A stretch of 64,000 nucleotides of DNA. Source: Anaerolineae bacterium. Its GTDB lineage: Bacteria > Chloroflexota > Anaerolineae > Aggregatilineales > Phototrophicaceae. The stretch lies in assembly GCA_023382675.1 (NCBI GenBank), contig JAHDWN010000019.1, positions 51,245 through 115,244 of the forward strand. The letters run 5' to 3'. Positions 1-64,000 of this stretch are shown one piece after another. Under the pieces are notes generated by a model, which saw nothing but the letters and a program-made list of their open reading frames with translations, was not told where the DNA came from and ran no database searches. Positions within the stretch are counted from its first letter, which is position 1; each line of letters starts with the position of its first letter. Made by a program: the position numbers and the translations under genes.

Positions 1-271
1 ACTCGAATGCTTCCGCTTCACCATTGACCGCACCGCTGCCGGTGAAGCTAACACTTACGTCGCTGCTGTCCGGAATGCCGGTGATATTGAAATCGCCAGT
101 GTAGTCAAAGGAAAGTTGGGAATACTGACTGCTGTTGGTTATTGCAGTCTCCAACAGCGTGGCGTCGCCTTCGCTCAGGCCCAGACTGGTGTCCTGTGCC
201 AGAGTCGCGGGCACAATGGCGGCGATGAGCGCGAGCACCATCAAGACGACCGCAAAACGAAACATCCTCAT
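1..271 (-). CDS. Secreted protein, N-terminal part only (truncated by window edge)
   Basis: Reverse strand from ATG at 271 reads MRMFRFAVVLMVLALIAAIVPATLAQDTSLGLSEGDATLLETAITNSSQYSQLSFDYTGDF..., a clear signal peptide; open to the window edge. Confidence 0.75.
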   Translation of the reverse strand, partial: MRMFRFAVVLMVLALIAAIVPATLAQDTSLGLSEGDATLLETAITNSSQYSQLSFDYTGDFNITGIPDSSDVSVSFTGSGAVNGEAEAFE

Positions 272-408
272 AATTCGCTTCCTTTGTATGTGTATGATCA
301 TGCGCTATCACGAGTACGGGAATCGCTCACAAAAGTTGCAAGCTATCATATTTCATTGTAGGCGTACTCGTATATCGCGCAACCTTAAGGGCTGGTGATA
401 GACCGCAA

Positions 409-2427
409 TCACGACCCCAACCAGGTATAAAGTCGGTACAAACCGGTCGAATCGTGCCAGACGAGACGCAGGTGTTTGCGCAGCGCCGCCGGGAAGGTGA
501 GGTTGTCCTCCGTGAACCACGTATCGATGTAGGTGAAGAAGCGGAAGCCATCCCCGTAAACCAGCAGGTAATCATCTCCCTGCGCCTGCCACAGGAGCAT
601 GATCTCGTCGGGAGTCAGGCCGCTTTGCAAGGGGCGACTCCACGCATCCAGCAAAATGTCCGGCACACATTCGATCTGTGCCGGGCAGCGATACGTGCGC
701 AGATCCCAGAGCATCCGCACGCGCGATCCCTCCGGCAGCGTCGCCAGGTGATCCAGCGCATCCTTATAGATGCCGAGATTGGTCGAGAGATAGTCATCCG
801 TCGTGATACTGCCTGTCAGCCAGGGGATAGGTCGCCGGGCAATCGTGGTACCCGCGATCTCGTTGGCTGCGAGCAGGGTCGTGATCAGAATGGCGGCCTG
901 GACGATGAATGCCAGGTTGATCGGCTTGCGCGGCGTGCGTGTCAGCCCATAGTAGCCGAGCGCGCCGAGCGCAGCCGCCAGGGGCAGCACGGCGATGGCC
1001 AGCCGGGTTTGCGCGCCGATGCCCTGCGTGCCGCCCATGTATGCCCACAGCGCCCACATCGGCAAGGCCATGGCTGTCAGCCCCCAGGCGTATCGCTGTG
1101 CGGCGTCATTCAGCCAGCGCCACACCAGCGGCAGCAGCAGCGGCAGCGTCAGCAGGAACGGGCCGTGCGTGAAGGAGACGAACTCCCCTTGATTGCGCCC
1201 CAGGATTGTCGCGGTGATCGGCAGCAGCGCGTATTCCCAGATCAGTCCCTTGCTGAAATCGCCCACGCCGGCGCGCACGAAGGCGGCGCTGCGGGCTGCA
1301 TCCCAATTCAGGCCGAAGCCGAGCATCGGGTAGAGTGGGTTCTGGTAGAGCAGCACGCCGCGCACCATCCAGGGCGCGAACAGGAGCAGCGCCGGGATGC
1401 CAACGGCCAATCCGTTGGCGATGACGCGGCGCGGCGCGCTGACGAAGATGAGCACGCCTGCGCCAAGGGCGATGAAGACCGCCGTGTATTTGACACCCAC
1501 CGCCAGGCCGATCAGCGTGCCAGCCAGCATCAGCACGCGCCGATCCGGCTGTTCGCGCCAGCGCATGAGCAGCACGTAGACGGCCACGCCGTAGGCAGTG
1601 AGCGCCAGATCGACATACGACCACCCGGCCAGTTCCCAGACGTTATACGAGGCGATCACCAGCGTCGCGGCCAGCCAGGCGGCGGTTTCATCCGTCTGGC
1701 GGCGCGCGAGCGCGGCGGTCAGCACCAGTGCGAACACCGTGAAGACCACATGGACGATGGCGGCGCTGGCATCCCGCCCGAACAGGCTCATCGTCACGGT
1801 GAACAACATCTCACCGTTCTTAGGCATTCCCAGGTAGAAGTTATCGTCGTGCGCGATCATACGCCCGGCTTCCAGATAGCGCTGCGGCCCGACGAGATGA
1901 TAGACGAGGCTATCCCAGGAAAAGGGCGGCGCGATGGCAATCAGGAGTGCCATCAGCAGCAGCGCGAGCGTGATCCACATCAGGAAGCGCGCGAATTTGC
2001 CCTCCGGGCGCAGGCCGCGCAGCCCGGCGATGACCTCGCCGATCCAGCGGAAGCATGAGCGGCGCGTCAGAATGGCGCTAATCAGCAGCCCGCCCCAGAT
2101 CGCACCGGTGTTGAAGATACCGATCAGGCCGAGAGCGAGGCCATAGAGCGCGATCAGGCCGACGCCGAGCAGGGCGGCAATGCTCAACCGCTCCGGCGCG
2201 GTCAGATCGAGCGCGTCGATCAGATGCAGCCGCCGCAGCAGCGCCAGGCCTAACCCGCCGCCGATAGCGAAGAGCAGGCTGACAGTGACGCCATCGAGCG
2301 CCGCGCCGAGCAGGTGGATCAGCATCTCCGGCGCAATTGGCTTGTGCAGCCAGTAGTAGCCGACGAGCAGGGCGATCAGCGCGATGAGAATGACAGGCAA
2401 GCGCCAGCCAAGTTGTCCGTTTTTCAT
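409..2427 (-). CDS. Multi-pass membrane protein, GT-C/ArnT-like glycosyltransferase-type
   Basis: 672 aa ORF with many TM segments; luminal-type loop (PPFSWDSLVYHLVGPQRYLEAGR) typical of GT-C fold proteins. Confidence 0.7.
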   Translation of the reverse strand: MKNGQLGWRLPVILIALIALLVGYYWLHKPIAPEMLIHLLGAALDGVTVSLLFAIGGGLGLALLRRLHLIDALDLTAPERLSIAALLGVGLIALYGLALGLIGIFNTGAIWGGLLISAILTRRSCFRWIGEVIAGLRGLRPEGKFARFLMWITLALLLMALLIAIAPPFSWDSLVYHLVGPQRYLEAGRMIAHDDNFYLGMPKNGEMLFTVTMSLFGRDASAAIVHVVFTVFALVLTAALARRQTDETAAWLAATLVIASYNVWELAGWSYVDLALTAYGVAVYVLLMRWREQPDRRVLMLAGTLIGLAVGVKYTAVFIALGAGVLIFVSAPRRVIANGLAVGIPALLLFAPWMVRGVLLYQNPLYPMLGFGLNWDAARSAAFVRAGVGDFSKGLIWEYALLPITATILGRNQGEFVSFTHGPFLLTLPLLLPLVWRWLNDAAQRYAWGLTAMALPMWALWAYMGGTQGIGAQTRLAIAVLPLAAALGALGYYGLTRTPRKPINLAFIVQAAILITTLLAANEIAGTTIARRPIPWLTGSITTDDYLSTNLGIYKDALDHLATLPEGSRVRMLWDLRTYRCPAQIECVPDILLDAWSRPLQSGLTPDEIMLLWQAQGDDYLLVYGDGFRFFTYIDTWFTEDNLTFPAALRKHLRLVWHDSTGLYRLYTWLGS

Positions 2428-2537
2428 GGATGCTTCATACGTTCGCGTTACAATTTCATTATTGGCGGCGATGACTCATGCTTTCCTGGCCTCGCCAGAT
2501 TCATCTTACCGGTTTAGCACGGCGGCTGAGCCTTAAC

Positions 2538-3026
2538 ATGGCTTACTTAATCGACGGCCACAACCTGATCGGCCAGCTTCCCGACCTTTCGCTCAGCGAT
2601 CCCGACGATGAAGCCCGGCTGGTGCAAAAACTGATCGGCTTCACCGCGCGCACCGGCAAGCGGGTGGTCGTCGTCTTCGATCACGGCCTGTCGGGCGGCA
2701 AATCGCGCATGTCTACCGGCAAAGTCGAGGTCGTGTTCGCCTCGCCGCGCACCAATGCCGACGCGATCATGAAGGAGCGCATCAAGGCCGTTCGCGATCC
2801 GGGGCAGTGGACAGTCATCTCGAATGACAACGAGGTGCTGGATGCCGCGCGCCAGCGGCGGATGCGCGTGCTCAAGAGCCGCGAGTTTGTGCCGATGCTG
2901 CGTAATACCGCCGAGCGCCAGCGCCGCGCTGACCGCAGCCAGGGCGACGCCCCCGACGTGCGCTTGTCGTCCGCCGAGATCGATGAATGGCTCAAGCTGT
3001 TCGGCGGCGACGACGAGGGCGGCTGA
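2538..3026 (+). CDS. NYN-domain (YacP/PIN-like) RNase-type protein
   Basis: MAYLIDGHNLIGQLPDL...VVVVFDH...TNADAIMKERI...VISNDNEV is the NYN/PIN-like acidic motif pattern. Confidence 0.8.
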   Translation: MAYLIDGHNLIGQLPDLSLSDPDDEARLVQKLIGFTARTGKRVVVVFDHGLSGGKSRMSTGKVEVVFASPRTNADAIMKERIKAVRDPGQWTVISNDNEVLDAARQRRMRVLKSREFVPMLRNTAERQRRADRSQGDAPDVRLSSAEIDEWLKLFGGDDEGG

Positions 3027-3032
3027 ATTCGT

Positions 3033-4271
3033 GTGCTGAAGCAACGCCTCTCTACCCAGACGATCACTCTCGCCGTAAGCAACGTCGGCACAGCGGGCCT
3101 GTCGTTTCTGCTGGCTGCGCTCATCGGGCGGGCGTTGGGCGCGGAAGGGCTGGGCATCTATGGCGTGGCCCTGGCGTGGGTGATGCCGCTGGCGTTGATC
3201 GCCGAGTTTGGCCTGGGCACGCTGATCACACGCGAAATTGCACGCGATGCCACCCGCACGGGCGCTCTCGTCCATGCCGCCGTCCGCGCCCGCCAGATCA
3301 TGGGCAGCGGTGCGGCGCTGCTGCTGCTGATCGCCGCGCCGCTGTTGAGCGCCGATCCGCTGACGGCCGTTGGCTTGCAGATCAGCGCACCGCTGGTGCT
3401 GATCCAGCCGCTGTTCAGCACCTACACGGCGGTCTTCCGCGCCCGCGGCGACATGCGCCCGATCCCGTGGCTCAACATCGGCATGGTGGCGGCGCAACTT
3501 CCCCTGACGGCGCTGGCACTGGCAGCGCAGACCACGGACGACCTGAGCGCAAAGCTGCTGCTCGTCTTCCTGATCAACACGGCCACCTCGGCGGGACAGC
3601 TGGCTGCTGCCTGGGCGGTCTACCGCCGGCGCTATTACGCACCGCCGGGACGGCAGCGTGTCGCGCTGCTGCCGCTCCTGCGTGCGAGCGGCCACTTCGG
3701 GCTGGCGGCGGTCTTCGTCGCCCTACAGATGCGCCTGAGCTTCATCCTGCTCGAATCGATTGCCGGGGCGGGCGCGGCGGGCTATTTCGCGGCGGCGAAT
3801 CGCTTCGGTGAGGCGGCGCGCCTGCTGCCAAATGCTTTCTTCGGCGCGCTCTTCCCGGCGTTGAGCGCGCTGGCTGCTGATGGTCAGCGCTTGCGGGGGA
3901 CGTTTCGGCGGGCGCTGCTCGGTCTGGGCGCCTATGGCGTGCTGGCAGGCGCGGCGCTGGCGCTGCTCGCCCCGCTGCTGATCGGCGTCGTCTTCGGCGC
4001 GGGGTTTGCGCCTGCCGTCCCGGCGCTGCAATGGCTCGGCCTGGCGCTCGTCTTCAGCCTGCTGCGCGGTGCGCGCACGCTCTACTGGTATGCACGCGGG
4101 CGCGAAGCCTGGGTAAATCTCGTCAACGGCGCGGCAGTTCTGGCTCAGCTTGTCTTGAGCACCTGGCTGATCGGGCGCGCGGGCGCGGCGGGGGCGGCGC
4201 TGGCGGTCGCCGCCGTCGAAGGCCTGGCGTTCGCCGCGCTGCTGGTGGACAGGCAGAATCAGCTCGGCTGA
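3033..4271 (+). CDS. Flippase / oligosaccharide translocase-like membrane protein
   Basis: 412 aa, about 12 TM; LSFLLAALIGRALGAEGLGIYGVALAWV N-terminus is typical of polysaccharide flippases. Confidence 0.8.
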   Translation: MLKQRLSTQTITLAVSNVGTAGLSFLLAALIGRALGAEGLGIYGVALAWVMPLALIAEFGLGTLITREIARDATRTGALVHAAVRARQIMGSGAALLLLIAAPLLSADPLTAVGLQISAPLVLIQPLFSTYTAVFRARGDMRPIPWLNIGMVAAQLPLTALALAAQTTDDLSAKLLLVFLINTATSAGQLAAAWAVYRRRYYAPPGRQRVALLPLLRASGHFGLAAVFVALQMRLSFILLESIAGAGAAGYFAAANRFGEAARLLPNAFFGALFPALSALAADGQRLRGTFRRALLGLGAYGVLAGAALALLAPLLIGVVFGAGFAPAVPALQWLGLALVFSLLRGARTLYWYARGREAWVNLVNGAAVLAQLVLSTWLIGRAGAAGAALAVAAVEGLAFAALLVDRQNQLG

Positions 4272-4453
4272 TTTGAACATCGGGCGCGCTCAATCCTGGC
4301 GGTGACGCTGGATATCTCCGCCGCTGTGGCGAAACCGGGATACTCGGCACGAATTGGGTGCGATCGACCGCTCCTGACCTGCGCCTATCGCAAGATCGCC
4401 TCTGCCCTTACAATCACCATCTGAAAACCCGATCGGATTGGTTGGAGAACCGT

Positions 4454-5242
4454 GTGTCTGAACCAGGCTCCACAACCTCACAGACTTCGTCATATCCCAA
4501 AGCGCGCATCCGTCACATCTTTTTTGACGCCCATGGCACGATCGTCCATCGTGAACGCAATCCCTTTCATTATGCCAGCGGCCTGGGCGCGTTTATGGCC
4601 GAACGCTACGGCGGCGATGCGCGGGTCTGGCGCGAGGCGAACCTGCGCATCTTCGCAGATTTCGACAGCTATTATGCCGATCTTGATCTCGGCGCGGATG
4701 ATGGCATTGCGCAGATGTGGGAGGGCGAGTTCCGCACGACGCGCGCCCTGTTCCGGGTGACAGGCACGCCGGAACCCACTCACGAGGAGCTGCTCGCTTT
4801 GACGCGCGAGCGCGGCGAGCAGGCGACGAGCCGTGGCGGTGATGCGCTCTACCCGGACGCTGCGCCAGTGATCCGGGCGTTGGCGGCGGCGGGCTATCGG
4901 CTGGGCACGTGCAGCAACGCGCTCAGCGGGCAGGTGCGCGGATCGCTGCGCGCCGGCGGGGTACACGACTATTTCAGGCTGCCGCTGTTTGGCGCGGATC
5001 TGGCCGGACATTTCATCAAAGATGAGCATTTCTTCCGCGCCATCAGTGCGCTCTCTGGCGTCGAGCCATCGTCGTGCCTGATCGTCGAGGATACTGTCGA
5101 GGTCATCGAGGCCGCGCGCAGCCTCGGCATGTGGACGGCACACGTCTGCCGGGGCGAGCGGGCCGAGGCGCTGGCGGCACAGTCGCCGGCGCATCACGCG
5201 CTGGTCGGGAGTCTGGAAGGGCTGCTGCCGCTGCTGATTTGA
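4454..5242 (+). CDS. HAD-superfamily hydrolase
   Basis: HIFFDAHGTIVHRE...LGTCSNALSG...DEHFFRAI...CLIVEDTVEVIEAARSLGM; GTG start at 4454 assumed (ORF opens at 4358). Confidence 0.75.
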   Translation: MSEPGSTTSQTSSYPKARIRHIFFDAHGTIVHRERNPFHYASGLGAFMAERYGGDARVWREANLRIFADFDSYYADLDLGADDGIAQMWEGEFRTTRALFRVTGTPEPTHEELLALTRERGEQATSRGGDALYPDAAPVIRALAAAGYRLGTCSNALSGQVRGSLRAGGVHDYFRLPLFGADLAGHFIKDEHFFRAISALSGVEPSSCLIVEDTVEVIEAARSLGMWTAHVCRGERAEALAAQSPAHHALVGSLEGLLPLLI

Positions 5243-5287
5243 TCGATGAGCGGGGCAAGTCGTGCAAGCTCACCCCGCGCACAATCG

Positions 5288-5953
5288 CTATTGCTCGAAC
5301 GAGAACGGCTCCACGCCAAGCTGGCTGATGGCGAAGAAAAGCGCCTGAAGCTCCGGCGGCGTATAGGCTTCGGAGGCGCTGATCAAGCGGCTCTGAGTCT
5401 CTGTTTCGACCGAAAGCTCGAACCGGTAACTTCCGGCGGGGCTGTTCGGCCCGTCAAACGTTCCGATCACGTCGAAGAAGCGCACCTTATCCAGCGCATC
5501 GAGCACAGCCTGAACTTCAGACAGCGGGATCGTTCCCACCACGCCATCGCGGGTGAGCGTGCCATCCGGCTGCAGGATGATGCTAAGCATGGCATTGCCC
5601 GCGCCGCCGGTCTGGACATACTCCAGCTGGATGAGCGACGACGTGAGTCCCGCCGTCGCTTCGACATCCGGCGTCACTTCGGGGAAGCTCATGGTTCCCG
5701 GGACAGGGACGTTCAGCAGGCGACCGGCTTCCGCCTCGAGCGTGGCGACGCTCTCATTCACCTGCGCAGTCGGTTCGCCGAAATCATCGGGCGCCGGGAC
5801 AGCGGTCGAGCCTGCATTCGGCGTATCCAGCGGCGGCGGGGTAAGCGTCGGTAGGTCGGTGGGCACAGCGGGTGTCGCAGTCGGCGCAGCTTGACCCGTG
5901 CAGGCCGCCAGCACAGCGAGAACGAGAACGGCAAGGACGACGATAGAGCGCAT
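5288..5953 (-). CDS. Predicted lipoprotein of unknown function
   Basis: MRSIVVLAVLVLAVLAACTGQAAPTATPAVPTD: lipobox LAAC followed by Thr/Pro linker. Confidence 0.7.
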   Translation of the reverse strand: MRSIVVLAVLVLAVLAACTGQAAPTATPAVPTDLPTLTPPPLDTPNAGSTAVPAPDDFGEPTAQVNESVATLEAEAGRLLNVPVPGTMSFPEVTPDVEATAGLTSSLIQLEYVQTGGAGNAMLSIILQPDGTLTRDGVVGTIPLSEVQAVLDALDKVRFFDVIGTFDGPNSPAGSYRFELSVETETQSRLISASEAYTPPELQALFFAISQLGVEPFSFEQ

Positions 5954-6003
5954 GAGAACGTCTCCTCAACTGCATGATCAGCGTGGCACCAGGGCCACAC
6001 TCT

Positions 6004-7431
6004 CTATTCTGGATCAGAACCCGCTGGCTCAACATAGACATTTGCGCCCAGCCGCCGCAGCAGCCACAGCCCGCCGATCACAGCCAGCAGCGACACGACC
6101 GGGATCAGCGACAGGTAGTAGCGCTGCCAGGGCAGCGGATTCGCCAGCAGGCTCGCGACCGTCACCGCCAGCCAGACGAGCAGCCCGGCGGCAGTCGCGC
6201 GCGCACGTCCGCGCCGCAGCAGCCAGAAAACCAGCCCGATGATGCCGATCAGGCTGAGGAATTCCAGCGCTGCGCCCGCGATGCCAAATTGGACGCCGCT
6301 CAAGGGCGACGCCATGTAGCGCGCGATCTCGGCCTGCATCGGTGGCACGTCGAACGCATCGGCCTCGAAGTGCGCCGTGGGTGTCATGAACGGCTGCGTC
6401 AGAATGGCGCTGATGCGTTCGTCCAGAGACATGGGCGCGGTCGGGTAGGCCGTGACCTGGATGTCGATCAGTTCCGCGCGCGCCGCCAGCAGATCGCCGA
6501 AACGTGCGAGCGGGTCGTTCCAGAGGGCGGGCGAAAGCGCGACGAACAGCCCGACTGCCGCCAGCCCGGCGAGCGCCGTCTGGAGCACGTGCAGCGCGAT
6601 CCGGCGCAGGCGTCCTCGGCCAGCCCAGGCGCGCAGGATGCCGCCGATGAAGACCCAGCCCAGCGTCGCCGCGACGAAGACGACGCCGCTGTGCTTGCTC
6701 GCCAGCGTCAGCCCGCAGGCAAGTGCCAGCAGTGCCCAGCGCCAGAATTGACCGGCGGCGCTGCGCGGATGGGTGTCAGCAGCGCGCATGTGCTGCACGA
6801 TGAGGCAGGCTGCGTAAACCGCCAGCAGGCCGAAGAAGAGGAGCGCGCCCTCTTGCATGGCGCGGCGGCCATTGACGAGCACGACCGGATTGAGCGTGTA
6901 GAGTGCAGTCGCGCCGTAAGCGACCACGCGCCCGCCGACGCGCTGCGCCAGCGCGAACATGACAGCCACGCTGCCCGCCAGCAGCAGCGCTGAAGGGATG
7001 CGCGCGACCACAAGCTGATGCTCGGTCGGACGGTGGCCGGTGGCAACGTCATTGTCGTAGCTCAAGCCCCAGTCCCAACCGGGCGCAGGCGGCAGATCGG
7101 CGCGAGTATAGCCTGCCGTGTACCAGGCGAGGCCGATGGTCTGGCGGTTGATCGTGCCGTTGAGGATGCGCAGTTGTGCGTCGCTGTCGATGTAATACGG
7201 CCCCTGGTTAGCGAGGCTGGCCGCGCTGCCTTCGAGAAAGACGGTGGCGTAGTCGCCGCTCATGTAAATCTGCATCGCTTCGTCGCCGTGGAAGGGGACG
7301 AGCGTGATGCCAAGGAAGGCATACAGCGCCAGCGCTGCGACAAACACGATGTCGAACCAGTAGGGGAGACGAATTCTCTGGTGCTCGGTGCTCGGTACTC
7401 GGTGCTCGGTGCGGATGTTCTGGTCGCTCAT
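6004..7431 (-). CDS. GT39-like membrane glycosyltransferase
   Basis: 475 aa multi-TM protein; ITLVPFHGDEAMQIYMSGDYA loop with acidic residues after TM1. Confidence 0.75.
   Translation of the reverse strand: MSDQNIRTEHRVPSTEHQRIRLPYWFDIVFVAALALYAFLGITLVPFHGDEAMQIYMSGDYATVFLEGSAASLANQGPYYIDSDAQLRILNGTINRQTIGLAWYTAGYTRADLPPAPGWDWGLSYDNDVATGHRPTEHQLVVARIPSALLLAGSVAVMFALAQRVGGRVVAYGATALYTLNPVVLVNGRRAMQEGALLFFGLLAVYAACLIVQHMRAADTHPRSAAGQFWRWALLALACGLTLASKHSGVVFVAATLGWVFIGGILRAWAGRGRLRRIALHVLQTALAGLAAVGLFVALSPALWNDPLARFGDLLAARAELIDIQVTAYPTAPMSLDERISAILTQPFMTPTAHFEADAFDVPPMQAEIARYMASPLSGVQFGIAGAALEFLSLIGIIGLVFWLLRRGRARATAAGLLVWLAVTVASLLANPLPWQRYYLSLIPVVSLLAVIGGLWLLRRLGANVYVEPAGSDPE
7381..7413. repeat. 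Heptanucleotide tandem repeat GTGCTCG x4 (+partial)
   Basis: GTGCTCG GTGCTCG GTACTCG GTGCTCG GTGCGGA; lies in the N-terminus of the 6004..7431 ORF. Confidence 0.85.
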
Positions 7432-7490
7432 AACATTTACAGGTGATAGTAGGTGTGGCTCAGCTAGCAGCTTGGCAGAGTGTTATTGTC

Positions 7491-7512
7491 GCCGACCGAT
7501 CAATCGGTCGGC
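7491..7512. repeat. Perfect 10-bp-arm palindrome (operator or hairpin candidate)
   Basis: GCCGACCGAT-CA-ATCGGTCGGC. Confidence 0.7.
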
Positions 7513-7605
7513 TAAGCAGCATCAAGCACGCTAAAGGTGCTCGCAAGGTACGCAATACACAAAAGCAGTGCGCCGAAGCATCTTTAGTATGCTCGATTGG
7601 ATTTA

Positions 7606-7627
7606 GCCGACGGGTTGACCCGTCGGC
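7606..7627. repeat. 9-bp stem, 4-nt loop hairpin
   Basis: GCCGACGGG-TTGA-CCCGTCGGC, no T tract. Confidence 0.65.
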
Positions 7628-7707
7628 GAACAGCGTGCCAACCCTACTGGTTAAACGGGGCCATTCAAGCCCGACAGGGGCACCCGTGTCGTCTGAATTC
7701 ATAGTGT

Positions 7708-8568
7708 TCAGGCGAACGGCTCGTCGAGCTTGACGACGCGCGCTTTGCCATCTTCGGCCTGTTCGTAGTGCCCGGCGCTGCGCTGCGAATCGTGCGGGAA
7801 GATGAGTAAGGCGTGGGTCTCCAGCGCCCAGCGCTGCCAGATGCGCTTGGTCTCCAGCGTGATCAGCGGCTCGACATCGTAGCCGGTCATCCAGCCGAGG
7901 CGTTCGAAGTGAATCGCATAGCTGGCGAGATCGCAGACGAACATGGCGTGCTCGCCGTGGTTCTCGATGAGCACACTCATGTGGCCGGGCGTGTGCCCTG
8001 GTGTGACGACGCCGCGCACACCCGGCGCGAGATCGGTGTCGCCGTCGAGCAGTTGGAGCTGACCATTTTCCAGCAAGGGGACTTGATTCTCCTGGATGTA
8101 AGTGGCGCGGGTGCGTTCGTTCGGGTGCGTGGCATCTTCGTATTCGCGCCGCTGGACGACGTGCCGCGCGTTGGGGAAGGTTGGCTGCACGCGCCCGTCG
8201 GCATCGAAATAGGTGTTGCCGCCGCAGTGATCGTTATGCAGGTGCGTGTTGATGACGAGGTGGATGTCCTCGGCGCGCAGGCCGAGCCGCGCCAGGCCAT
8301 CGAGCAGGCCGCCGCGCGGGCGCTTGAGCTTCATGAAGGCGATCTGCTTGGCGTTAAGCTTCGTGCCGTAGCCGGTATCGGCGAGGATGTTCATGCCGCC
8401 GGTCTGGATCAGGACGCAGTTCTGCACCATCGGCACAAGATGATCTTCGTCGGGCGGCAGCAGTGGACTCCAGAGCGCGCGCGGCACCAGCCCGAACGCG
8501 CCGCCCGGATCGACCATGATGTCGCAGTCGTTGATCAATTGAATGCGAATGCCGCCGATTTGGATCAT
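7708..8568 (-). CDS. MBL-fold metallo-hydrolase (lactonase-like)
   Basis: HxHxDH motif NTHLHNDHCGG, TPGHTPGHMSV, FVCDLA; Met at 8568 chosen over the ORF start at 8598. Confidence 0.88.
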   Translation of the reverse strand: MIQIGGIRIQLINDCDIMVDPGGAFGLVPRALWSPLLPPDEDHLVPMVQNCVLIQTGGMNILADTGYGTKLNAKQIAFMKLKRPRGGLLDGLARLGLRAEDIHLVINTHLHNDHCGGNTYFDADGRVQPTFPNARHVVQRREYEDATHPNERTRATYIQENQVPLLENGQLQLLDGDTDLAPGVRGVVTPGHTPGHMSVLIENHGEHAMFVCDLASYAIHFERLGWMTGYDVEPLITLETKRIWQRWALETHALLIFPHDSQRSAGHYEQAEDGKARVVKLDEPFA

Positions 8569-8650
8569 GGGGATGTGATGTCGCCTTTCGAGATGCACGC
8601 TTTGCGCTTGCGTCGTCCGGGCATAAGGCTAACGTCTTCGCGCCGAAAGC

Positions 8651-8989
8651 TCAACTCCTTTCGGCCAGCAGCCAGCTCCAATAGCGCCAGGCGGCGACGA
8701 CGCCGATGGTGACGGCGAGCGCGGGCAGCCCGTGATAGAGCAGCACCCAGAGCAGCTCGGCGCGGTCGGATTCGATCATCGGGTCGCCGGAGAGCAAGCC
8801 GAGAATACGGGATGCCGCGCTGATGGCTGAAAGCATCGCCGCGACGTAATACCAGCGGTAGAGCGGCTTGCCATTCGAGACCGGACTCATGCTGTTCATA
8901 CGCTTGCTGAGCAAACCGATGACGAGCAAAGCGATGGCGATACCGAGCGGCCCGGCGGCGCTCAGAAGATGGGTCAGGCTGCTATTCAT
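8651..8989 (-). CDS. Small membrane protein
   Basis: MNSSLTHLLSAAGPLGIAIALLVIGLLSK..., 3 TM; overlaps the upstream gene end. Confidence 0.6.
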   Translation of the reverse strand: MNSSLTHLLSAAGPLGIAIALLVIGLLSKRMNSMSPVSNGKPLYRWYYVAAMLSAISAASRILGLLSGDPMIESDRAELLWVLLYHGLPALAVTIGVVAAWRYWSWLLAERS

Positions 8990-9299
8990 CGATGGCCTGC
9001 TGTCGTTGGAGCACCATCTGCCGGTAAAGGCGCACACACAAGATGAGAAATATGAGTCCCGCGAAAGCCGTGGCCAGGTCGCCAAGAGGATCACCGGCGA
9101 TGCGATCAACGCTGGCATAGCGCACGGCAGCGATGCCGTAGAGGCCGAGCGGGATCAGAAGAAACGGATAGCCGGTGCGTTCGCCGGAGAACCGGGCGTA
9201 AAAACGGGCGATCAGCCCCAGGATCAGCATGAGCGCTGCGAGGACAAACCAGCCATAGAGCATGAGCAATTGGCCAACGGATACCGACGTAGTATTCAC
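8982..9299 (-). CDS. Small membrane protein
   Basis: 105 aa with two or three TM segments; 8-nt overlap with the next gene. Confidence 0.6.
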   Translation of the reverse strand: MNTTSVSVGQLLMLYGWFVLAALMLILGLIARFYARFSGERTGYPFLLIPLGLYGIAAVRYASVDRIAGDPLGDLATAFAGLIFLILCVRLYRQMVLQRQQAIDE

Positions 9300-9306
9300 G
9301 AGGCGA

Positions 9307-9684
9307 TCAATTCCTCGCGGTCGAGAAGTTCAACACGAAGGCGATGGCATAGCGGCGAAAGCGCGCATTGTCACAGGCTTGCATGAAAGTATCGATCTCC
9401 TTGCGGGCGGCGTTGTCGTCTGTCAGCAGGTAGATTGTAGCGTTCGGGTGGCGCTGCACTTGCAGCAGACCGGTTTCAGCCAGCCCGGCGGTGGCCCCGG
9501 CCACGCTTTCGAGGTCACGCCCCAGCGCAGCCGCAATTTGCGCCGCAGTCTCGGCTGCGAACGGGTTGCGATGGAAGAACCGCAGCACATCCCACTTGAC
9601 GAGCGTGTTGAGCTTCTCAGTCAAGAACGTCCGCAGTCCTGGTTCAATATTGCGCGTCACGGTATCGGGATCAAGGTTCATCAT
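9307..9684 (-). CDS. Winged-helix DNA-binding protein
   Basis: LVKWDVLRFFHRNPFAAETAAQIAAALGRDLESVAGATAGLAETGLLQVQRHPNATIYLL is HTH plus wing. Confidence 0.7.
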   Translation of the reverse strand: MMNLDPDTVTRNIEPGLRTFLTEKLNTLVKWDVLRFFHRNPFAAETAAQIAAALGRDLESVAGATAGLAETGLLQVQRHPNATIYLLTDDNAARKEIDTFMQACDNARFRRYAIAFVLNFSTARN

Positions 9685-10147
9685 GTGTAGTTGTCCTCTC
9701 GCGGGAGTCTAGGCAGGAAATAGGGAATAAACAACAATGTGTTTTTCGATATTTCAGTTTTCCATGGCGAAAGTAATTTCATGATAACGCAAATCGTCGT
9801 TCATTCCAGCAGAAACAACCCGGTTTTGGTGAAATTGCCGATTATAACGGCGCCAACTGATTGTCACGAGGCGCCATTGCACCTTGCAACTGCGAACTGC
9901 CCAACCCAAATAGCTGTGTGCGGCACAAGTGATCAGCCCTGTTTGAGTTGTCCTACCAACTACCCTGTGTCTTGAACACGTCTACAGGGATACACGGAAT
10001 CGCCGAGGCTGCGCGCCTCAGTTTTCCATAGGTTGCCAAAACGTGCAGCGCCATATATAAACTTAAGAGAGCGTAATCTGTGGCGGAACAGATCGACGCC
10101 ACGCGCTGTTCACTTCGCGCAGACATGTCAGGATCGGAGACAGCCAC

Positions 10148-10951
10148 ATGATCCGCTTTGCTCGCCCTCTGCTTGGCGTGATCGCCATCATCCAGCTCGT
10201 GTTTGCCGCCGCTTATATCTTCCAGATTCGCGCGTTCACCCAACTGTGGCCGCTGCCTTACACCAACGCGATGTCGTTCATCTTCATTGGCTCCATCGCG
10301 GCTGCTGCAGTTGCCTCGACGCTGTGGTGTGTCGCGTCCAGAGAAGATGCGGGCATTGCGGGCATCGCGCTCGATTACATCACCATCTTCACGCCGATCG
10401 CGATCTTCGTCTTGCAACTCGCCGGGCGCAGCACGAACAGTAAGCTGACCGCGTTCGCGGTGCTCTGTATTGCGGGCGCTCTTTTCGGATTGGGGCTGCT
10501 GATCTGGAGCCTGCGTCGCCCGGTGCGCGATCCGCGCCCCGTGCCCAGGCTGGTGCGCTGGTCGTTCGTCGTTTTTGTGATCGCGCTCATCATCGCCGGC
10601 GGGCAGATGGTGCTGAAGAACACCGGCATCATGCCCTGGCAGATCTCGACCGATGCAACCGTCATCTATGGCTGGATGTTTCTGGGCGCGGCGGCTTATT
10701 TCGCTTACGGGGTGCTGCGACCAGGCTGGTACAACGCTGGTGGGCAGTTAGCGGGCTTCCTGGCCTATGATGTGGTCCTGATCATTCCCTTCCTGCAGCG
10801 GCTGTTGACAGTCGAGCCAGAACTGCGCCTGAATCTGATCATCTACATCATTGTGCTCACCTACAGCGGTTTGCTGGCATTCTACTACCTGTTTATCCAT
10901 CCGGGCACACGGCTCTGGCGGGCTGCACGCCCAGCAGCAGCCGCCGCCTGA
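10148..10951 (+). CDS. Multi-pass membrane protein, unknown function
   Basis: 267 aa, about 8 TM segments, ATG shortly after an AGGATCGGAGA-like RBS. Confidence 0.65.
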   Translation: MIRFARPLLGVIAIIQLVFAAAYIFQIRAFTQLWPLPYTNAMSFIFIGSIAAAAVASTLWCVASREDAGIAGIALDYITIFTPIAIFVLQLAGRSTNSKLTAFAVLCIAGALFGLGLLIWSLRRPVRDPRPVPRLVRWSFVVFVIALIIAGGQMVLKNTGIMPWQISTDATVIYGWMFLGAAAYFAYGVLRPGWYNAGGQLAGFLAYDVVLIIPFLQRLLTVEPELRLNLIIYIIVLTYSGLLAFYYLFIHPGTRLWRAARPAAAAA

Positions 10952-11167
10952 TGGGTGAGGCGGGGCATGTGTTCATGTCCCGCGCCGGCACAATCGGATC
11001 ACTCAAATTGCCCACGCAATCTGCTGGCTGCGCGTCAAAAACCTTGCCCACAGCCCCTGTCCCGCGTTATCTTCAGCGCACCACTTACTATGCCAGGCCA
11101 ATTGCCGACAGCCTGCGCCGGACGCAATTGGTGCATGACTAAATCCTAGCTGCTAAAGGCTCTCACG

Positions 11168-12388
11168 ATGAACGACTCGCAAAAACGCTCTTTAATCAAC
11201 CAGGCATTGGAGCAGGGCGGCGGTATCGTCCGCCTGATGCCGACCTGGGTTCCACGCAGCTTCTGTGTCCCCGGTCGGCGGCTGCGCTTGCATCCCGCGG
11301 ATCTGTATGCGACGGGGGCGCAGCGCGGCGGCATCGACGAACGCTGGTTCTCCTCGACCGTGCGCGCCGACAACGGCCCGGGCACACCCGATGACGAAGG
11401 TCTAAGCTATATCTATGTTGGCGGCGAGAAGGTCACGCTGCTCGACGCCATGACGATGATGGCGGCGGTCTTCATCGGCCAGGAGGCGATTGACGCCTAT
11501 GGCGGCTGGGTCATGTACTCGAAGTTCTTCGACAACATGTACCCGCTGCCGCATCATTTGCATCAGGACGACGAGAAGGCCGCGCTGGTCGGCAAGCTGG
11601 GCAAGCCGGAAGCCTACTATTATCCGCCGCAGTACAACATGACCAACGGCGAGTATCCGTACACCTTCTTCGGCTTCGAGCCGGGCACGACCAAAGATCA
11701 GGTCGTTGACTGCCTGCGCCGCTGGAGCGAAGGCGACAACCAGATTCTGAACATGTCGAAAGCCTACCGCCTGACCCTCGGCACCGGCTGGGATGTCGCG
11801 CCGGGCATACTGCACGCGCCGGGCACGCTCTGCACCTACGAGCCGCAGCGCGCCAGCGACGTATTCAGCATGTGGCAGTCACTGATCTTCGACCAGCAGG
11901 TCGTCGGCTGGGATCTGGTCGTCAAGGATGTGCCGCCGGAGAAACATCATGACCTCGACTTCCTGATGTCGCTGCTCGATTGGGAAGCGAACGTCGATGC
12001 GGACTTCGCCGCGCATCACTTCACTGCGCCGCATGACATCGGCGATCCCGCCGACGCCAAAGACAAGGGCTATCACGAAAAATGGGTGGTCTATGGCGGT
12101 GATTTCTTCAGCGCCAAGGAAGTGACCGTCCTGCCCGGTCGCACGGTCACAGTCAAGGACGCGGCGGCCTATGGCTGCATCACCTTGCAGGGCTACGGCC
12201 GCTTCGGTACACACGCCATCAGCGCGCCCGCCATGATCCGCTACGGCGAGATGACCGAGGACGAGTTCTTCGTCACGGTCGAGGCCGCGCGCGCGGGCGT
12301 GCAGATCACCAACAACAGCTCGACCGAACCGCTCGTCATCCTCAAGCATTTCAATCCTGGCAATCCGGAAATGCCGCGGCGCGTTTAG
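11168..12388 (+). CDS. Cupin-type / mannose-6-phosphate isomerase-like protein
   Basis: PHHLHQDDEKA metal-site-like motif; HAPGTLCTYEPQ; C-terminal jelly-roll-like segment. Confidence 0.55.
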   Translation: MNDSQKRSLINQALEQGGGIVRLMPTWVPRSFCVPGRRLRLHPADLYATGAQRGGIDERWFSSTVRADNGPGTPDDEGLSYIYVGGEKVTLLDAMTMMAAVFIGQEAIDAYGGWVMYSKFFDNMYPLPHHLHQDDEKAALVGKLGKPEAYYYPPQYNMTNGEYPYTFFGFEPGTTKDQVVDCLRRWSEGDNQILNMSKAYRLTLGTGWDVAPGILHAPGTLCTYEPQRASDVFSMWQSLIFDQQVVGWDLVVKDVPPEKHHDLDFLMSLLDWEANVDADFAAHHFTAPHDIGDPADAKDKGYHEKWVVYGGDFFSAKEVTVLPGRTVTVKDAAAYGCITLQGYGRFGTHAISAPAMIRYGEMTEDEFFVTVEAARAGVQITNNSSTEPLVILKHFNPGNPEMPRRV

Positions 12389-12505
12389 ACGATGATCATG
12401 TGCTGATGATTGTGTCATAAGCGCCAGGTGAAGCTCCTTTACCGTTCTTAGACGGGGAGGAGCTTCAATCATAGAGACGTAGTCGCCGTTCGCGTCTTTG
12501 AACAC

Positions 12506-12547
12506 CCAATCGCCAATACCCAAACGCCGACCGCCAACAGCCACCGA
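12506..12547. repeat. Heptanucleotide-periodic tract (six 7-nt units)
   Basis: CCAATCG CCAATAC CCAAACG CCGACCG CCAACAG CCACCGA. Confidence 0.8.
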
Positions 12548-12567
12548 CAGCCACCCTGGGGGAGACC

Positions 12568-13365
12568 ATGGATAACGCCGCCTTTTTGAGCAACATCATC
12601 AGCGGCATTGCCGTGCTGCTGTCGTTCATCGCGCTGATCATCTCGCAGCGCAGCGCGCATCAGGAGAAAAAGCGTACGCTGCGCAGCCAGCTTTCGGATA
12701 CGCTTCAGCGCATCACCGACTCGCAGCTTGAGAACGCGCGCTTGTTCGTCGAGGCCGCCAACACCAACCCCATCTACTACCAGACGGCGTCGAGCACGCT
12801 CAACCAGCAGCAGGCGTTCCTGCTCAGTCTGGCGGCGTATCTGGCCGAACAGATCCCAGAGTTGGTCACGTCGGTCGAGTACAACACGCTCGCTTATTCG
12901 CTGGCGTGGTCGGGCGACGTGCTGACGGCAGAGAAGTATTACCGCAAGGCCATCGATGTGTCGCCGGATGCCTTTTACCGCTCGCTCGCGATTCGCAGCT
13001 ATGCCAGCTTTCTGTTTCCGCAGCGGCGCTTCGATGAGGCGCGCGAGCAGTACCGCCAGGCGCTGGCGCTGTTCACCGGCAGCGATGATCGTGCGCGCTC
13101 GACCAATGGCTATACCTACCAGATGTGGGCGGTCAACGAGATCATGATCGCCGGCGCGGAACAGCAGGCGGAAGAACTCTTCCAGCGCGCGCGTAACGAG
13201 TTCAACGGCATCGAGAACAAGGGACTGAAGAACCAGAGTCTTCAAGGGCTTCAGGCGGCCTACGCCAATGCCCACCAGCAAGCCATGCCGCCGGATGTGC
13301 CCGTTGTGCGCCCGTCGGGTTTTCCATTCGTGCCCGGTCAGGGCGATCCGACATCGGGAACGTGA
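12568..13365 (+). CDS. Membrane-anchored TPR-like protein
   Basis: N-terminal TM followed by helical repeats (LTAEKYYRKAIDVSPDAFYRSLAIRSYASFLFPQRRFDEAREQYRQAL). Confidence 0.65.
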   Translation: MDNAAFLSNIISGIAVLLSFIALIISQRSAHQEKKRTLRSQLSDTLQRITDSQLENARLFVEAANTNPIYYQTASSTLNQQQAFLLSLAAYLAEQIPELVTSVEYNTLAYSLAWSGDVLTAEKYYRKAIDVSPDAFYRSLAIRSYASFLFPQRRFDEAREQYRQALALFTGSDDRARSTNGYTYQMWAVNEIMIAGAEQQAEELFQRARNEFNGIENKGLKNQSLQGLQAAYANAHQQAMPPDVPVVRPSGFPFVPGQGDPTSGT

Positions 13366-13407
13366 CCGCGATCTGGTACAATAGTCCGGTCACAAGGGGA
13401 AGGGGAC

Positions 13408-13635
13408 ATGGCTCAACCACCGGAATTAAAGGGCGGCGGGCTGCTCCGGGCGCAGCTAGTCGTGATCGTGCTCGTTTTGTTCGCAATTGGCGCGTTTATT
13501 GGTCTGTGGAACGTGCTCGGCAGCGCCGGGTTTGAAGATTTTCCACGCCTGATCCTGTCGATGTGTTTGCCACCGGCAGCGATTGCGGTTCTGATCGGCG
13601 TCTACGTCCTGGTCTTCCGCGCTAGGGGGTCATAA
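13408..13635 (+). CDS. Small two-TM membrane protein
   Basis: 75 aa; stop overlaps the TetR start (TAATG). Confidence 0.6.
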   Translation: MAQPPELKGGGLLRAQLVVIVLVLFAIGAFIGLWNVLGSAGFEDFPRLILSMCLPPAAIAVLIGVYVLVFRARGS

Positions 13636-14270
13636 TGGCGCGCAAGCCTGCGGATCAATCGGTCAACCGTGATGAAATCATCGAAGCTGCCGCCGAAATC
13701 TTGCAGCGCTCCGGCTACGAAGCGGCGACCATGAAAGACATCGCCGCCGCTGTCAACCTGACTGCCGCGAGCCTCTATCATCACTTCCGCAATAAAGATG
13801 CGCTCATGCTGGCCGTGCTCGAAGTCGGCCTCGAATTCATCCTCACCCAGATCGAACCGGTGGCAACCTCCAATCTAGCGCCGGATGAGAAGCTGCGGCG
13901 CATGATCGAGTATCACATCGTCGGCGTGACGGAAAACCGGGCGGTCGGCGCGGCGATGGTCTTCGAGATCCGCACGCTCATGAACATCAAGCCCGCCGCG
14001 GATGAGCAGGCTTCCGGCGACGACATCCTCGCCCGCCGCGATGCCTTCTTCACGCGCCGCGATCATTTCGAGGCGGTGTTCCGCCAGGTTGTGCGCGAGG
14101 GCGTCGAATGTGGCATTTTCCGCGCCATCGACGTGCCGATCTTCGTCAAGCTGCTGCTCGGCGCGCATAACTGGGTCGGCGTCTGGTACAAACCCGATGG
14201 CCGCCTGGATGGCCGTGGGGTCGCCGCGCGCATGACGGACATGCTCCTGCTCGGGGTGCTCGCGCGGTAG
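13635..14270 (+). CDS. TetR-family transcriptional regulator
   Basis: NRDEIIEAAAEILQRSGYEAATMKDIAAAVNLTAASLYHHFRNKDALMLAVLE. Confidence 0.9.
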   Translation: MARKPADQSVNRDEIIEAAAEILQRSGYEAATMKDIAAAVNLTAASLYHHFRNKDALMLAVLEVGLEFILTQIEPVATSNLAPDEKLRRMIEYHIVGVTENRAVGAAMVFEIRTLMNIKPAADEQASGDDILARRDAFFTRRDHFEAVFRQVVREGVECGIFRAIDVPIFVKLLLGAHNWVGVWYKPDGRLDGRGVAARMTDMLLLGVLAR

Positions 14271-14276
14271 GGGGAG

Positions 14277-14318
14277 GAATGAGTCACGAGTGATGGGTAA
14301 TGTGTAATGAGTTGAGAG
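14277..14318. repeat. Heptanucleotide-periodic tract (six units)
   Basis: GAATGAG TCACGAG TGATGGG TAATGTG TAATGAG TTGAGAG. Confidence 0.8.
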
Positions 14319-14325
14319 GGAAAGT

Positions 14326-14629
14326 GTGACTAAAAATTCCACGAAATCGCGGCCCCTAAATCCCCGTGAGTGGCCTTGTCCCATATGCGGACAAAGCGAC
14401 TATACCTGGGGCGGAGTTATTGCGAGTAAAGTAACCAATCTCCTAGATCAGTCTCGATTCTTCAGACCAGACGGCACAACACGCGAAGATGGAGATCTCG
14501 GGCTTTTTTGCTCGAATGTGTGAGCGATGGGGCAAAATTCAGCTATTTCATGAAGAGTCGCATAAAATCACGACGCTCTCTTGGCTGAGGGGGACAAGAG
14601 CTTTGACCAGCCAAATGCGTGTTGAGTAG
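14326..14629 (+). pseudogene. Zinc-ribbon-like small protein interrupted by a frameshift at a T6 run
   Basis: Frame 1 WPCPICGQSDYTWGG...DGDLGLFC stops; removing one T of the run 14504-14509 gives ...DGDLGLFARMCERWGKIQLFHEESHKITTLSW... Confidence 0.6.
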
Positions 14630-14737
14630 ACTTTGCTCCGTTCCCTGGTTGTCGTTTTCATGCCTTTTTCGCACAGCACATATGTTGCATGACAATTCCG
14701 GGCGGATATTCGCTGCGAATCAGCCGTCTCGCGTCTG

Positions 14738-14793
14738 CCCTCTCCTCATCCCTCATTACCCATCACCTATCCCCAATCCCCATTTCTCATCCC
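14738..14793. repeat. Heptanucleotide-periodic tract (about eight units)
   Basis: CTCATCC CTCATTA CCCATCA CCTATCC CCAATCC CCATTTC TCATCCC. Confidence 0.8.
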
Positions 14794-15029
14794 GCACTAA
14801 AAAATCAACCTCCAGGATGATCGCGAATCATCCCCGAGACTGACGGCAAGCCCTGTGCTTGGTGCGACAATGATGGCTGGGGGTGATGTGTGTCATGCGC
14901 GTTTATGTGACCGCGAACCACACGGACGCATGAACACCGCGACAGTTCAGCCACCAATAGTTGTCGGGGTGTAAAGCTCGACAGCCTTCGCAGCAGCCTT
15001 CGCAGTTGATTGTTTAAGGAGAGGTGCTT

Positions 15030-17174
15030 ATGAGAAAATTCCAGTTACTCGCGCTTCTCGGAGTCCTGCTTGTGGCAGCGGGCTTCGGTCTCCTGGCACA
15101 GTCCCGGGCATTGGCCCAGGATGCGCCGATGGAGGAGCCGCCCTATCTGGCCGAGTACTACAACGCCTGGATGGGGTCAGCCCATGCCGCCGCGGATACC
15201 GAAGCGTTCCGGCACTGGGACGATGAAGGCGAAGTCCCAGTCGAGTGCGCCAGATGCCATTCGACGCCGGGCTATCGTGATTATGTCGGGCAGGATGGCA
15301 GTGAGTTCGGCGTAGTTGATGCAGCCGCGCCGACCGGTACCGTCATTACCTGCGATGCCTGTCATGCGCCTAACGCAGTCTCATTGACCAGCGTAACCTT
15401 CCCCTCCGGTGCCGTTATTGAAATGCCGGATGGCTCGCGCTCCGGTCGCTGCATGGTTTGCCATCAGGGCCGCGCGTCGACCGATACGGTCAATAACGCC
15501 ATCGCGGATGCGGGCGTGGCCGAAGACCTGAACACGCCCAGCGCGGATCTTGGCTTCATCAACGTCCACTACTACGCGGCAGCGGCCTCGCTCTTCGGTT
15601 CTGAGGCACGCGGCGGCTACCAGTACGACGGCAAGATCTACCAGTTGCCGAACGAGCATGTGCCCGGCCTGGCGACTTGCGCCGACTGCCACAACCCGCA
15701 CACTCTCGAAATCAAGGTCGATGTCTGCGCCGAATGCCACGATGTCGAAACCCAGGAAGATCTGCGCTACATCCGTATGCAGGGTTCAAGCGCCGATTAT
15801 GATGGCGACGAAGACATCGATGAAGGCATTGCCGAGGAGATCGAAGGGCTTCAGGAAATGCTCCTGGAAGCTATTCAGCTGTACGCTGAAGAAGTCGTCG
15901 GCACGCCGATTGCCTACAACTCGGCTGCTTACCCGTACTTCTTCCTCGACGCCGATGGCAATGGCGAAGTCGATGATGGCGAGACTGATCGCTACAATGC
16001 ATTCACGGGCAACCTGCTCAAGGCCGCCTACAACTTGCAGTTCACCTACAAGGACCCCGGCGGATTTGCGCACAACCCAACCTATCACATTGAGCTGCTG
16101 TACGATTCGATTGAGAGCCTGAACGCACAGGTCAGCGATCCGGTCGACCTGACATTCGCCAGCCGCACCGATCCCGGCCACTTCGACGTAACCGCCGAAG
16201 CCTTCCGCCACTGGGATGAGGATGGCATGGTGCCGGGCACGTGCGCTCGCTGCCATTCAGCCGAAGGCCTGCCAGTCTTCCTGGCGAACGGTGCGAACAT
16301 TGCGGAAGAGCCGTCGAATTCTCTCGCCTGCTCGACCTGCCACACCAGCCTGAGCGAATTCACGCTCTACGAAGTCAATGAAGTAGCCTTCCCCAGCGGT
16401 GCGCGCCTCAGCTTTGGCGAGGGCGCAGAAGCCAACCTGTGCCTGGCCTGCCATCAGGGGCGTGAGTCGACTGTCAGCGTCAACGCAGCCATCGGTCGCG
16501 CTGGCGTCGGGCCGGACGAAGTTTCCGACGCGCTGTCGTTCCGTAACGTCCATTACTTTGCCGCCGGCGCAACTCTGTTCGGCAGCGAAGCGCAGGGCGC
16601 TTACCAGTACGAAGGCAAGGAATACAATGGCCGCTTCATGCACGCTGAAGAAGTTCAGACGTGCACGGACTGCCATCGTCCGCACAGCGGCACGTTCCGC
16701 GTCAACATTTGCCAGGACTGCCACGAAGACGTCGAGGAACAGGAAGACGTGCTCTTCATCCGTCTGGAGCCTGAAGGGGTCGATGCAGTCGATTACGATG
16801 GCGACGGCGATGCTGAAGAACCGATCCGCGACGAAGTCATGGCGCTCGAAGACGCTCTGTTAGCCGAAATCCAGAAGTATGCGACTGAGACGGCCGGCAC
16901 TCCGATCATCTACGAGTCGCACACGCATCCCTACTGGTACATCGACGGCAACGGTAACGGCGTGGTCGACGAAGGCGAGGTCACAGGGGATACCCGTTAC
17001 GTGACGTGGACGCCGACTCTGCTCCAGGCCGCGTACAACTATCAGTACATCCAGAAAGATCCGGGCGTGTTCGCGCACAACGGCGACTATGCGCTCCAGA
17101 TCCTGTACGATAGCCTCGAAGCCATTGGTGGTCCGGAAGCGGTTGCGAACTTCACGCGCCCGCCCGTCCGGTAA
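15030..17174 (+). CDS. Secreted multihaem c-type cytochrome, ten CXXCH motifs in two halves
   Basis: Signal peptide; CARCH, CDACH, CMVCH, CADCH, CAECH then CARCH, CSTCH, CLACH, CTDCH, CQDCH; RBS AAGGAGAGG upstream. Confidence 0.9.
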   Translation: MRKFQLLALLGVLLVAAGFGLLAQSRALAQDAPMEEPPYLAEYYNAWMGSAHAAADTEAFRHWDDEGEVPVECARCHSTPGYRDYVGQDGSEFGVVDAAAPTGTVITCDACHAPNAVSLTSVTFPSGAVIEMPDGSRSGRCMVCHQGRASTDTVNNAIADAGVAEDLNTPSADLGFINVHYYAAAASLFGSEARGGYQYDGKIYQLPNEHVPGLATCADCHNPHTLEIKVDVCAECHDVETQEDLRYIRMQGSSADYDGDEDIDEGIAEEIEGLQEMLLEAIQLYAEEVVGTPIAYNSAAYPYFFLDADGNGEVDDGETDRYNAFTGNLLKAAYNLQFTYKDPGGFAHNPTYHIELLYDSIESLNAQVSDPVDLTFASRTDPGHFDVTAEAFRHWDEDGMVPGTCARCHSAEGLPVFLANGANIAEEPSNSLACSTCHTSLSEFTLYEVNEVAFPSGARLSFGEGAEANLCLACHQGRESTVSVNAAIGRAGVGPDEVSDALSFRNVHYFAAGATLFGSEAQGAYQYEGKEYNGRFMHAEEVQTCTDCHRPHSGTFRVNICQDCHEDVEEQEDVLFIRLEPEGVDAVDYDGDGDAEEPIRDEVMALEDALLAEIQKYATETAGTPIIYESHTHPYWYIDGNGNGVVDEGEVTGDTRYVTWTPTLLQAAYNYQYIQKDPGVFAHNGDYALQILYDSLEAIGGPEAVANFTRPPVR

Positions 17175-17187
17175 GACAAATCAACAT

Positions 17188-17242
17188 GGGCACGGGTTGC
17201 CGTGCCCAAACCATGTAGAGGCGCGCGCAAGTGCGCCTCTAC
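17188..17242. repeat. Two adjacent hairpins
   Basis: GGGCACGG-GTTG-CCGTGCCC (17188-17207) and GTAGAGGCGC-N8-GCGCCTCTAC (17215-17242). Confidence 0.7.
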
Positions 17243-17383
17243 GATTCTGATGCCTCGACGCGTTCCTCCGGTTGTCCGTAGCCAAGATTCCAAATCATGC
17301 TTAATTCGACTCCGGAGGCTATGACGGCGTTCGTCGGCGCGCTTACAATGTGGAGCATCCGATACTAGCGAAAGACACCGCTC

Positions 17384-17902
17384 ATGATCGAGATCGTCTC
17401 AGCGCAGGCGGGCGACGCGCTCGAACACGTCATCACCCTGTCTCAGGAATACGTCACCTGGATGCTTGCCGAGATCCACGTCCGGTATCCGGATCTGGAC
17501 GTCGGCGAGTTCACGTCCGAGCATGACTACGACGACGTGCGCCGCAAGTTCCCCGGCGATCACGTGCCGCCGGACGGCTGCCTGCTGCTTGCCCGGAGTG
17601 ACGATCAGGTCTGCGGCTGTGTCGCGCTGGGGCGGCTGACGGAGACCGTCGCCGAGATGCGCACACTGTTCGTGCGCCCGACATGTCGTGGACAGGGCAT
17701 CGGCAAGCAGCTGGCGCAAGCCTCGCTGAGCGAAGCCCGCAAGTTCGGCTACCGGACGGTGCGGCTGGATACGCTCGGCTTCATGGCGAGCGCGCTCGGC
17801 CTGTATCGCTCACTCGGCTTCCACGACATGCCGCCGTACCGCGATGTGTCGGAGTCGTTGAAACGGTACATCTGCTTCCTCGAATTGGATCTGGGGGAAT
17901 AG
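17384..17902 (+). CDS. GNAT-family N-acetyltransferase
   Basis: AEMRTLFVRPTCRGQGIGKQLAQASLSEARKFGYRTVRLDTLGFMASALGLYRSLGF. Confidence 0.88.
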   Translation: MIEIVSAQAGDALEHVITLSQEYVTWMLAEIHVRYPDLDVGEFTSEHDYDDVRRKFPGDHVPPDGCLLLARSDDQVCGCVALGRLTETVAEMRTLFVRPTCRGQGIGKQLAQASLSEARKFGYRTVRLDTLGFMASALGLYRSLGFHDMPPYRDVSESLKRYICFLELDLGE

Positions 17903-17912
17903 GCGCGCATCA

Positions 17913-17976
17913 GACGCCAGGAATGGCGTCCCTACGTGCCGACGGTCTTTTTGTAGGGACGACCCACGGGTCGTCC
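17913..17976. repeat. Nested palindromic repeat
   Basis: GACGCCA-GGAA-TGGCGTC; GGACGACCC-AC-GGGTCGTCC; outer pair CGTCCCTAC (17927-17935) / GTAGGGACG (17953-17961). Confidence 0.7.
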
Positions 17977-18067
17977 GCCCTGCTCCGCGACCTCGCGCGC
18001 CACCCCACGCATACGATCCGCGGTACAATAGGTGTGCGGCGTCAGAGCGCACGATAGTCGATTGGCG

Positions 18068-18808
18068 ATGCCCGAACATCAGGCCACCTTCCATTTTCAC
18101 GATCATCTGAATGATTTCTTGCTACCGGAGCGGCGCGGGCAGGCGTTCGCTTTCGGCTTCGACGGCTCCCCGGCGATCAAAGACACGATCGAGGCGATTG
18201 GCGTGCCCCACACCGAGATCGGGCAGATCGTCGTCAACGAGTGTATGGTGGATGCACAGTATCGTCTGCGCCCGGACGATCGCGTCCACGTCTACCCGCC
18301 GCAGCGCCAGATCGATCTGCACACGGCGGTTAATGGCAGCGCGCGCCCGGCCTTCGTCGCCGATGTCCACCTGGGGCGGCTGGTCGCTTATCTGCGCATG
18401 ATGGGCTTCGACACCGTGTATGCGACCGACAGCGACGATCCCGAACTGGCCGAGATTTCCAGCCGCGAGCGGCGCATCTTGCTGACGCGCGATCTCGGCC
18501 TGCTCAAGCGGCGCATTGTCACGCTCGGCTATTTCGTCCGCGAGACCGATCCGCTGCGCCAGCTGGAGGAGATCATCCGCCGCTTCGATCTGCTGCACTT
18601 CCCGATGGGCGCGCTGCGCTGCACCCACTGCAACGAGACGCTGGTCGAAGTCGATAAGGACGCCATTGCGCACCGGCTGCCGGGAAACACCCTGGCCTAT
18701 TACGACGCCTTCCACCAATGCACCGCCTGCGACCGCATTTACTGGCGCGGCTCGCACTATCAGAAGCTCGAACGCTTCGTCAACAGCCTGCGCGACGAGA
18801 TGGCCTAA
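18068..18808 (+). CDS. Mut7-C RNase-domain protein with N-terminal ubiquitin-like Mut7-C domain
   Basis: FVADVHLGRLVAYLRMMGFDTVYATDSDDPELAEISSRERRILLTRDLGLLKR plus zinc Cys pairs CTHCNE/CTACDR. Confidence 0.85.
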   Translation: MPEHQATFHFHDHLNDFLLPERRGQAFAFGFDGSPAIKDTIEAIGVPHTEIGQIVVNECMVDAQYRLRPDDRVHVYPPQRQIDLHTAVNGSARPAFVADVHLGRLVAYLRMMGFDTVYATDSDDPELAEISSRERRILLTRDLGLLKRRIVTLGYFVRETDPLRQLEEIIRRFDLLHFPMGALRCTHCNETLVEVDKDAIAHRLPGNTLAYYDAFHQCTACDRIYWRGSHYQKLERFVNSLRDEMA

Positions 18809-18825
18809 GCGCTCTCTGTCTCGTA

Positions 18826-19638
18826 CTATGCGTTGACGCCCTCGTGCAACCAGTCGATGCACTGCTGCGTCGTGTTCGCGTCCGCTGGCGGGCAGAAGAT
18901 CACCCGGAAGCGGTGATCCTGCACGAATGGCTCCGAGATGATGCGAAAATTCAGCGCCTGGCTGTTAACGTCGATTTCCATTGGCGTCAGTGGGCGCGCC
19001 GGGATATGCACGGCTTCGCGCTTCTCCTGATCCCAATGGCGCGCAAAGGTCGCACACTGTTGCATTTCGGCGATTAAGTCGCCATACCACGGCTCGTCGT
19101 GGAAGCGCTGCATTTCGTAGCGCAGGGCGCGGATCTGCGCCGGGAAGAAGGCGTCGGCGTTCTTGATCCTGGGCATCACGTGAAAGGCCGGGTCGAAGAT
19201 CAGTCTCAGCATCGAGAGGCGGCGCAGGCCTTCGGCGCGCAGATTCGTGTGCGGAACCACGTAGAGCCTGGGGGTGAGCGGATTCCAGTGCAGCAGCCGG
19301 TGGGCGCAGTCCAACAGATAGGTCGGGAAGACCGCGCTGTCGAGTTCCGCCTGGCAGACGGAGATGGCCCACGAGATTTCTGTATCGTTGGGTATCGGCG
19401 CATCGACCACGTAGCCGAACAGCTCCAGGACTTCGCGCCGCTCGGTGTAACGCGCATCGAGCGCCGCCAGGATGCGCTCGAGCGTGTCTCGCTCGGGCTG
19501 CTGCACCCGGCCTAATTCGAGCCGCTGCAAGTAGCCGATCCCCAGGCTGGCGTCCAGTTCGACATCCAACTGGGTCTTGCCGTGGAACTCGCGCAAGCCG
19601 CGCAGCCGTTTGCCGCCCGGCGTGATCAAGTGTCTCAT
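18826..19638 (-). CDS. XRE-type HTH regulator with MmyB-like C-terminal domain
   Basis: LRGLREFHGKTQLDVELDASLGIGYLQRLELGRVQQPERDTLERILAAL HTH; ...HRLLHWNPLTPRLY..LRLIFDP ligand-domain pattern. Confidence 0.75.
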   Translation of the reverse strand: MRHLITPGGKRLRGLREFHGKTQLDVELDASLGIGYLQRLELGRVQQPERDTLERILAALDARYTERREVLELFGYVVDAPIPNDTEISWAISVCQAELDSAVFPTYLLDCAHRLLHWNPLTPRLYVVPHTNLRAEGLRRLSMLRLIFDPAFHVMPRIKNADAFFPAQIRALRYEMQRFHDEPWYGDLIAEMQQCATFARHWDQEKREAVHIPARPLTPMEIDVNSQALNFRIISEPFVQDHRFRVIFCPPADANTTQQCIDWLHEGVNA

Positions 19639-19756
19639 ACGCCCTCTCCACTAGACTCCGGAGTCCAGGACACCGACTCGCCCTCGCTCTACAATAGGAT
19701 ATGCGATTCCAGATACCGATGCACCCTGCGCAGGCTGGATTGCGGAAGAGGACAGC

Positions 19757-20260
19757 GTGGACGAGATCACATTAACAGGATACACGCCCGGCGCACTGGG
19801 ACGTATCATCGAATTGCAGGCAGTCTATTATGCCCAACACTGGGACTTGGGCCTGTATTTCGAGGCCAAAGCCGCCACGGAGATGGCCGAATTCCTGAGC
19901 CGGTTCGACGCCGAGCGCGATGGCGCGTGGTTCGCGTACGTTGACGGGCAGATCGTCGGCGGCATCTTCATCGACGGCGCGCGGGCGGATGACGAAGGGG
20001 CGCGGCTGCGCTGGTTTATCATCGACGAGGCTTATCAAGGGCTGGGCCTGGGCAAGCGTCTGATGGACGCCGCGATGGCGTTCTGCCGCCGCCAGCAGTT
20101 TCGCCGCGTCTACCTGACGACCTTCAAGGGCTTGACTGCCGCGCGTCACCTCTACGAAAAGCACGGATTCAGATTGTGTGGTGAAGAAGATGGTACGCAT
20201 CTGACCGGCAAAGCCTCCCTGATTGAGCAGGTTTTCGAATGGGTGATGCCCGCCGATTGA
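19757..20260 (+). CDS. GNAT-family N-acetyltransferase
   Basis: LRWFIIDEAYQGLGLGKRLMDAAMAFCRRQQFRRVYLTTFKGLTAARHLYEKHGF. Confidence 0.9.
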   Translation: MDEITLTGYTPGALGRIIELQAVYYAQHWDLGLYFEAKAATEMAEFLSRFDAERDGAWFAYVDGQIVGGIFIDGARADDEGARLRWFIIDEAYQGLGLGKRLMDAAMAFCRRQQFRRVYLTTFKGLTAARHLYEKHGFRLCGEEDGTHLTGKASLIEQVFEWVMPAD

Positions 20261-20373
20261 GCAATCTCACGCTCGCGGACACGCCCTGGACGGCCGATCT
20301 CGTTGAAAACACCTCGCCTTTCGCTTAGAATGTCTGGCCCGTTCTGCCGCACGTCGAGCGATGAGGTGTGTGG

Positions 20374-23049
20374 ATGACAGACGTCTTCATCTCCTACTCG
20401 CGCAAAGACGTAGACTTTGTGCGCCGCCTGTTTGACGCGTTCGAGCGCGCCAGTCTGAGTTCTTGGATCGATTTCGATGACATTCCCTACTCGGTCGATT
20501 GGATGCTGGAGATCGAGAAGGGCATCGACGCGTCGGATGCGTTCGTGTTCATCATCAGCCCCGATTCGGTCGCATCTCGTGTCTGCAATCTGGAGCTGGC
20601 GTACGCGCGCCAGAATAGTAAGCGCATCATCCCGGTCGTCCGCCGCGATGTCGATGCCCAGGCCATCGAACCCGTGTGGCGGCAGCAGGACTGGGGAGAG
20701 CAAGCGCGCGAAAACTGGACGTATCTGCGCCGGTTGAACTGGCTGTTTGCGCGTGAAAGTGACGATTTCACGCAGGCGTTTCAAGCGCTGGTTGAGATCG
20801 CACAGCAAGACCCGGAACATGTCCGCGCGCACACACGGCTGCTGACTCGTGCGCGCGAGTGGGATGTTCATCAGCGTGAGACCAGCTACTTGCTCAGCGG
20901 CGAGGATTTGAAAGCGGCGGAAAACTGGCTGGTGACGGCGGCAATCCTCGACCCACAGCCGACGCCGCTGCAGGTGGCCTATGTCCAGACGAGCCGCCAG
21001 CGAGAAACTCGCCGTACGCGCAACCTGCTGATCGGTGTTTCTGTTGCGCTCGTGGTCACGGTAGCGTTGGCGGTGCTTTCTTTTGGGCTGTTCCAGCGCT
21101 CAGAGACCAACCGTGTGCTGGCGGAGAACAACGAAGCCACGGCCGTCTATCAGGGCACGATTTCGGAGGCACTGCGCCTGTCCGCTCAAGCGGAACTGGA
21201 GGCGAGCGGCGCGTTTCCGGATCGTGGCGTGTTGCTGGCGCTTGACGTGCTTGAGCATTATCCGTACGTCTGGCAGGCGGAGCGCGCGCTGGCAACAGCC
21301 GTCCAGAGCACGCGACTGCGCTACCTGATCGACGACCCTGGGTTCTCCATCCACGGCCTGTCCGCGCAGAATCAATATCTGTCTGCGCTCGGGGGTACGG
21401 GAATCGAGGAACGCGAACGCCCATGCCTGCCACCCGTGCCCTATTCTAATACAATAGACGGCTTGCCGATGGTCGCGTTTCATATCTGGGCGCTGGAGGT
21501 AAGGCAGATCATCGAGAATTGGACGGGCTGCGTACTCCTGTGGTCGCCAACGAATGCCGCTCGTGTGGCGCTGGTCGATCCCACGACGACGACCATCTAC
21601 GATCTTCGTAACGATGCGCCCCGGCAGAACATACCCGGTTATGCGGTCGCCTGGTCACCTTCCGGCCAGCAGTTAGCGCTGCGCGAGGGCGCTCAGCTGC
21701 ATATCTGGGAGATTGAAGCGGGGCGGAGGCACTTCACCATCACGGGGCAAGATCCGCTCTGGTCGCCCGATGAACGCCGCATCCTGACTCTGGACAACCG
21801 CAGTCTATGGGATGCAAATACGGGCGCGCATTTGCTCACGCTGGAGATGCCGCCTTCGCCCACCGGAATGGGCGAGGAAGGCTTCATGGCCGCCACCTGG
21901 TCGCCGGATAGCCAGCAGCTCCTGGCTATCCAGCTCTATCGGGCGGCCACGTTCAATGCCTCGACCGGCGAACCACTCGAAGTCGACGCGGTCGGTCAGG
22001 ATCAGCATCCCGGCTACGTGGCATCGTGGATGGGTGATCATCCGCTGATCGCCTACACCTCCGGCACGACCGGGCTGGTCGACGTCATGCTCGATGATCT
22101 GAGCGGCGCTGATCCGGCACTCTTATCGCAGATGGCGCTAGATCCGCAGTGGTCGGTCAATGGCGAGCTTGCCTCCAACACGATTCAGAACACGGTGCGC
22201 GTGGAGGCGAGCGGCGTTGACGGCACCTTCTATGAGCTTCAACTCTATGGCGGCCCATATCCACTGACCTACGGGTTGAGCACCGTATGGTCAACGAGCA
22301 ACTCCTACCTCGCCGCAAACGTGAACACCGCGCCTATGCCGCTCGCCGAGATCAATGCGCCGATTCATGTGTGGGATGCGGGCAACCTGGCGACATCCCT
22401 GCCACAGGATATCAATTTGACACCGCGTGAGGTGCCGTATCTGGCGACCGATGTCGCTTCGCCCGATGGCAGCCTGACTTTCCACTACGATCCGTCGACC
22501 GAGGCGACCAGAGCTTCGATCACGATTCACGACGCGGGCGACGACCGACTGCTGCGAACGCTGCCCATTGATGCGGATTTCGGTGGGTTGATCATCGAAT
22601 GGTCGCCGGATGGGCGTTTCATCTCAGCACACGGGGTCGCCGGCTTTTCCAGTCTACCGTCGCGCTCGTGGGTTTGGGACGTGCGCACTGGCGAGGAGGT
22701 CCTCAGTTTCACCAATACTTATCGCATACAATGGGCGCCGCACACCAGTCGTCTTCTGGTTGCGCGGGGCAGCCGCGCGGAGATTTGGGATGTCGAACGC
22801 CGGATTCTGCTCTACGAAACGGACGCGCCCACAAGCGTTGTCGAATGGAGCGAAGATGGCAGCAGCCTGGTCTTTATGACTCACGCATGGGTCGTGCGCG
22901 ACGGCGTCGGCGGCAACGAGTATACCGGTGTCACGCTGCCAGTCTGGGAAACGCTGGACGATCTGATTGCTTATGCGCGTGAATGCTGTGTCGTGCGCAG
23001 TCTGACTGCCGAAGAACGGCGCCAATTTGGACTGCCTGCGTTAGAGTAA
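20374..23049 (+). CDS. TIR domain - TM helix - WD40-like beta-propeller protein
   Basis: TDVFISYSRKDVDFVRRLF...SWIDFDDIP...FVFIISPDSVASRVCNLELAYA; linker HTRLLTRAREW; TM LLIGVSVALVVTVALAVLSFGLF; propeller repeats such as IIEWSPDGRFISAHG. Confidence 0.88.
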   Translation: MTDVFISYSRKDVDFVRRLFDAFERASLSSWIDFDDIPYSVDWMLEIEKGIDASDAFVFIISPDSVASRVCNLELAYARQNSKRIIPVVRRDVDAQAIEPVWRQQDWGEQARENWTYLRRLNWLFARESDDFTQAFQALVEIAQQDPEHVRAHTRLLTRAREWDVHQRETSYLLSGEDLKAAENWLVTAAILDPQPTPLQVAYVQTSRQRETRRTRNLLIGVSVALVVTVALAVLSFGLFQRSETNRVLAENNEATAVYQGTISEALRLSAQAELEASGAFPDRGVLLALDVLEHYPYVWQAERALATAVQSTRLRYLIDDPGFSIHGLSAQNQYLSALGGTGIEERERPCLPPVPYSNTIDGLPMVAFHIWALEVRQIIENWTGCVLLWSPTNAARVALVDPTTTTIYDLRNDAPRQNIPGYAVAWSPSGQQLALREGAQLHIWEIEAGRRHFTITGQDPLWSPDERRILTLDNRSLWDANTGAHLLTLEMPPSPTGMGEEGFMAATWSPDSQQLLAIQLYRAATFNASTGEPLEVDAVGQDQHPGYVASWMGDHPLIAYTSGTTGLVDVMLDDLSGADPALLSQMALDPQWSVNGELASNTIQNTVRVEASGVDGTFYELQLYGGPYPLTYGLSTVWSTSNSYLAANVNTAPMPLAEINAPIHVWDAGNLATSLPQDINLTPREVPYLATDVASPDGSLTFHYDPSTEATRASITIHDAGDDRLLRTLPIDADFGGLIIEWSPDGRFISAHGVAGFSSLPSRSWVWDVRTGEEVLSFTNTYRIQWAPHTSRLLVARGSRAEIWDVERRILLYETDAPTSVVEWSEDGSSLVFMTHAWVVRDGVGGNEYTGVTLPVWETLDDLIAYARECCVVRSLTAEERRQFGLPALE

Positions 23050-23071
23050 GTGACCGTCCGTTAGTTTGAGC

Positions 23072-23217
23072 TTGCGTGCTACTGACGAAGGGGTACGATG
23101 GGGCCGATTGGGGGCTGGCCCAGGTTGTTGCCTGGTGGATGCTGCAAGCAAGTTCGACCGGTCTGCCTGACAACCTTCAAGGGCTTGACCTCCGCGCGCT
23201 ATCTTGAACCGCAATAG
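23072..23217 (+). pseudogene. Degraded GNAT acetyltransferase relic, similar to 19757..20260
   Basis: In shifting frames: LRATDEGVRW..., GAGPGCCLVDAASKFDR, VCLTTFKGLTSARYLEPQ*; compare ADDEGARLRW, GLGLGKRLMDAA, VYLTTFKGLTAARHLYEK in the intact gene. Confidence 0.7.
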
Positions 23218-23250
23218 CCCACGCGCGCTTCAGCCGGTACAATCCGGCGC

Positions 23251-24108
23251 ATGTTTACACAAGACGTTCTAACACAGGCGCTCGCGCCGCGCGCGGTGCG
23301 CTATCTGCCGCAGACCGGCAGCACCAACGACGATGCGCTCGCCTGGCTCAACGGCGGCGCAGCCGATGGCGCGGTCGTCATCGCTGGTGAACAGGTGCGT
23401 GGTCGTGGGCGTATGGGGCGCGCCTGGCACGCGCCGCCCGGCACCGCCCTGCTGCTCTCCATCGTGCTGCGCCCGCATCTGCAACACCTGCCACAGTTGA
23501 CCATGCTCGGCGCGCTGGCCGTCTGCGAACTGGCCGAGGCCTACGGCATCGCCGCCGTGGACATCAAATGGCCGAACGATGTGCGCATCGGCGGGCGCAA
23601 GCTCAGCGGCGTACTGCCAGAGGCCGCCTGGGCAGGCGACCGCCTGCTCGGCGCTGTCCTCGGCATCGGCCTTAACCTCAGCGTCGATTTCACCGGCACA
23701 CCGTTCGCGTCCACCGCCATCAGCCTGGCGACCGCGTTACGATCTCCCGAAGTATCCGCCTCATCTGCGCAGGACTCATCGAGCAAGGTACTGCCTGCCG
23801 AAGTCCCCTCACCGTCTACGGAGAGGGAATTTAGGGATGAGGTGGGTGAGGTGTCTGCTCTATCCCCACTCGCTGTCCTCACACGCCTGCTCACTCTCTA
23901 TGATCGCTGGCGGGCGCAGCTTGGACAGCCCGCGCTCTATCACGCATGGCGACAGCGGCTGGCGCTCGGCGGTCACGTCCGTGTCACCGCGCCGGAGGGT
24001 GTGCTGGAAGGCGTCGCTGAGGGGGTGACGCCGGATGGGGCGCTGCTCCTGCGCATGGCCGACGGCACGTTGCGTCATATCCTTGCAGGGGATGTGTTCG
24101 AGGTCTGA
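23251..24108 (+). CDS. birA: Biotin--[acetyl-CoA-carboxylase] ligase
   Basis: GSTNDDALAWL, GEQVRGRGRMGRAWHAPPGTALLLSIVLRP, DIKWPNDVRIGGRKLSGVLPE. Confidence 0.93.
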   Translation: MFTQDVLTQALAPRAVRYLPQTGSTNDDALAWLNGGAADGAVVIAGEQVRGRGRMGRAWHAPPGTALLLSIVLRPHLQHLPQLTMLGALAVCELAEAYGIAAVDIKWPNDVRIGGRKLSGVLPEAAWAGDRLLGAVLGIGLNLSVDFTGTPFASTAISLATALRSPEVSASSAQDSSSKVLPAEVPSPSTEREFRDEVGEVSALSPLAVLTRLLTLYDRWRAQLGQPALYHAWRQRLALGGHVRVTAPEGVLEGVAEGVTPDGALLLRMADGTLRHILAGDVFEV

Positions 24109-24225
24109 TCCCTGCGCCAGCGAAGCGACGCTAAGCCTCCGCTTCGCCCCCGACGACAGTCACCCTTGGTATGCACTCGCTGTCTGTGGTTCAATTAGAG
24201 TGTTGATTGACGATGGAACGACATT

Positions 24226-25602
24226 ATGGGAATCCGTCTGGATTGGGAAATTGAGAGCGAACGCGAGCGGATGCAGGAAGTCGGGGAAGACCCGGAGGCC
24301 GCTCGGCGGCGACGCCGCGCCTTGCGCCGCATCATCCTTTTTACTGCCTTCCTCATCATGATCGGCGCGTGCGTGGTCGGCCTGGTGCTGCTGCGCTTGC
24401 AGCAGGTCGATGAAATCTTCCGCCAGAACCTGCTCGACACAGTCGAAAACGAGGTGGCCGCGCTGCGGGTTGGCGACCGCACTGCCTACAATAATATCCA
24501 GCGCAGCGACAGCGAGGCGTGGATACAAAGCCAGCAGGTGCTCTACGATGATTATCAGACGCTCAAACAGCAGCCCAACCTGATCCTCAGCGGGCACGCG
24601 CTCGATGTCGAAATCGATGGTGCGCGCGGGCGGGTGTTGGTCGAAGAGATCCTCAACGGCGTCCAGTATGCGCGCGTCTGGTTCTACTGGCGCTTTGACG
24701 ATGGCTGGCGTCATGTCCCGCCGGATTACACCTTCTGGGGTGAGCAGCGTTTGCTCGAAAGCGACCAGATGGCGATCCGCTACTGGGCGGTTGATGAGCC
24801 ATTCGCGCAGGCGCTGGCTTCGACCCTGCCTGCCTGGCTCAATGCCGGTTGTGCCGCGCTCATCTGCCCAACGCTGCCGCAGCTCGTGATCGATATTCTG
24901 CCAGACGAAACGGTCGAGATGGGCTGGCTGCCGGATGAACCCTGGCATCTGCGCGTTGCCTCGCCATTTCTCAAACCGGTGCGGATGGATCAGGTCTGGC
25001 AGCCGGAAAGTCGCCTGGCTATGGCCGGATTGTTCACCGAACAGCTCGTGTCTGCTGCCACCAATGGTGTCGGGCCGGTCTATCCCGCCGACGCCTACTA
25101 TCTGCACCAGGTCATCACCTCGTGGTTGACCAAGCGCTTCAGCGGCGTCGAGATCAACACCTACAGCCTGGATAGCTTCGCCGGACGCTACGGAGATGCG
25201 GCGGTCGGGCGTCTGTTGGCGGCGCTCACGCCGGACTCGGGCGTCGCGGCCATGGCCGAGGCCGCAGGCGTCGCCTCGGTGGCCGATCTCGAAATCGACT
25301 GGCGCGATATTCTCACCTGGCGCTTGACGCTTGAGCAGGAATTGATCGCCGCTCGCGACGATGCGCACTTCCTGCAACTCTACGACTTGACCGATCCTGC
25401 CGTGAGCGATGCCGCGCTGGCTCGCTTTGAGTCGGTCGGGCGTGGCGGGCGTCTGCTCGTCTCAGAGGTGACGCGCGGCGCGGATTCGGTGGGCAATCCG
25501 GCGCTGTTTGCGCGCGCCATTGTCGTTGGCACCGACGGCTCAACGCGCGAGGAGCAGGTTGTTTTTCGCCTGGTCAATGGCGACTGGAAGCGCGCCAGCT
25601 AG
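24226..25602 (+). CDS. Membrane-anchored protein of unknown function
   Basis: 458 aa; single TM (IILFTAFLIMIGACVVGLVLL) and large extracytoplasmic part; no motif recognised. Confidence 0.65.
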   Translation: MGIRLDWEIESERERMQEVGEDPEAARRRRRALRRIILFTAFLIMIGACVVGLVLLRLQQVDEIFRQNLLDTVENEVAALRVGDRTAYNNIQRSDSEAWIQSQQVLYDDYQTLKQQPNLILSGHALDVEIDGARGRVLVEEILNGVQYARVWFYWRFDDGWRHVPPDYTFWGEQRLLESDQMAIRYWAVDEPFAQALASTLPAWLNAGCAALICPTLPQLVIDILPDETVEMGWLPDEPWHLRVASPFLKPVRMDQVWQPESRLAMAGLFTEQLVSAATNGVGPVYPADAYYLHQVITSWLTKRFSGVEINTYSLDSFAGRYGDAAVGRLLAALTPDSGVAAMAEAAGVASVADLEIDWRDILTWRLTLEQELIAARDDAHFLQLYDLTDPAVSDAALARFESVGRGGRLLVSEVTRGADSVGNPALFARAIVVGTDGSTREEQVVFRLVNGDWKRAS

Positions 25603-25617
25603 GTCAGACAAGAGTAG

Positions 25618-25679
25618 TGATGAGTAACGAGTGATGCGTGATGAGCCATACAGTAAGTCTGCATGACTCATCACTTTTT
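25618..25679. repeat. Heptanucleotide tract and overlapping hairpin with T-tail
   Basis: TGATGAG TAACGAG TGATGCG TGATGAG; GTGATGAG (25638-25645) pairs with CTCATCAC (25667-25674) followed by TTTTTA. Confidence 0.75.
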
Positions 25680-25711
25680 ACGCTGCTTGTGGGCGAAACC
25701 CGCGTACTCTG

Positions 25712-27058
25712 TCAGCCCATGGGGATGACGCAGCGCCCGGCGCTCGCGCTGCACGAGGCCACCGTCTGGCCGCCGCGCTCCACCCGGAAATCGCTGCGCC
25801 AGATCGCGCGCGAGGCTTCGAAGAAGGTCGTGCTCGTGAAGCCGCAGCTTACCGTCGGCGTCGTAATCGAACGGTCGATGGTGATGAACAGGCAGTCACG
25901 CGCGCCGAACGATTGAATCGTCCCGCGAATGAACTGTGCCTGCAACGACGCGACGCGAATGCTGGTCGTGCCATTGGTCAGCACCAGGCCGCCCAGATTG
26001 ATCCCGGCCCGGTCGGCGAACAAGGTCAGCGTGGACGCGGTATAAGCGAGTGTCACGCTCGGCCCGGCGGGCGCGCTTGACGATCCGCCGCTAGTAGCGG
26101 TCGGCGGTACGCTGGTTGCCTGCGGCGGCACGGTGTTCACTGCTAACACGGACGTAGGGTTAGGCGCGGGTGTATTCGTCGCCAGTGTCGCCCCGCCGCT
26201 GCTGGTTGGGCGCGGCGTGGGCGTGTTGGTCGGTGCAGCGACGACGATTGCGCCGCCCCAGGCATCGGCGTATTGCGGCAGCAGCACATCCGCCGGGCGC
26301 AGGCTGACTTCGGTCACGGCCTCGGCAGTGCCGGCCTGATAGATAACAAACAGCGAATCGCCGCTGGTGTCCGGCAGCGGCAGTGTCGCCGTCCAGGGCT
26401 GCCAATCGCCCAGTGGACGCCCCTGACTGTCGAACAGCCGCACCTGATCTGCGTTTCTGATCCAGTCGCCTCGGCCACGTGGATACGTCTCGTTGGAAAG
26501 ATACAGGGTGTCACCGCGTGGGTCGGCCAGCGCTGGCAGCACGTTTGGCTGGCTGGCGATCACGATCAGATAAACAAAGCCTAACCGGTAGGGCAGTACG
26601 GCAGCGCCAACTTCGCGATACCAGCCGTTCGTAACCGTCCGATTGTGGATGTCCGAGCCGCGCCAGAAATTGATCGCGCCCTGCACGTTCGGGCGCGCCG
26701 CCGCGATCTCGCTCAGGACGAGTTGGTCCGTCTGCCCATAGACCGGCCAGCCGTACTGTGGGTAAAGCGCGCGCGTCCGCGGATCTTCACCGTTGCGCCC
26801 TGTGTGAATCTCCGCGCCGCTCGGAATCTGGGGCTGCTCCAGGATGTACCGCGCCTGATCGAGCGCCATCTTTTCCAGGATCGGGTTCGGGCGCATCGGC
26901 GCTAACCCCAGGCCGATGCGCCACTCGTTCAGCGCCGCGACCACAGCGCGCGCTTCGTCGGCGTTTGATGTCGATTGCGGTTGTGCGGTCGTCGTCAAGG
27001 GAACGACTGTCACTAACAAGGCAAGCAAAAACGCGCAGAAAAGCCAGCGGCGCATCAT
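25712..27058 (-). CDS. Secreted CAP/SCP-domain protein with Thr/Pro linker
   Basis: Signal peptide; VVAALNEWRIGLGLAPMRPNPILEKMALDQARYIL ... CAP-like; PTNTPTPRPTSSGG linker. Confidence 0.65.
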   Translation of the reverse strand: MMRRWLFCAFLLALLVTVVPLTTTAQPQSTSNADEARAVVAALNEWRIGLGLAPMRPNPILEKMALDQARYILEQPQIPSGAEIHTGRNGEDPRTRALYPQYGWPVYGQTDQLVLSEIAAARPNVQGAINFWRGSDIHNRTVTNGWYREVGAAVLPYRLGFVYLIVIASQPNVLPALADPRGDTLYLSNETYPRGRGDWIRNADQVRLFDSQGRPLGDWQPWTATLPLPDTSGDSLFVIYQAGTAEAVTEVSLRPADVLLPQYADAWGGAIVVAAPTNTPTPRPTSSGGATLATNTPAPNPTSVLAVNTVPPQATSVPPTATSGGSSSAPAGPSVTLAYTASTLTLFADRAGINLGGLVLTNGTTSIRVASLQAQFIRGTIQSFGARDCLFITIDRSITTPTVSCGFTSTTFFEASRAIWRSDFRVERGGQTVASCSASAGRCVIPMG

Positions 27059-27201
27059 TTTTCACTTTCTGAACGACATAACCTTTACATAGCATAGCGT
27101 ATTATTGCGATTATTGTGCAATTCAATGAACTGGCGCATAATCTCTGACGAACAGCATGCAGCGAAATTCGGACGGCCATTCGTAAAGGAGCATTCGCCA
27201 G

Positions 27202-27885
27202 GTGGATTTTGTCCGCGCACTTCGCATCGTCTTTGACGATCCTCAGTGGGTGAGCAAGCTGGCCGTTGCGGCGGTCATCACCGGGGTTTCCATTCTGCTG
27301 ACGCCGGTGCTGATCGGCCTGGCGGGCTGGGCGATCCTGCTCGGCTACCAACTGGCGTTGATCGCCAATCTGCGCGCTGGGGTGCAGTACCCGCTGCCGC
27401 GCTGGATCGACCTCAGCGAATACTTCAACAACGGCTCACAGGCGCTGACCGCGCTCGTCATTTATTTGCTGCCGCTGATTCTGTTTGGCTGTTGCATCGC
27501 CACCCTGTCGTTCTTCAGCGATGGCAATTTGAGCAGCGGGGTTGTGCTGGGCATCGTCTGTGTTGCGCCCTTCCTGCTCGTCTATCTCCTGATCGCGCTG
27601 CTCCTGCATACACTGGGTATGGGGCGCTTCCTGGACGACCCACGCCTGGGCGTCTTTTTCGACGTTAGCGGGCTGCTGCGGCTGCTGCGCGCGCGCAGTG
27701 ACATCACCCTGCGCTATCTGCTCAATGTGATCATTCTCGGCGTCATTTTTGGCGCGTTTAACGGTATTCCCTGTCTGGGCACGCTGGTCCATCTGGGGCT
27801 TCAGTGGCCGGTCAGCGGCGCACTGGCCGGGCTGTTCATCCACGAGATGCTCGACACACCCAGGCGCAAAGCGAAGCCGTCTTGA
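27202..27885 (+). CDS. DUF4013-like membrane protein
   Basis: MDFVRALRIVFDDPQWVSKLAVAAVITG...LPRWIDLSEYFNNG; GTG start. Confidence 0.7.
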   Translation: MDFVRALRIVFDDPQWVSKLAVAAVITGVSILLTPVLIGLAGWAILLGYQLALIANLRAGVQYPLPRWIDLSEYFNNGSQALTALVIYLLPLILFGCCIATLSFFSDGNLSSGVVLGIVCVAPFLLVYLLIALLLHTLGMGRFLDDPRLGVFFDVSGLLRLLRARSDITLRYLLNVIILGVIFGAFNGIPCLGTLVHLGLQWPVSGALAGLFIHEMLDTPRRKAKPS

Positions 27886-27899
27886 GCGCGGCCTGTGCC

Positions 27900-27927
27900 T
27901 TGACGCTGCCCCCGCCTTTGCTATAAT
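27900..27927 (+). promoter_or_regulatory. tRNA-Lys promoter
   Basis: TTGACG (27900-27905), 16-nt spacer, TATAAT (27922-27927). Confidence 0.7.
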
Positions 27928-27939
27928 GCGAGGGTAGTC

Positions 27940-28012
27940 GGCTCCGTAGCTCAATTGGCAGAGCAGTTGACTCTTAATCAATAGGTTGCAGGTTCGAGTC
28001 CTGCCGGAGTCA
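27940..28012 (+). tRNA. tRNA-Lys (anticodon CTT)
   Basis: Cloverleaf: GGCTCCG TA GCTC AATTGGCA GAGC A GTTGA CTCTTAA TCAAT ... GCAGG TTCGAGT CCTGC CGGAGTC A. Confidence 0.95.
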
Positions 28013-28020
28013 TAAAATAA

Positions 28021-28046
28021 GCCCCACAACGCGTGGGGCTTTTTTG
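28021..28046 (+). terminator. Rho-independent terminator
   Basis: GCCCCAC-AACGC-GTGGGGC-TTTTTT. Confidence 0.9.
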
Positions 28047-28101
28047 TTTGAAGCGCTATCTATTCAAGGCGTAAACGCCGGGCACAAATACCAGCAGGTC
28101 T

Positions 28102-28788
28102 TTATCCGACGGGTTCGCCGACTGCGTTCGCCGGGACCCAGATCGGCTGCGCCTGGCAGGCAATCCAGACTTTGGCGAAGTCACCGCTGAACTCCGAAAT
28201 ATGCCACGTCCCAGCGGGAAGATTGAAGTTCACCTGTGTCGCCAGATCGGCGTCATAGAATGCCGGCGCGCCAGCCGGGATCGAATACACCACCGAATTG
28301 GCGGGCAGAGGATACGTGCAGGACGCGCCTGACCCCAAATACACATTGCCCGGCCCCGTGATCGTGATGTTATAGGACAGTCCAGTCTGGGCGAACGTAT
28401 CGTCAATCACGGCGACGAAGTACTGCGTCCCGGCGGTCAGCGCCACGGTGAAATTGATGGGGTTTGTGTTGCTGGCAGCGATGCAGTTCGAAGCGGGCAG
28501 TGCCGGATCGAAGCTGCCTTGATAGACGTAGACAGCGCTTGTGGTGCCAGGCTCAGTTACGGTGTAGACACCATCAGCATCGACGGTGAACGCATAAGAC
28601 GCATACAGTACTGCAAAAGCAGTATACCCGCCTGTGCAGTTTGGCGTGGAGATGATCGCGACCTGTGGCTCTTGCTGGCCACCCGGAGTGAGCGTGCCCG
28701 AAACGCTGGCGCTGCCAGCATATACAACCGTCGCCGCAATGGCGAAGATCACTACAAGGACGATACTAACGAGTGCAATCTTCCTCAT
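28102..28788 (-). CDS. Secreted protein, PPC-like domain
   Basis: MRKIALVSIVLVVIFAIAATVVYAGSASVSGTL signal; ...VYVYQGSFDP...LTAGTQYFVAVIDD...YNITITG. Confidence 0.65.
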   Translation of the reverse strand: MRKIALVSIVLVVIFAIAATVVYAGSASVSGTLTPGGQQEPQVAIISTPNCTGGYTAFAVLYASYAFTVDADGVYTVTEPGTTSAVYVYQGSFDPALPASNCIAASNTNPINFTVALTAGTQYFVAVIDDTFAQTGLSYNITITGPGNVYLGSGASCTYPLPANSVVYSIPAGAPAFYDADLATQVNFNLPAGTWHISEFSGDFAKVWIACQAQPIWVPANAVGEPVG

Positions 28789-29060
28789 CAGACCTTCTCC
28801 TATGACAAGATATACGTTATGCGTCCGAACGCTATGTCCGATCCGTGATTCACAGTATATGCACGAAACCACGTAAGAAGATTGGTGAAGAATTCTCGTC
28901 AGAGTGTGAACGATCCACGTAATTCGAAGCCCAAAATCCGGACTGTCCCCCCAAAATACACCCCAGGTATACCGCCGACTACAACTTTAGGTGGAAGCGA
29001 TCAAACCTCGTTTCAGCGTATGCTGCTCACCGTGAAACAAAGTGCCTGAGAGGTGTATCC

Positions 29061-30293
29061 ATGGCTTTCAAGCCCCAAGTCTATATGAGGCTGGCGCTCG
29101 GCATCGCCGCGTTTGTGGTCGCCGCCGCCTGTTCGCTCTCGTTCGATCTGCCCGTGGGACGCGGTGATCCCGACCCGGCCACGTCAACGCCGTTTGTGCC
29201 CAACACGAGCACGCCCATCGTGCCGACGGCGACTCCAATCCCGCCGACGAGCACGAGCGTGGTCGTCGTACCGACCACCGTCGGGTGCAGCGTGCGCAGC
29301 GATTGGTTCAACTACGTCGTCGCGGCAGGTGACACACTTTCGCGAATTGCGCAGCGCACCGGCACGACCTCGGCGGTGCTGGCGCAGGCCAACTGTCTCG
29401 CCAACGCCAACGCGATCTATGCCGGTCAGGTGATCAAGGTGCCGCTGCTGCTGCCACCAACGACGCCACCTACGCTGCAGCCAGTGACGCCGACCTACTA
29501 CAGCCAGGGCATTCAGCCCTACGACGCCTGCATCGTCAATACGCGCGCCGGGACAGTTGCGCCGCTCTTTGCCCAGCCGAACGCCGCTGCAGCGCTGCCC
29601 GGCTATCTCGGCAACTGGGGCATCCGCCTGGGTGAGCAGAACGGCTTCCACCAGATCTCCATCACCCCACAGGGCATCGTCGCCTGGGTGCGCCTGAGCG
29701 ATACCTACGTCAGCGGCTTCTGTATCTACCCGCCGACGGAGACGTCGCTGCCTTACAAGCCGAATATCACGCAGGGTTCGGTCGTCGTCAGCTCGTTCGT
29801 CGATGGGCAGGCAGGGAACTATCGTCTGCGCACAGGGGAATCGGTCGTCCTGACCTGGGATGCCGCGCCCGCTGGCCTCATGAGCGCGACCTTCTATACC
29901 ATCGCTCAGGACGGCTCACGGATCGACCTCGGTGCGGACTATACGCCTGGGGATGGCCTGTCCATCCTATGGATCGTCCCGGCCAATCTCAACGCGCATC
30001 AGCTTCTGGTCGAAGGGCCGGGCCTGGGCGCGGCGAGTTTCGGCTTCGCCACCAGCTACCCGATCCGTGTCTATTCGCCGCCGCCGCCGTCCGAGACGTG
30101 CTACATCGAGCCGCTGCAGAACGTCAACGTCTACGACGACCCGGATTACAGCAGCGCCATCACCGACCTGCTGACGCCCGGCAACCGCTACCCGGTGATT
30201 GCGCGCACGTCCGACGGCTGGATCGGCATTGAAATCTCGCTCGGCTGGGTCGCGCCGAACGCGCCCGTCAGCTTCAGTGGCCCGTGCCCGTAG
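29061..30293 (+). CDS. LysM-domain secreted lipoprotein
   Basis: Lipobox VAAAC; VAAGDTLSRIAQRTGTTSAVLAQANCLANANAIYAGQVIKVP is LysM. Confidence 0.85.
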   Translation: MAFKPQVYMRLALGIAAFVVAAACSLSFDLPVGRGDPDPATSTPFVPNTSTPIVPTATPIPPTSTSVVVVPTTVGCSVRSDWFNYVVAAGDTLSRIAQRTGTTSAVLAQANCLANANAIYAGQVIKVPLLLPPTTPPTLQPVTPTYYSQGIQPYDACIVNTRAGTVAPLFAQPNAAAALPGYLGNWGIRLGEQNGFHQISITPQGIVAWVRLSDTYVSGFCIYPPTETSLPYKPNITQGSVVVSSFVDGQAGNYRLRTGESVVLTWDAAPAGLMSATFYTIAQDGSRIDLGADYTPGDGLSILWIVPANLNAHQLLVEGPGLGAASFGFATSYPIRVYSPPPPSETCYIEPLQNVNVYDDPDYSSAITDLLTPGNRYPVIARTSDGWIGIEISLGWVAPNAPVSFSGPCP

Positions 30294-30367
30294 TCCACGC
30301 TATGCACTGTCCGGGGCGAGATCATGCTTGCCCCGGACAGGTGATGAATTGCAAAGGATCGGTCATC

Positions 30368-30562
30368 ATGACACCGACTCAACGGATCGTTTGCCTGCTC
30401 GTGCTCTGGGGCGCTTTCGCCGCGGCCACGGTCTCTATGCTCAGTGACCTGCGCCTCGCCGATGGAACGATGATCCCTCTGGGGCTGGTGTTGAATGCCT
30501 GCGCGCTGACGGGCACGTGGCTGATCGTGCGCGCCCGTCATCTCGTGCCGCGAGATTGCTAG
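30368..30562 (+). CDS. Small two-TM membrane protein
   Basis: MTPTQRIVCLLVLWGAFAAATVSML...GLVLNACALTGTWLIVRARH. Confidence 0.5.
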   Translation: MTPTQRIVCLLVLWGAFAAATVSMLSDLRLADGTMIPLGLVLNACALTGTWLIVRARHLVPRDC

Positions 30563-30563
30563 C

Positions 30564-30583
30564 GGACGTGCCGTTGCACGTCC
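30564..30583. repeat. 8-bp stem hairpin with adjacent CCCTACG
   Basis: GGACGTGC-CGTT-GCACGTCC followed by CTACGA. Confidence 0.6.
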
Positions 30584-30605
30584 CTACGACCCTGTCACCT
30601 TTTCT

Positions 30606-33476
30606 TTAGCTGCACGGCTCCACGCCATACTGCACACGCTCGGCACACGTCAGTTCACGCAGATAACGCTCGTCGGCGATCCAGCGCTGGACGGCGGCGG
30701 GATCGAACGAGGCGCGCCAGAGGCCGACGCTGCCATCGCGCGAGGCGGTCAGCACGCCGGAGCCATCCAGGGCGAAAATGGCCTGGATGACGTCGTCGCT
30801 GTGCCCTTCCAGGCGCACCAACTCTTCCCAGTTGCCCATATCCCAGATGCGCGCGGTGTCGTCGTAGCTGGCCGAAATCAACTGCTGGCTGTCGGGACTG
30901 AAGCTCAGCCCGCGCACCAGATCGCTGTGCCCGATCAGCCGCCGGGTTTCCTGTGCCGATTCCATCTCCCAGACGACGATCAGGCCGTCTTCCGCGCCAG
31001 ACGCCATGCGGCGGCCATCCGGACTCAGCGCCAGCGTATAGATGGTGTGCTCGTGGACATTGGCGAAACGCTCCTGTACCTCACCGCTCTCCAGATTGAC
31101 CTCGGCGATGAAGCCCTGCCCGGCACGGCTGAGGTCGGCTCCGGCGTAGATGACGGCGCGTTCATCTGTGTTGAAGAGACCGGCTGCGACAACCGCAAGA
31201 TCGACCGTGTGCTGGAAAGCGACTTTGCCCGATGCCAGATGGTAAACCAGGATCTGCGAGCCGGTCTGGGCCGCGTCGACGGCGGTCACGAGCGCACGTG
31301 TACCATCCGCCGTATAGCTGACGGAGGTGATGATCGACGCATTCTCAACCGGGATTGTGCGGATGAGTTCGCCGGTCGTCAGATTCCATTGGCGCAGTGT
31401 GGCGTCGAAACCGCCGCTCAGGGCAGTTTGCTCGTCCGGGCTGACGGCGAGCGCCGCAATCGAGTCGGTGTGCCCGCTGAATTCGCGCACGACCTCACCG
31501 TCGTGCCACAGCAGCACGCGGGGGTCGGCTTCACCGCCTGCCGTTACGAAAGCGCCGTTGGCTAGCGGCACGACTTTCGACACCGATGCGCCCGGCGCGT
31601 AGCCGCGGACGAACCGCTCCAATGCGCCGCTGAAGACCTGCCAGCTGCGCGCCGTGCTGTCGAGCGAGCCGGTGTAGAGCAGGCGGCCATCCGGCGAGAA
31701 GACCACCGACTCCGAGCGTGCCCCATGACCAACGTAGGAAAAACGAGTCTTGCGCGTCGCCATGTCGGTGACGGTGACGCCCGAATCGTAAGCGGTGAAG
31801 CCCAGCCAGCGACCATCCGGGCTGATGGCGAGCGCGGGAACGCCCTGGTTGAGATCATCGATGCGCCAGGCCTCGTCGCGCGTGTCCACGGCGTAGGCGC
31901 GCATCCCGCTCTCGTTCAGGCCGACGAGCAGCTGGCTGCCATCGAGGGTAAAGGCAAGCGCCTCGACCGGTTCGCCGGACGCGGGCGTCCACGAGTCGAT
32001 CTGCTGGCCGGTCGCGACATCCCACAGGCTGACAGCGGCGTCACGTGCGCCGGTCGCCAGCAGCGCATCATCGGGGCTGAAGGCGACAGTGTCGATGGAA
32101 TCGCGGTGCGCCCGCAGGTCAATGCGTGCCTGGCCGGTGGACACATCGTACACGCGCAGAACGCCAGACGCGTAACCGACGGCCAGCAGCTGCCCATCCG
32201 AGCTATAAGCGAGTGACTGCGTAAGCGTGCCGGGTAGATCGATACGCCGTCGCTCGCGCCAGTGTTCGACATCCCAGAAGATGAGTGTGTTGCTGCCGAT
32301 GGCGGCGATGGTCGGGTCGTGTGGGTCGAAGGCGAGCGCATTAATAGCTGCCAGGTTCACACGCATGCCCTGGGCCTCTGCAAAGTCGCTGAATTGTTCC
32401 TGCTCCATGAGCGCGCCGCTGTCCGCATCCCACAGGGCGAGCGACCCGTCGACGCTGCCGGTCAGCAGGCGTGTCCCACTTGGGTCGAGCGCAATCGCGT
32501 TAACCCAATCCTGATGCACGCCGCCAAACAAGCGCCGCGCGCCGCGTGCATAGGCGGACTGCGCCAGGGTTGCGCGTGCCTGCGCCGGGGGATCGGTGAT
32601 CTCGTTGGCAGCGCTCGCCAGCGCTAAGGCCAGATCGCTGTTGTTCGCGCCGAGCGCCTGGCGCGCGCCGAAGGCCAACGCGAGGCTGCGCGCTTCGTCG
32701 GCGCGGCGCACGGCCAATCCTTCCGCTGCGACCGCCGTCGCTGCCTGCTGTGCCACCGCTGTCCCGCGCAGGTCGGAAAGCTGGCGCTGGGTCTCGGCCT
32801 CGTTGCGCTGGAGCAGCGCGATCACGGCCAGGACGAGCGCGACCGCTGCCGCCAGTGTGACCCCGGCCAGCAGCATCCGCGTGCGCGCGGTGGCGGCGCG
32901 GCGGCTGGCGAAGATGTACGCCTGCTGGAGCGCCGTCGGCTCCGGCACTTTGCCCGCGCTGGCGACGAGCCAGCTTTCCGCCGCCTGGAGATCCGCGCCG
33001 CGCAAGATGAGGCTGGTATCGCGCCCTCGGCCTTCCCATTCACGGGCGCGGACGAGCAGACGGGTGTGCTGGCGCACGTGATTGAGATCGGTATCGAGCG
33101 CGCTTATCAACGAGTCGAATGCGCCGTCGAAGTCGTCGTCGCTGCGCATGAACAGCCAGTTGTGACTCGCCAGCGCCTCGTGGACGCGCTGTGAGGCCGC
33201 CTCGCGCCGGACGATGGGGATCAGTCGCTTGTTGTGGGCGATGGCGTGTTCGAGTTCGTCACGGCACACCTCGGACGCAATCGAGTCCGGGCTGATGATG
33301 AAGACGAAGCTGTCTGCCGCCTCGATGCCGCGCTGGATTTCCTGCCACCACTGCGCCGTCAGCGGAATATCCTGCCAATCGACCCACGTTTCACGATTGC
33401 GCTGCGCCAGCGCCTCGTGCAGTTGGCGGACAAAGGCCTGATCTTCGCGCGCATACGAGATAAACACGTCCGCCAT
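30606..33476 (-). CDS. TIR domain - TM helix - WD40 beta-propeller protein (paralogue)
   Basis: MADVFISYAREDQAFVRQLHEAL...TWVDWQDIP...FVFIISPDSIASEVCRDELEHA; HTRLLVRAREWEGRGRDTSLILRGADLQAAESWL; canonical WD repeats (GHTDSIAALAVSPDEQTALSGGFDATLRQWNLTTGE). Confidence 0.92.
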   Translation of the reverse strand: MADVFISYAREDQAFVRQLHEALAQRNRETWVDWQDIPLTAQWWQEIQRGIEAADSFVFIISPDSIASEVCRDELEHAIAHNKRLIPIVRREAASQRVHEALASHNWLFMRSDDDFDGAFDSLISALDTDLNHVRQHTRLLVRAREWEGRGRDTSLILRGADLQAAESWLVASAGKVPEPTALQQAYIFASRRAATARTRMLLAGVTLAAAVALVLAVIALLQRNEAETQRQLSDLRGTAVAQQAATAVAAEGLAVRRADEARSLALAFGARQALGANNSDLALALASAANEITDPPAQARATLAQSAYARGARRLFGGVHQDWVNAIALDPSGTRLLTGSVDGSLALWDADSGALMEQEQFSDFAEAQGMRVNLAAINALAFDPHDPTIAAIGSNTLIFWDVEHWRERRRIDLPGTLTQSLAYSSDGQLLAVGYASGVLRVYDVSTGQARIDLRAHRDSIDTVAFSPDDALLATGARDAAVSLWDVATGQQIDSWTPASGEPVEALAFTLDGSQLLVGLNESGMRAYAVDTRDEAWRIDDLNQGVPALAISPDGRWLGFTAYDSGVTVTDMATRKTRFSYVGHGARSESVVFSPDGRLLYTGSLDSTARSWQVFSGALERFVRGYAPGASVSKVVPLANGAFVTAGGEADPRVLLWHDGEVVREFSGHTDSIAALAVSPDEQTALSGGFDATLRQWNLTTGELIRTIPVENASIITSVSYTADGTRALVTAVDAAQTGSQILVYHLASGKVAFQHTVDLAVVAAGLFNTDERAVIYAGADLSRAGQGFIAEVNLESGEVQERFANVHEHTIYTLALSPDGRRMASGAEDGLIVVWEMESAQETRRLIGHSDLVRGLSFSPDSQQLISASYDDTARIWDMGNWEELVRLEGHSDDVIQAIFALDGSGVLTASRDGSVGLWRASFDPAAVQRWIADERYLRELTCAERVQYGVEPCS

Positions 33477-33569
33477 GGTCTGCTCTCCCCCGATTCGATA
33501 GCCTGCGCAGATTCTAGCACGAGCGCGAAAAATGCGTCTTCAGGATAATGTGCCGCATTCGGTGGATGT

Positions 33570-34643
33570 CTACAACGGCACTATCTCGACAGACATATCG
33601 AGGTAGTCACCGTATTTTTGCGCCGCCGCCGCAAACGCCTGCCATGCCTCCGCGCTTAACCCGTTAAACGGCTGCGCGTTGATGATCGCCTTGTTCTTCT
33701 TGAGGGTCCGCTTCCACGTGCCGACGATCTGCCCATCGACCACAATCGTCGGGTAGAAGACACCGTTACCACCAGGGCAGATCTTCTGAGCGTGCTGTGG
33801 GTCGAGCACCGCGCTGCGATCTCGATAGCCGAGAACGTACTCGTCGAAGCCGGGCAGCATGTGGACGACCGGCGCGGCTGGGGCGGCGGGCGTCGATGCA
33901 GGCCGCCAGTATGTCTCCCCCGCATAGGAATCCTCGACGAGCTGCGCTTTCACCGCCTCTAATCCGGCGCGCGCCTCGGCAGTCGTCAGACCCGACCAGG
34001 CGATGTAGTCCTTCAGGTTGGCGGGGCCGTGGCTCACGAAGTAGCGGCGCGCGAATTCCGCCAGCGCCTGATCACGCGGGATGGCGGGCACGGGGGGTAT
34101 CACATCGTCGATGTGTACGAAGGTTGCATAATTGCCGCGCACGACTGACTGGCAGATCAAGCCATCCAGCGAGGCGCGCTGGAGCAGGTAAACACCACGC
34201 TGCCCCGCAGTGGAGATGCCATGCGACTCCAAGATGTCGAACAGCTCTGGGCGGCTGAGCTGCTTGCCGCCTTGCAGCGTGTCAGCGAGCAGGTCGTTGC
34301 TGCGCATGAGCGTTGCCTCATCCAGTTCAAGCTGTCCATAACGGCGCGCGTTGCCAGTGATCAGGCGCGAGGCGATCAGCGCCAGCACCCAGCGGAGATC
34401 CGCCGCCGCGACCAGGTGGAGTGTGCCGCGAATCAGCCACGTGCGGATAATCGCGTGCGCGGCGATGGCTTGCTCGATGTCTGTGTCAGTGCTGCTCGGC
34501 AGGCGCAGGCCGACCGACCATTTCGCGCCGGGATAGTCCTGCCCCTGCATTGCGACGAGCCAGGCGACGACCTCGGTGGGCGTGTTTTTTTCTGGCGTTT
34601 CGATCTGCTGGTTGTGCAGGCGGTGCGCGGCGATGTTGGCCAT
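33570..34643 (-). CDS. Winged-helix (HTH_42, AlkZ/YcaQ-like) protein, putative DNA glycosylase family
   Basis: VVAWLVAMQGQDYPGAKWSVGLRL...IIRTWLIRGTLHLVAAADLRWVLAL...LLPGFDEYVLGYRDR-like motifs. Confidence 0.8.
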   Translation of the reverse strand: MANIAAHRLHNQQIETPEKNTPTEVVAWLVAMQGQDYPGAKWSVGLRLPSSTDTDIEQAIAAHAIIRTWLIRGTLHLVAAADLRWVLALIASRLITGNARRYGQLELDEATLMRSNDLLADTLQGGKQLSRPELFDILESHGISTAGQRGVYLLQRASLDGLICQSVVRGNYATFVHIDDVIPPVPAIPRDQALAEFARRYFVSHGPANLKDYIAWSGLTTAEARAGLEAVKAQLVEDSYAGETYWRPASTPAAPAAPVVHMLPGFDEYVLGYRDRSAVLDPQHAQKICPGGNGVFYPTIVVDGQIVGTWKRTLKKNKAIINAQPFNGLSAEAWQAFAAAAQKYGDYLDMSVEIVPL

Positions 34644-34803
34644 GGCAATTCCTTCTCATTAGAGCTTTGTGCATTATAGTGGCACGTCCGCCAGGCTGCA
34701 CACGCTGATTGCCTGTGGGCGACCATAGCACGTAATTTCGCTGCTCATACGTCCCAATTCCCGCATATAGTAGAGACAGATCTACAAACTCAGGCGCATC
34801 GTC

Positions 34804-35985
34804 ATGCCCCGCAAAATCCTGCATCTCGACCTGGACGCCTTCTTCTGCGCAGTCGAAGAAAATCGCGATCCCTCACTCCGCGGCAAAGCCTTCGCTATCG
34901 GTGGCCGGCCGGATCAGCGCGGGGTCGTCGCGTCGTGTTCCTACGCCGCGCGCAAATATGGCGTGCGCTCGGCGCTGCCCATGGCGCAGGCGGTGCGGCT
35001 GCTGCCTGATCTCATCATCCGCCCGGCTGACCACAGCGCTTATCACGCGGTCTCGCAAGAGGTGATGGCACAGCTTGACGCGCTGACGCCGGATGTCGAG
35101 CAGATTTCAATTGACGAGGCGTTTCTAGACGTGTCGATGCTGCGCGACGATGCGGAAAGCATTGCCCGCCGTTTGCAGGCCGTGATCAACACGGAGTTGA
35201 AGCTGCCCTGTTCGCTCGGCGTGGCGAGCAACAAGCTCGTCGCCAAGATCGCCAACAACATCGGCAAGGCGCGGGCAGGCAAAGACTCACCGCCGAACGC
35301 TATCCTCGTCGTCCCGCCAGGGCAGGAGGCTGCGTTTCTCGCGCCGCTGCCGGTGACTGAACTCTGGGGTGTCGGGCCGAAAACCGCCGCCCAGCTCCAG
35401 CGCATCGGCATCCGCACCATCGGCGATCTTGCCGTGCGCTCGGCGAGCGACATGGAGCGCCGCTTCGGCAAGCACGGCACCGACATGCTGCGCCACGCCC
35501 AGGGCATTGACGAGCGCCCGGTGCAGCGCGAGGACGAAGCCAAGTCGATCAGCAAGGAGACGACTTTCATCCACGACGTGACCGACGCCGAGACGCTCAA
35601 GCGCGTTCTGCGCGGCCTCGCGGACGAGGTCGGGCGGCGGCTGCGGCGCGAAGGGCTGCGCGGTGCGACGGTCAAGATCAAGCTGCGCTGGGCGGATTTC
35701 ACGACGCTGACGCGCCAGGTCAAACTGCCGCAGCCGACGCATCACGACAATGTGATTTTCGAGACGGCCTGGGGACTGCTGCTCAAGACCTGGACGCCGG
35801 GGCGGCCTGTGCGGCTGATCGGCGTCGGCGTCAGCGATTTCGAGACGACGAGCGTCCAGCGCACGCTCTGGGGCGAGGAAAACGAGCAGCAGCAAGATCG
35901 GCTGGAGTCGGCGCTCGACGATCTGCACGAACGCTTCGGGCGCAACATCGTCCGCCGCGCCAGCGACATGCTGGACGAGGAATAA
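34804..35985 (+). CDS. dinB: DNA polymerase IV (Y family)
   Basis: ILHLDLDAFFCAVEE, GVVASCSYAARKYGVRSALPM, SIDEAFLDV, CSLGVASNKLVAKIAN. Confidence 0.95.
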   Translation: MPRKILHLDLDAFFCAVEENRDPSLRGKAFAIGGRPDQRGVVASCSYAARKYGVRSALPMAQAVRLLPDLIIRPADHSAYHAVSQEVMAQLDALTPDVEQISIDEAFLDVSMLRDDAESIARRLQAVINTELKLPCSLGVASNKLVAKIANNIGKARAGKDSPPNAILVVPPGQEAAFLAPLPVTELWGVGPKTAAQLQRIGIRTIGDLAVRSASDMERRFGKHGTDMLRHAQGIDERPVQREDEAKSISKETTFIHDVTDAETLKRVLRGLADEVGRRLRREGLRGATVKIKLRWADFTTLTRQVKLPQPTHHDNVIFETAWGLLLKTWTPGRPVRLIGVGVSDFETTSVQRTLWGEENEQQQDRLESALDDLHERFGRNIVRRASDMLDEE

Positions 35986-35987
35986 AA

Positions 35988-36011
35988 ACGGGCGCTCACG
36001 TGAGCGCCCGT
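35988..36011. terminator. Shared hairpin between convergent genes
   Basis: Perfect 24-bp palindrome ACGGGCGCTCACGTGAGCGCCCGT; AAAAA on one flank gives a U-tail for the minus strand. Confidence 0.8.
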
Positions 36012-36020
36012 GCGGGTTGT

Positions 36021-37337
36021 CTACAGGCTATCGGCCTCTTTTTCCGAGGCTTCCGGTGTGTCACCTTCGGCTGCCTCGGTGACCCCGTTGGCATTGGCTT
36101 CCGGAGCGGCCTGTTCAGCTTCTGCTACTGGAGCTTCAGCATCTTGTGCTGGGGCGTCGGTTTCCGCGACGGCCTCGGCTGCTGGCGCTGCACTCTCAGC
36201 CGGTGCTTCGGCGCTCGCAGGCTGCGCCGCGTCCGCGCCCCAGCGCTGCGTGAAGCCGACGCGCCGTTTCTCCGGTTCCAGGTGGCTGATGCGCAGCGAG
36301 AGGCGGTCGCCTTTCTTGACATACGAGTGCGGCTCGCGCAGCGATCCATCGCCCATCTCGCTCAGATGCAGCAGCCCTTCCAGGCCGTCATCCAGCGCCA
36401 CGAAGGCGCCGAAATCGACCACATTTGTGACCGTGCCATCGACCTGCTGGCCTTCGTGATACTTGCTCGCTGCCAGTTCCCACGGGTCGGGCAGCAGGCG
36501 CTTGCGGCTGAGCGCGATGCGGTTCGTCTGCCGGTCGAGATTGAGGACGTAGACCTCGATCTCCTCGCCGACGCGCAGCACGTCACGCGGATGATCGACA
36601 CGATGCCACGCCAGTTCGCTGACGTGGATCAGGCCGTCCGCGCCGCCCAGGTTGACGAACGCGCCAAAGTCGCGCAGGCCCGTGACCGTGCCCTTGACCA
36701 CGTCGCCTTCTTTGAGTTCGGCCAGCAAGCGCGCCTTCTGCTGGGCGCGCCATTCGCGCTGCGCCTCGCGCTCGCTGAAGATCAGACGGCGGCGTGACTG
36801 ATCGACTTCGATCACCTTGACGTGCAGTTCGTCGCCGTTCAAGTCGTCCCACGAGTCACGCCCACCGGTCGAGGTCGTCGTTACCAGATGCGAACTGGGG
36901 ATGAAGCCTTCCAGCCGGTTCCACTGCACCAGAATACCGCCCCGGTTGTTGCCTTTGACGATCACCGGCACGACTTCTTCGCTCTGGATCAATTCACGCG
37001 CTTTTTCCCAGTCGTACTGCTGCATCCCCATGTTGATGGAGACGATCAGGTTCTCGTCCTGGTCGCGCGGGTTCATCACGTATACCGGTACTTCACCGCC
37101 AACCTGCAAGCTGCGACGGAAGTTCGGATCAAGCCGTTCCAAATCGGTTATCGGCACAATGCCATCGCGCTTGACACCCAGATCGACGATGATTTCACGC
37201 GGCGCAATCTGTAAGATCACGGCATTGCGAATTTCGCCGCGCTGCGGCGGCTGATAATTGAAAGAGGATTCAAGCAACTCGCGGAACTCGGTGCCGTAAT
37301 CCTGCTCCTGAGCTTGTTCCTTCTTCGACCTGACCAT
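36021..37337 (-). CDS. rpsA: 30S ribosomal protein S1-like, four S1 domains, acidic Ala/Glu tail
   Basis: Repeats such as GDVVKGTVTGLRDFGAFVNLGGADGLIHVSEL and GQQVDGTVTNVVDFGAFVALDDGLEGLLHLSEM. Confidence 0.9.
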   Translation of the reverse strand: MVRSKKEQAQEQDYGTEFRELLESSFNYQPPQRGEIRNAVILQIAPREIIVDLGVKRDGIVPITDLERLDPNFRRSLQVGGEVPVYVMNPRDQDENLIVSINMGMQQYDWEKARELIQSEEVVPVIVKGNNRGGILVQWNRLEGFIPSSHLVTTTSTGGRDSWDDLNGDELHVKVIEVDQSRRRLIFSEREAQREWRAQQKARLLAELKEGDVVKGTVTGLRDFGAFVNLGGADGLIHVSELAWHRVDHPRDVLRVGEEIEVYVLNLDRQTNRIALSRKRLLPDPWELAASKYHEGQQVDGTVTNVVDFGAFVALDDGLEGLLHLSEMGDGSLREPHSYVKKGDRLSLRISHLEPEKRRVGFTQRWGADAAQPASAEAPAESAAPAAEAVAETDAPAQDAEAPVAEAEQAAPEANANGVTEAAEGDTPEASEKEADSL

Positions 37338-37645
37338 TTCTACTCACCACCTTACGAAAAGCTGCGCCACTCAACCACCAGTAAACCATACCCTCGAATG
37401 CGCCTGGTATATTTCTGAGCAATTTGCGCAATAGAGAGACGAAATCCCCAATCCAAAACAACTGCGGAGAGGGGATCGTTGTTACATTCACTATTTACGA
37501 GCATTGTATCAGACAATTTGTTAGATGGGAATAAACATTATTCCCCCTCTCATGTGTTCCTGCCCTACGTTTTGCCCGCGTTTTCAAGGCTGAATTGCTC
37601 GTGCGGCGCGATGGGCTGTTGGGTGGCGGTCGTGCCAGGGCAGAC

Positions 37646-37677
37646 AAAAGCCGTCACCCGGCAGGCGTGACGGCTTT
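37646..37677 (-). terminator. Rho-independent terminator for 37723..39192
   Basis: AAAAGCCGTCAC...GTGACGGCTTT; T-run when read on the minus strand. Confidence 0.8.
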
Positions 37678-37722
37678 CGCAAGATCAGGAGGGAGAGAAG
37701 CGTGTCTCTATGCGGGTTTGAC

Positions 37723-39192
37723 CTATTGATCGAGTGCTTCGATCAGCAGGCCATACTGACCGGGGAAGGCGGTGCTGCCATAGGCGGCGGCAGTGTTGGA
37801 GACGCGCACGACATATGCGCCCGTGGCAGGCAGCACAGTTTCATAGGTGAGCGTGCCCGGCGTGGTGCTGTTGAGATTCAGGCTGTAGTTGTTCGACGAG
37901 CCGGGGATGCTTGAGTTTGCTGCTTGCTCGTCACCGGTAGCCGGGCCTTGAATGTAGAGGCCGGGCGCGTACTGGTTATCCAGCGAGCGGATGGTAATGC
38001 GCACGCGCTGGCCGCTAACACCATCCAGACGGTAGACACGTTCAAACGTTTCGTTCTGAATCGGCAGTTGGCCAGTCACTTCTTCACCAGGGACGAGCAC
38101 GGTCGTCTGCGATTCGCCGATAGCGTAGGTGTACGTGCTGCTCGTGCCCGCGAGCGGTTCGCCCACGTCTGCGCGGCGCGCGACTGCAACGTAGGTGCCA
38201 GACGCGGTCAGTTGGAAGGGGTCGTAGCTGAAGGAGTCGTTGTCCGCGAAGGCGGTCGAATTGAACAGAATCTGGATGCCATTCGGATCATAGACCAGCA
38301 ATTCGTAGGGGGCCGTTCCGGCTTCCGAACTGCCGCTCAGGCTGAGAAGCTGAGTAGCGCTCACGTCGAAGCTGCGAACAGCGAACGGATTGGCGTCGTC
38401 GAGCGTGCCGCTGACGGTCTCGCCGAGCGTGAGCGCTGTCATCGGCAGCAGGGACGCGCTCAGGCTGCCGCTGACCGGCGCAGCTTCAGCGTCGAAGGCC
38501 GCCGGTTCCTGCCGGAGCGTCACCAGATAGTCGCCCGGCGCGCTGAAATAGACCGGCGCGGGTGGTGCAATGACCGTCTCCGTATCCTGGCTGCGGCTGT
38601 CGTAGAGCAGGATATCCTGATTAAGATTGAGCACGTTGAGCACCGCCCCACCAGGGCCGCTCAAAGCCTGTGTCTGCACCCATACCACCTGCGGCTCGGT
38701 CGCGGTGTAGGCATAGACACGCACCTGTTGAGAATCGGCCAGCTCGAATGCCAGTAGTTCACCGTCGGCCAAGGGTTGGACATCGACCTTGTCTACCGAG
38801 ACGACAAAACTGCCGCTGCTGGCGTAGTCACCCCCAGGGCAGCAGTGCGTCGCGACCAGCGTGTACTCGCCGTCGGCAGGCAAGCTGAAGGGGCCGATCA
38901 GTGAATTGAGACTGCCGCCGTCATCGTCGTCAAAAGTGATTTGTTCGCCGGAGGGATCGAGCAACATCAAATAGCTGTCCAGCCCGTCGCCGGTCGCCAT
39001 CATGCGCGCCACGATCAGATCGCCCGCCGCGCCGCTGAAGGTGTAATTCACTTCGGGCTGCGCGTCGGTGATCTCGCCGTCAAGGCTGCTGCCATACGCC
39101 AGGGCAGTGTCTGCCTGAGCGAGCGCCGCAATCGGTGTGATCAGCAGCAAACACAGGGCTGCCAACAGCATCGTCAGTTTGTATGAACGCAT
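37723..39192 (-). CDS. Secreted multi-PPC-domain protein
   Basis: Signal peptide; YTFSGAAGDLIVARMMATGDGLDSYLMLLDPSGEQITFDDDDGG...LPADGEYTLVA. Confidence 0.8.
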   Translation of the reverse strand: MRSYKLTMLLAALCLLLITPIAALAQADTALAYGSSLDGEITDAQPEVNYTFSGAAGDLIVARMMATGDGLDSYLMLLDPSGEQITFDDDDGGSLNSLIGPFSLPADGEYTLVATHCCPGGDYASSGSFVVSVDKVDVQPLADGELLAFELADSQQVRVYAYTATEPQVVWVQTQALSGPGGAVLNVLNLNQDILLYDSRSQDTETVIAPPAPVYFSAPGDYLVTLRQEPAAFDAEAAPVSGSLSASLLPMTALTLGETVSGTLDDANPFAVRSFDVSATQLLSLSGSSEAGTAPYELLVYDPNGIQILFNSTAFADNDSFSYDPFQLTASGTYVAVARRADVGEPLAGTSSTYTYAIGESQTTVLVPGEEVTGQLPIQNETFERVYRLDGVSGQRVRITIRSLDNQYAPGLYIQGPATGDEQAANSSIPGSSNNYSLNLNSTTPGTLTYETVLPATGAYVVRVSNTAAAYGSTAFPGQYGLLIEALDQ

Positions 39193-39426
39193 TGTGTGAT
39201 GCTCCGTATAGGGTAATCGGCTGGCACGCAGCACCACGCTGCGCAAACCATAAGCCGTAGACGATCATAATAAATATTCTGGCTTTTTGCGAGATGATGC
39301 ACGGGCCAACTCGAAAAATGATGAAGTGCTCCGGTTGGGCGGTCGGTTCGATGATCGGCATGGCAGGAGCCGCACGACCTGCGGCTCCCATACCAGCTAT
39401 TCAGTTGTCAGGATCGTATGTTGTCA

Positions 39427-39987
39427 TCAGTAGCCAGGCCACTGATCCGAGAAGTTGTATGCGTATTCTACGTTGGCCGACGACTGCGGCACACGGAAGT
39501 CGATCCACATCGCGCCGTCCATCAGAATGTAACCATCCAGATAGGCCTCACGCGCGAAGTACCAGGTGCCAGGGATTTCGAAATAGTGCGGGGTTCTGGC
39601 GAATTGTGAGATGCGGAAATCGAGCCGGTGCCAGCGACGCTGAGTTTGCTCGAAGACGTAGACCCTCCCCTGAAGGCCGCCCCATCCCAGGTCTTCACTC
39701 ACTTCCAGACCGTCGGGGTCTCCCAACAGGAGGACGGTCTGGTTGATGTACCAGGGATCGGCACCCGGGCCGTGGAACGTTACGTGTACCCACGTCTGAC
39801 GCCAGTCGCCTTCGACCATCTTGGTGGCATCGACAGTGATTTCTTGGTGAGCGATGGTGTAGCCGCGGGCGTTGAAGAAGTGGATACCTTCGCTGTAAGC
39901 GTAGGCCTCAGCTTGCACAAACGATGGCGCTGCCAGCAGCAATAAACAGGCGAGCACCCCAAACACAGTCAAAAAACGCTTAGACAT
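39427..39987 (-). CDS. Secreted protein of unknown function
   Basis: MSKRFLTVFGVLACLLLLAAPSFVQAEAYAYSEGIHFF; no recognised motif. Confidence 0.6.
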   Translation of the reverse strand: MSKRFLTVFGVLACLLLLAAPSFVQAEAYAYSEGIHFFNARGYTIAHQEITVDATKMVEGDWRQTWVHVTFHGPGADPWYINQTVLLLGDPDGLEVSEDLGWGGLQGRVYVFEQTQRRWHRLDFRISQFARTPHYFEIPGTWYFAREAYLDGYILMDGAMWIDFRVPQSSANVEYAYNFSDQWPGY

Positions 39988-40399
39988 CACAGAATACTCC
40001 TTACGGCAGCAGCGGCGCTCCAAAGCGCCCTGAATACCGGGAGCGGCGGCGCAGCTTCGGCGCTTTCGCCCCATTAGCTGCTGCCAGAGATGATCATAGC
40101 ATAACTTGTTATCATTGACGTTATAGATGTAATTAATTCATATATTTTTTCTCAAGTGAATTTGATAAGAGACAATGCTAATCTATCGGTTATTTCACGG
40201 GCGCATCACGGCCGCTCGCTGCCTGTGTGCCGGGCCAACGGCAGGTGGGGAATCCTGGCGAACGCGCCCGATCGGCGCTGCCCGTGCCGACAAAGAGAAA
40301 GGAACGTGGTCTCCACCCCGCCCAAACAAATAGGGGTAGAATGGGAGCGGAACTTGTGAGATTGTTCATAAATAGCTCGTATTAAAGGGAGCATTCATC

Positions 40400-40837
40400 A
40401 TGTCGCGCCGGCTCGGGATCGTCATCGTTGTCGTGATCGTCATTGCTCTGCTGCTGGTTGTTATCGGCAATGTCGCCACCGCTCACACAAATCCCCCTGT
40501 GACCACCACGATTCAGTGGGATTCGCCGGAAACCGAGGCGCTCTTGCGGGCGGCCTGTTTCGACTGCCACAGCAACGAAACCGTGTGGCCGTGGTACTCC
40601 TACGTCGCTCCCATGTCGTTCCTCGTCGCCCACGATGTAGAAGAAGGTCGCTCGAAATTGAACTTCTCGACCGGGCACGGTGAATTGGAAGGCGGCGAAA
40701 TGGCGGAACAGATCGAGGGGGGCGCGATGCCGCTGCGCATCTACCTGCCGCTGCATCCGGAAGCCAATTTGAGCGACACACAGAAAGCGCAGCTCATGCA
40801 AGGGCTGCAGGCGACATTTGGCGGCGAGCGGGACTGA
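40400..40837 (+). CDS. Membrane-anchored haem-binding-domain protein
   Basis: One TM then AACFDCHSNETVWPWYSYVAPMSFLVAHDVEEGRSKLNFS, the haem-binding domain pattern with one CXXCH. Confidence 0.88.
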   Translation: MSRRLGIVIVVVIVIALLLVVIGNVATAHTNPPVTTTIQWDSPETEALLRAACFDCHSNETVWPWYSYVAPMSFLVAHDVEEGRSKLNFSTGHGELEGGEMAEQIEGGAMPLRIYLPLHPEANLSDTQKAQLMQGLQATFGGERD

Positions 40838-40855
40838 TTTCGCTCTCAGGAACAC

Positions 40856-40884
40856 AAAAAGGCGAGCACTGTGCTCGCCTTTTG
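40856..40884. terminator. Bidirectional terminator between convergent genes
   Basis: AAAAAGGCGAGCAC-TGTGCTCGCCTTTT. Confidence 0.85.
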
Positions 40885-40909
40885 CTTGTCTGTCGAAGCG
40901 TCGTGGACT

Positions 40910-41578
40910 CTAGTCCTCGACTTCATCTTCCTTCTTGCCGCGACCGATGACTTCCGGCTCACCGCCTTCAGCCGCCGCCTCGGCCTCAGCTTCGGCTGCT
41001 TCTTCCTCTTCGGAGATCGCTGCCGAGGTCGGGACGATGCGCACGATCATATCGTCTTCGTCGTTGAGGATCTTGACCTTTTCGCCGGCAGGGAGATCGC
41101 GCACGTGAATGGCATCGCCTACTTCTAACAGCGGGCTGAGATCAACCCGCACCGAGTCGATCAGGTCTGCGGGCAGCGCCTCAATCGTCAATTTGGACAG
41201 GTTCTGCAGCAGAATGCCGAGCTTGGCGCGTACGGCGGGCGACTCGTTGAAGAAATGCACGGGCACTTCCGCCGTGATCGCCGTCGACGCATCCACCGCC
41301 AGGAAATCGACGTGGAGAATATCGCCGCGAATGACATCGCGCTGGACATCGCGCGCCAGCACCGAGTAGGGCTCACCGGCGACGCTGACATCGATCAGGT
41401 GCGTGCCGCCCGCCTTCATCAGGATGGCTTGCAGCGCGCGCGCGGGTATCTGGATCGAAACCGGGTTGATTTTCTTGCCATAAATAATGGCCGGCACCAG
41501 CCCACTGCGGCGGAGTTGGCTGACTTTTTTGCCGGTGGTAGCACGGGCTTCCGCCTCGAGCGTATACGTTTGGGACAC
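40910..41578 (-). CDS. rplY: 50S ribosomal protein L25/CTC family
   Basis: LEAEARATTGKKVSQLRRSGLVPAIIYGKK...LHVDFLAVD...; acidic C-terminal tail. Confidence 0.92.
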   Translation of the reverse strand: MSQTYTLEAEARATTGKKVSQLRRSGLVPAIIYGKKINPVSIQIPARALQAILMKAGGTHLIDVSVAGEPYSVLARDVQRDVIRGDILHVDFLAVDASTAITAEVPVHFFNESPAVRAKLGILLQNLSKLTIEALPADLIDSVRVDLSPLLEVGDAIHVRDLPAGEKVKILNDEDDMIVRIVPTSAAISEEEEAAEAEAEAAAEGGEPEVIGRGKKEDEVED

Positions 41579-41675
41579 GTCCGGACTCCTTTTTCACTTT
41601 TGGCGCCTGGCAATTGGATGTCTTGTGCTACGCTGCTGGCATGAATGGCGCGTGTCAATCGCCGTCACAACAGCA

Positions 41676-41703
41676 AAAAGCCAATTACCAAAAGCTAATT
41701 GCC
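41676..41703. repeat. 14-nt (2x7) tandem repeat
   Basis: AAAAGCC AATTACC AAAAGCT AATTGCC. Confidence 0.75.
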
Positions 41704-41956
41704 TGAGAATGGATGTTAGATCGTGCATTTTAGCGGGCGAGGTCAGGCTGGTCAATGGAGAACAGAGGCGGAAACGGCGAGGTTTGCGCTGCCGCGGGCA
41801 AATCTGCCAGCCGTTGGGCAAAGGTCAAGCAAGGCCGGTCGGATTGTGCTACGCTATGCTCGAAGGGCGGCGGCACGACCGCCTTCGTTGGTGTGAAAAA
41901 AGGTTCATCGAAACAATCCTGTGGCCAATAAAAGTGCGCAACGTGGAGATATCCCT

Positions 41957-42952
41957 ATGAAGCATTATCTCGTGCTTGTTCTGGCGCTGGCGGCTTTGCT
42001 GATGAGCGGCATCGGCATGGCGGCGGCGCAGGACACACGGCTCAACATCGTCACGACGACGACACAGGTGACAGACCTGACACAGATACTGACCGAGGGC
42101 GTAAGCGGCGTTGCCGTCACCGGTTTGATGGGCGCGGGCGTCGATCCGCATGTCTACCAGCCGACCGCCAGCGATGTGTCGGCGCTGAACGCTGCCAACG
42201 CCGTCTTTTACAGTGGCCTGTTCCTGGAGGGGGAACTCAGCGACACGCTGGACGCGCTTGAGGCGCGCGGCGTATTCACCTACGCCGTCTCATCGCCGGT
42301 CGATGAGGCGGGTTTCACCTTTGGTGGTGCCACCCTGTCGGCGGAGCTGACGGACGTGGATGATCCGCACTTCTGGTTCGATCCGCGCAACTGGCAGCTC
42401 GCCGCCGAAGGGCTGGCAGAGACCCTGGCGCAGCTCGACCCGGCCAACGCCGCCACCTACGCCGCCAATGCGCAGGCCTACAGCGCGCAGCTCGATCTGC
42501 TTTATAGCTGGGGGCAGGAAGCGCTGGCGGTCGTGCCGGAGGCGCAGCGTTACCTGATCACCTCGCACGACGCCTTCCAGTATTTCGGCGACGCCTTCGG
42601 CTGGCAGGTGCGCGGGTTGCAGGGCACCGGCACGCTGACTGAGGCGAGCGCTGCGGACATCCAATCGCTGGCGGGCTTCGTCGCTGCGCAGGGCATCCCG
42701 GTCGTGTTCGTCGAGAGCAGCGCGTCGTCAAGCGCCGTCCAGGCGATGCAACAGGTGGCAGGCGGGGCGGCTGGCATCGGCGTGCGCCCGCTCTACGCGG
42801 ACGCCATGGGCGAGCCGAACAGCTTCGGCGGCAGCTACATGGGCATGTTGGCGACGGACATCATCACCATTCTGCAATCGTTCGGCTATGACGTGCTGCC
42901 CTTCCCGGCGGATCTCGATCTGCAGGGTGCGCAGGCGCTGCTGGGCAGCTAA
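41957..42952 (+). CDS. Metal ABC transporter substrate-binding protein (ZnuA/TroA-like)
   Basis: LNIVTTTTQVTDLTQIL...LMGAGVDPHVYQPTASDV...DPHFWFDPRNWQLAAEGLAETLAQLDP...LITSHDAFQYFGDAFG. Confidence 0.92.
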   Translation: MKHYLVLVLALAALLMSGIGMAAAQDTRLNIVTTTTQVTDLTQILTEGVSGVAVTGLMGAGVDPHVYQPTASDVSALNAANAVFYSGLFLEGELSDTLDALEARGVFTYAVSSPVDEAGFTFGGATLSAELTDVDDPHFWFDPRNWQLAAEGLAETLAQLDPANAATYAANAQAYSAQLDLLYSWGQEALAVVPEAQRYLITSHDAFQYFGDAFGWQVRGLQGTGTLTEASAADIQSLAGFVAAQGIPVVFVESSASSSAVQAMQQVAGGAAGIGVRPLYADAMGEPNSFGGSYMGMLATDIITILQSFGYDVLPFPADLDLQGAQALLGS

Positions 42953-43051
42953 ACAGCCGCTTGCAGCCGCTACACCTGCGGCTAGACTGGCATATAATCT
43001 AAGCAGGGGCACGGCGGATCATGCCCCGTTTGCTCAGTCTGGATCGTACCC

Positions 43052-45052
43052 GTGACCCGACGTTTATCCCTCGCGCTGTTGGTCGTGTGCGCCGCGCTGG
43101 TGCTGCTCGTCTATGGGCGGGCGCTGGCGCTGCCGCTGTACATGGACGACGTGATCTTCGCCCGCTACATCGAGCCGCTCAGCCTGCCGGAAGTCTTCTA
43201 CCGCGTTGACATTGTGCCCTACTACCGCCCGCTCAGTCTGCTGCCCTGGAAGCTGATCCAGATGGCTGCGGGCGGCTTCAATGCGCCGCTGATGCACGCG
43301 CTTAATCTGGCCGTCCACGCCTTCAACGGCTGGCTGGTCGGGCTGCTGGCGCTGCGCCTTGCGCCGCGTGCGGGCTGGCGTGCCTGGCTGCTCCCGTTCG
43401 CGGCGGCGTCGATCTATCTGCTGTTCCCGTTCTCGTATCAGGCCGTCCCCTGGGCGGCGGCACTCGGCCACCTGATGGCGGCGAGCGGCGCGCTGATCGC
43501 CATACTGGCGCTGCTTGCGTGGTGGGAACACGGCGGACGCTGGCGGCTGGCGCTGATCTGGGTCGGTGTAGCGTTCAGCGTTTTTAGCCACGAAAACGGC
43601 GCGGCGGCGGCGCTGCTCCTCGGTTTGCCGTTCGTACACAATCCTGAGTGGCGGCGCGAGCGGCGCAAGCTACTGCTGGTGCTCATGCCGTCGCTGCTGA
43701 TCGTGGCGGCCTTCGCTCTCATCTGGCTGATCCTGCCCAAGGATCGTGACGCTTTCGCGCTGACGCTGCCGGACATCGCCCAGAACGCCGCCTACTTCGC
43801 CCAGGGCATTGGCTTCCCGCTTGCCCAGATCGGTGGCGGGCTAACGCGGGCGAGGGCGCTGCCGCCCTGGCTGATCGCCGCCGGGTTGAGCGCGCTCGGC
43901 GCGGCGCTGGCCTGTCTGCTGTCGGTGCGCGCGCGACGCTTGTTCGCGTTCGGCGGTCTGTGGTATGCGCTCGCCATCAGCATACCGGCGATCCTGCTGC
44001 CGCATCGCTACGCCATCGACGGCCCGCGGCTGATGCTGCTGGCATCAGTCGGCGCGGCGCTCGTCTGGGCGGGGGCGCTGGCTTCGGCGGTCGATGGCGC
44101 AATGGCCGATGGTTCGATTGGGCGCGATCCGTTCGCGCTCCGGCGGCGGGCGCGGTTGGCGGCGCTGGCGGCGCTGCTGATCGTTATCGCCATCCTGCCG
44201 ACGAGCCTGGCCTTCATCGGCGGGCGCATGGCGCTGCACGCGGCGCTTGCCCCGGCCTACGAGTCGATGTTCGTCGAGGCGACCGAGAGCGAGTTGACCA
44301 GCGCCTTCGTCAACGTGCCCGTCTGGCTGGCCGACAGCGACGCGCAGTATGCGCTCGGCAGCGAGGGCATCACCTACATGACCAACTACATCGGCTTTCC
44401 GGATCTGATCTACATCAACACCGGCGTCTGGCCGGAGACGACGGCACTGGTGGCTGAGGACATCCGCGATGACGTGCCCAGCATGTACTGGGATGTGCTC
44501 GCCTATGAAACGATGCCGGGCGCTGCCCAGGCGGTCCAGTCGGCCTGGCGCAGCTATGCGCTGCAATGGATCGGCAGCGGCTGGCACTGGGCGTGCGCGG
44601 AGCACGTCAACATCCGCGTCTTCATACCCTCGACCTGTCACACGCGCCAGTGGCCCTCGGACGGGACACTGCACCAGACCATCCCCGGCCCGTTCGCTTT
44701 CGAGAACGGCATGACGTTGGAGGCGTTGGCGGCCTATGATGACGATGGGCTGATCGCGGTCGATCTGGCCTGGTGGAGTTCGCGCGATGCGCCAGCGGTG
44801 ACGGCGTTCGTGCATCTCGTCTGTGAGGGCGATACGCCCGTTGCCCAGGCCGACGGCGCGCTGTTGCGCGGGCTGCTGCCCTTCTCAACCTTGCCGGAGG
44901 GGCTGTGGCGCGAACTGCGCTATCTCGACTCCGGCGCGGCGGACACGACCGGCTGTTCGGTGCGCGTTGGCCTCTATGATCCGGCGACAGGCGTGCGTGT
45001 ACCGCTGCTCGATGGCGGAGATTTTGCGGCGACGGACATCGACACCGGATAG
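43052..45052 (+). CDS. Large membrane protein, GT-C-like
   Basis: 666 aa; multiple TM; YMDDVIFARYIEPLSLPEVFYRVDIVPYYRPLSLLPWKL; GTG start. Confidence 0.65.
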   Translation: MTRRLSLALLVVCAALVLLVYGRALALPLYMDDVIFARYIEPLSLPEVFYRVDIVPYYRPLSLLPWKLIQMAAGGFNAPLMHALNLAVHAFNGWLVGLLALRLAPRAGWRAWLLPFAAASIYLLFPFSYQAVPWAAALGHLMAASGALIAILALLAWWEHGGRWRLALIWVGVAFSVFSHENGAAAALLLGLPFVHNPEWRRERRKLLLVLMPSLLIVAAFALIWLILPKDRDAFALTLPDIAQNAAYFAQGIGFPLAQIGGGLTRARALPPWLIAAGLSALGAALACLLSVRARRLFAFGGLWYALAISIPAILLPHRYAIDGPRLMLLASVGAALVWAGALASAVDGAMADGSIGRDPFALRRRARLAALAALLIVIAILPTSLAFIGGRMALHAALAPAYESMFVEATESELTSAFVNVPVWLADSDAQYALGSEGITYMTNYIGFPDLIYINTGVWPETTALVAEDIRDDVPSMYWDVLAYETMPGAAQAVQSAWRSYALQWIGSGWHWACAEHVNIRVFIPSTCHTRQWPSDGTLHQTIPGPFAFENGMTLEALAAYDDDGLIAVDLAWWSSRDAPAVTAFVHLVCEGDTPVAQADGALLRGLLPFSTLPEGLWRELRYLDSGAADTTGCSVRVGLYDPATGVRVPLLDGGDFAATDIDTG

Positions 45053-45108
45053 AACTTCATCCATCTGGTTTGGGAATATGACGCGGCGGGTGTATTCGGA
45101 TTCTGGGG

Positions 45109-45240
45109 CACGCCCATGAAATGGGACGGGCTAGTGAAGCGTCCCCTGCGGGGACTGTATCCGTGGTTATGATGCCTTTGAGCCTTCGCAGGAGGCGCAC
45201 GCTTAGCCAGGGGATTTCATTCCCTGGCGAGGAAGCAATA
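45109..45240. repeat. Imperfect dispersed palindromic-element candidate
   Basis: GCCCATGAAATGGGAC...GCGTCCCCTGCGGGGAC...CGCAGGAGGCGCACGCTTAGCCAGGGGATTTCATTCCCTGGCGAGG: several short palindromes in tandem. Confidence 0.55.
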
Positions 45241-45364
45241 CATCGACCTCCATTTCCGAATGCAGCCGACAGAGCGACGGACATCGTTAAGGCAGGAACA
45301 TTGGTGTTATACTGACCACGCATAAGCTGCCCCCAGCTTCAGGCATGGGAAGTATTTCACCGAC

Positions 45365-45850
45365 ATGAATCATCTATGGGCACCCTGGCGAATGGCATAC
45401 ATACGCAGTGAGAAGGAAGCGGCGGACGGCTGCGTCTTCTGCAATAAAGTGCGGGCGAACGACGCCGACGAGCAAATTATCGCGCGCTCGCGCTTTGTCT
45501 ACGTCACGCTCAACCGCTACCCATACAACAACGGGCACCTGATGGTCGTGCCGTATGAGCACGTCGATTCGCAGGAGAAGCTGAGCGCCGAAGCGCTGAC
45601 CGACCTGATGCTGATGATCAACCGGGCGCTGGCGGCGCTGCGAAAGGCGTACAATCCGCAGGGGTTCAACCTGGGCGCGAATCTCGGTCTGGCGGCGGGC
45701 GCAGGCATCGCCGATCACTATCACTTTCACATCGTGCCGCGCTGGCAGGGTGACTCGAATTTCATGACGGCGGTCAGCGAGACGCGCGTGATCCCCGCCA
45801 GCCTGGAGGAGACGTATCGCGATCTGCTCGCGGCGTGGGAGAAGGTGTGA
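45365..45850 (+). CDS. HIT-family protein
   Basis: GCVFCNKV...VTLNRYPYNNGHLMVVPYEHV...GAGIADHYHFHIVPRWQGD. Confidence 0.93.
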   Translation: MNHLWAPWRMAYIRSEKEAADGCVFCNKVRANDADEQIIARSRFVYVTLNRYPYNNGHLMVVPYEHVDSQEKLSAEALTDLMLMINRALAALRKAYNPQGFNLGANLGLAAGAGIADHYHFHIVPRWQGDSNFMTAVSETRVIPASLEETYRDLLAAWEKV

Positions 45851-45870
45851 TCAGGCGGGGTGTGGTTCAA

Positions 45871-46281
45871 TTAGCCTTGCTCGATTTCCCAGTCCTCCAT
45901 CTTCAAGTCTGAGATCCGCCCGAACTCGCGCGTATTATGCGTCACGAGTGTCAGATTGTTTGATAAAGCTATTGCTGCGATGAGCAGATCGTTGGCACCG
46001 ATGGGTGTCCCTGCTTGTTCAAGCGATGCACGGATGCGACCATAGACCAGAGCCGCAGCGTCATCAAAAGGGAGTGAAACAAAGCGTTCGACAAAAGCGC
46101 GTTGCTTGACGAGCGATTGTGTGGGCGTCTGACTTTTCATCGCGCCGGCCTATAGCTCGCCCTTGACGATAGAACATACTGCGATGTCAGCTTCTGGCGT
46201 TGATTTTAGATGCTGTGTGATAGCTTCTGAGCGTTGATTGAGATGCCGGATGCACGTGTTGGTGTCAAGCAGGTAGATCAT
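45871..46281 (-). pseudogene. VapC-type PIN-domain toxin interrupted by an amber codon
   Basis: MIYLLDTNTCIRHLNQRSEAITQHLKSTPEADIAVCSIVKGEL*AGAMKSQTPTQSLVKQRAFVERFVSLPFDDAAALVYGRIRASLEQAGTPIGANDLLIAAIALSNNLTLVTHNTREFGRISDLKMEDWEIEQG; TAG at 46150-46152. Confidence 0.9.
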
Positions 46282-46505
46282 TCAAGTGGCTCACGTTCTT
46301 CCAACGGGAGTTGGAGCGGCCGTTCGATAGGATTATCCGCAAGGCTGCCGGCTGTCCGCTCGATAAACTCCTCCCAAGGCATTCGAATAAACGCTTCAGC
46401 CTCCAGGTCGTTTTGCATAGCGGCACTGAGATGTTCGATCAGACGCGCTTTTTCAGCCAGAGTCAGACGGTCAGCGACATTGACCGCTTCTTCGTATGTA
46501 GTCAT
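46278..46505 (-). CDS. Antitoxin partner of the PIN toxin (VapB-like)
   Basis: 75 aa, MTTYEEAVNVADRLTLAEKARLIEHLSAAM; stop overlaps toxin start as ATGA. Confidence 0.75.
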   Translation of the reverse strand: MTTYEEAVNVADRLTLAEKARLIEHLSAAMQNDLEAEAFIRMPWEEFIERTAGSLADNPIERPLQLPLEEREPLE

Positions 46506-46669
46506 GAGTGAGTACCTCTTCAGTCTTCACTGCATCGATTATTGTATCAATACTTGGAGCATGAGCATACCGATCAACGCCTGTTCCAGACCTCCTCATT
46601 TCCCCGAACCGAATCCGCGTTAGAATAGAAACAAATGTGACCACAAAATAGTCTTTGAAGAAAACGGCG

Positions 46670-48328
46670 ATGAGCGAACAAATTTATGATTACGTCGTAG
46701 TCGGCTCCGGCTTCGGCGGCAGCGTGTCTGCCCTGCGGCTGACCGAGAAGGGCTACCGCGTGCTCGTGCTGGAACGCGGCAAGCGCTTCCAGGATCACGA
46801 TTTCCCGCGCACGAATTGGAATCTGTTCAAATACCTCTGGTTTCCGGTTGCCCGCTGCTTCGGCATCCAAGAGATCAGCTTCATGAACGACATCATGGTG
46901 CTGCATGGCAGCGGCGTCGGCGGCGGCAGCCTGGTCTGGGCGAACGTGGCGATGGAGCCGAGCGACCGGCTGTTCGAAGCGCCCGGCTGGCGGCATCTGG
47001 CGGACTGGAAAGCTGTGCTCCAGCCGCATTACGCGACCGCTAAACGGATGCTCGGCGTCGCGCCGAATCCGTTTGTGACACCCGCCGACAACGCGCTCAA
47101 ACAGATCGCGGATGAGCATGGGCGTGGGCACACCTACCGCCCGACCGACGTGGCGATCTTCTTCGGCGAGTCGGGGGTGACGGTGCCCGATCCATATTTC
47201 GGCGGTGAGGGGCCGGTGCGCTCTGGCTGTACGGGCTGCGGCGGCTGCATGGTTGGCTGCCGCTACAACGCCAAGAACACGCTGGAGAAGAACTACCTGT
47301 ACTTCGCCGATAAGGGCGGCGCAGAGATCCGCGCCGAGTCCGAAGTGCGCGACATCCGCCCGCTGCCGCCGAATCAGCCGGACGGCGCGCGCTACGAGGT
47401 CATCTACCGCCGGACGACCGCGCCGCTGTTGGGCGAGCGGCGGCACAAAGTGCGCGCGCGCAGCGTGGTCGTCGCGGCGCATTCGCTTGGCACGATGCGG
47501 CTGCTGTTCCGCTGCCGGGATGTGAATCGCTCGCTGCCGAAGCTTTCGCGGCAGTTGGGCACGAACGTGCGCACCAACAGCGAGGCGCTGGTCGGCTCGA
47601 CCAGTTGGGATGGCAAAACGGATTATTCGACCGGCGTGGCGATCACGTCGATCTTCGCTCTGGATGACGTGACGCAGGTCGAGCCGGTGCGCTACCCGCA
47701 CGGATCGTCGTTCATGCGCATGTTGGCGATCCCGATGATCGAGCACGCGGACACGCGCTGGGCACGCACCGTGCGCACGATCCGGCGCGGCATCACGCAT
47801 CCGTTGGAATTCATGTATGCTAAGTTCTTCTCGCAGTGGTCACGCCGCTCAACCATCCTGCTGATCATGCAGACGGAGGAGAGCACGCTGCGCGTGCGGC
47901 CTGGGCGCAACCTGTTCACGCTCTTCCGGCGTGGGCTGGTCTCGGAACTGCCGGAAGGCGTGTCGCTGTCGCCGGAAATGGGCATGGTCCAGCGGCTGAC
48001 CCGGCGCTTCGCCAAACTGACGCGCGGCATCCCGCAAGATACCATCCCGGAGACATTCCTGGGCATCCCGGCGACCGCGCATCTGATTGGCGGCTGCCCG
48101 ATGGGCGCAAGCGATGCTGATGGCGTGGTCGATGCGCGCTGCGAGGTGTTCAACTATCCGGGGCTGTACGTGGTTGACGGCTCGATCATCCCGGCGAACC
48201 CCGGTGTGAATCCGAGCCTGACGATCACGGCGCTGGCCGAATATGCCATGAGCCACATCCCGCCGCGCGCCGGCGCAGACATCCGCCCGCCCGTCGGCAT
48301 GAGTGAGACGGTGGAGGCGGCGCATTAG
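46670..48328 (+). CDS. GMC-family FAD oxidoreductase (cholesterol-oxidase-like)
   Basis: YDYVVVGSGFGGSVSALRLTEKGYRVLVLERGKRF; MVLHGSGVGGGSLVWANV; C-terminal VDGSIIPANPGVNPSLTITALAE. Confidence 0.9.
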   Translation: MSEQIYDYVVVGSGFGGSVSALRLTEKGYRVLVLERGKRFQDHDFPRTNWNLFKYLWFPVARCFGIQEISFMNDIMVLHGSGVGGGSLVWANVAMEPSDRLFEAPGWRHLADWKAVLQPHYATAKRMLGVAPNPFVTPADNALKQIADEHGRGHTYRPTDVAIFFGESGVTVPDPYFGGEGPVRSGCTGCGGCMVGCRYNAKNTLEKNYLYFADKGGAEIRAESEVRDIRPLPPNQPDGARYEVIYRRTTAPLLGERRHKVRARSVVVAAHSLGTMRLLFRCRDVNRSLPKLSRQLGTNVRTNSEALVGSTSWDGKTDYSTGVAITSIFALDDVTQVEPVRYPHGSSFMRMLAIPMIEHADTRWARTVRTIRRGITHPLEFMYAKFFSQWSRRSTILLIMQTEESTLRVRPGRNLFTLFRRGLVSELPEGVSLSPEMGMVQRLTRRFAKLTRGIPQDTIPETFLGIPATAHLIGGCPMGASDADGVVDARCEVFNYPGLYVVDGSIIPANPGVNPSLTITALAEYAMSHIPPRAGADIRPPVGMSETVEAAH

Positions 48329-48472
48329 ACACCCTCCACGGTGAGCGTTCACAGGCGAACATATCGTTCGTAAAGCGATAGCGCTGGTTGTGATCGTTTC
48401 GTTTTTGTGACATCGCAATGTGGATGGCGTCTAATTATTACCAAATAAAACATCATTTGTAAGGAGCTTACA

Positions 48473-49684
<1,212 letters not shown>

Positions 49685-49801
49685 CGCGTTGGTCTTTCGG
49701 GGCAGCGGCGGGTGAAAAATGGCACTCGCCGTTTGTCCATTTCGGCACAACCGCGCCTTGACACGCCTATGGCCGTTTGCTACCATTTTCTTGCCTCATT
49801 T

Positions 49802-49873
49802 TCCACAGTAGCTCAACGGCAGAGCAACCGGCTGTTAACCGGTGGGTTCCAGGTTCGAATCCTGGCTGTGGAG
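49802..49873 (+). tRNA. tRNA-Asn (anticodon GTT)
   Basis: TCCACAG TA GCTC AACGGCA GAGC A ACCGG CTGTTAA CCGGT GGGTT CCAGG TTCGAAT CCTGG CTGTGGA G. Confidence 0.95.
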
Positions 49874-49888
49874 CACACGCAAACGCCC
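49864..49888. repeat. 25-bp direct repeat, copy 1 (tRNA-Asn 3' end)
   Basis: GGCTGTGGAGCACACGCAAACGCCC. Confidence 0.9.
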
Positions 49889-49915
49889 TTCCGCCAGCAC
49901 GGAGGGGCTTTTTTT
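49885..49915 (+). terminator. Terminator after tRNA-Asn
   Basis: GCCCTTCCG...CGGAGGGGCTTTTTTT. Confidence 0.75.
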
Positions 49916-49977
49916 GCCGATCCATGCACGCACGCTATCCGCTATAATGGAATACCGAGTGAAAGTGAGGTTGCGTG

Positions 49978-50226
49978 ATGGCCTTCGCGCCGACGGATAC
50001 CTTGTTCGACACGATTCTGGATTTCCTGGCATCCACGCCTACACCGGAACAGATCATCGCTTATCAACCACCTGAAGGTTTACAGCAGCGATTGAGTGAA
50101 CTGCTCGAAAAGAACAGATCGGGTGGCTTAAGCACCGCCGAACAAACCGAGCTAAGCGAATTTCAGCATTTGAACCGTTTTATGAGCCGACTGAAGCTGA
50201 AAGCACGGCAAAAGCTCGCCTTATGA
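49978..50226 (+). CDS. Small conserved protein, possible regulatory/antitoxin partner of an HNH-type gene
   Basis: MAFAPTDTLFDTILDFLASTPTPEQIIAYQPPEGLQQRLSELLEKNRSGGLSTAEQTELSEFQHLNRFMSRLKLKARQKLAL; TATAAT at about 49942. Confidence 0.7.
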   Translation: MAFAPTDTLFDTILDFLASTPTPEQIIAYQPPEGLQQRLSELLEKNRSGGLSTAEQTELSEFQHLNRFMSRLKLKARQKLAL

Positions 50227-50430
50227 GCGGAACTTACATCGCCCCGCAACTAGGAACGTGATCATTGCGCCGATTCTCTCGTTATGATGCAGCCACAGTC
50301 CTCATCGCCTTCGGCGGCCATCTGGGGACGCGGCGCTTCGATAATCGTGCTGCCCGCACCGTTCTTGCTGAGGCGCAGGGCACCTACTTTTCGTTTTGGA
50401 TGACGCTCGGCTACTTGATCGTTTCCGACC
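50223..50430 (+). pseudogene. Decayed downstream partner gene (resembles start of HNH endonuclease family)
   Basis: ATGA overlap with 49978..50226; MSGTYIAPQL then stop after GT; adding one base restores MSGTYIAPQLRNVIIA before further decay. Confidence 0.45.
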
Positions 50431-50436
50431 CGTCGC

Positions 50437-50461
50437 GGCTGTGGAGCACACGCAAACGCCC
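50437..50461. repeat. 25-bp direct repeat, copy 2
   Basis: GGCTGTGGAGCACACGCAAACGCCC, identical to 49864-49888; followed by its own CGCCCGT..ACGGGCGTTTTT hairpin. Confidence 0.9.
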
Positions 50462-50548
50462 GTCACCCACGGGCGTTTTTGATTCGCGAGTGGGGCGGCG
50501 TGCTGGATGGAACACGGAGGATGAAGGGTGGAAATCCATGTTGGATTT

Positions 50549-50962
50549 CTAATCAATTGGGCACTGCAATAATCGATCAATGAAGCCCTTGAGTGGTGGC
50601 ACAATCTCTATTGCGCCTTCAAGGAGATCGTCAACAACCGTTTCTGTCAAGGTTTCTCCGTCAAAGAAACTCAGGACGAATTTACCGTCGCCAGTCGCGG
50701 CGATGCGTAAACGTGCTTGATCTTGTCTCAGTCCATGATTCCGCGATCTTGATAGCATCAACGAATCAAGAGACTGCCCAGCACGCATCTGATATGTGCG
50801 GTAGTGCTCCTCTGAGAAAGTGAGTACAACGATTAGCTTTAATATGGGCAAGAGAAATATGTAGTCATATAGGAATACCCGATACGCAAAAAACCGCAAC
50901 ATGCCTGACCAAGACTTTTCGAAATCTTGGGTTATTGCCGCTTGTTCGTCTTTGAGAGACAT
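50549..50962 (-). CDS. Hypothetical protein with one hydrophobic segment
   Basis: MSLKDEQAAITQDFEKSWSGMLRFFAYRVFLYDYIFLLPILKLIVVLTFSEEHYRTY...; internal Met preferred over the 51250 ORF start. Confidence 0.5.
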   Translation of the reverse strand: MSLKDEQAAITQDFEKSWSGMLRFFAYRVFLYDYIFLLPILKLIVVLTFSEEHYRTYQMRAGQSLDSLMLSRSRNHGLRQDQARLRIAATGDGKFVLSFFDGETLTETVVDDLLEGAIEIVPPLKGFIDRLLQCPID

Positions 50963-51131
50963 TTCGGATAGTCTCCTGAATGTGCAAAACTCAACAACAG
51001 GTGAACTACCCAAATTGTATGCGGATTCGTCCTGCTTCCGTGTCTTGCGCCACAGATCCTCGCTCGACAGTAACCTTCGCGGCGCAACGGTGTATGATCC
51101 TATGACACAGCAGTGAGAGATAAAGAAACCG

Positions 51132-52454
51132 TTGACGGCACCGTATCCACCCCCCATTTCATCGCCAGGTTGGTCAACGCGGACGAAGCGTACCGTTTTG
51201 ATCGCGCTGGTGGTCCTGATTGCATTGATGGTCTGGCGGCTAAACGACATTTTGCCGCTGTTGATCGTGTCTTTGGTGCTGGCCTATCTGTTTTACCCGG
51301 TGACGTCGTTTCTGGAACGGCGGGTCACACGCTGGCTGCCTGGGCCGCGCAACTGGGCGATCTTCCTGACGATTGTGGCGGCGATCTCGGCCTTCGTCAT
51401 CGTCATTCTGGTGGTGTTTCCAGCGCTGTTTGCGCAGTTGGAGGAATTCGGCAACCGTTTGCCGCGCCTCGTCGCCAGCCTCCAGGACAGCGCCGAGGAG
51501 TTCCTCAGCCACCCGATCATCATCAACAACCAGCCGCTGACCATCGACGGAGAGCCCCTGATCCCGCTGGAACAACTGCGTTTGTTGAACAACGGCGAAG
51601 ATGTCAACTGGGCACAGCAAATCCGCGAGTTGAATCTGGTCGAGTTCGTGCGGGGCTTTATCAATTCGCTGACCGGCCCGGCGGTGAACGTCGTCGGCGG
51701 CGCGCTGACCTTCACCATCAACGCCATCTTTTCGCTGACGCTGATCTTCTACTGGCTCAAAGACGGCGGGCGTTTTGTCAACATCCTGATCGAGTTCACA
51801 CCGATCACGTATCGCAACGACGTGACGCGCTTGTTTTACGAGCTGGCGCGCGTCTGGGATGCGTATCTGCGCGGCCAGATCTTTCTGGCTTCGTTCGTCG
51901 GCGTGGTGGTGCTGATCTGCGCCGCGGTGTTGGGTGTGCCGAACGCGCCGACGCTGGGGCTGATCTCCGGCGTCATGGAGTTCATCCCGACGCTCGGCCC
52001 GCTGATCGCCATCGTCCCGGCCGTCTTGCTGGCGGTCAGCTCGACCTCGTCCACGCTGCCGTTCCTGAGTGGTCTGCCGTTCGCGCTGGTGGTGATCATC
52101 GTCTGGATCGCCATCCAGAATGTGAATGCGATTATCGTCTCACCGAGGGTGATGGGCAGCCGGCTCAACCTGCATCCCGTTGTCGTCATCATCGGCGTGA
52201 TCGCCGGGGCGAGCCTGGCGGGTGCTTTCGGCATCATTCTGGCCGCGCCGACCATCGCCACGCTGCGCCTGCTCAGCCAGTACATCTACGGCAAGCTGAC
52301 CGACACGCCGCCCTTCCCGGTACAGCCACGGCACGTCGTCGGCGAGTCGAAACTGCCGATTGTCGATCCCGTGCTGGCGCTGCTGCGCCGCATCATCCAG
52401 GTTGCCAGCCGCTGGTGGCGTGAGCGTGCCAACCGCAAGCCGGTGGTAGAATAA
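51132..52454 (+). CDS. AI-2E/PerM-family transporter
   Basis: 440 aa; LPLLIVSLVLAYLFYPVTSFLERR; NVNAIIVSPRVMGSRLNLHPVVVIIGVIAGASLAGAFGIILAAPTIATLRLL. Confidence 0.93.
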   Translation: MTAPYPPPISSPGWSTRTKRTVLIALVVLIALMVWRLNDILPLLIVSLVLAYLFYPVTSFLERRVTRWLPGPRNWAIFLTIVAAISAFVIVILVVFPALFAQLEEFGNRLPRLVASLQDSAEEFLSHPIIINNQPLTIDGEPLIPLEQLRLLNNGEDVNWAQQIRELNLVEFVRGFINSLTGPAVNVVGGALTFTINAIFSLTLIFYWLKDGGRFVNILIEFTPITYRNDVTRLFYELARVWDAYLRGQIFLASFVGVVVLICAAVLGVPNAPTLGLISGVMEFIPTLGPLIAIVPAVLLAVSSTSSTLPFLSGLPFALVVIIVWIAIQNVNAIIVSPRVMGSRLNLHPVVVIIGVIAGASLAGAFGIILAAPTIATLRLLSQYIYGKLTDTPPFPVQPRHVVGESKLPIVDPVLALLRRIIQVASRWWRERANRKPVVE

Positions 52455-52490
52455 CGGCGAGCAATTTCAGATCCAGAAAAGGAAATACGC

Positions 52491-52694
52491 ATGACCAACC
52501 GACCCAACGGCGGCGATGTCGATGTCGAGACGATGGCCGAGACTGAGAATTACATTGCCTGGCTGTCGCACGAGCCAGATGGCGAAGTCGTCTACCATCT
52601 TGAACTCGGCGCGGTCACGCTGCATTTCTTCGAAGAGGAGTGGCAGGAAGTCCTCCAATTGATCGACGAAGCGCGCAAAGCGCGTGGCCGGTGA
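52491..52694 (+). CDS. Small conserved hypothetical
   Basis: 67 aa, ENYIAWLSHEPDGEVVYHLELGAVTLHFFEEEWQEVLQLI. Confidence 0.7.
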   Translation: MTNRPNGGDVDVETMAETENYIAWLSHEPDGEVVYHLELGAVTLHFFEEEWQEVLQLIDEARKARGR

Positions 52695-53517
52695 CGAACG
52701 GATGACCCCAGTTGCTGATTGGGGCGCGCTGATAGCGAAGCATCTGCCCCCGTCCGGCGCGACACTGCGTGTACTCGATCTTGGCGGCGCAATTGGAGGG
52801 GCGCTGGCGGCGCTCCGTGCCGATCTCGATGTGACGGCTGCGGCGGCAGATCCGGCAGGCTGGGCGGTGGCTGATGACAGCATCGATGCGGTTGTCGCGT
52901 TCGGCCAACAGCTATCCCCAACGCTGCTGCAAGCTGCTCTCTCGGCGCTGCGCCCCGGCGGACGGCTGATCGCGCTCGATCCGGATGGGTTGCCGAGCGC
53001 CGAGCAGGTCGAAACGCTCACCGCGGCGGGCTACACGCGCATCCTGGTCGAGTCGGCGCAAGCGTCCGGTGGTGTGCTGCTGCGCGGCGAGAAAGCCCAC
53101 ACGACTGCCGACACGCTGGCGCGTATCCGTGTCGCTGCCGGGCGTGACGACCTGCTGACCGATCTCAACCGCTACCCCGGACGTTATCTGTACTTGCTGA
53201 TCCGGCAGACGCCGAACAAACCCGTGTGGGCACTGCGTGATGGCGAGGCATTGGCGTGGCGGGCTGTTGCGCTGACGGTGGACGATCAGACGGTGCTGCT
53301 GGCCTTCAGCAGTCTGGCAAAGGCGGTCGCCTTCATGCAGCCAGCCGTGCTCGCCGGGCAGATCTGCGACATCAACAAGGTCGGCAAGTTCAGCGTCCAA
53401 ACTGCCCACGCCTGGGCACTGCCGCTGCTGCTCAATCCCGACTCCGGGTTGCTGGCAGAACATCCCCAGACGCTGCTGACCATTGATCCGGCGACGGCAG
53501 AGCAGCCCGACGAATAA
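52684..53517 (+). CDS. SAM-methyltransferase-like domain fused to a C-terminal domain resembling SseB-type proteins
   Basis: LRVLDLGGAIGGALAAL...DDSIDAVVAFGQQLSPTLLQAALSALRPGGRLIALDP; C-terminal VLLAFSSLAKAVAFMQPAV. Confidence 0.5.
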   Translation: MAGDERMTPVADWGALIAKHLPPSGATLRVLDLGGAIGGALAALRADLDVTAAAADPAGWAVADDSIDAVVAFGQQLSPTLLQAALSALRPGGRLIALDPDGLPSAEQVETLTAAGYTRILVESAQASGGVLLRGEKAHTTADTLARIRVAAGRDDLLTDLNRYPGRYLYLLIRQTPNKPVWALRDGEALAWRAVALTVDDQTVLLAFSSLAKAVAFMQPAVLAGQICDINKVGKFSVQTAHAWALPLLLNPDSGLLAEHPQTLLTIDPATAEQPDE

Positions 53518-53523
53518 TTGCGC

Positions 53524-55362
53524 TTAGCGCAGAGTCAGCAGATAGGCGATCAGAGCGTCAAGATCATCCATGCTGACTTTGCCCAGGAGATCGTGCGTGC
53601 CCGGCAGGGTGAACACGTCGCCAAGCGTGGCGGCGCGGCCATCGTGGAAGTAGGGCGCGCTCAGCCACAGCCAGCGCAGCGATGGCGTGTCGTAGAGTTC
53701 GCCTGCGGGCGAACTGGTGCCGACGTCCACCGGCTGCCCATTGGTGAACGCCGGGCCGCTGTGACATTGGGCGCAGTCTTGTTCGGCAAAGACCTGTTCG
53801 CCGCGGCGCACCTGGTCAGCGTCGACGCCGTATTGCGCTGGCGTTTCCGGCGGCTGAAGCGACCCCAAATAGGCGACGAGCGCGTCAAGATCGACGGACA
53901 GGCCGGTATGCGGCGCTTCTTGCGGCAGATTCGCCGACGGAGCATCGACCAGACCGCGCCCGCTCATGAGGCTGCGGATCTTGATCTCGACATCCCCCAG
54001 TTCATCCCAGGTCTCCGTCCAGGTATACGGTGCGCTGTCTGCCAGGCCGAACAGATGCGGCGTATTCACGGGTCTGACCGGCCAGCCCTGCCAGACACGC
54101 CCATCGCTCATGCCATCGAAATGACAGGTGGCGCAGCTCAGCCACTCGTCACGGCTCATGCGCGGGTCGCGCGCCGAGTAGAACAACCGCATCCCGATCA
54201 ACTGGTCGGTCGGCAGGGTGACAGGGCTGATGGGCAGCACGTCACTGACGCGCATGTTGCTTGTCTGGATGGTGGTGATCGTGCCGTCGATCACGTTGTG
54301 GACGAAGACCAGCGTATTATCACGGTTGAGCAGGACGCTGCGTGGATTCGTGCCGACGGTCACGTGTGCGCGCACATCCCCGGTGTCCAGATTGATCACA
54401 CTCAGCGAATCGCTCCCGGCGTTGACGACGTAAAGGCGCTGCTGGAAGCGGTCAACAGCCACGGCGAACGGCATGTTGACCGGGCGGTCGATCTGATCGA
54501 GCGCCAGACGTGCGCGCCGTTCAACCTGCAAATCGCGCAAATTGAGGATATTTACGACGGGCATGGCGGCCCCGTCGTAGGTCAGCGCCGGGTTGTCGGC
54601 ATTGATCAGCGTCTGCGGGAGGTAGGCGATGCCACGGGTAATATCCAGCGCGATACTTTGCGAAATGCTATTGGTGCCGCCCGTCCCGACCCGCGCGACG
54701 ATAGCGCCGCTGGGCAGGTAAATGAGACTGACTTCGCCGGTCCAGAAATGCGTGACATAGAGAAAATCGCCCCAGAGCGCCAGCCCGGAAGGCATATCCG
54801 GCAGCGGTATGCGCCGCGTGACGCGCCCGGCAGCCAGATCGACTTCGACGATTTCGCCGCTGCCTTGCAGCGAGACGTAGGCCATCTGATCATTGTTGGT
54901 GACGACGCCATAAGGCCAGACGCCGAGGGGGATGGTCGCCAGCACGCTTGCGCCGCGAATATCCACAATCGAGAGGCTGCCGTCACCGCGATTGGCGACA
55001 AGCGCTCGTGCGCCATCGGGTGTGATCGCCACACTGCGCGGGTCACGCCCGACGCTGACCTCATTGATCACCCGGCTTTGCGCGGGAACGAGGATCGTGA
55101 CGCTGTTGCTGAGTGGATTGGCGGCCACCATCGTCAGTGTATCCGGCGCGAGGGCGATACTGCTGCTGTAGTAATCGCGATGGCTGCGCGCATCCGGCAG
55201 CGCAAACAGCGGCAGCGGCGTTGGCGTCGGGCGCACCGTCTGCGCCTGGGCCGGCGTGGTCATCTGACTGCCGAACAGGAGCGCACCCGCGATCAGCATC
55301 AACATCAGCGCCGACGCCAAAGCCGTGTAGAGCAATCTGGAGACGGTGGTTCGTTTTTTCAC
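53524..55362 (-). CDS. Secreted beta-propeller (YVTN-like) fused to cytochrome c domains
   Basis: Signal anchor; VAITPDGARALVANRGDGSLSIVDIRGASVLATIPLG repeats; CATCHFDG and CAQCHSGP. Confidence 0.85.
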   Translation of the reverse strand: MKKRTTVSRLLYTALASALMLMLIAGALLFGSQMTTPAQAQTVRPTPTPLPLFALPDARSHRDYYSSSIALAPDTLTMVAANPLSNSVTILVPAQSRVINEVSVGRDPRSVAITPDGARALVANRGDGSLSIVDIRGASVLATIPLGVWPYGVVTNNDQMAYVSLQGSGEIVEVDLAAGRVTRRIPLPDMPSGLALWGDFLYVTHFWTGEVSLIYLPSGAIVARVGTGGTNSISQSIALDITRGIAYLPQTLINADNPALTYDGAAMPVVNILNLRDLQVERRARLALDQIDRPVNMPFAVAVDRFQQRLYVVNAGSDSLSVINLDTGDVRAHVTVGTNPRSVLLNRDNTLVFVHNVIDGTITTIQTSNMRVSDVLPISPVTLPTDQLIGMRLFYSARDPRMSRDEWLSCATCHFDGMSDGRVWQGWPVRPVNTPHLFGLADSAPYTWTETWDELGDVEIKIRSLMSGRGLVDAPSANLPQEAPHTGLSVDLDALVAYLGSLQPPETPAQYGVDADQVRRGEQVFAEQDCAQCHSGPAFTNGQPVDVGTSSPAGELYDTPSLRWLWLSAPYFHDGRAATLGDVFTLPGTHDLLGKVSMDDLDALIAYLLTLR

Positions 55363-55373
55363 GGGCGCTCCAG

Positions 55374-58300
55374 TCAGTTGTTCAGGCTGATCAGCCGGTC
55401 ATGGAAGATGGTGAAAGTGCGGTACGATGTCCGTGGCCGTCCAACCTCGTCGCGCGCGATGATCATCATCGTGAGACGATGGGGATCGGAAGACGCCACG
55501 CCATGGGCACGCCCATCGACTTCCATGTTGGGGAACCGGCGGGCGACGTTGGTCGGGTTGTGCTGATAGCTGAAAGTGCGCCCGCTGAGACGCAGCGTGC
55601 CCTGTTCGATCAAGAAGCCGGGCGCGGTCAGCGTGTAATAGACAGACACGGCCGTCCAGCCATTCGGAACGGTAAAGTTGAAATTGTAGGGCAGCGCCGC
55701 CGGGATCTGGATGTCCTGGCGCGTCGTGACTTCGATTGGAGCGCTCTCCGGCTCGGCCACGTAAAAGCTGAAGCGCCCATCCGGCGCGCCGGGGATGCCG
55801 CCGGTCAGATAGGGCGGCTGCGCGACGCCCGCCGAGGTCAGACCGTCCTGCGTCACCTGCACTTCGACCGTCCAGACGCCGGTTTCATCGAGCGCAAAAT
55901 CATTGACCGGGTCGTAGTAATAGCCGATGGCATTCGCGCGCCCGCTAAACATCCGCAGCGCTCCGCTAGGTGACGTCACGCGCAGGTCGATGCGCGCAGC
56001 CCGGGCCGGCGCTGCCTGTCCACTGAAAGCGAATGTATCGCCCAGGGGCAGGATGTCGCCGGGTTGAACGCCCGTCGGCAAGAAGAAGGTGTTGTAAGCC
56101 TGATCGTCGATGCGCAGGAGTGGGCCACCGTCTGTGCCGCCATCCGACGCCCGCCCTGGGGACGCGACACGCGTTCCGTTGGGGTCATCAGCTTCGACTA
56201 CGACGGCCAGCGAACCGTAAATCGCCGTCGTGCGGACGTCGATGTCCGGGTTATCGACCACTGCGCCGCCGAATAGGAATACATAATCCCCCGCCGCCAG
56301 ACCGTTCACGCCCGCGCCGACTTGCCGGTTGAGCGGGTCCTGCATGTCCGTCCAGATTGGCAGGGAAGGGATGACAGCGCCGCTCACCATCTGGCGCACA
56401 CTGAAGCCCGGATGGATGAAGCTGACGTAGGTATAACCCCGGCTGGCCGGGGCTGCGCGCTGAGCCGGATCGTAGGGCTTGCCATCCGCGCCGAAGAGCG
56501 CCAACGGCAGCTCATCGACAGCGGCAGCGCGGCGGATAATGCTGCCCAGAGCGGAGGCATCGGTGGCAGCGCCAGCCAGCAGCCAGTTCTCGTAGCTGCC
56601 GATCCGATCCTGAAGCCTGAGCGTGGGCGCAAGTGCGCTCGTCACATCATCGGTGATCCAGAGCACGTCGCCCGAATGATAGGGCGTATTGGCAATCACG
56701 GGAGAAACCGTTTGATTACGCGCCGCCAGCAGCCGCTCCGCACGATACCACGCCGGTTGAAGGCCACTGGTGAAATTCGCCAGGCCGCGCGCGCCACGGG
56801 CGACGTAGTCCGACGTTTCACCCGCGATGACGCCCGCGCTGCGCAGGCTGCCCGCCCAGAGGCGACCGTTGCTATCTTCGTAGCGGGCTTCATAGTCGAT
56901 CACGTATTCGCCCGGTTGATCGAACACGAACGGGCTGGTCTGCGGCGAAAAGTAGCCGTAATCATTGGCTGTGCCTTCAAAGACCTGCTCTGTTGGCTCG
57001 CCGCCGTCGAGAGGATAGATGCGTACCGTGACGGTGACATCCGCCGGGATGGCGGGCGCGACGTGTAAACCAGGATTGAGCGCATTGCCGACTTCGAACG
57101 GCGTGCCGGAGAGCACCGCCGGCGACAGTTCAAGCCTTTCCGCGACCAGGATGTGATATTCCCCGCCGCCGGAGTAGCGATTGCCGAAGATGTCTTCGAA
57201 TTCGCCCGTCAGGTTGATGACGTGCTCGCCATATTGGTTGAAACTGAAGCGCGATATATTCGGGTTGAGCGTTGCCAACTGGTAGGTATCCACCGGCGAC
57301 TGGCGGCCAAACTGCTCGCTTTCGTCCAGCGCGGGCGACGAGAGCTGATTCTGGAGGATCGGCAGATTGCCCGGCGAGAGCGTAGTGCCATCGGGCTGGT
57401 GGATGGACAGGGTCAGCCTGCCGCCAGGGAACAGCAGCGGAATGAGCGGCGGCGCAGACACAGCATACGCATTGGGGAACTGCATCAGCAAATGCGGCTC
57501 AAGCGAATAGGTCGCCGGAGCGCCATCCGCATTGAGCGGCACGATGTAGGTCGGGCTGTTGAAGTGAACCCGGTTGGACAGCGCATAATCATCTGTGCCG
57601 ACAGGTAGAAGGCCCCGGCTGCCATCGGTCGGGGTGTTCATCATCAACACCCAGGGCAGTTCAATCGATTCCAGACTGCCGACATTGAACACCAGGGGCA
57701 GCCGCGTGAGCGCTGTGCCAGAATAGCCTGCTCCCTGGCCGAAGAGCGGGCTGGTTTCCCAGGTTTCGGGCGCGGCGTCGCCAGCGCGAACGAGCACTTT
57801 CAATGCCGGGACGTAGATACCTGCTGGCAGATTGCTCGGAAGCTGCCGCTCGAACACGAGCCTGAAAGATAGCCCATTCAAGACAGGCGCAATGTCAGCA
57901 GCGCCGATGGCCGTCTCTGCCAGAAGACGCTCGCTGCCAACGTCGTCAATGGCCAGACCGCTGGGCGTGAGCGCGCTCGCCCAGCCATTGTTGGTGAGCC
58001 GAACGCTTACGGGGTGCGTCTCGCCGTTCTGGCGCAAGACCACCGGGATCAGCTCTAGCTGCCCGATAACGCGGAACTCGTTCAGGTCTACCTCAGCCAA
58101 GGGGCGTGGGACGGTGACATCGAGTTCGAGCCGGAGCGGATTGGGATCGCCGGTTTCGAAGACGACCCGGTTCACCGAGCCGTTCGCCGCCCAGTGCTCT
58201 GCGCCGCTGCCAAGCGACCCGGAAACAGTGAATTGGTAACTGCCATCGATGCCGGTCGGGTAGCTTCTATAGACAACCACCGCTGGCCCGCCTGGCAGCG

Positions 58301-58649
58301 AGCCGGGGCGGTCACGCAGCGCCTGCGGGATGTTTTCAGCCGGGCTGATCATGAATGGCGTGTTGCCTGGGCCGTACAGGTGCGTCGAGAACGATCCAGT
58401 GATACCGGCCTGGGTATAGGTTGTATCGCCCGTGTAGAGGTTGCGAATCGCGACTTGTGCCGTCGGGAACACGGCGTTCGATTCGCCAGAAATAGTGACG
58501 ATACCGTTTTCGTCCGGTTCGGAAATGCTGATGAGCGAAGTGCGTGGCGGATCGCCGCGCTGTGCGCGCTGTCCATCTTGGGCCAGGACTGTCGAAAGCG
58601 ACAGCACTGCGGCCAGAAAAATCACCAGGCTGGCGAGTAATCGACGCAA
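55374..58649 (-). CDS. Very large secreted protein of unknown function
   Basis: 1091 aa with signal peptide MRRLLASLVIFLAAVLSLSTVLAQ; 11 nt upstream of the propeller-cytochrome gene, same strand. Confidence 0.75.
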   Translation of the reverse strand: MRRLLASLVIFLAAVLSLSTVLAQDGQRAQRGDPPRTSLISISEPDENGIVTISGESNAVFPTAQVAIRNLYTGDTTYTQAGITGSFSTHLYGPGNTPFMISPAENIPQALRDRPGSLPGGPAVVVYRSYPTGIDGSYQFTVSGSLGSGAEHWAANGSVNRVVFETGDPNPLRLELDVTVPRPLAEVDLNEFRVIGQLELIPVVLRQNGETHPVSVRLTNNGWASALTPSGLAIDDVGSERLLAETAIGAADIAPVLNGLSFRLVFERQLPSNLPAGIYVPALKVLVRAGDAAPETWETSPLFGQGAGYSGTALTRLPLVFNVGSLESIELPWVLMMNTPTDGSRGLLPVGTDDYALSNRVHFNSPTYIVPLNADGAPATYSLEPHLLMQFPNAYAVSAPPLIPLLFPGGRLTLSIHQPDGTTLSPGNLPILQNQLSSPALDESEQFGRQSPVDTYQLATLNPNISRFSFNQYGEHVINLTGEFEDIFGNRYSGGGEYHILVAERLELSPAVLSGTPFEVGNALNPGLHVAPAIPADVTVTVRIYPLDGGEPTEQVFEGTANDYGYFSPQTSPFVFDQPGEYVIDYEARYEDSNGRLWAGSLRSAGVIAGETSDYVARGARGLANFTSGLQPAWYRAERLLAARNQTVSPVIANTPYHSGDVLWITDDVTSALAPTLRLQDRIGSYENWLLAGAATDASALGSIIRRAAAVDELPLALFGADGKPYDPAQRAAPASRGYTYVSFIHPGFSVRQMVSGAVIPSLPIWTDMQDPLNRQVGAGVNGLAAGDYVFLFGGAVVDNPDIDVRTTAIYGSLAVVVEADDPNGTRVASPGRASDGGTDGGPLLRIDDQAYNTFFLPTGVQPGDILPLGDTFAFSGQAAPARAARIDLRVTSPSGALRMFSGRANAIGYYYDPVNDFALDETGVWTVEVQVTQDGLTSAGVAQPPYLTGGIPGAPDGRFSFYVAEPESAPIEVTTRQDIQIPAALPYNFNFTVPNGWTAVSVYYTLTAPGFLIEQGTLRLSGRTFSYQHNPTNVARRFPNMEVDGRAHGVASSDPHRLTMMIIARDEVGRPRTSYRTFTIFHDRLISLNN

Positions 58650-58716
58650 GTTCTATTTCCTCGTGACGCAGTGTTATCTACAGTATAGGAGATTTCACCG
58701 CTAAGCCCCACAAATG

Positions 58717-59292
58717 CTAGGGCTTCAAACCCAATCTAACGATAATGTCATCCAGATGCGCCAGCACAGCATCGGGCGCGTCATTGTTGAGGAGGGTGAA
58801 ATCGGCAATCGCAATCGGGCCACCCTTTTCCAGCTTCTTGATTTCCGCAAAATCGCGGCTGAGCGCCTCCTCCGGTGTCAGCGGGCGTTCTGGCCGCGCG
58901 GCGAGGCGGGCATAGCGCACAGAACGCTCTGCCACAATCGCGACCACGACCATCATACTGCGGAATTCCGCTTGCAGCAGTTCATATTCGCTGAAGCTGT
59001 ACAGTCCGTCGATGACGATACTTTGACGCCGCGCCAACTCCTCGCGCAAGATCGGCAGCGCGCGTAGGGCAATCGCGGCCATGCCATCTTGTGCGCGAAA
59101 TTCTTCGCGCACCACTCTCTCGTGCTCCGGCAAAAGCGCTAGCCCGCGCCGCTCGACCTCGCTGGTGACGATGCCACCGAAGCGAAATTGAAAAAAGCCG
59201 CGCTGTTCCAGGTGCTGCGCGCACAAACTCTTACCAGCGCCGGGCATACCGACAAGCGCCAGCACGCGCGGTGTAGATACGGTATCAGGCAT
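58717..59292 (-). CDS. P-loop nucleotide kinase-like protein
   Basis: VLALVGMPGAGKSLCAQHL Walker A; SIVIDGLYSFSEYELL. Confidence 0.8.
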   Translation of the reverse strand: MPDTVSTPRVLALVGMPGAGKSLCAQHLEQRGFFQFRFGGIVTSEVERRGLALLPEHERVVREEFRAQDGMAAIALRALPILREELARRQSIVIDGLYSFSEYELLQAEFRSMMVVVAIVAERSVRYARLAARPERPLTPEEALSRDFAEIKKLEKGGPIAIADFTLLNNDAPDAVLAHLDDIIVRLGLKP

Positions 59293-59442
59293 GATGTCTC
59301 GACTATGATGCTTGGCGATGAAATTCAATGCCCATTATACACCAGGGCGGGGGAGGGCTGCGGCGGACGACCGGGTTGAGATTGGTGGCCGTTTTCGTGC
59401 GATCTGCACAAGCGCCACGGCATAAATATCTGCTCGAATCAT

Positions 59443-59490
59443 TTGACAACGTTGACGTTGGTGGCTAAACTCATGATGTCAACGTTGTCA
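59443..59490 (+). promoter_or_regulatory. Promoter with two LacI-type operator copies
   Basis: TTGACA (59443) N17 TAAACT (59466); TGACAACGTTGACG (59444-59457) and TGTCAACGTTGTCA (59477-59490). Confidence 0.7.
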
Positions 59491-59520
59491 TTTGAGATAG
59501 TAATAGGTTTTGTTTCTATT

Positions 59521-60522
59521 ATGCCTACCATTAAAGAAGTTGCCGAAGCGGCAGGAGTTTCTTTCAAGACCGTATCGCGTGTCATCAATGGTGATGCCAA
59601 TGTTCGCCCGGAGACACGCGCCAAGGTCATGGACGCGGTCGCGCGTCTTGGTTATCGCCCCAACCAGATCGCCCGACAAATGCGCACGCAGCGTTCGCAC
59701 CTGATCGGCTTCATCAGCGACGAAATCGTCACCACCCCGTTTGCGTTCAACATTATTAAAGGCGCGCAGCAAGAAGCCTGGCGGCACGGGTTGATGCTGC
59801 TGGTAGTGAATACGGCTTCGGATCGCGAACACGAAGACGAAGCCGTAGAAATGCTGCTCATGCGCCAGGTCGAGGGCGTCATCTACGCGACGATGCGTCA
59901 CATGATCATCGAACTTCCGCCAATGCTGCGCGAAGTGCCGGTCATGCTCCTGAACTGCCGCTCCGCCGATGGCTCGCTGGCGTCGGTCGTCCCTGACGAA
60001 GTTGACGCAGGGTTCAAAGCGACAGAAATTCTGCTCAAAAAGGGACATCGCCGCATCCCCTTCATCAACCTGGAGCCGACAGCCGTCGCTGCAGTTGGGC
60101 GGTTGCAGGGCTACCGGCAGGCGCTGGAGGCGGCTGGCATCGAATTTGACCCCGCGCTCATACGCAACACGTATGGCAACTCCGCGGATGGTTATGCCCA
60201 GGCGCGAGCACTGCTGGCAGAAGGTCCGCCGCCCACGGCGATCGTGTGTGGCAACGATGCCGTGGCTGCTGGTGTCTACGAAGGGATCAAAGAGCGTGGG
60301 CTGCGTATTCCCCAGGATATTGCCGTCATCAGCTTCGACAATCTGGAACTGATCGCAACGATGCTCAAGCCCGCACTCTCGACGATGGCGCTGCCGCATC
60401 TGGAAATGGGCGAATGGGCGGTGCGCCACTTGATGCAATCCGGGCTGCGTTCCTCGACGAAACCCGATCAGGTCGAGCACGCCATGCTGCCCTGCCCGTA
60501 TATCGAGCGCGAGTCTGTGTAA
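59521..60522 (+). CDS. LacI-family transcriptional regulator
   Basis: PTIKEVAEAAGVSFKTVSRVINGDANVRPETRAKVMDAVARLGYRPNQIARQMRTQRSHLIGFIS. Confidence 0.95.
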   Translation: MPTIKEVAEAAGVSFKTVSRVINGDANVRPETRAKVMDAVARLGYRPNQIARQMRTQRSHLIGFISDEIVTTPFAFNIIKGAQQEAWRHGLMLLVVNTASDREHEDEAVEMLLMRQVEGVIYATMRHMIIELPPMLREVPVMLLNCRSADGSLASVVPDEVDAGFKATEILLKKGHRRIPFINLEPTAVAAVGRLQGYRQALEAAGIEFDPALIRNTYGNSADGYAQARALLAEGPPPTAIVCGNDAVAAGVYEGIKERGLRIPQDIAVISFDNLELIATMLKPALSTMALPHLEMGEWAVRHLMQSGLRSSTKPDQVEHAMLPCPYIERESV

Positions 60523-60610
60523 CGGACGCGCCTGAATCGGTGACTCCGCTGGCGCTCCAGAGCTGACCAGCGATGTCCAAATAACGTTCATTTATGCAGG
60601 AGGATGTGAG

Positions 60611-61894
60611 ATGAAACTTTCGCGTGTTCTATTGGGCTTGCTGCTTGCGGCATTATTTATAGTTCCATTGACAGCGTCAGCTCAGCCGGCAGAAATCTCG
60701 GTCTTTTTCCACAGTGGACGCGGCGCAGAACGTGATGCACTCGACACGATTCTGACGAATTTCAACGACTCTCAGAGCGATTACGTTGCTGTGGCGACCG
60801 AACTGCCCGAAGGTAGCTATACCGATGCCGTGAACGCGGCGGCGCTTTCAGGCGATCTTCCCTGCCTGCTCGATTTCGACGGGCCGACGCTCTACAGCTT
60901 TGCCTGGCGCGGCTATCTGATCCCGATTGATTCATACGCCTCGGAAGATCTACTGGCGGATATTCTGCCGTCGATCATCGACCAGGGCACCTACAATGGC
61001 CACCTTTACAGCCTGGGCGTCTTCGACAGCGGCCTGGCGATCTGGGGCAACAAGGCGATGCTGGAGGCAGCAGGCGTCCGGATTCCGACCGGTCTCGATG
61101 ATGTCTGGACACTGGACGAGTTCGACGCGGCGCTGGCAGCCTTGAAAGAGGCGCATCCTGACAATTTCATCCTCGACCTGAAGATGAACTATGGCGAGGG
61201 TGAATGGTTCACTTACGGTTTTTCGCCCATTCTCCAGGGCTTCGGCGCTGACCTGATCGACCGCGAGACTTATGCAACCGCCGAAGGTGTGCTCAACGGT
61301 GAAGTGGCTGTCGCGGCCATGACCTGGTTCCAGGATTTGTTTGACAAGGGCTATGCGACGACCACACCGCCGGATGACAACGAGTTCATCAATGGCAATG
61401 CGGCGTTGAGCTGGGTCGGTCACTGGGAATACAACCGTTATGCCACCGAGCTGGGCGATAACCTGGTGCTCATTCCGATGCCGAATCTGGGCGCGCGCGC
61501 AGCGACCGGCATGGGGTCATGGAACTGGGGCATCACCAGCCAGTGCGAGAATCAGGACGGCGCATGGTCGCTGCTTGAGTTCATGCTCGATCCAGAACAG
61601 ATGACGATCATGACCGATGCCAACGGCGCAGTTCCGAGCCGCATCAGCGTGCTGGATGCTGACCCGAATTACGCCACGGGTGGCGATTTGAACATCTTCG
61701 TTCAGCAGTTGCAGGGCAGCGTCGCTGTCCCGCGTCCACAGACACCCGCGTATCCGGTCATCACCCGCGAATTCGCCACAGCTATCTCTGAGATTTCCAC
61801 CGGCGCAGACGTGCAGGATACGCTGGATTCGGCAGTCGATGCCATTGACGCCGACATCGCTGCGAATGACGGCTACCCGGCTCCCTCCATGTAG
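60611..61894 (+). CDS. Sugar ABC transporter substrate-binding protein
   Basis: Signal peptide; EISVFFHSGRGAERDALDTILTNFNDSQSDYVAVATELPEGSYTDAVNAAALSGDLPCLLDFDGP. Confidence 0.9.
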   Translation: MKLSRVLLGLLLAALFIVPLTASAQPAEISVFFHSGRGAERDALDTILTNFNDSQSDYVAVATELPEGSYTDAVNAAALSGDLPCLLDFDGPTLYSFAWRGYLIPIDSYASEDLLADILPSIIDQGTYNGHLYSLGVFDSGLAIWGNKAMLEAAGVRIPTGLDDVWTLDEFDAALAALKEAHPDNFILDLKMNYGEGEWFTYGFSPILQGFGADLIDRETYATAEGVLNGEVAVAAMTWFQDLFDKGYATTTPPDDNEFINGNAALSWVGHWEYNRYATELGDNLVLIPMPNLGARAATGMGSWNWGITSQCENQDGAWSLLEFMLDPEQMTIMTDANGAVPSRISVLDADPNYATGGDLNIFVQQLQGSVAVPRPQTPAYPVITREFATAISEISTGADVQDTLDSAVDAIDADIAANDGYPAPSM

Positions 61895-61990
61895 CATCCG
61901 TTCAGAGGGCGGTGAAAAGCCGCCCTCTCTCTACCTGAAGACTGCGGCTGGCAACCCACAGCGCCAGCCTGACTCACACGGGAAATTCCT

Positions 61991-63097
61991 ATGGCGATCA
62001 CTCTTGGAACATCCTCGGCGCGGCGCAACGAACGAACGGCAGCCTATTTGATGCTGCTACCAGCAGCCGTTTTGTTGATCGTTTTTTCGCTGATCCCGTT
62101 TTATTCCGCGCTTCGCCTCAGCTTTACCAACCAGCCCCTCGTGCCGCAGCTCCTGCCGGATGGCACGCAGCGGCCTGCGGAATATGTCGGGCTGGACAAC
62201 TACAGTCAGCTACTGCGCCTCGAACTGCTCACGTTGACGCCGGAGGTTGGCGATGACGGCCAGCCCCTGCGCGACGACAATGGCGACCTGGTCTTCCCAC
62301 GCGCGCGCACGATCTTGCGTGGTGACGAGCAGTATGCCGGCATGTCCGAACTCACACAGATCCATTTGCTCGGCAGTCGCTATCTGTTGGCCGCCAGTGA
62401 TCCGGCATGGTGGCGTTCGCTGTTTAACGTCTTTACCTTCGTCTTGATTGTCGTGCCGGTGCAAACGAGCTTTGCGCTAGCGCTCGCTATGCTGGTCAAT
62501 CAGAAAATTCGCGCCTCGAATTTTTTCCGCACGGTTTACTTTGCGCCTGTGGTCACGTCGATGGCGATTGTATCGGTGATCTGGTTCTTCCTCTATAACC
62601 CTGACCAGGGCTTTATCAACAACTTTCTTTCGGTTTTCAATGTCGGCCCCTTTCAATGGCTAGAGCATCCCGCATCAGCGATGATCTCGATCATCCTGAT
62701 GTCAATCTGGCAGGGCGTCGGCTTTCAGATGATCATCTTTCTGGCTGGCCTGCAAGAGATCCCGGAAGCATTGTATGAGGCCAGCGCGCTCGATGGCGCG
62801 AATCCCTGGCAGCAGTTCCGCTTCGTGACGCTGCCCGGCCTGCGCAATACGACCATTTTTGTCGCCATCAGCACGACCATTCTCGCCTTCAAGCTGTTCG
62901 TCCAGGTGGACGTGATGACCTTCGGGCGCGGCGGCCCCGAAGACTCAACGATCACGCCGATCTTGCACCTCGTCAACGAAGGCTTCCGTGGCAGCCAGCG
63001 CGTCGGCTACGCATCAGCGATTGCCGTCGTCTTCTTGCTGATTGTGCTCGCCATTTCGCTCATCCAGCGCCGCGTGCTGACGGAAAAGGAGGCATGA
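61991..63097 (+). CDS. Sugar ABC transporter permease (MalF-like)
   Basis: EASALDGANPWQQFRFVTLPGLRNT EAA motif; 6+ TM. Confidence 0.93.
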   Translation: MAITLGTSSARRNERTAAYLMLLPAAVLLIVFSLIPFYSALRLSFTNQPLVPQLLPDGTQRPAEYVGLDNYSQLLRLELLTLTPEVGDDGQPLRDDNGDLVFPRARTILRGDEQYAGMSELTQIHLLGSRYLLAASDPAWWRSLFNVFTFVLIVVPVQTSFALALAMLVNQKIRASNFFRTVYFAPVVTSMAIVSVIWFFLYNPDQGFINNFLSVFNVGPFQWLEHPASAMISIILMSIWQGVGFQMIIFLAGLQEIPEALYEASALDGANPWQQFRFVTLPGLRNTTIFVAISTTILAFKLFVQVDVMTFGRGGPEDSTITPILHLVNEGFRGSQRVGYASAIAVVFLLIVLAISLIQRRVLTEKEA

Positions 63098-63098
63098 G

Positions 63099-64000
63099 AT
63101 GACGGCCATAACGACCGATACCGCCGCCATGCGGGCAGAAGCCGAAGCCCGTGCCCGCAGCGCCCGGATACGAAAAACCGTCCGCAGCGTGATCAACTAC
63201 GCCGTCATGATCGGGCTGGCGTTCTTTTTCGCCTTTCCCATCATCATCATGGTCGTCTCGTCGTTCAAGCCGGATGTCGAGATCGCCGGTGATATGCGCT
63301 CGCTGAATGCGTTCGTGCCGCGCAACCTCACGGGCGAGAACTACTCGTGCGCCGATTACGATCAGGCGAACAGTGCGTGCTCACCCACACCCGGCGAAAA
63401 CCCAGGCTTGTTCGAACGGCTGCCCTTCGGGCGCATCTACTTCAACTCGGTTTTCGTGACGGCCAGCATTGTGATCGGCGGCTTGTTCGTCAACAGCCTG
63501 GCGGCTTTTGCGCTGGCCCGGCTGAACTTCCCAGGCAAGAAGCTGCTGATCACGATTGTGATCGCGATGATCATCATTCCCTTCGAGGCGCTGGCTGTGC
63601 CGCTGCTGCTCCAGGTCAACAGCTTCCCCTGGATCGACGGCAGCACAAGCTGGGTCAACAGCTATCACGTCCAGATCTTTCCCTTCATGGCGGACGCCTT
63701 CTCAATCTTTCTCTTTTACCAGTTCTTCATCGGCATCCCGAAAGATTTCGACGAAGCGGCCCGCGTGGATGGCGCGAGCATCTTCACCATCTACTGGCGC
63801 ATCATCGTACCGCTGTCGCTGCCAGTGTTCGCGACAGTGGCGATTTTGCAGGCGCTGACCCATTGGGGCAGCTTCCTCTGGCCGCTCATGGCAACACGCG
63901 GCTTCGAATTCCAGCCGCTGCCGGTGGCGATGCGCGTTTTCTTCGGCCAGGCACCGCGCCAATGGGGCGACATCATGGCGTTCGCTTCTCTGGCGACTGT
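63099..64000 (+). CDS. Sugar ABC transporter permease (MalG-like), truncated by window end
   Basis: FDEAARVDGASIFTIYWRIIVPLSLPVFATVAI EAA motif; open to window edge. Confidence 0.92.
   Translation, partial: MTAITTDTAAMRAEAEARARSARIRKTVRSVINYAVMIGLAFFFAFPIIIMVVSSFKPDVEIAGDMRSLNAFVPRNLTGENYSCADYDQANSACSPTPGENPGLFERLPFGRIYFNSVFVTASIVIGGLFVNSLAAFALARLNFPGKKLLITIVIAMIIIPFEALAVPLLLQVNSFPWIDGSTSWVNSYHVQIFPFMADAFSIFLFYQFFIGIPKDFDEAARVDGASIFTIYWRIIVPLSLPVFATVAILQALTHWGSFLWPLMATRGFEFQPLPVAMRVFFGQAPRQWGDIMAFASLAT

What the first reader, a model, noticed from the sequence alone, without database searches (positions are those of the whole stretch)
20374..33476. Two divergent TIR-TM-WD40 paralogues about 7.5 kb apart, both keeping the putative NADase glutamate
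Seen: both ORFs have the same order (TIR, conserved HTRLL.RAREW linker, one TM helix, beta-propeller) and both keep a Glu after the ISPDS..C motif (NLELAYA and RDELEHA). Known: in SARM1-type and bacterial TIR proteins, a Glu at the equivalent place is the catalytic residue for NAD cleavage. Inference: they are membrane-tethered TIR effectors sensing through a cytoplasmic or extracytoplasmic propeller, with no NTPase module. They lie on opposite strands and their propellers look very different (canonical WD in the second, diverged in the first), so they may sense different ligands.
Basis: partly seen in the sequence, partly recalled or inferred. Interest (0 to 1): 0.65.

Follow-up and report, generated by a model that had tools for sequence, protein, structure and literature searches.

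The report
Membrane-spanning bacterial TIR receptors with outside propellers
Two genes of a Chloroflexota bacterium encode proteins that most likely hold a TIR (immune-type NAD-cleaving) domain inside the cell and a beta-propeller sensor outside it, and they belong to a broad, apparently undescribed bacterial family of plug-and-play TIR receptors arranged across the membrane like animal Toll receptors.

Summary
Two genes (20374-23049 +, 30606-33476 -) encode TIR, a conserved HTRLL.RAREW linker, one TM helix, a helical stalk and a beta-propeller, and both keep the TIR glutamate. That Glu is present in 95/95 relatives and aligns with AbTir E208. They are two of about 16 TIR+linker proteins in a genome with 66 TIR places, and not recent duplicates. 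(1) The linker matches the segment that follows the NTPase in nSTAND1 proteins; kinase-nSTAND1 and DUF4062-nSTAND1 proteins share linker, TM, propeller and Cys tail. So this is a STAND chassis carrying TIR in place of the NTPase. (2) The propeller side is most likely outside the cytoplasm: net charge favours TIR-in in 89/92 (none reversed), and relatives carry CHASE2, SH3b or peptidase M23 in the same slot. (3) In orthologue pairs the propeller changes about 4-5 times faster (dN) than TIR. Best reading: single-pass TIR receptors with Toll-like topology, sensing outside and cleaving NAD inside. Not shown: NADase activity, ligand, any defence role; no conserved partner gene, no defence neighbours. 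The family is found mainly in Anaerolineae and filamentous Cyanobacteria, sometimes on plasmids.

The parts
20374..23049 (+). TIR receptor 1 (P0001, 891 aa from ATG; possible GTG start at 20368)
   Evidence: orthologue 72% identical in L160/L151
20374..20790 (+). TIR domain of receptor 1 (residues 1-139)
   Evidence: Pfam TIR_2 E 9e-23; AlphaFold pLDDT about 80-90
   Evidence: aligned with AbTir E208; 95/95 in the family
20812..21009 (+). HTRLL.RAREW linker (residues 147-212), nSTAND1-tail-like helical bundle
   Evidence: alignment A1; HMM match to nSTAND1 proteins
21025..21081 (+). single transmembrane helix (about residues 218-236), positive residues on the TIR side
   Evidence: hydropathy; charge bias
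21469..22887 (+). diverged beta-propeller region (about residues 366-838), predicted extracytoplasmic
   Evidence: AlphaFold strands and Foldseek to WD40 propellers; middle part low confidence
22984..23037 (+). Cys-containing C-terminal tail CCVVRSLTAEERRQFGLP
   Evidence: shared with L084, L087, L151
30606..33476 (-). TIR receptor 2 (P0002, 956 aa)
   Evidence: orthologue 75% identical in L062/L161
33105..33476 (-). TIR domain of receptor 2 (residues 1-124)
   Evidence: Pfam TIR_2 E 3e-27; AlphaFold
33255..33257 (-). putative catalytic Glu74 codon
   Evidence: aligned with AbTir E208; 95/95
32889..33086 (-). HTRLL.RAREW linker (residues 131-196)
32820..32876 (-). single transmembrane helix (about residues 201-219)
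30714..32543 (-). WD40 ectodomain, about 14 blades read as two tandem 7-bladed propellers (residues 312-921)
   Evidence: Pfam; AlphaFold mean pLDDT 87.7; Foldseek 2ymu, Apaf-1, AIP1
30612..30653 (-). paired-Cys tail LTCAERVQYGVEPC
   Evidence: same motif class in 13/44 Chloroflexota TIR and 8/9 nSTAND1 proteins

Best explanation
Both proteins are single-pass membrane receptors. The TIR domain and the helical linker lie in the cytoplasm, one TM helix crosses the membrane, and an Ala-rich helical stalk carries a beta-propeller ectodomain (about 14 blades in the second, diverged in the first) outside, closed by a Cys-bearing tail. Ligand binding or clustering at the propeller would bring TIR domains together through stalk and linker, switching on NAD+ cleavage with Glu74 as the catalytic residue. 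The output, NAD+ loss or a cADPR-type signal, would stop or reprogram the cell. The chassis is shared with kinase-nSTAND1 and DUF4062-nSTAND1 receptors of the same bacteria, with TIR in place of the NTPase. Shown by computation: architecture, Glu conservation, linker homology, charge bias, exchangeable sensor slot, faster propeller evolution. Inferred: topology (strongly), NADase activity (moderately), activation by clustering, and the biological role.
For: Domain order and TM: (TM right after the linker in 92/95 proteins). Topology: net charge higher on the TIR side in 89/92, 3 ties, 0 reversed. Relatives carry in the same slot CHASE2 (E 1e-62 to 1e-64 in L120, L122, L127; 3e-27 in L123), SH3_3 (L086, L099, L102, L148) or peptidase M23 after a propeller (Agrobacterium plasmid protein L182, E 5e-21). 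Cys-bearing tail in 24/44 TIR and 9/9 nSTAND1 proteins while Cys is otherwise rare on that side. Glu 95/95, aligned with AbTir E208 and Cat1. nSTAND1 kinship: linker HMM hits all 9 nSTAND1 proteins between NTPase and TM, and P0002 aligns from linker to tail with L176/L177 and C29_41096 (E 1e-72 to 1e-79). Sensor/effector split: dN 0.05 in TIR against 0.21-0.26 in the propeller. Fold.
Against: No biochemical evidence. The Trp of the WxxxE motif is V/I/Y in this family, so activity could be low or absent. TM and topology rest on hydropathy, charge and homologous domains, not on a dedicated predictor or experiment; TPR-bearing relatives (L152, L154) carry a domain that can also be cytoplasmic. 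Two linker-bearing paralogues have no TM (C5_106451, C29_18482). WD40 propellers are best known from the cytoplasm. Ligand and output are unknown. Relatives were fetched with a query that included linker and TM, which inflates their co-occurrence (the C-terminal slot was not fixed by the query beyond the stalk).
Confidence: 0.62

Rival explanations
1. Same topology, but the TIR is not an enzyme here: it is a TIR-TIR interaction module that recruits other TIR proteins of the genome (66 TIR places), as in animal TLR signalling, so the receptors are sensors in a TIR adaptor network.
For: 66 TIR places in the genome and TIRs in all 121 genomes sampled from the order; TLR and MyD88 TIRs are also found by the profile; Trp of WxxxE not kept.
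Against: The Glu is invariant in 95/95 and the AbTir-essential S and D positions are 95/96 and 96/96; best-scoring solved TIR is Cat1, a CRISPR-associated TIR effector.
Confidence: 0.2
2. Cytoplasmic anti-phage effector of the Thoeris/SpbK type: the propeller is in the cytoplasm, binds a phage protein, and TIR kills the infected cell by NAD+ depletion; the TM only tethers it.
For: Many bacterial TIR proteins are abortive-infection NADases (SpbK PMC12847820; DUF4062 Swarozyc PMC13174449); family members also lie on plasmids.
Against: A single TM with strong TIR-in charge bias puts the C-terminus outside; the slot holds CHASE2, SH3b and M23 in relatives; neighbours are ordinary chromosomal genes; no partner gene in 78 loci.
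Confidence: 0.1
3. Envelope or cell-contact sensor with a regulatory rather than lethal output (cell-wall state, development or kin recognition in filamentous bacteria), using TIR-made cADPR-like messengers.
For: SH3b, M23 and FGE versions of the C-terminal part; stable inheritance with neighbours and whole-gene dN/dS of 0.17-0.24 between sister species; family concentrated in Anaerolineae and filamentous Cyanobacteria.
Against: No receptor for such messengers identified (STALD search silent, but its controls were silent too); a lethal output fits the sequence equally well.
Confidence: 0.3

Closest known systems
Animal Toll-like receptors (LRR-TM-TIR)
   Same: single-pass membrane receptor, repeat ectodomain outside (inferred here), TIR inside
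   Different: polarity reversed (TIR at the N-terminus), propeller instead of LRR, catalytic Glu kept; TLR2 TIR was found to lack NADase activity (as cited in PMC9153377)
Kinase-nSTAND1-TM-WD40 and DUF4062-nSTAND1-TM-WD40 proteins (Pfam PF20703)
   Same: post-NTPase linker, TM, stalk, WD40 ectodomain, Cys tail; same genomes
   Different: they carry a P-loop NTPase and kinase or DUF4062; the TIR proteins have only the linker end of that module
Bacterial TIR NADases: AbTir, Cat1, SpbK, Thoeris ThsB
   Same: TIR fold and catalytic-position Glu; Cat1 is the nearest solved relative by sequence
   Different: not described as single-pass receptors with an outside sensor; Thoeris needs a ThsA partner, none seen here; Trp of WxxxE not kept
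EACC2-type bacterial conflict proteins with constant effector and variable TM+CHASE2 C-terminus (PMC8195603)
   Same: constant intracellular module plus interchangeable C-terminal sensor that may be extracellular with TM helices
   Different: their constant part ends in a caspase domain and they are tied to TRADD-N/EAD systems; here it is TIR+linker and stand-alone genes
DUF4062 TIR-like NADases / TEP1 (Swarozyc, PMC13174449)
   Same: TIR-like NADase joined to NTPase and WD40; the genome has a DUF4062-like nSTAND1-TM-WD40 protein (L037)
   Different: P0001 and P0002 have a true TIR_2 domain, no NTPase and a TM

Membership tests
TIR-domain NADase (SARM1/AbTir type) | TIR fold | tested here: met
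   Pfam TIR_2 E 9e-23 and 3e-27; profile finds SARM1, AbTir, Cat1 in PDB
TIR-domain NADase (SARM1/AbTir type) | catalytic Glu in the alpha-C region | tested here: met
   E74 aligned with AbTir E208; 95/95 in the family
TIR-domain NADase (SARM1/AbTir type) | Trp of the WxxxE motif (most bacterial TIR NADases, PMC11374754) | tested here: not met
   position is V57, I19, Y13, W1 of 96 aligned TIRs; the Trp is dispensable in TcpC
TIR-domain NADase (SARM1/AbTir type) | NAD+ cleavage | not testable with these tools
   needs an enzyme assay
STAND NTPase receptor (nSTAND1) | P-loop NTPase domain | tested here: not met
   no NTPase match in P0001 or among the listed matches of P0002
STAND NTPase receptor (nSTAND1) | segment following the NTPase, before the TM | tested here: met
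   linker HMM hits 9/9 nSTAND1 proteins at that place
Toll-like receptor | single TM with ectodomain outside and TIR inside | tested here: met
   computational only:
Toll-like receptor | LRR ectodomain at the N-terminus, TIR at the C-terminus | tested here: not met
   WD40 ectodomain, TIR at the N-terminus
Thoeris (ThsB) | adjacent ThsA effector gene | tested here: not met
   neighbours are GNAT, BirA, LysM, AlkZ-like, DinB etc.; no recurrent partner in 78 loci; genome-wide STALD search inconclusive
Transmembrane one-component receptor with exchangeable sensor | constant TIR-linker-TM joined to known extracytoplasmic sensors | tested here: met
   CHASE2, SH3_3, M23 in relatives

The most novel reading that the evidence does not exclude
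Bacteria, mainly Anaerolineae and filamentous Cyanobacteria, possess a large modular family of TIR transmembrane receptors with Toll-like topology, built on the tail of an nSTAND module. A constant TIR-linker-TM output part is joined to interchangeable outside sensors (WD40 propellers, CHASE2, SH3b, M23, FGE-type, TPR) and cleaves NAD+ in answer to events at the cell surface.
Probability: 0.65. Interest if true: 0.78.

Novelty: new variant of a known kind. Interest (0 to 1): 0.6.

Why it matters
The bacterial TIR immune proteins studied so far are mostly cytoplasmic. A widespread family that places the sensor outside and the TIR inside would mean that bacteria evolved Toll-like receptor topology on their own, with an enzyme as output, and that NAD-cleaving responses can be set off by events at the envelope. 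The exchangeable sensor slot, including CHASE2, makes the idea testable in laboratory strains. The link to the nSTAND chassis shows how NTPase-dependent receptors and simple TIR receptors can interconvert.

Tried and rejected
Defence-island reading: rejected, neighbours are ordinary genes. Conserved operon partner: none; recurrent neighbours are generic, such as histidine kinases and ABC ATPases. ThsA-like partner by STALD: no hit, but the control genomes were silent as well, so inconclusive. Empty-site test in congeners: abandoned, because the flanking genes are themselves absent from, or strongly diverged in, most other congeners. Recent tandem duplication of the two genes: rejected by the tree. 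DNA-level repeat expansion of the two propellers: none, unlike paralogue L055. Phage-borne copies: none in INPHARED at tblastn sensitivity. First Cys-motif regex was too strict and was redone. Papers: no description of a TIR-TM-WD40 or TIR-CHASE2 receptor found in the open-access library; subscription papers are not covered.

Full report
WHAT WAS CHECKED. The two ORFs exist as described. P0001 is 20374-23049 (+), P0002 is 30606-33476 (-), 7.6 kb apart. Both have a TIR_2 domain, a linker with HTRLL.RAREW, one strongly hydrophobic 19-residue stretch right behind it, a helical stalk and a propeller region. The conserved glutamate is residue 74 in both.

THE GENOME. The window lies on contig C19 of a 6.4 Mb assembly that has 66 TIR_2 places. 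Its nearest held relative, G002, matches Anaerolineae bacterium SJ143 in contig length, so this is a Chloroflexota, class Anaerolineae. All 121 genomes sampled from the order have TIR domains (counts there are capped at 33 scored). Linker searches give 19 places in the own genome: 16 with TIR, 3 in nSTAND1 proteins.

THE CATALYTIC GLUTAMATE. In 95 family TIRs the Glu is invariant. The profile alignment to AbTir places it at E208, and S7 and D33 at S140 and D167; PMC11374754 reports that mutating each of these inhibits the NADase. The correspondence of chain numbers to AbTir numbers is my own arithmetic from D136/S140/D167/E208 in that paper. The Trp four residues before the Glu is not kept (V, I or Y). 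In AbTir its loss inhibits, in TcpC it does not. Activity is therefore likely but not certain.

THE LINKER. An HMM of the TIR-protein linker hits all nine nSTAND1 proteins tested, always between NTPase and TM. One of them (L178) was chosen by the nSTAND1 model and not by linker similarity. BLAST aligns P0002 from linker to tail with kinase-nSTAND1 proteins of congeners and with the own DUF4062-type protein (E down to 1e-79). nSTAND1 assignment by Pfam; by kinase start and Walker A motif. So the TIR receptors share the whole chassis and differ in the cytoplasmic part.

TOPOLOGY. Of 95 family proteins 92 have a TM directly after the linker; the others are one contig-truncated sequence and two own paralogues without TM. 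Net charge in the flank is higher on the TIR side in 89, equal in 3, lower in none. The domain after the TM is exchangeable: CHASE2 in four cyanobacterial proteins, SH3_3 in L086, L099, L102 and L148, peptidase M23 behind a propeller in a protein of an Agrobacterium plasmid, FGE-type in L006, TPR in L152 and L154. CHASE2, SH3b and M23 are extracytoplasmic domains by established knowledge. Cys is rarer on the propeller side, and 24 of 44 Chloroflexota TIR proteins and 9 of 9 nSTAND1 proteins have a conserved Cys-bearing tail, in most cases a pair that could form a disulfide; in P0001 the two Cys are adjacent. Together these argue for TIR inside, propeller outside. No dedicated topology predictor was available.

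STRUCTURE. AlphaFold of P0002 (mean pLDDT 87.7) shows TIR, a helical linker, a long TM/stalk helix and about 14 propeller blades, read here as two 7-bladed propellers; Foldseek finds 2ymu, Apaf-1 and AIP1. P0001 is modelled poorly in the propeller middle (mean pLDDT 60.5), yet its listed top matches are propeller-containing proteins.

EVOLUTION. In SJ143 the orthologue of P0002 has the same neighbours on both sides (AlkZ-like, LysM/SH3), and that of P0001 the same upstream neighbours, with a rearrangement downstream. In these pairs TIR dN is 0.05, propeller dN 0.21-0.26, with roughly similar dS, and dN/dS is below 1 everywhere (Nei-Gojobori counting with Jukes-Cantor correction, one pair per gene). 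This fits a fixed output and a faster-changing sensor, both under purifying selection. The tree separates the two proteins. Elsewhere the family lies mainly in Anaerolineae and filamentous Cyanobacteria with scattered members in other phyla and some plasmids; no phage record matched.

CONTEXT. Neighbours are a MmyB-type regulator, GNAT, biotin ligase, CAP, DUF4013, LysM/SH3, AlkZ-like and DinB genes. No partner gene recurs in 78 loci. PADLOC matches cover essentially only the TIR domain. A defence role is possible but not shown.

INTERPRETATION. The best-supported reading is a single-pass receptor that senses outside and uses a TIR NADase inside. Topology is well supported, catalysis is likely, trigger and output are open. 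I found no description of TIR-TM-WD40 or TIR-CHASE2 receptors in the searchable papers; the nearest concept is the constant-effector plus variable-sensor proteins of PMC8195603. Hence 'new variant of a known kind'.

LIMITS. Relatives were found with a query containing TIR, linker and TM, so that co-occurrence is partly selected, whereas the C-terminal slot was free. Shallow alignments for AlphaFold. Hydropathy-based TM calls. Open-access literature only.

Noticed in passing
own genome G000; order-wide: 66 TIR_2 places in one 6.4 Mb bacterial genome; all 121 genomes sampled from the order have TIR domains, several with 40-80 candidates.
   Followed up: partly
L055:2975-6280 (paralogue C24_86989) and L183:5001-8216 (Tolypothrix plasmid): TIR-TM proteins whose propellers are made of near-identical repeats (120-bp DNA unit, about 13 copies in L055), hinting at fast repeat turnover as in fungal HNWD receptors.
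   Followed up: partly
L006:693-2522 and L001:4774-6384: TIR-linker proteins ending in an FGE-sulfatase (formylglycine-generating enzyme) fold instead of a propeller, with TM (L006) and without (L001).
   Followed up: partly
L184:2693-5200 (Bernardetia plasmid): Three TIR-linker units in tandem followed by one TM helix and a coiled coil, showing that TIR plus linker is a repeatable unit.
   Followed up: no
L053:6077-7282: A 402-aa protein with TIR, linker and a second, unrelated TIR, without TM; closely followed by another TIR gene.
   Followed up: no
L182:3956-6889 (Agrobacterium tumefaciens plasmid pAtCG920): TIR-linker-TM-WD40 protein with a C-terminal M23 peptidoglycan peptidase domain, annotated only as a DD-metalloendopeptidase family protein, next to transposases.
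   Followed up: partly
L037:3895-8337: DUF4062-like domain joined to nSTAND1, TM and WD40 in the same genome, an architecture reminiscent of TEP1/NWD1 but with a TM (DUF4062 read from the sequence, not scanned).
   Followed up: no
window 29061-30293: LysM protein with a weak C-terminal SH3 match, tail-to-tail with receptor 2 and kept beside it in the sister species.
   Followed up: partly
L084, L099, L114, L146, between TM and propeller: Ala-rich helical stalks built of repeated units such as NAATATIAQGEA, of very different length between relatives.
   Followed up: no
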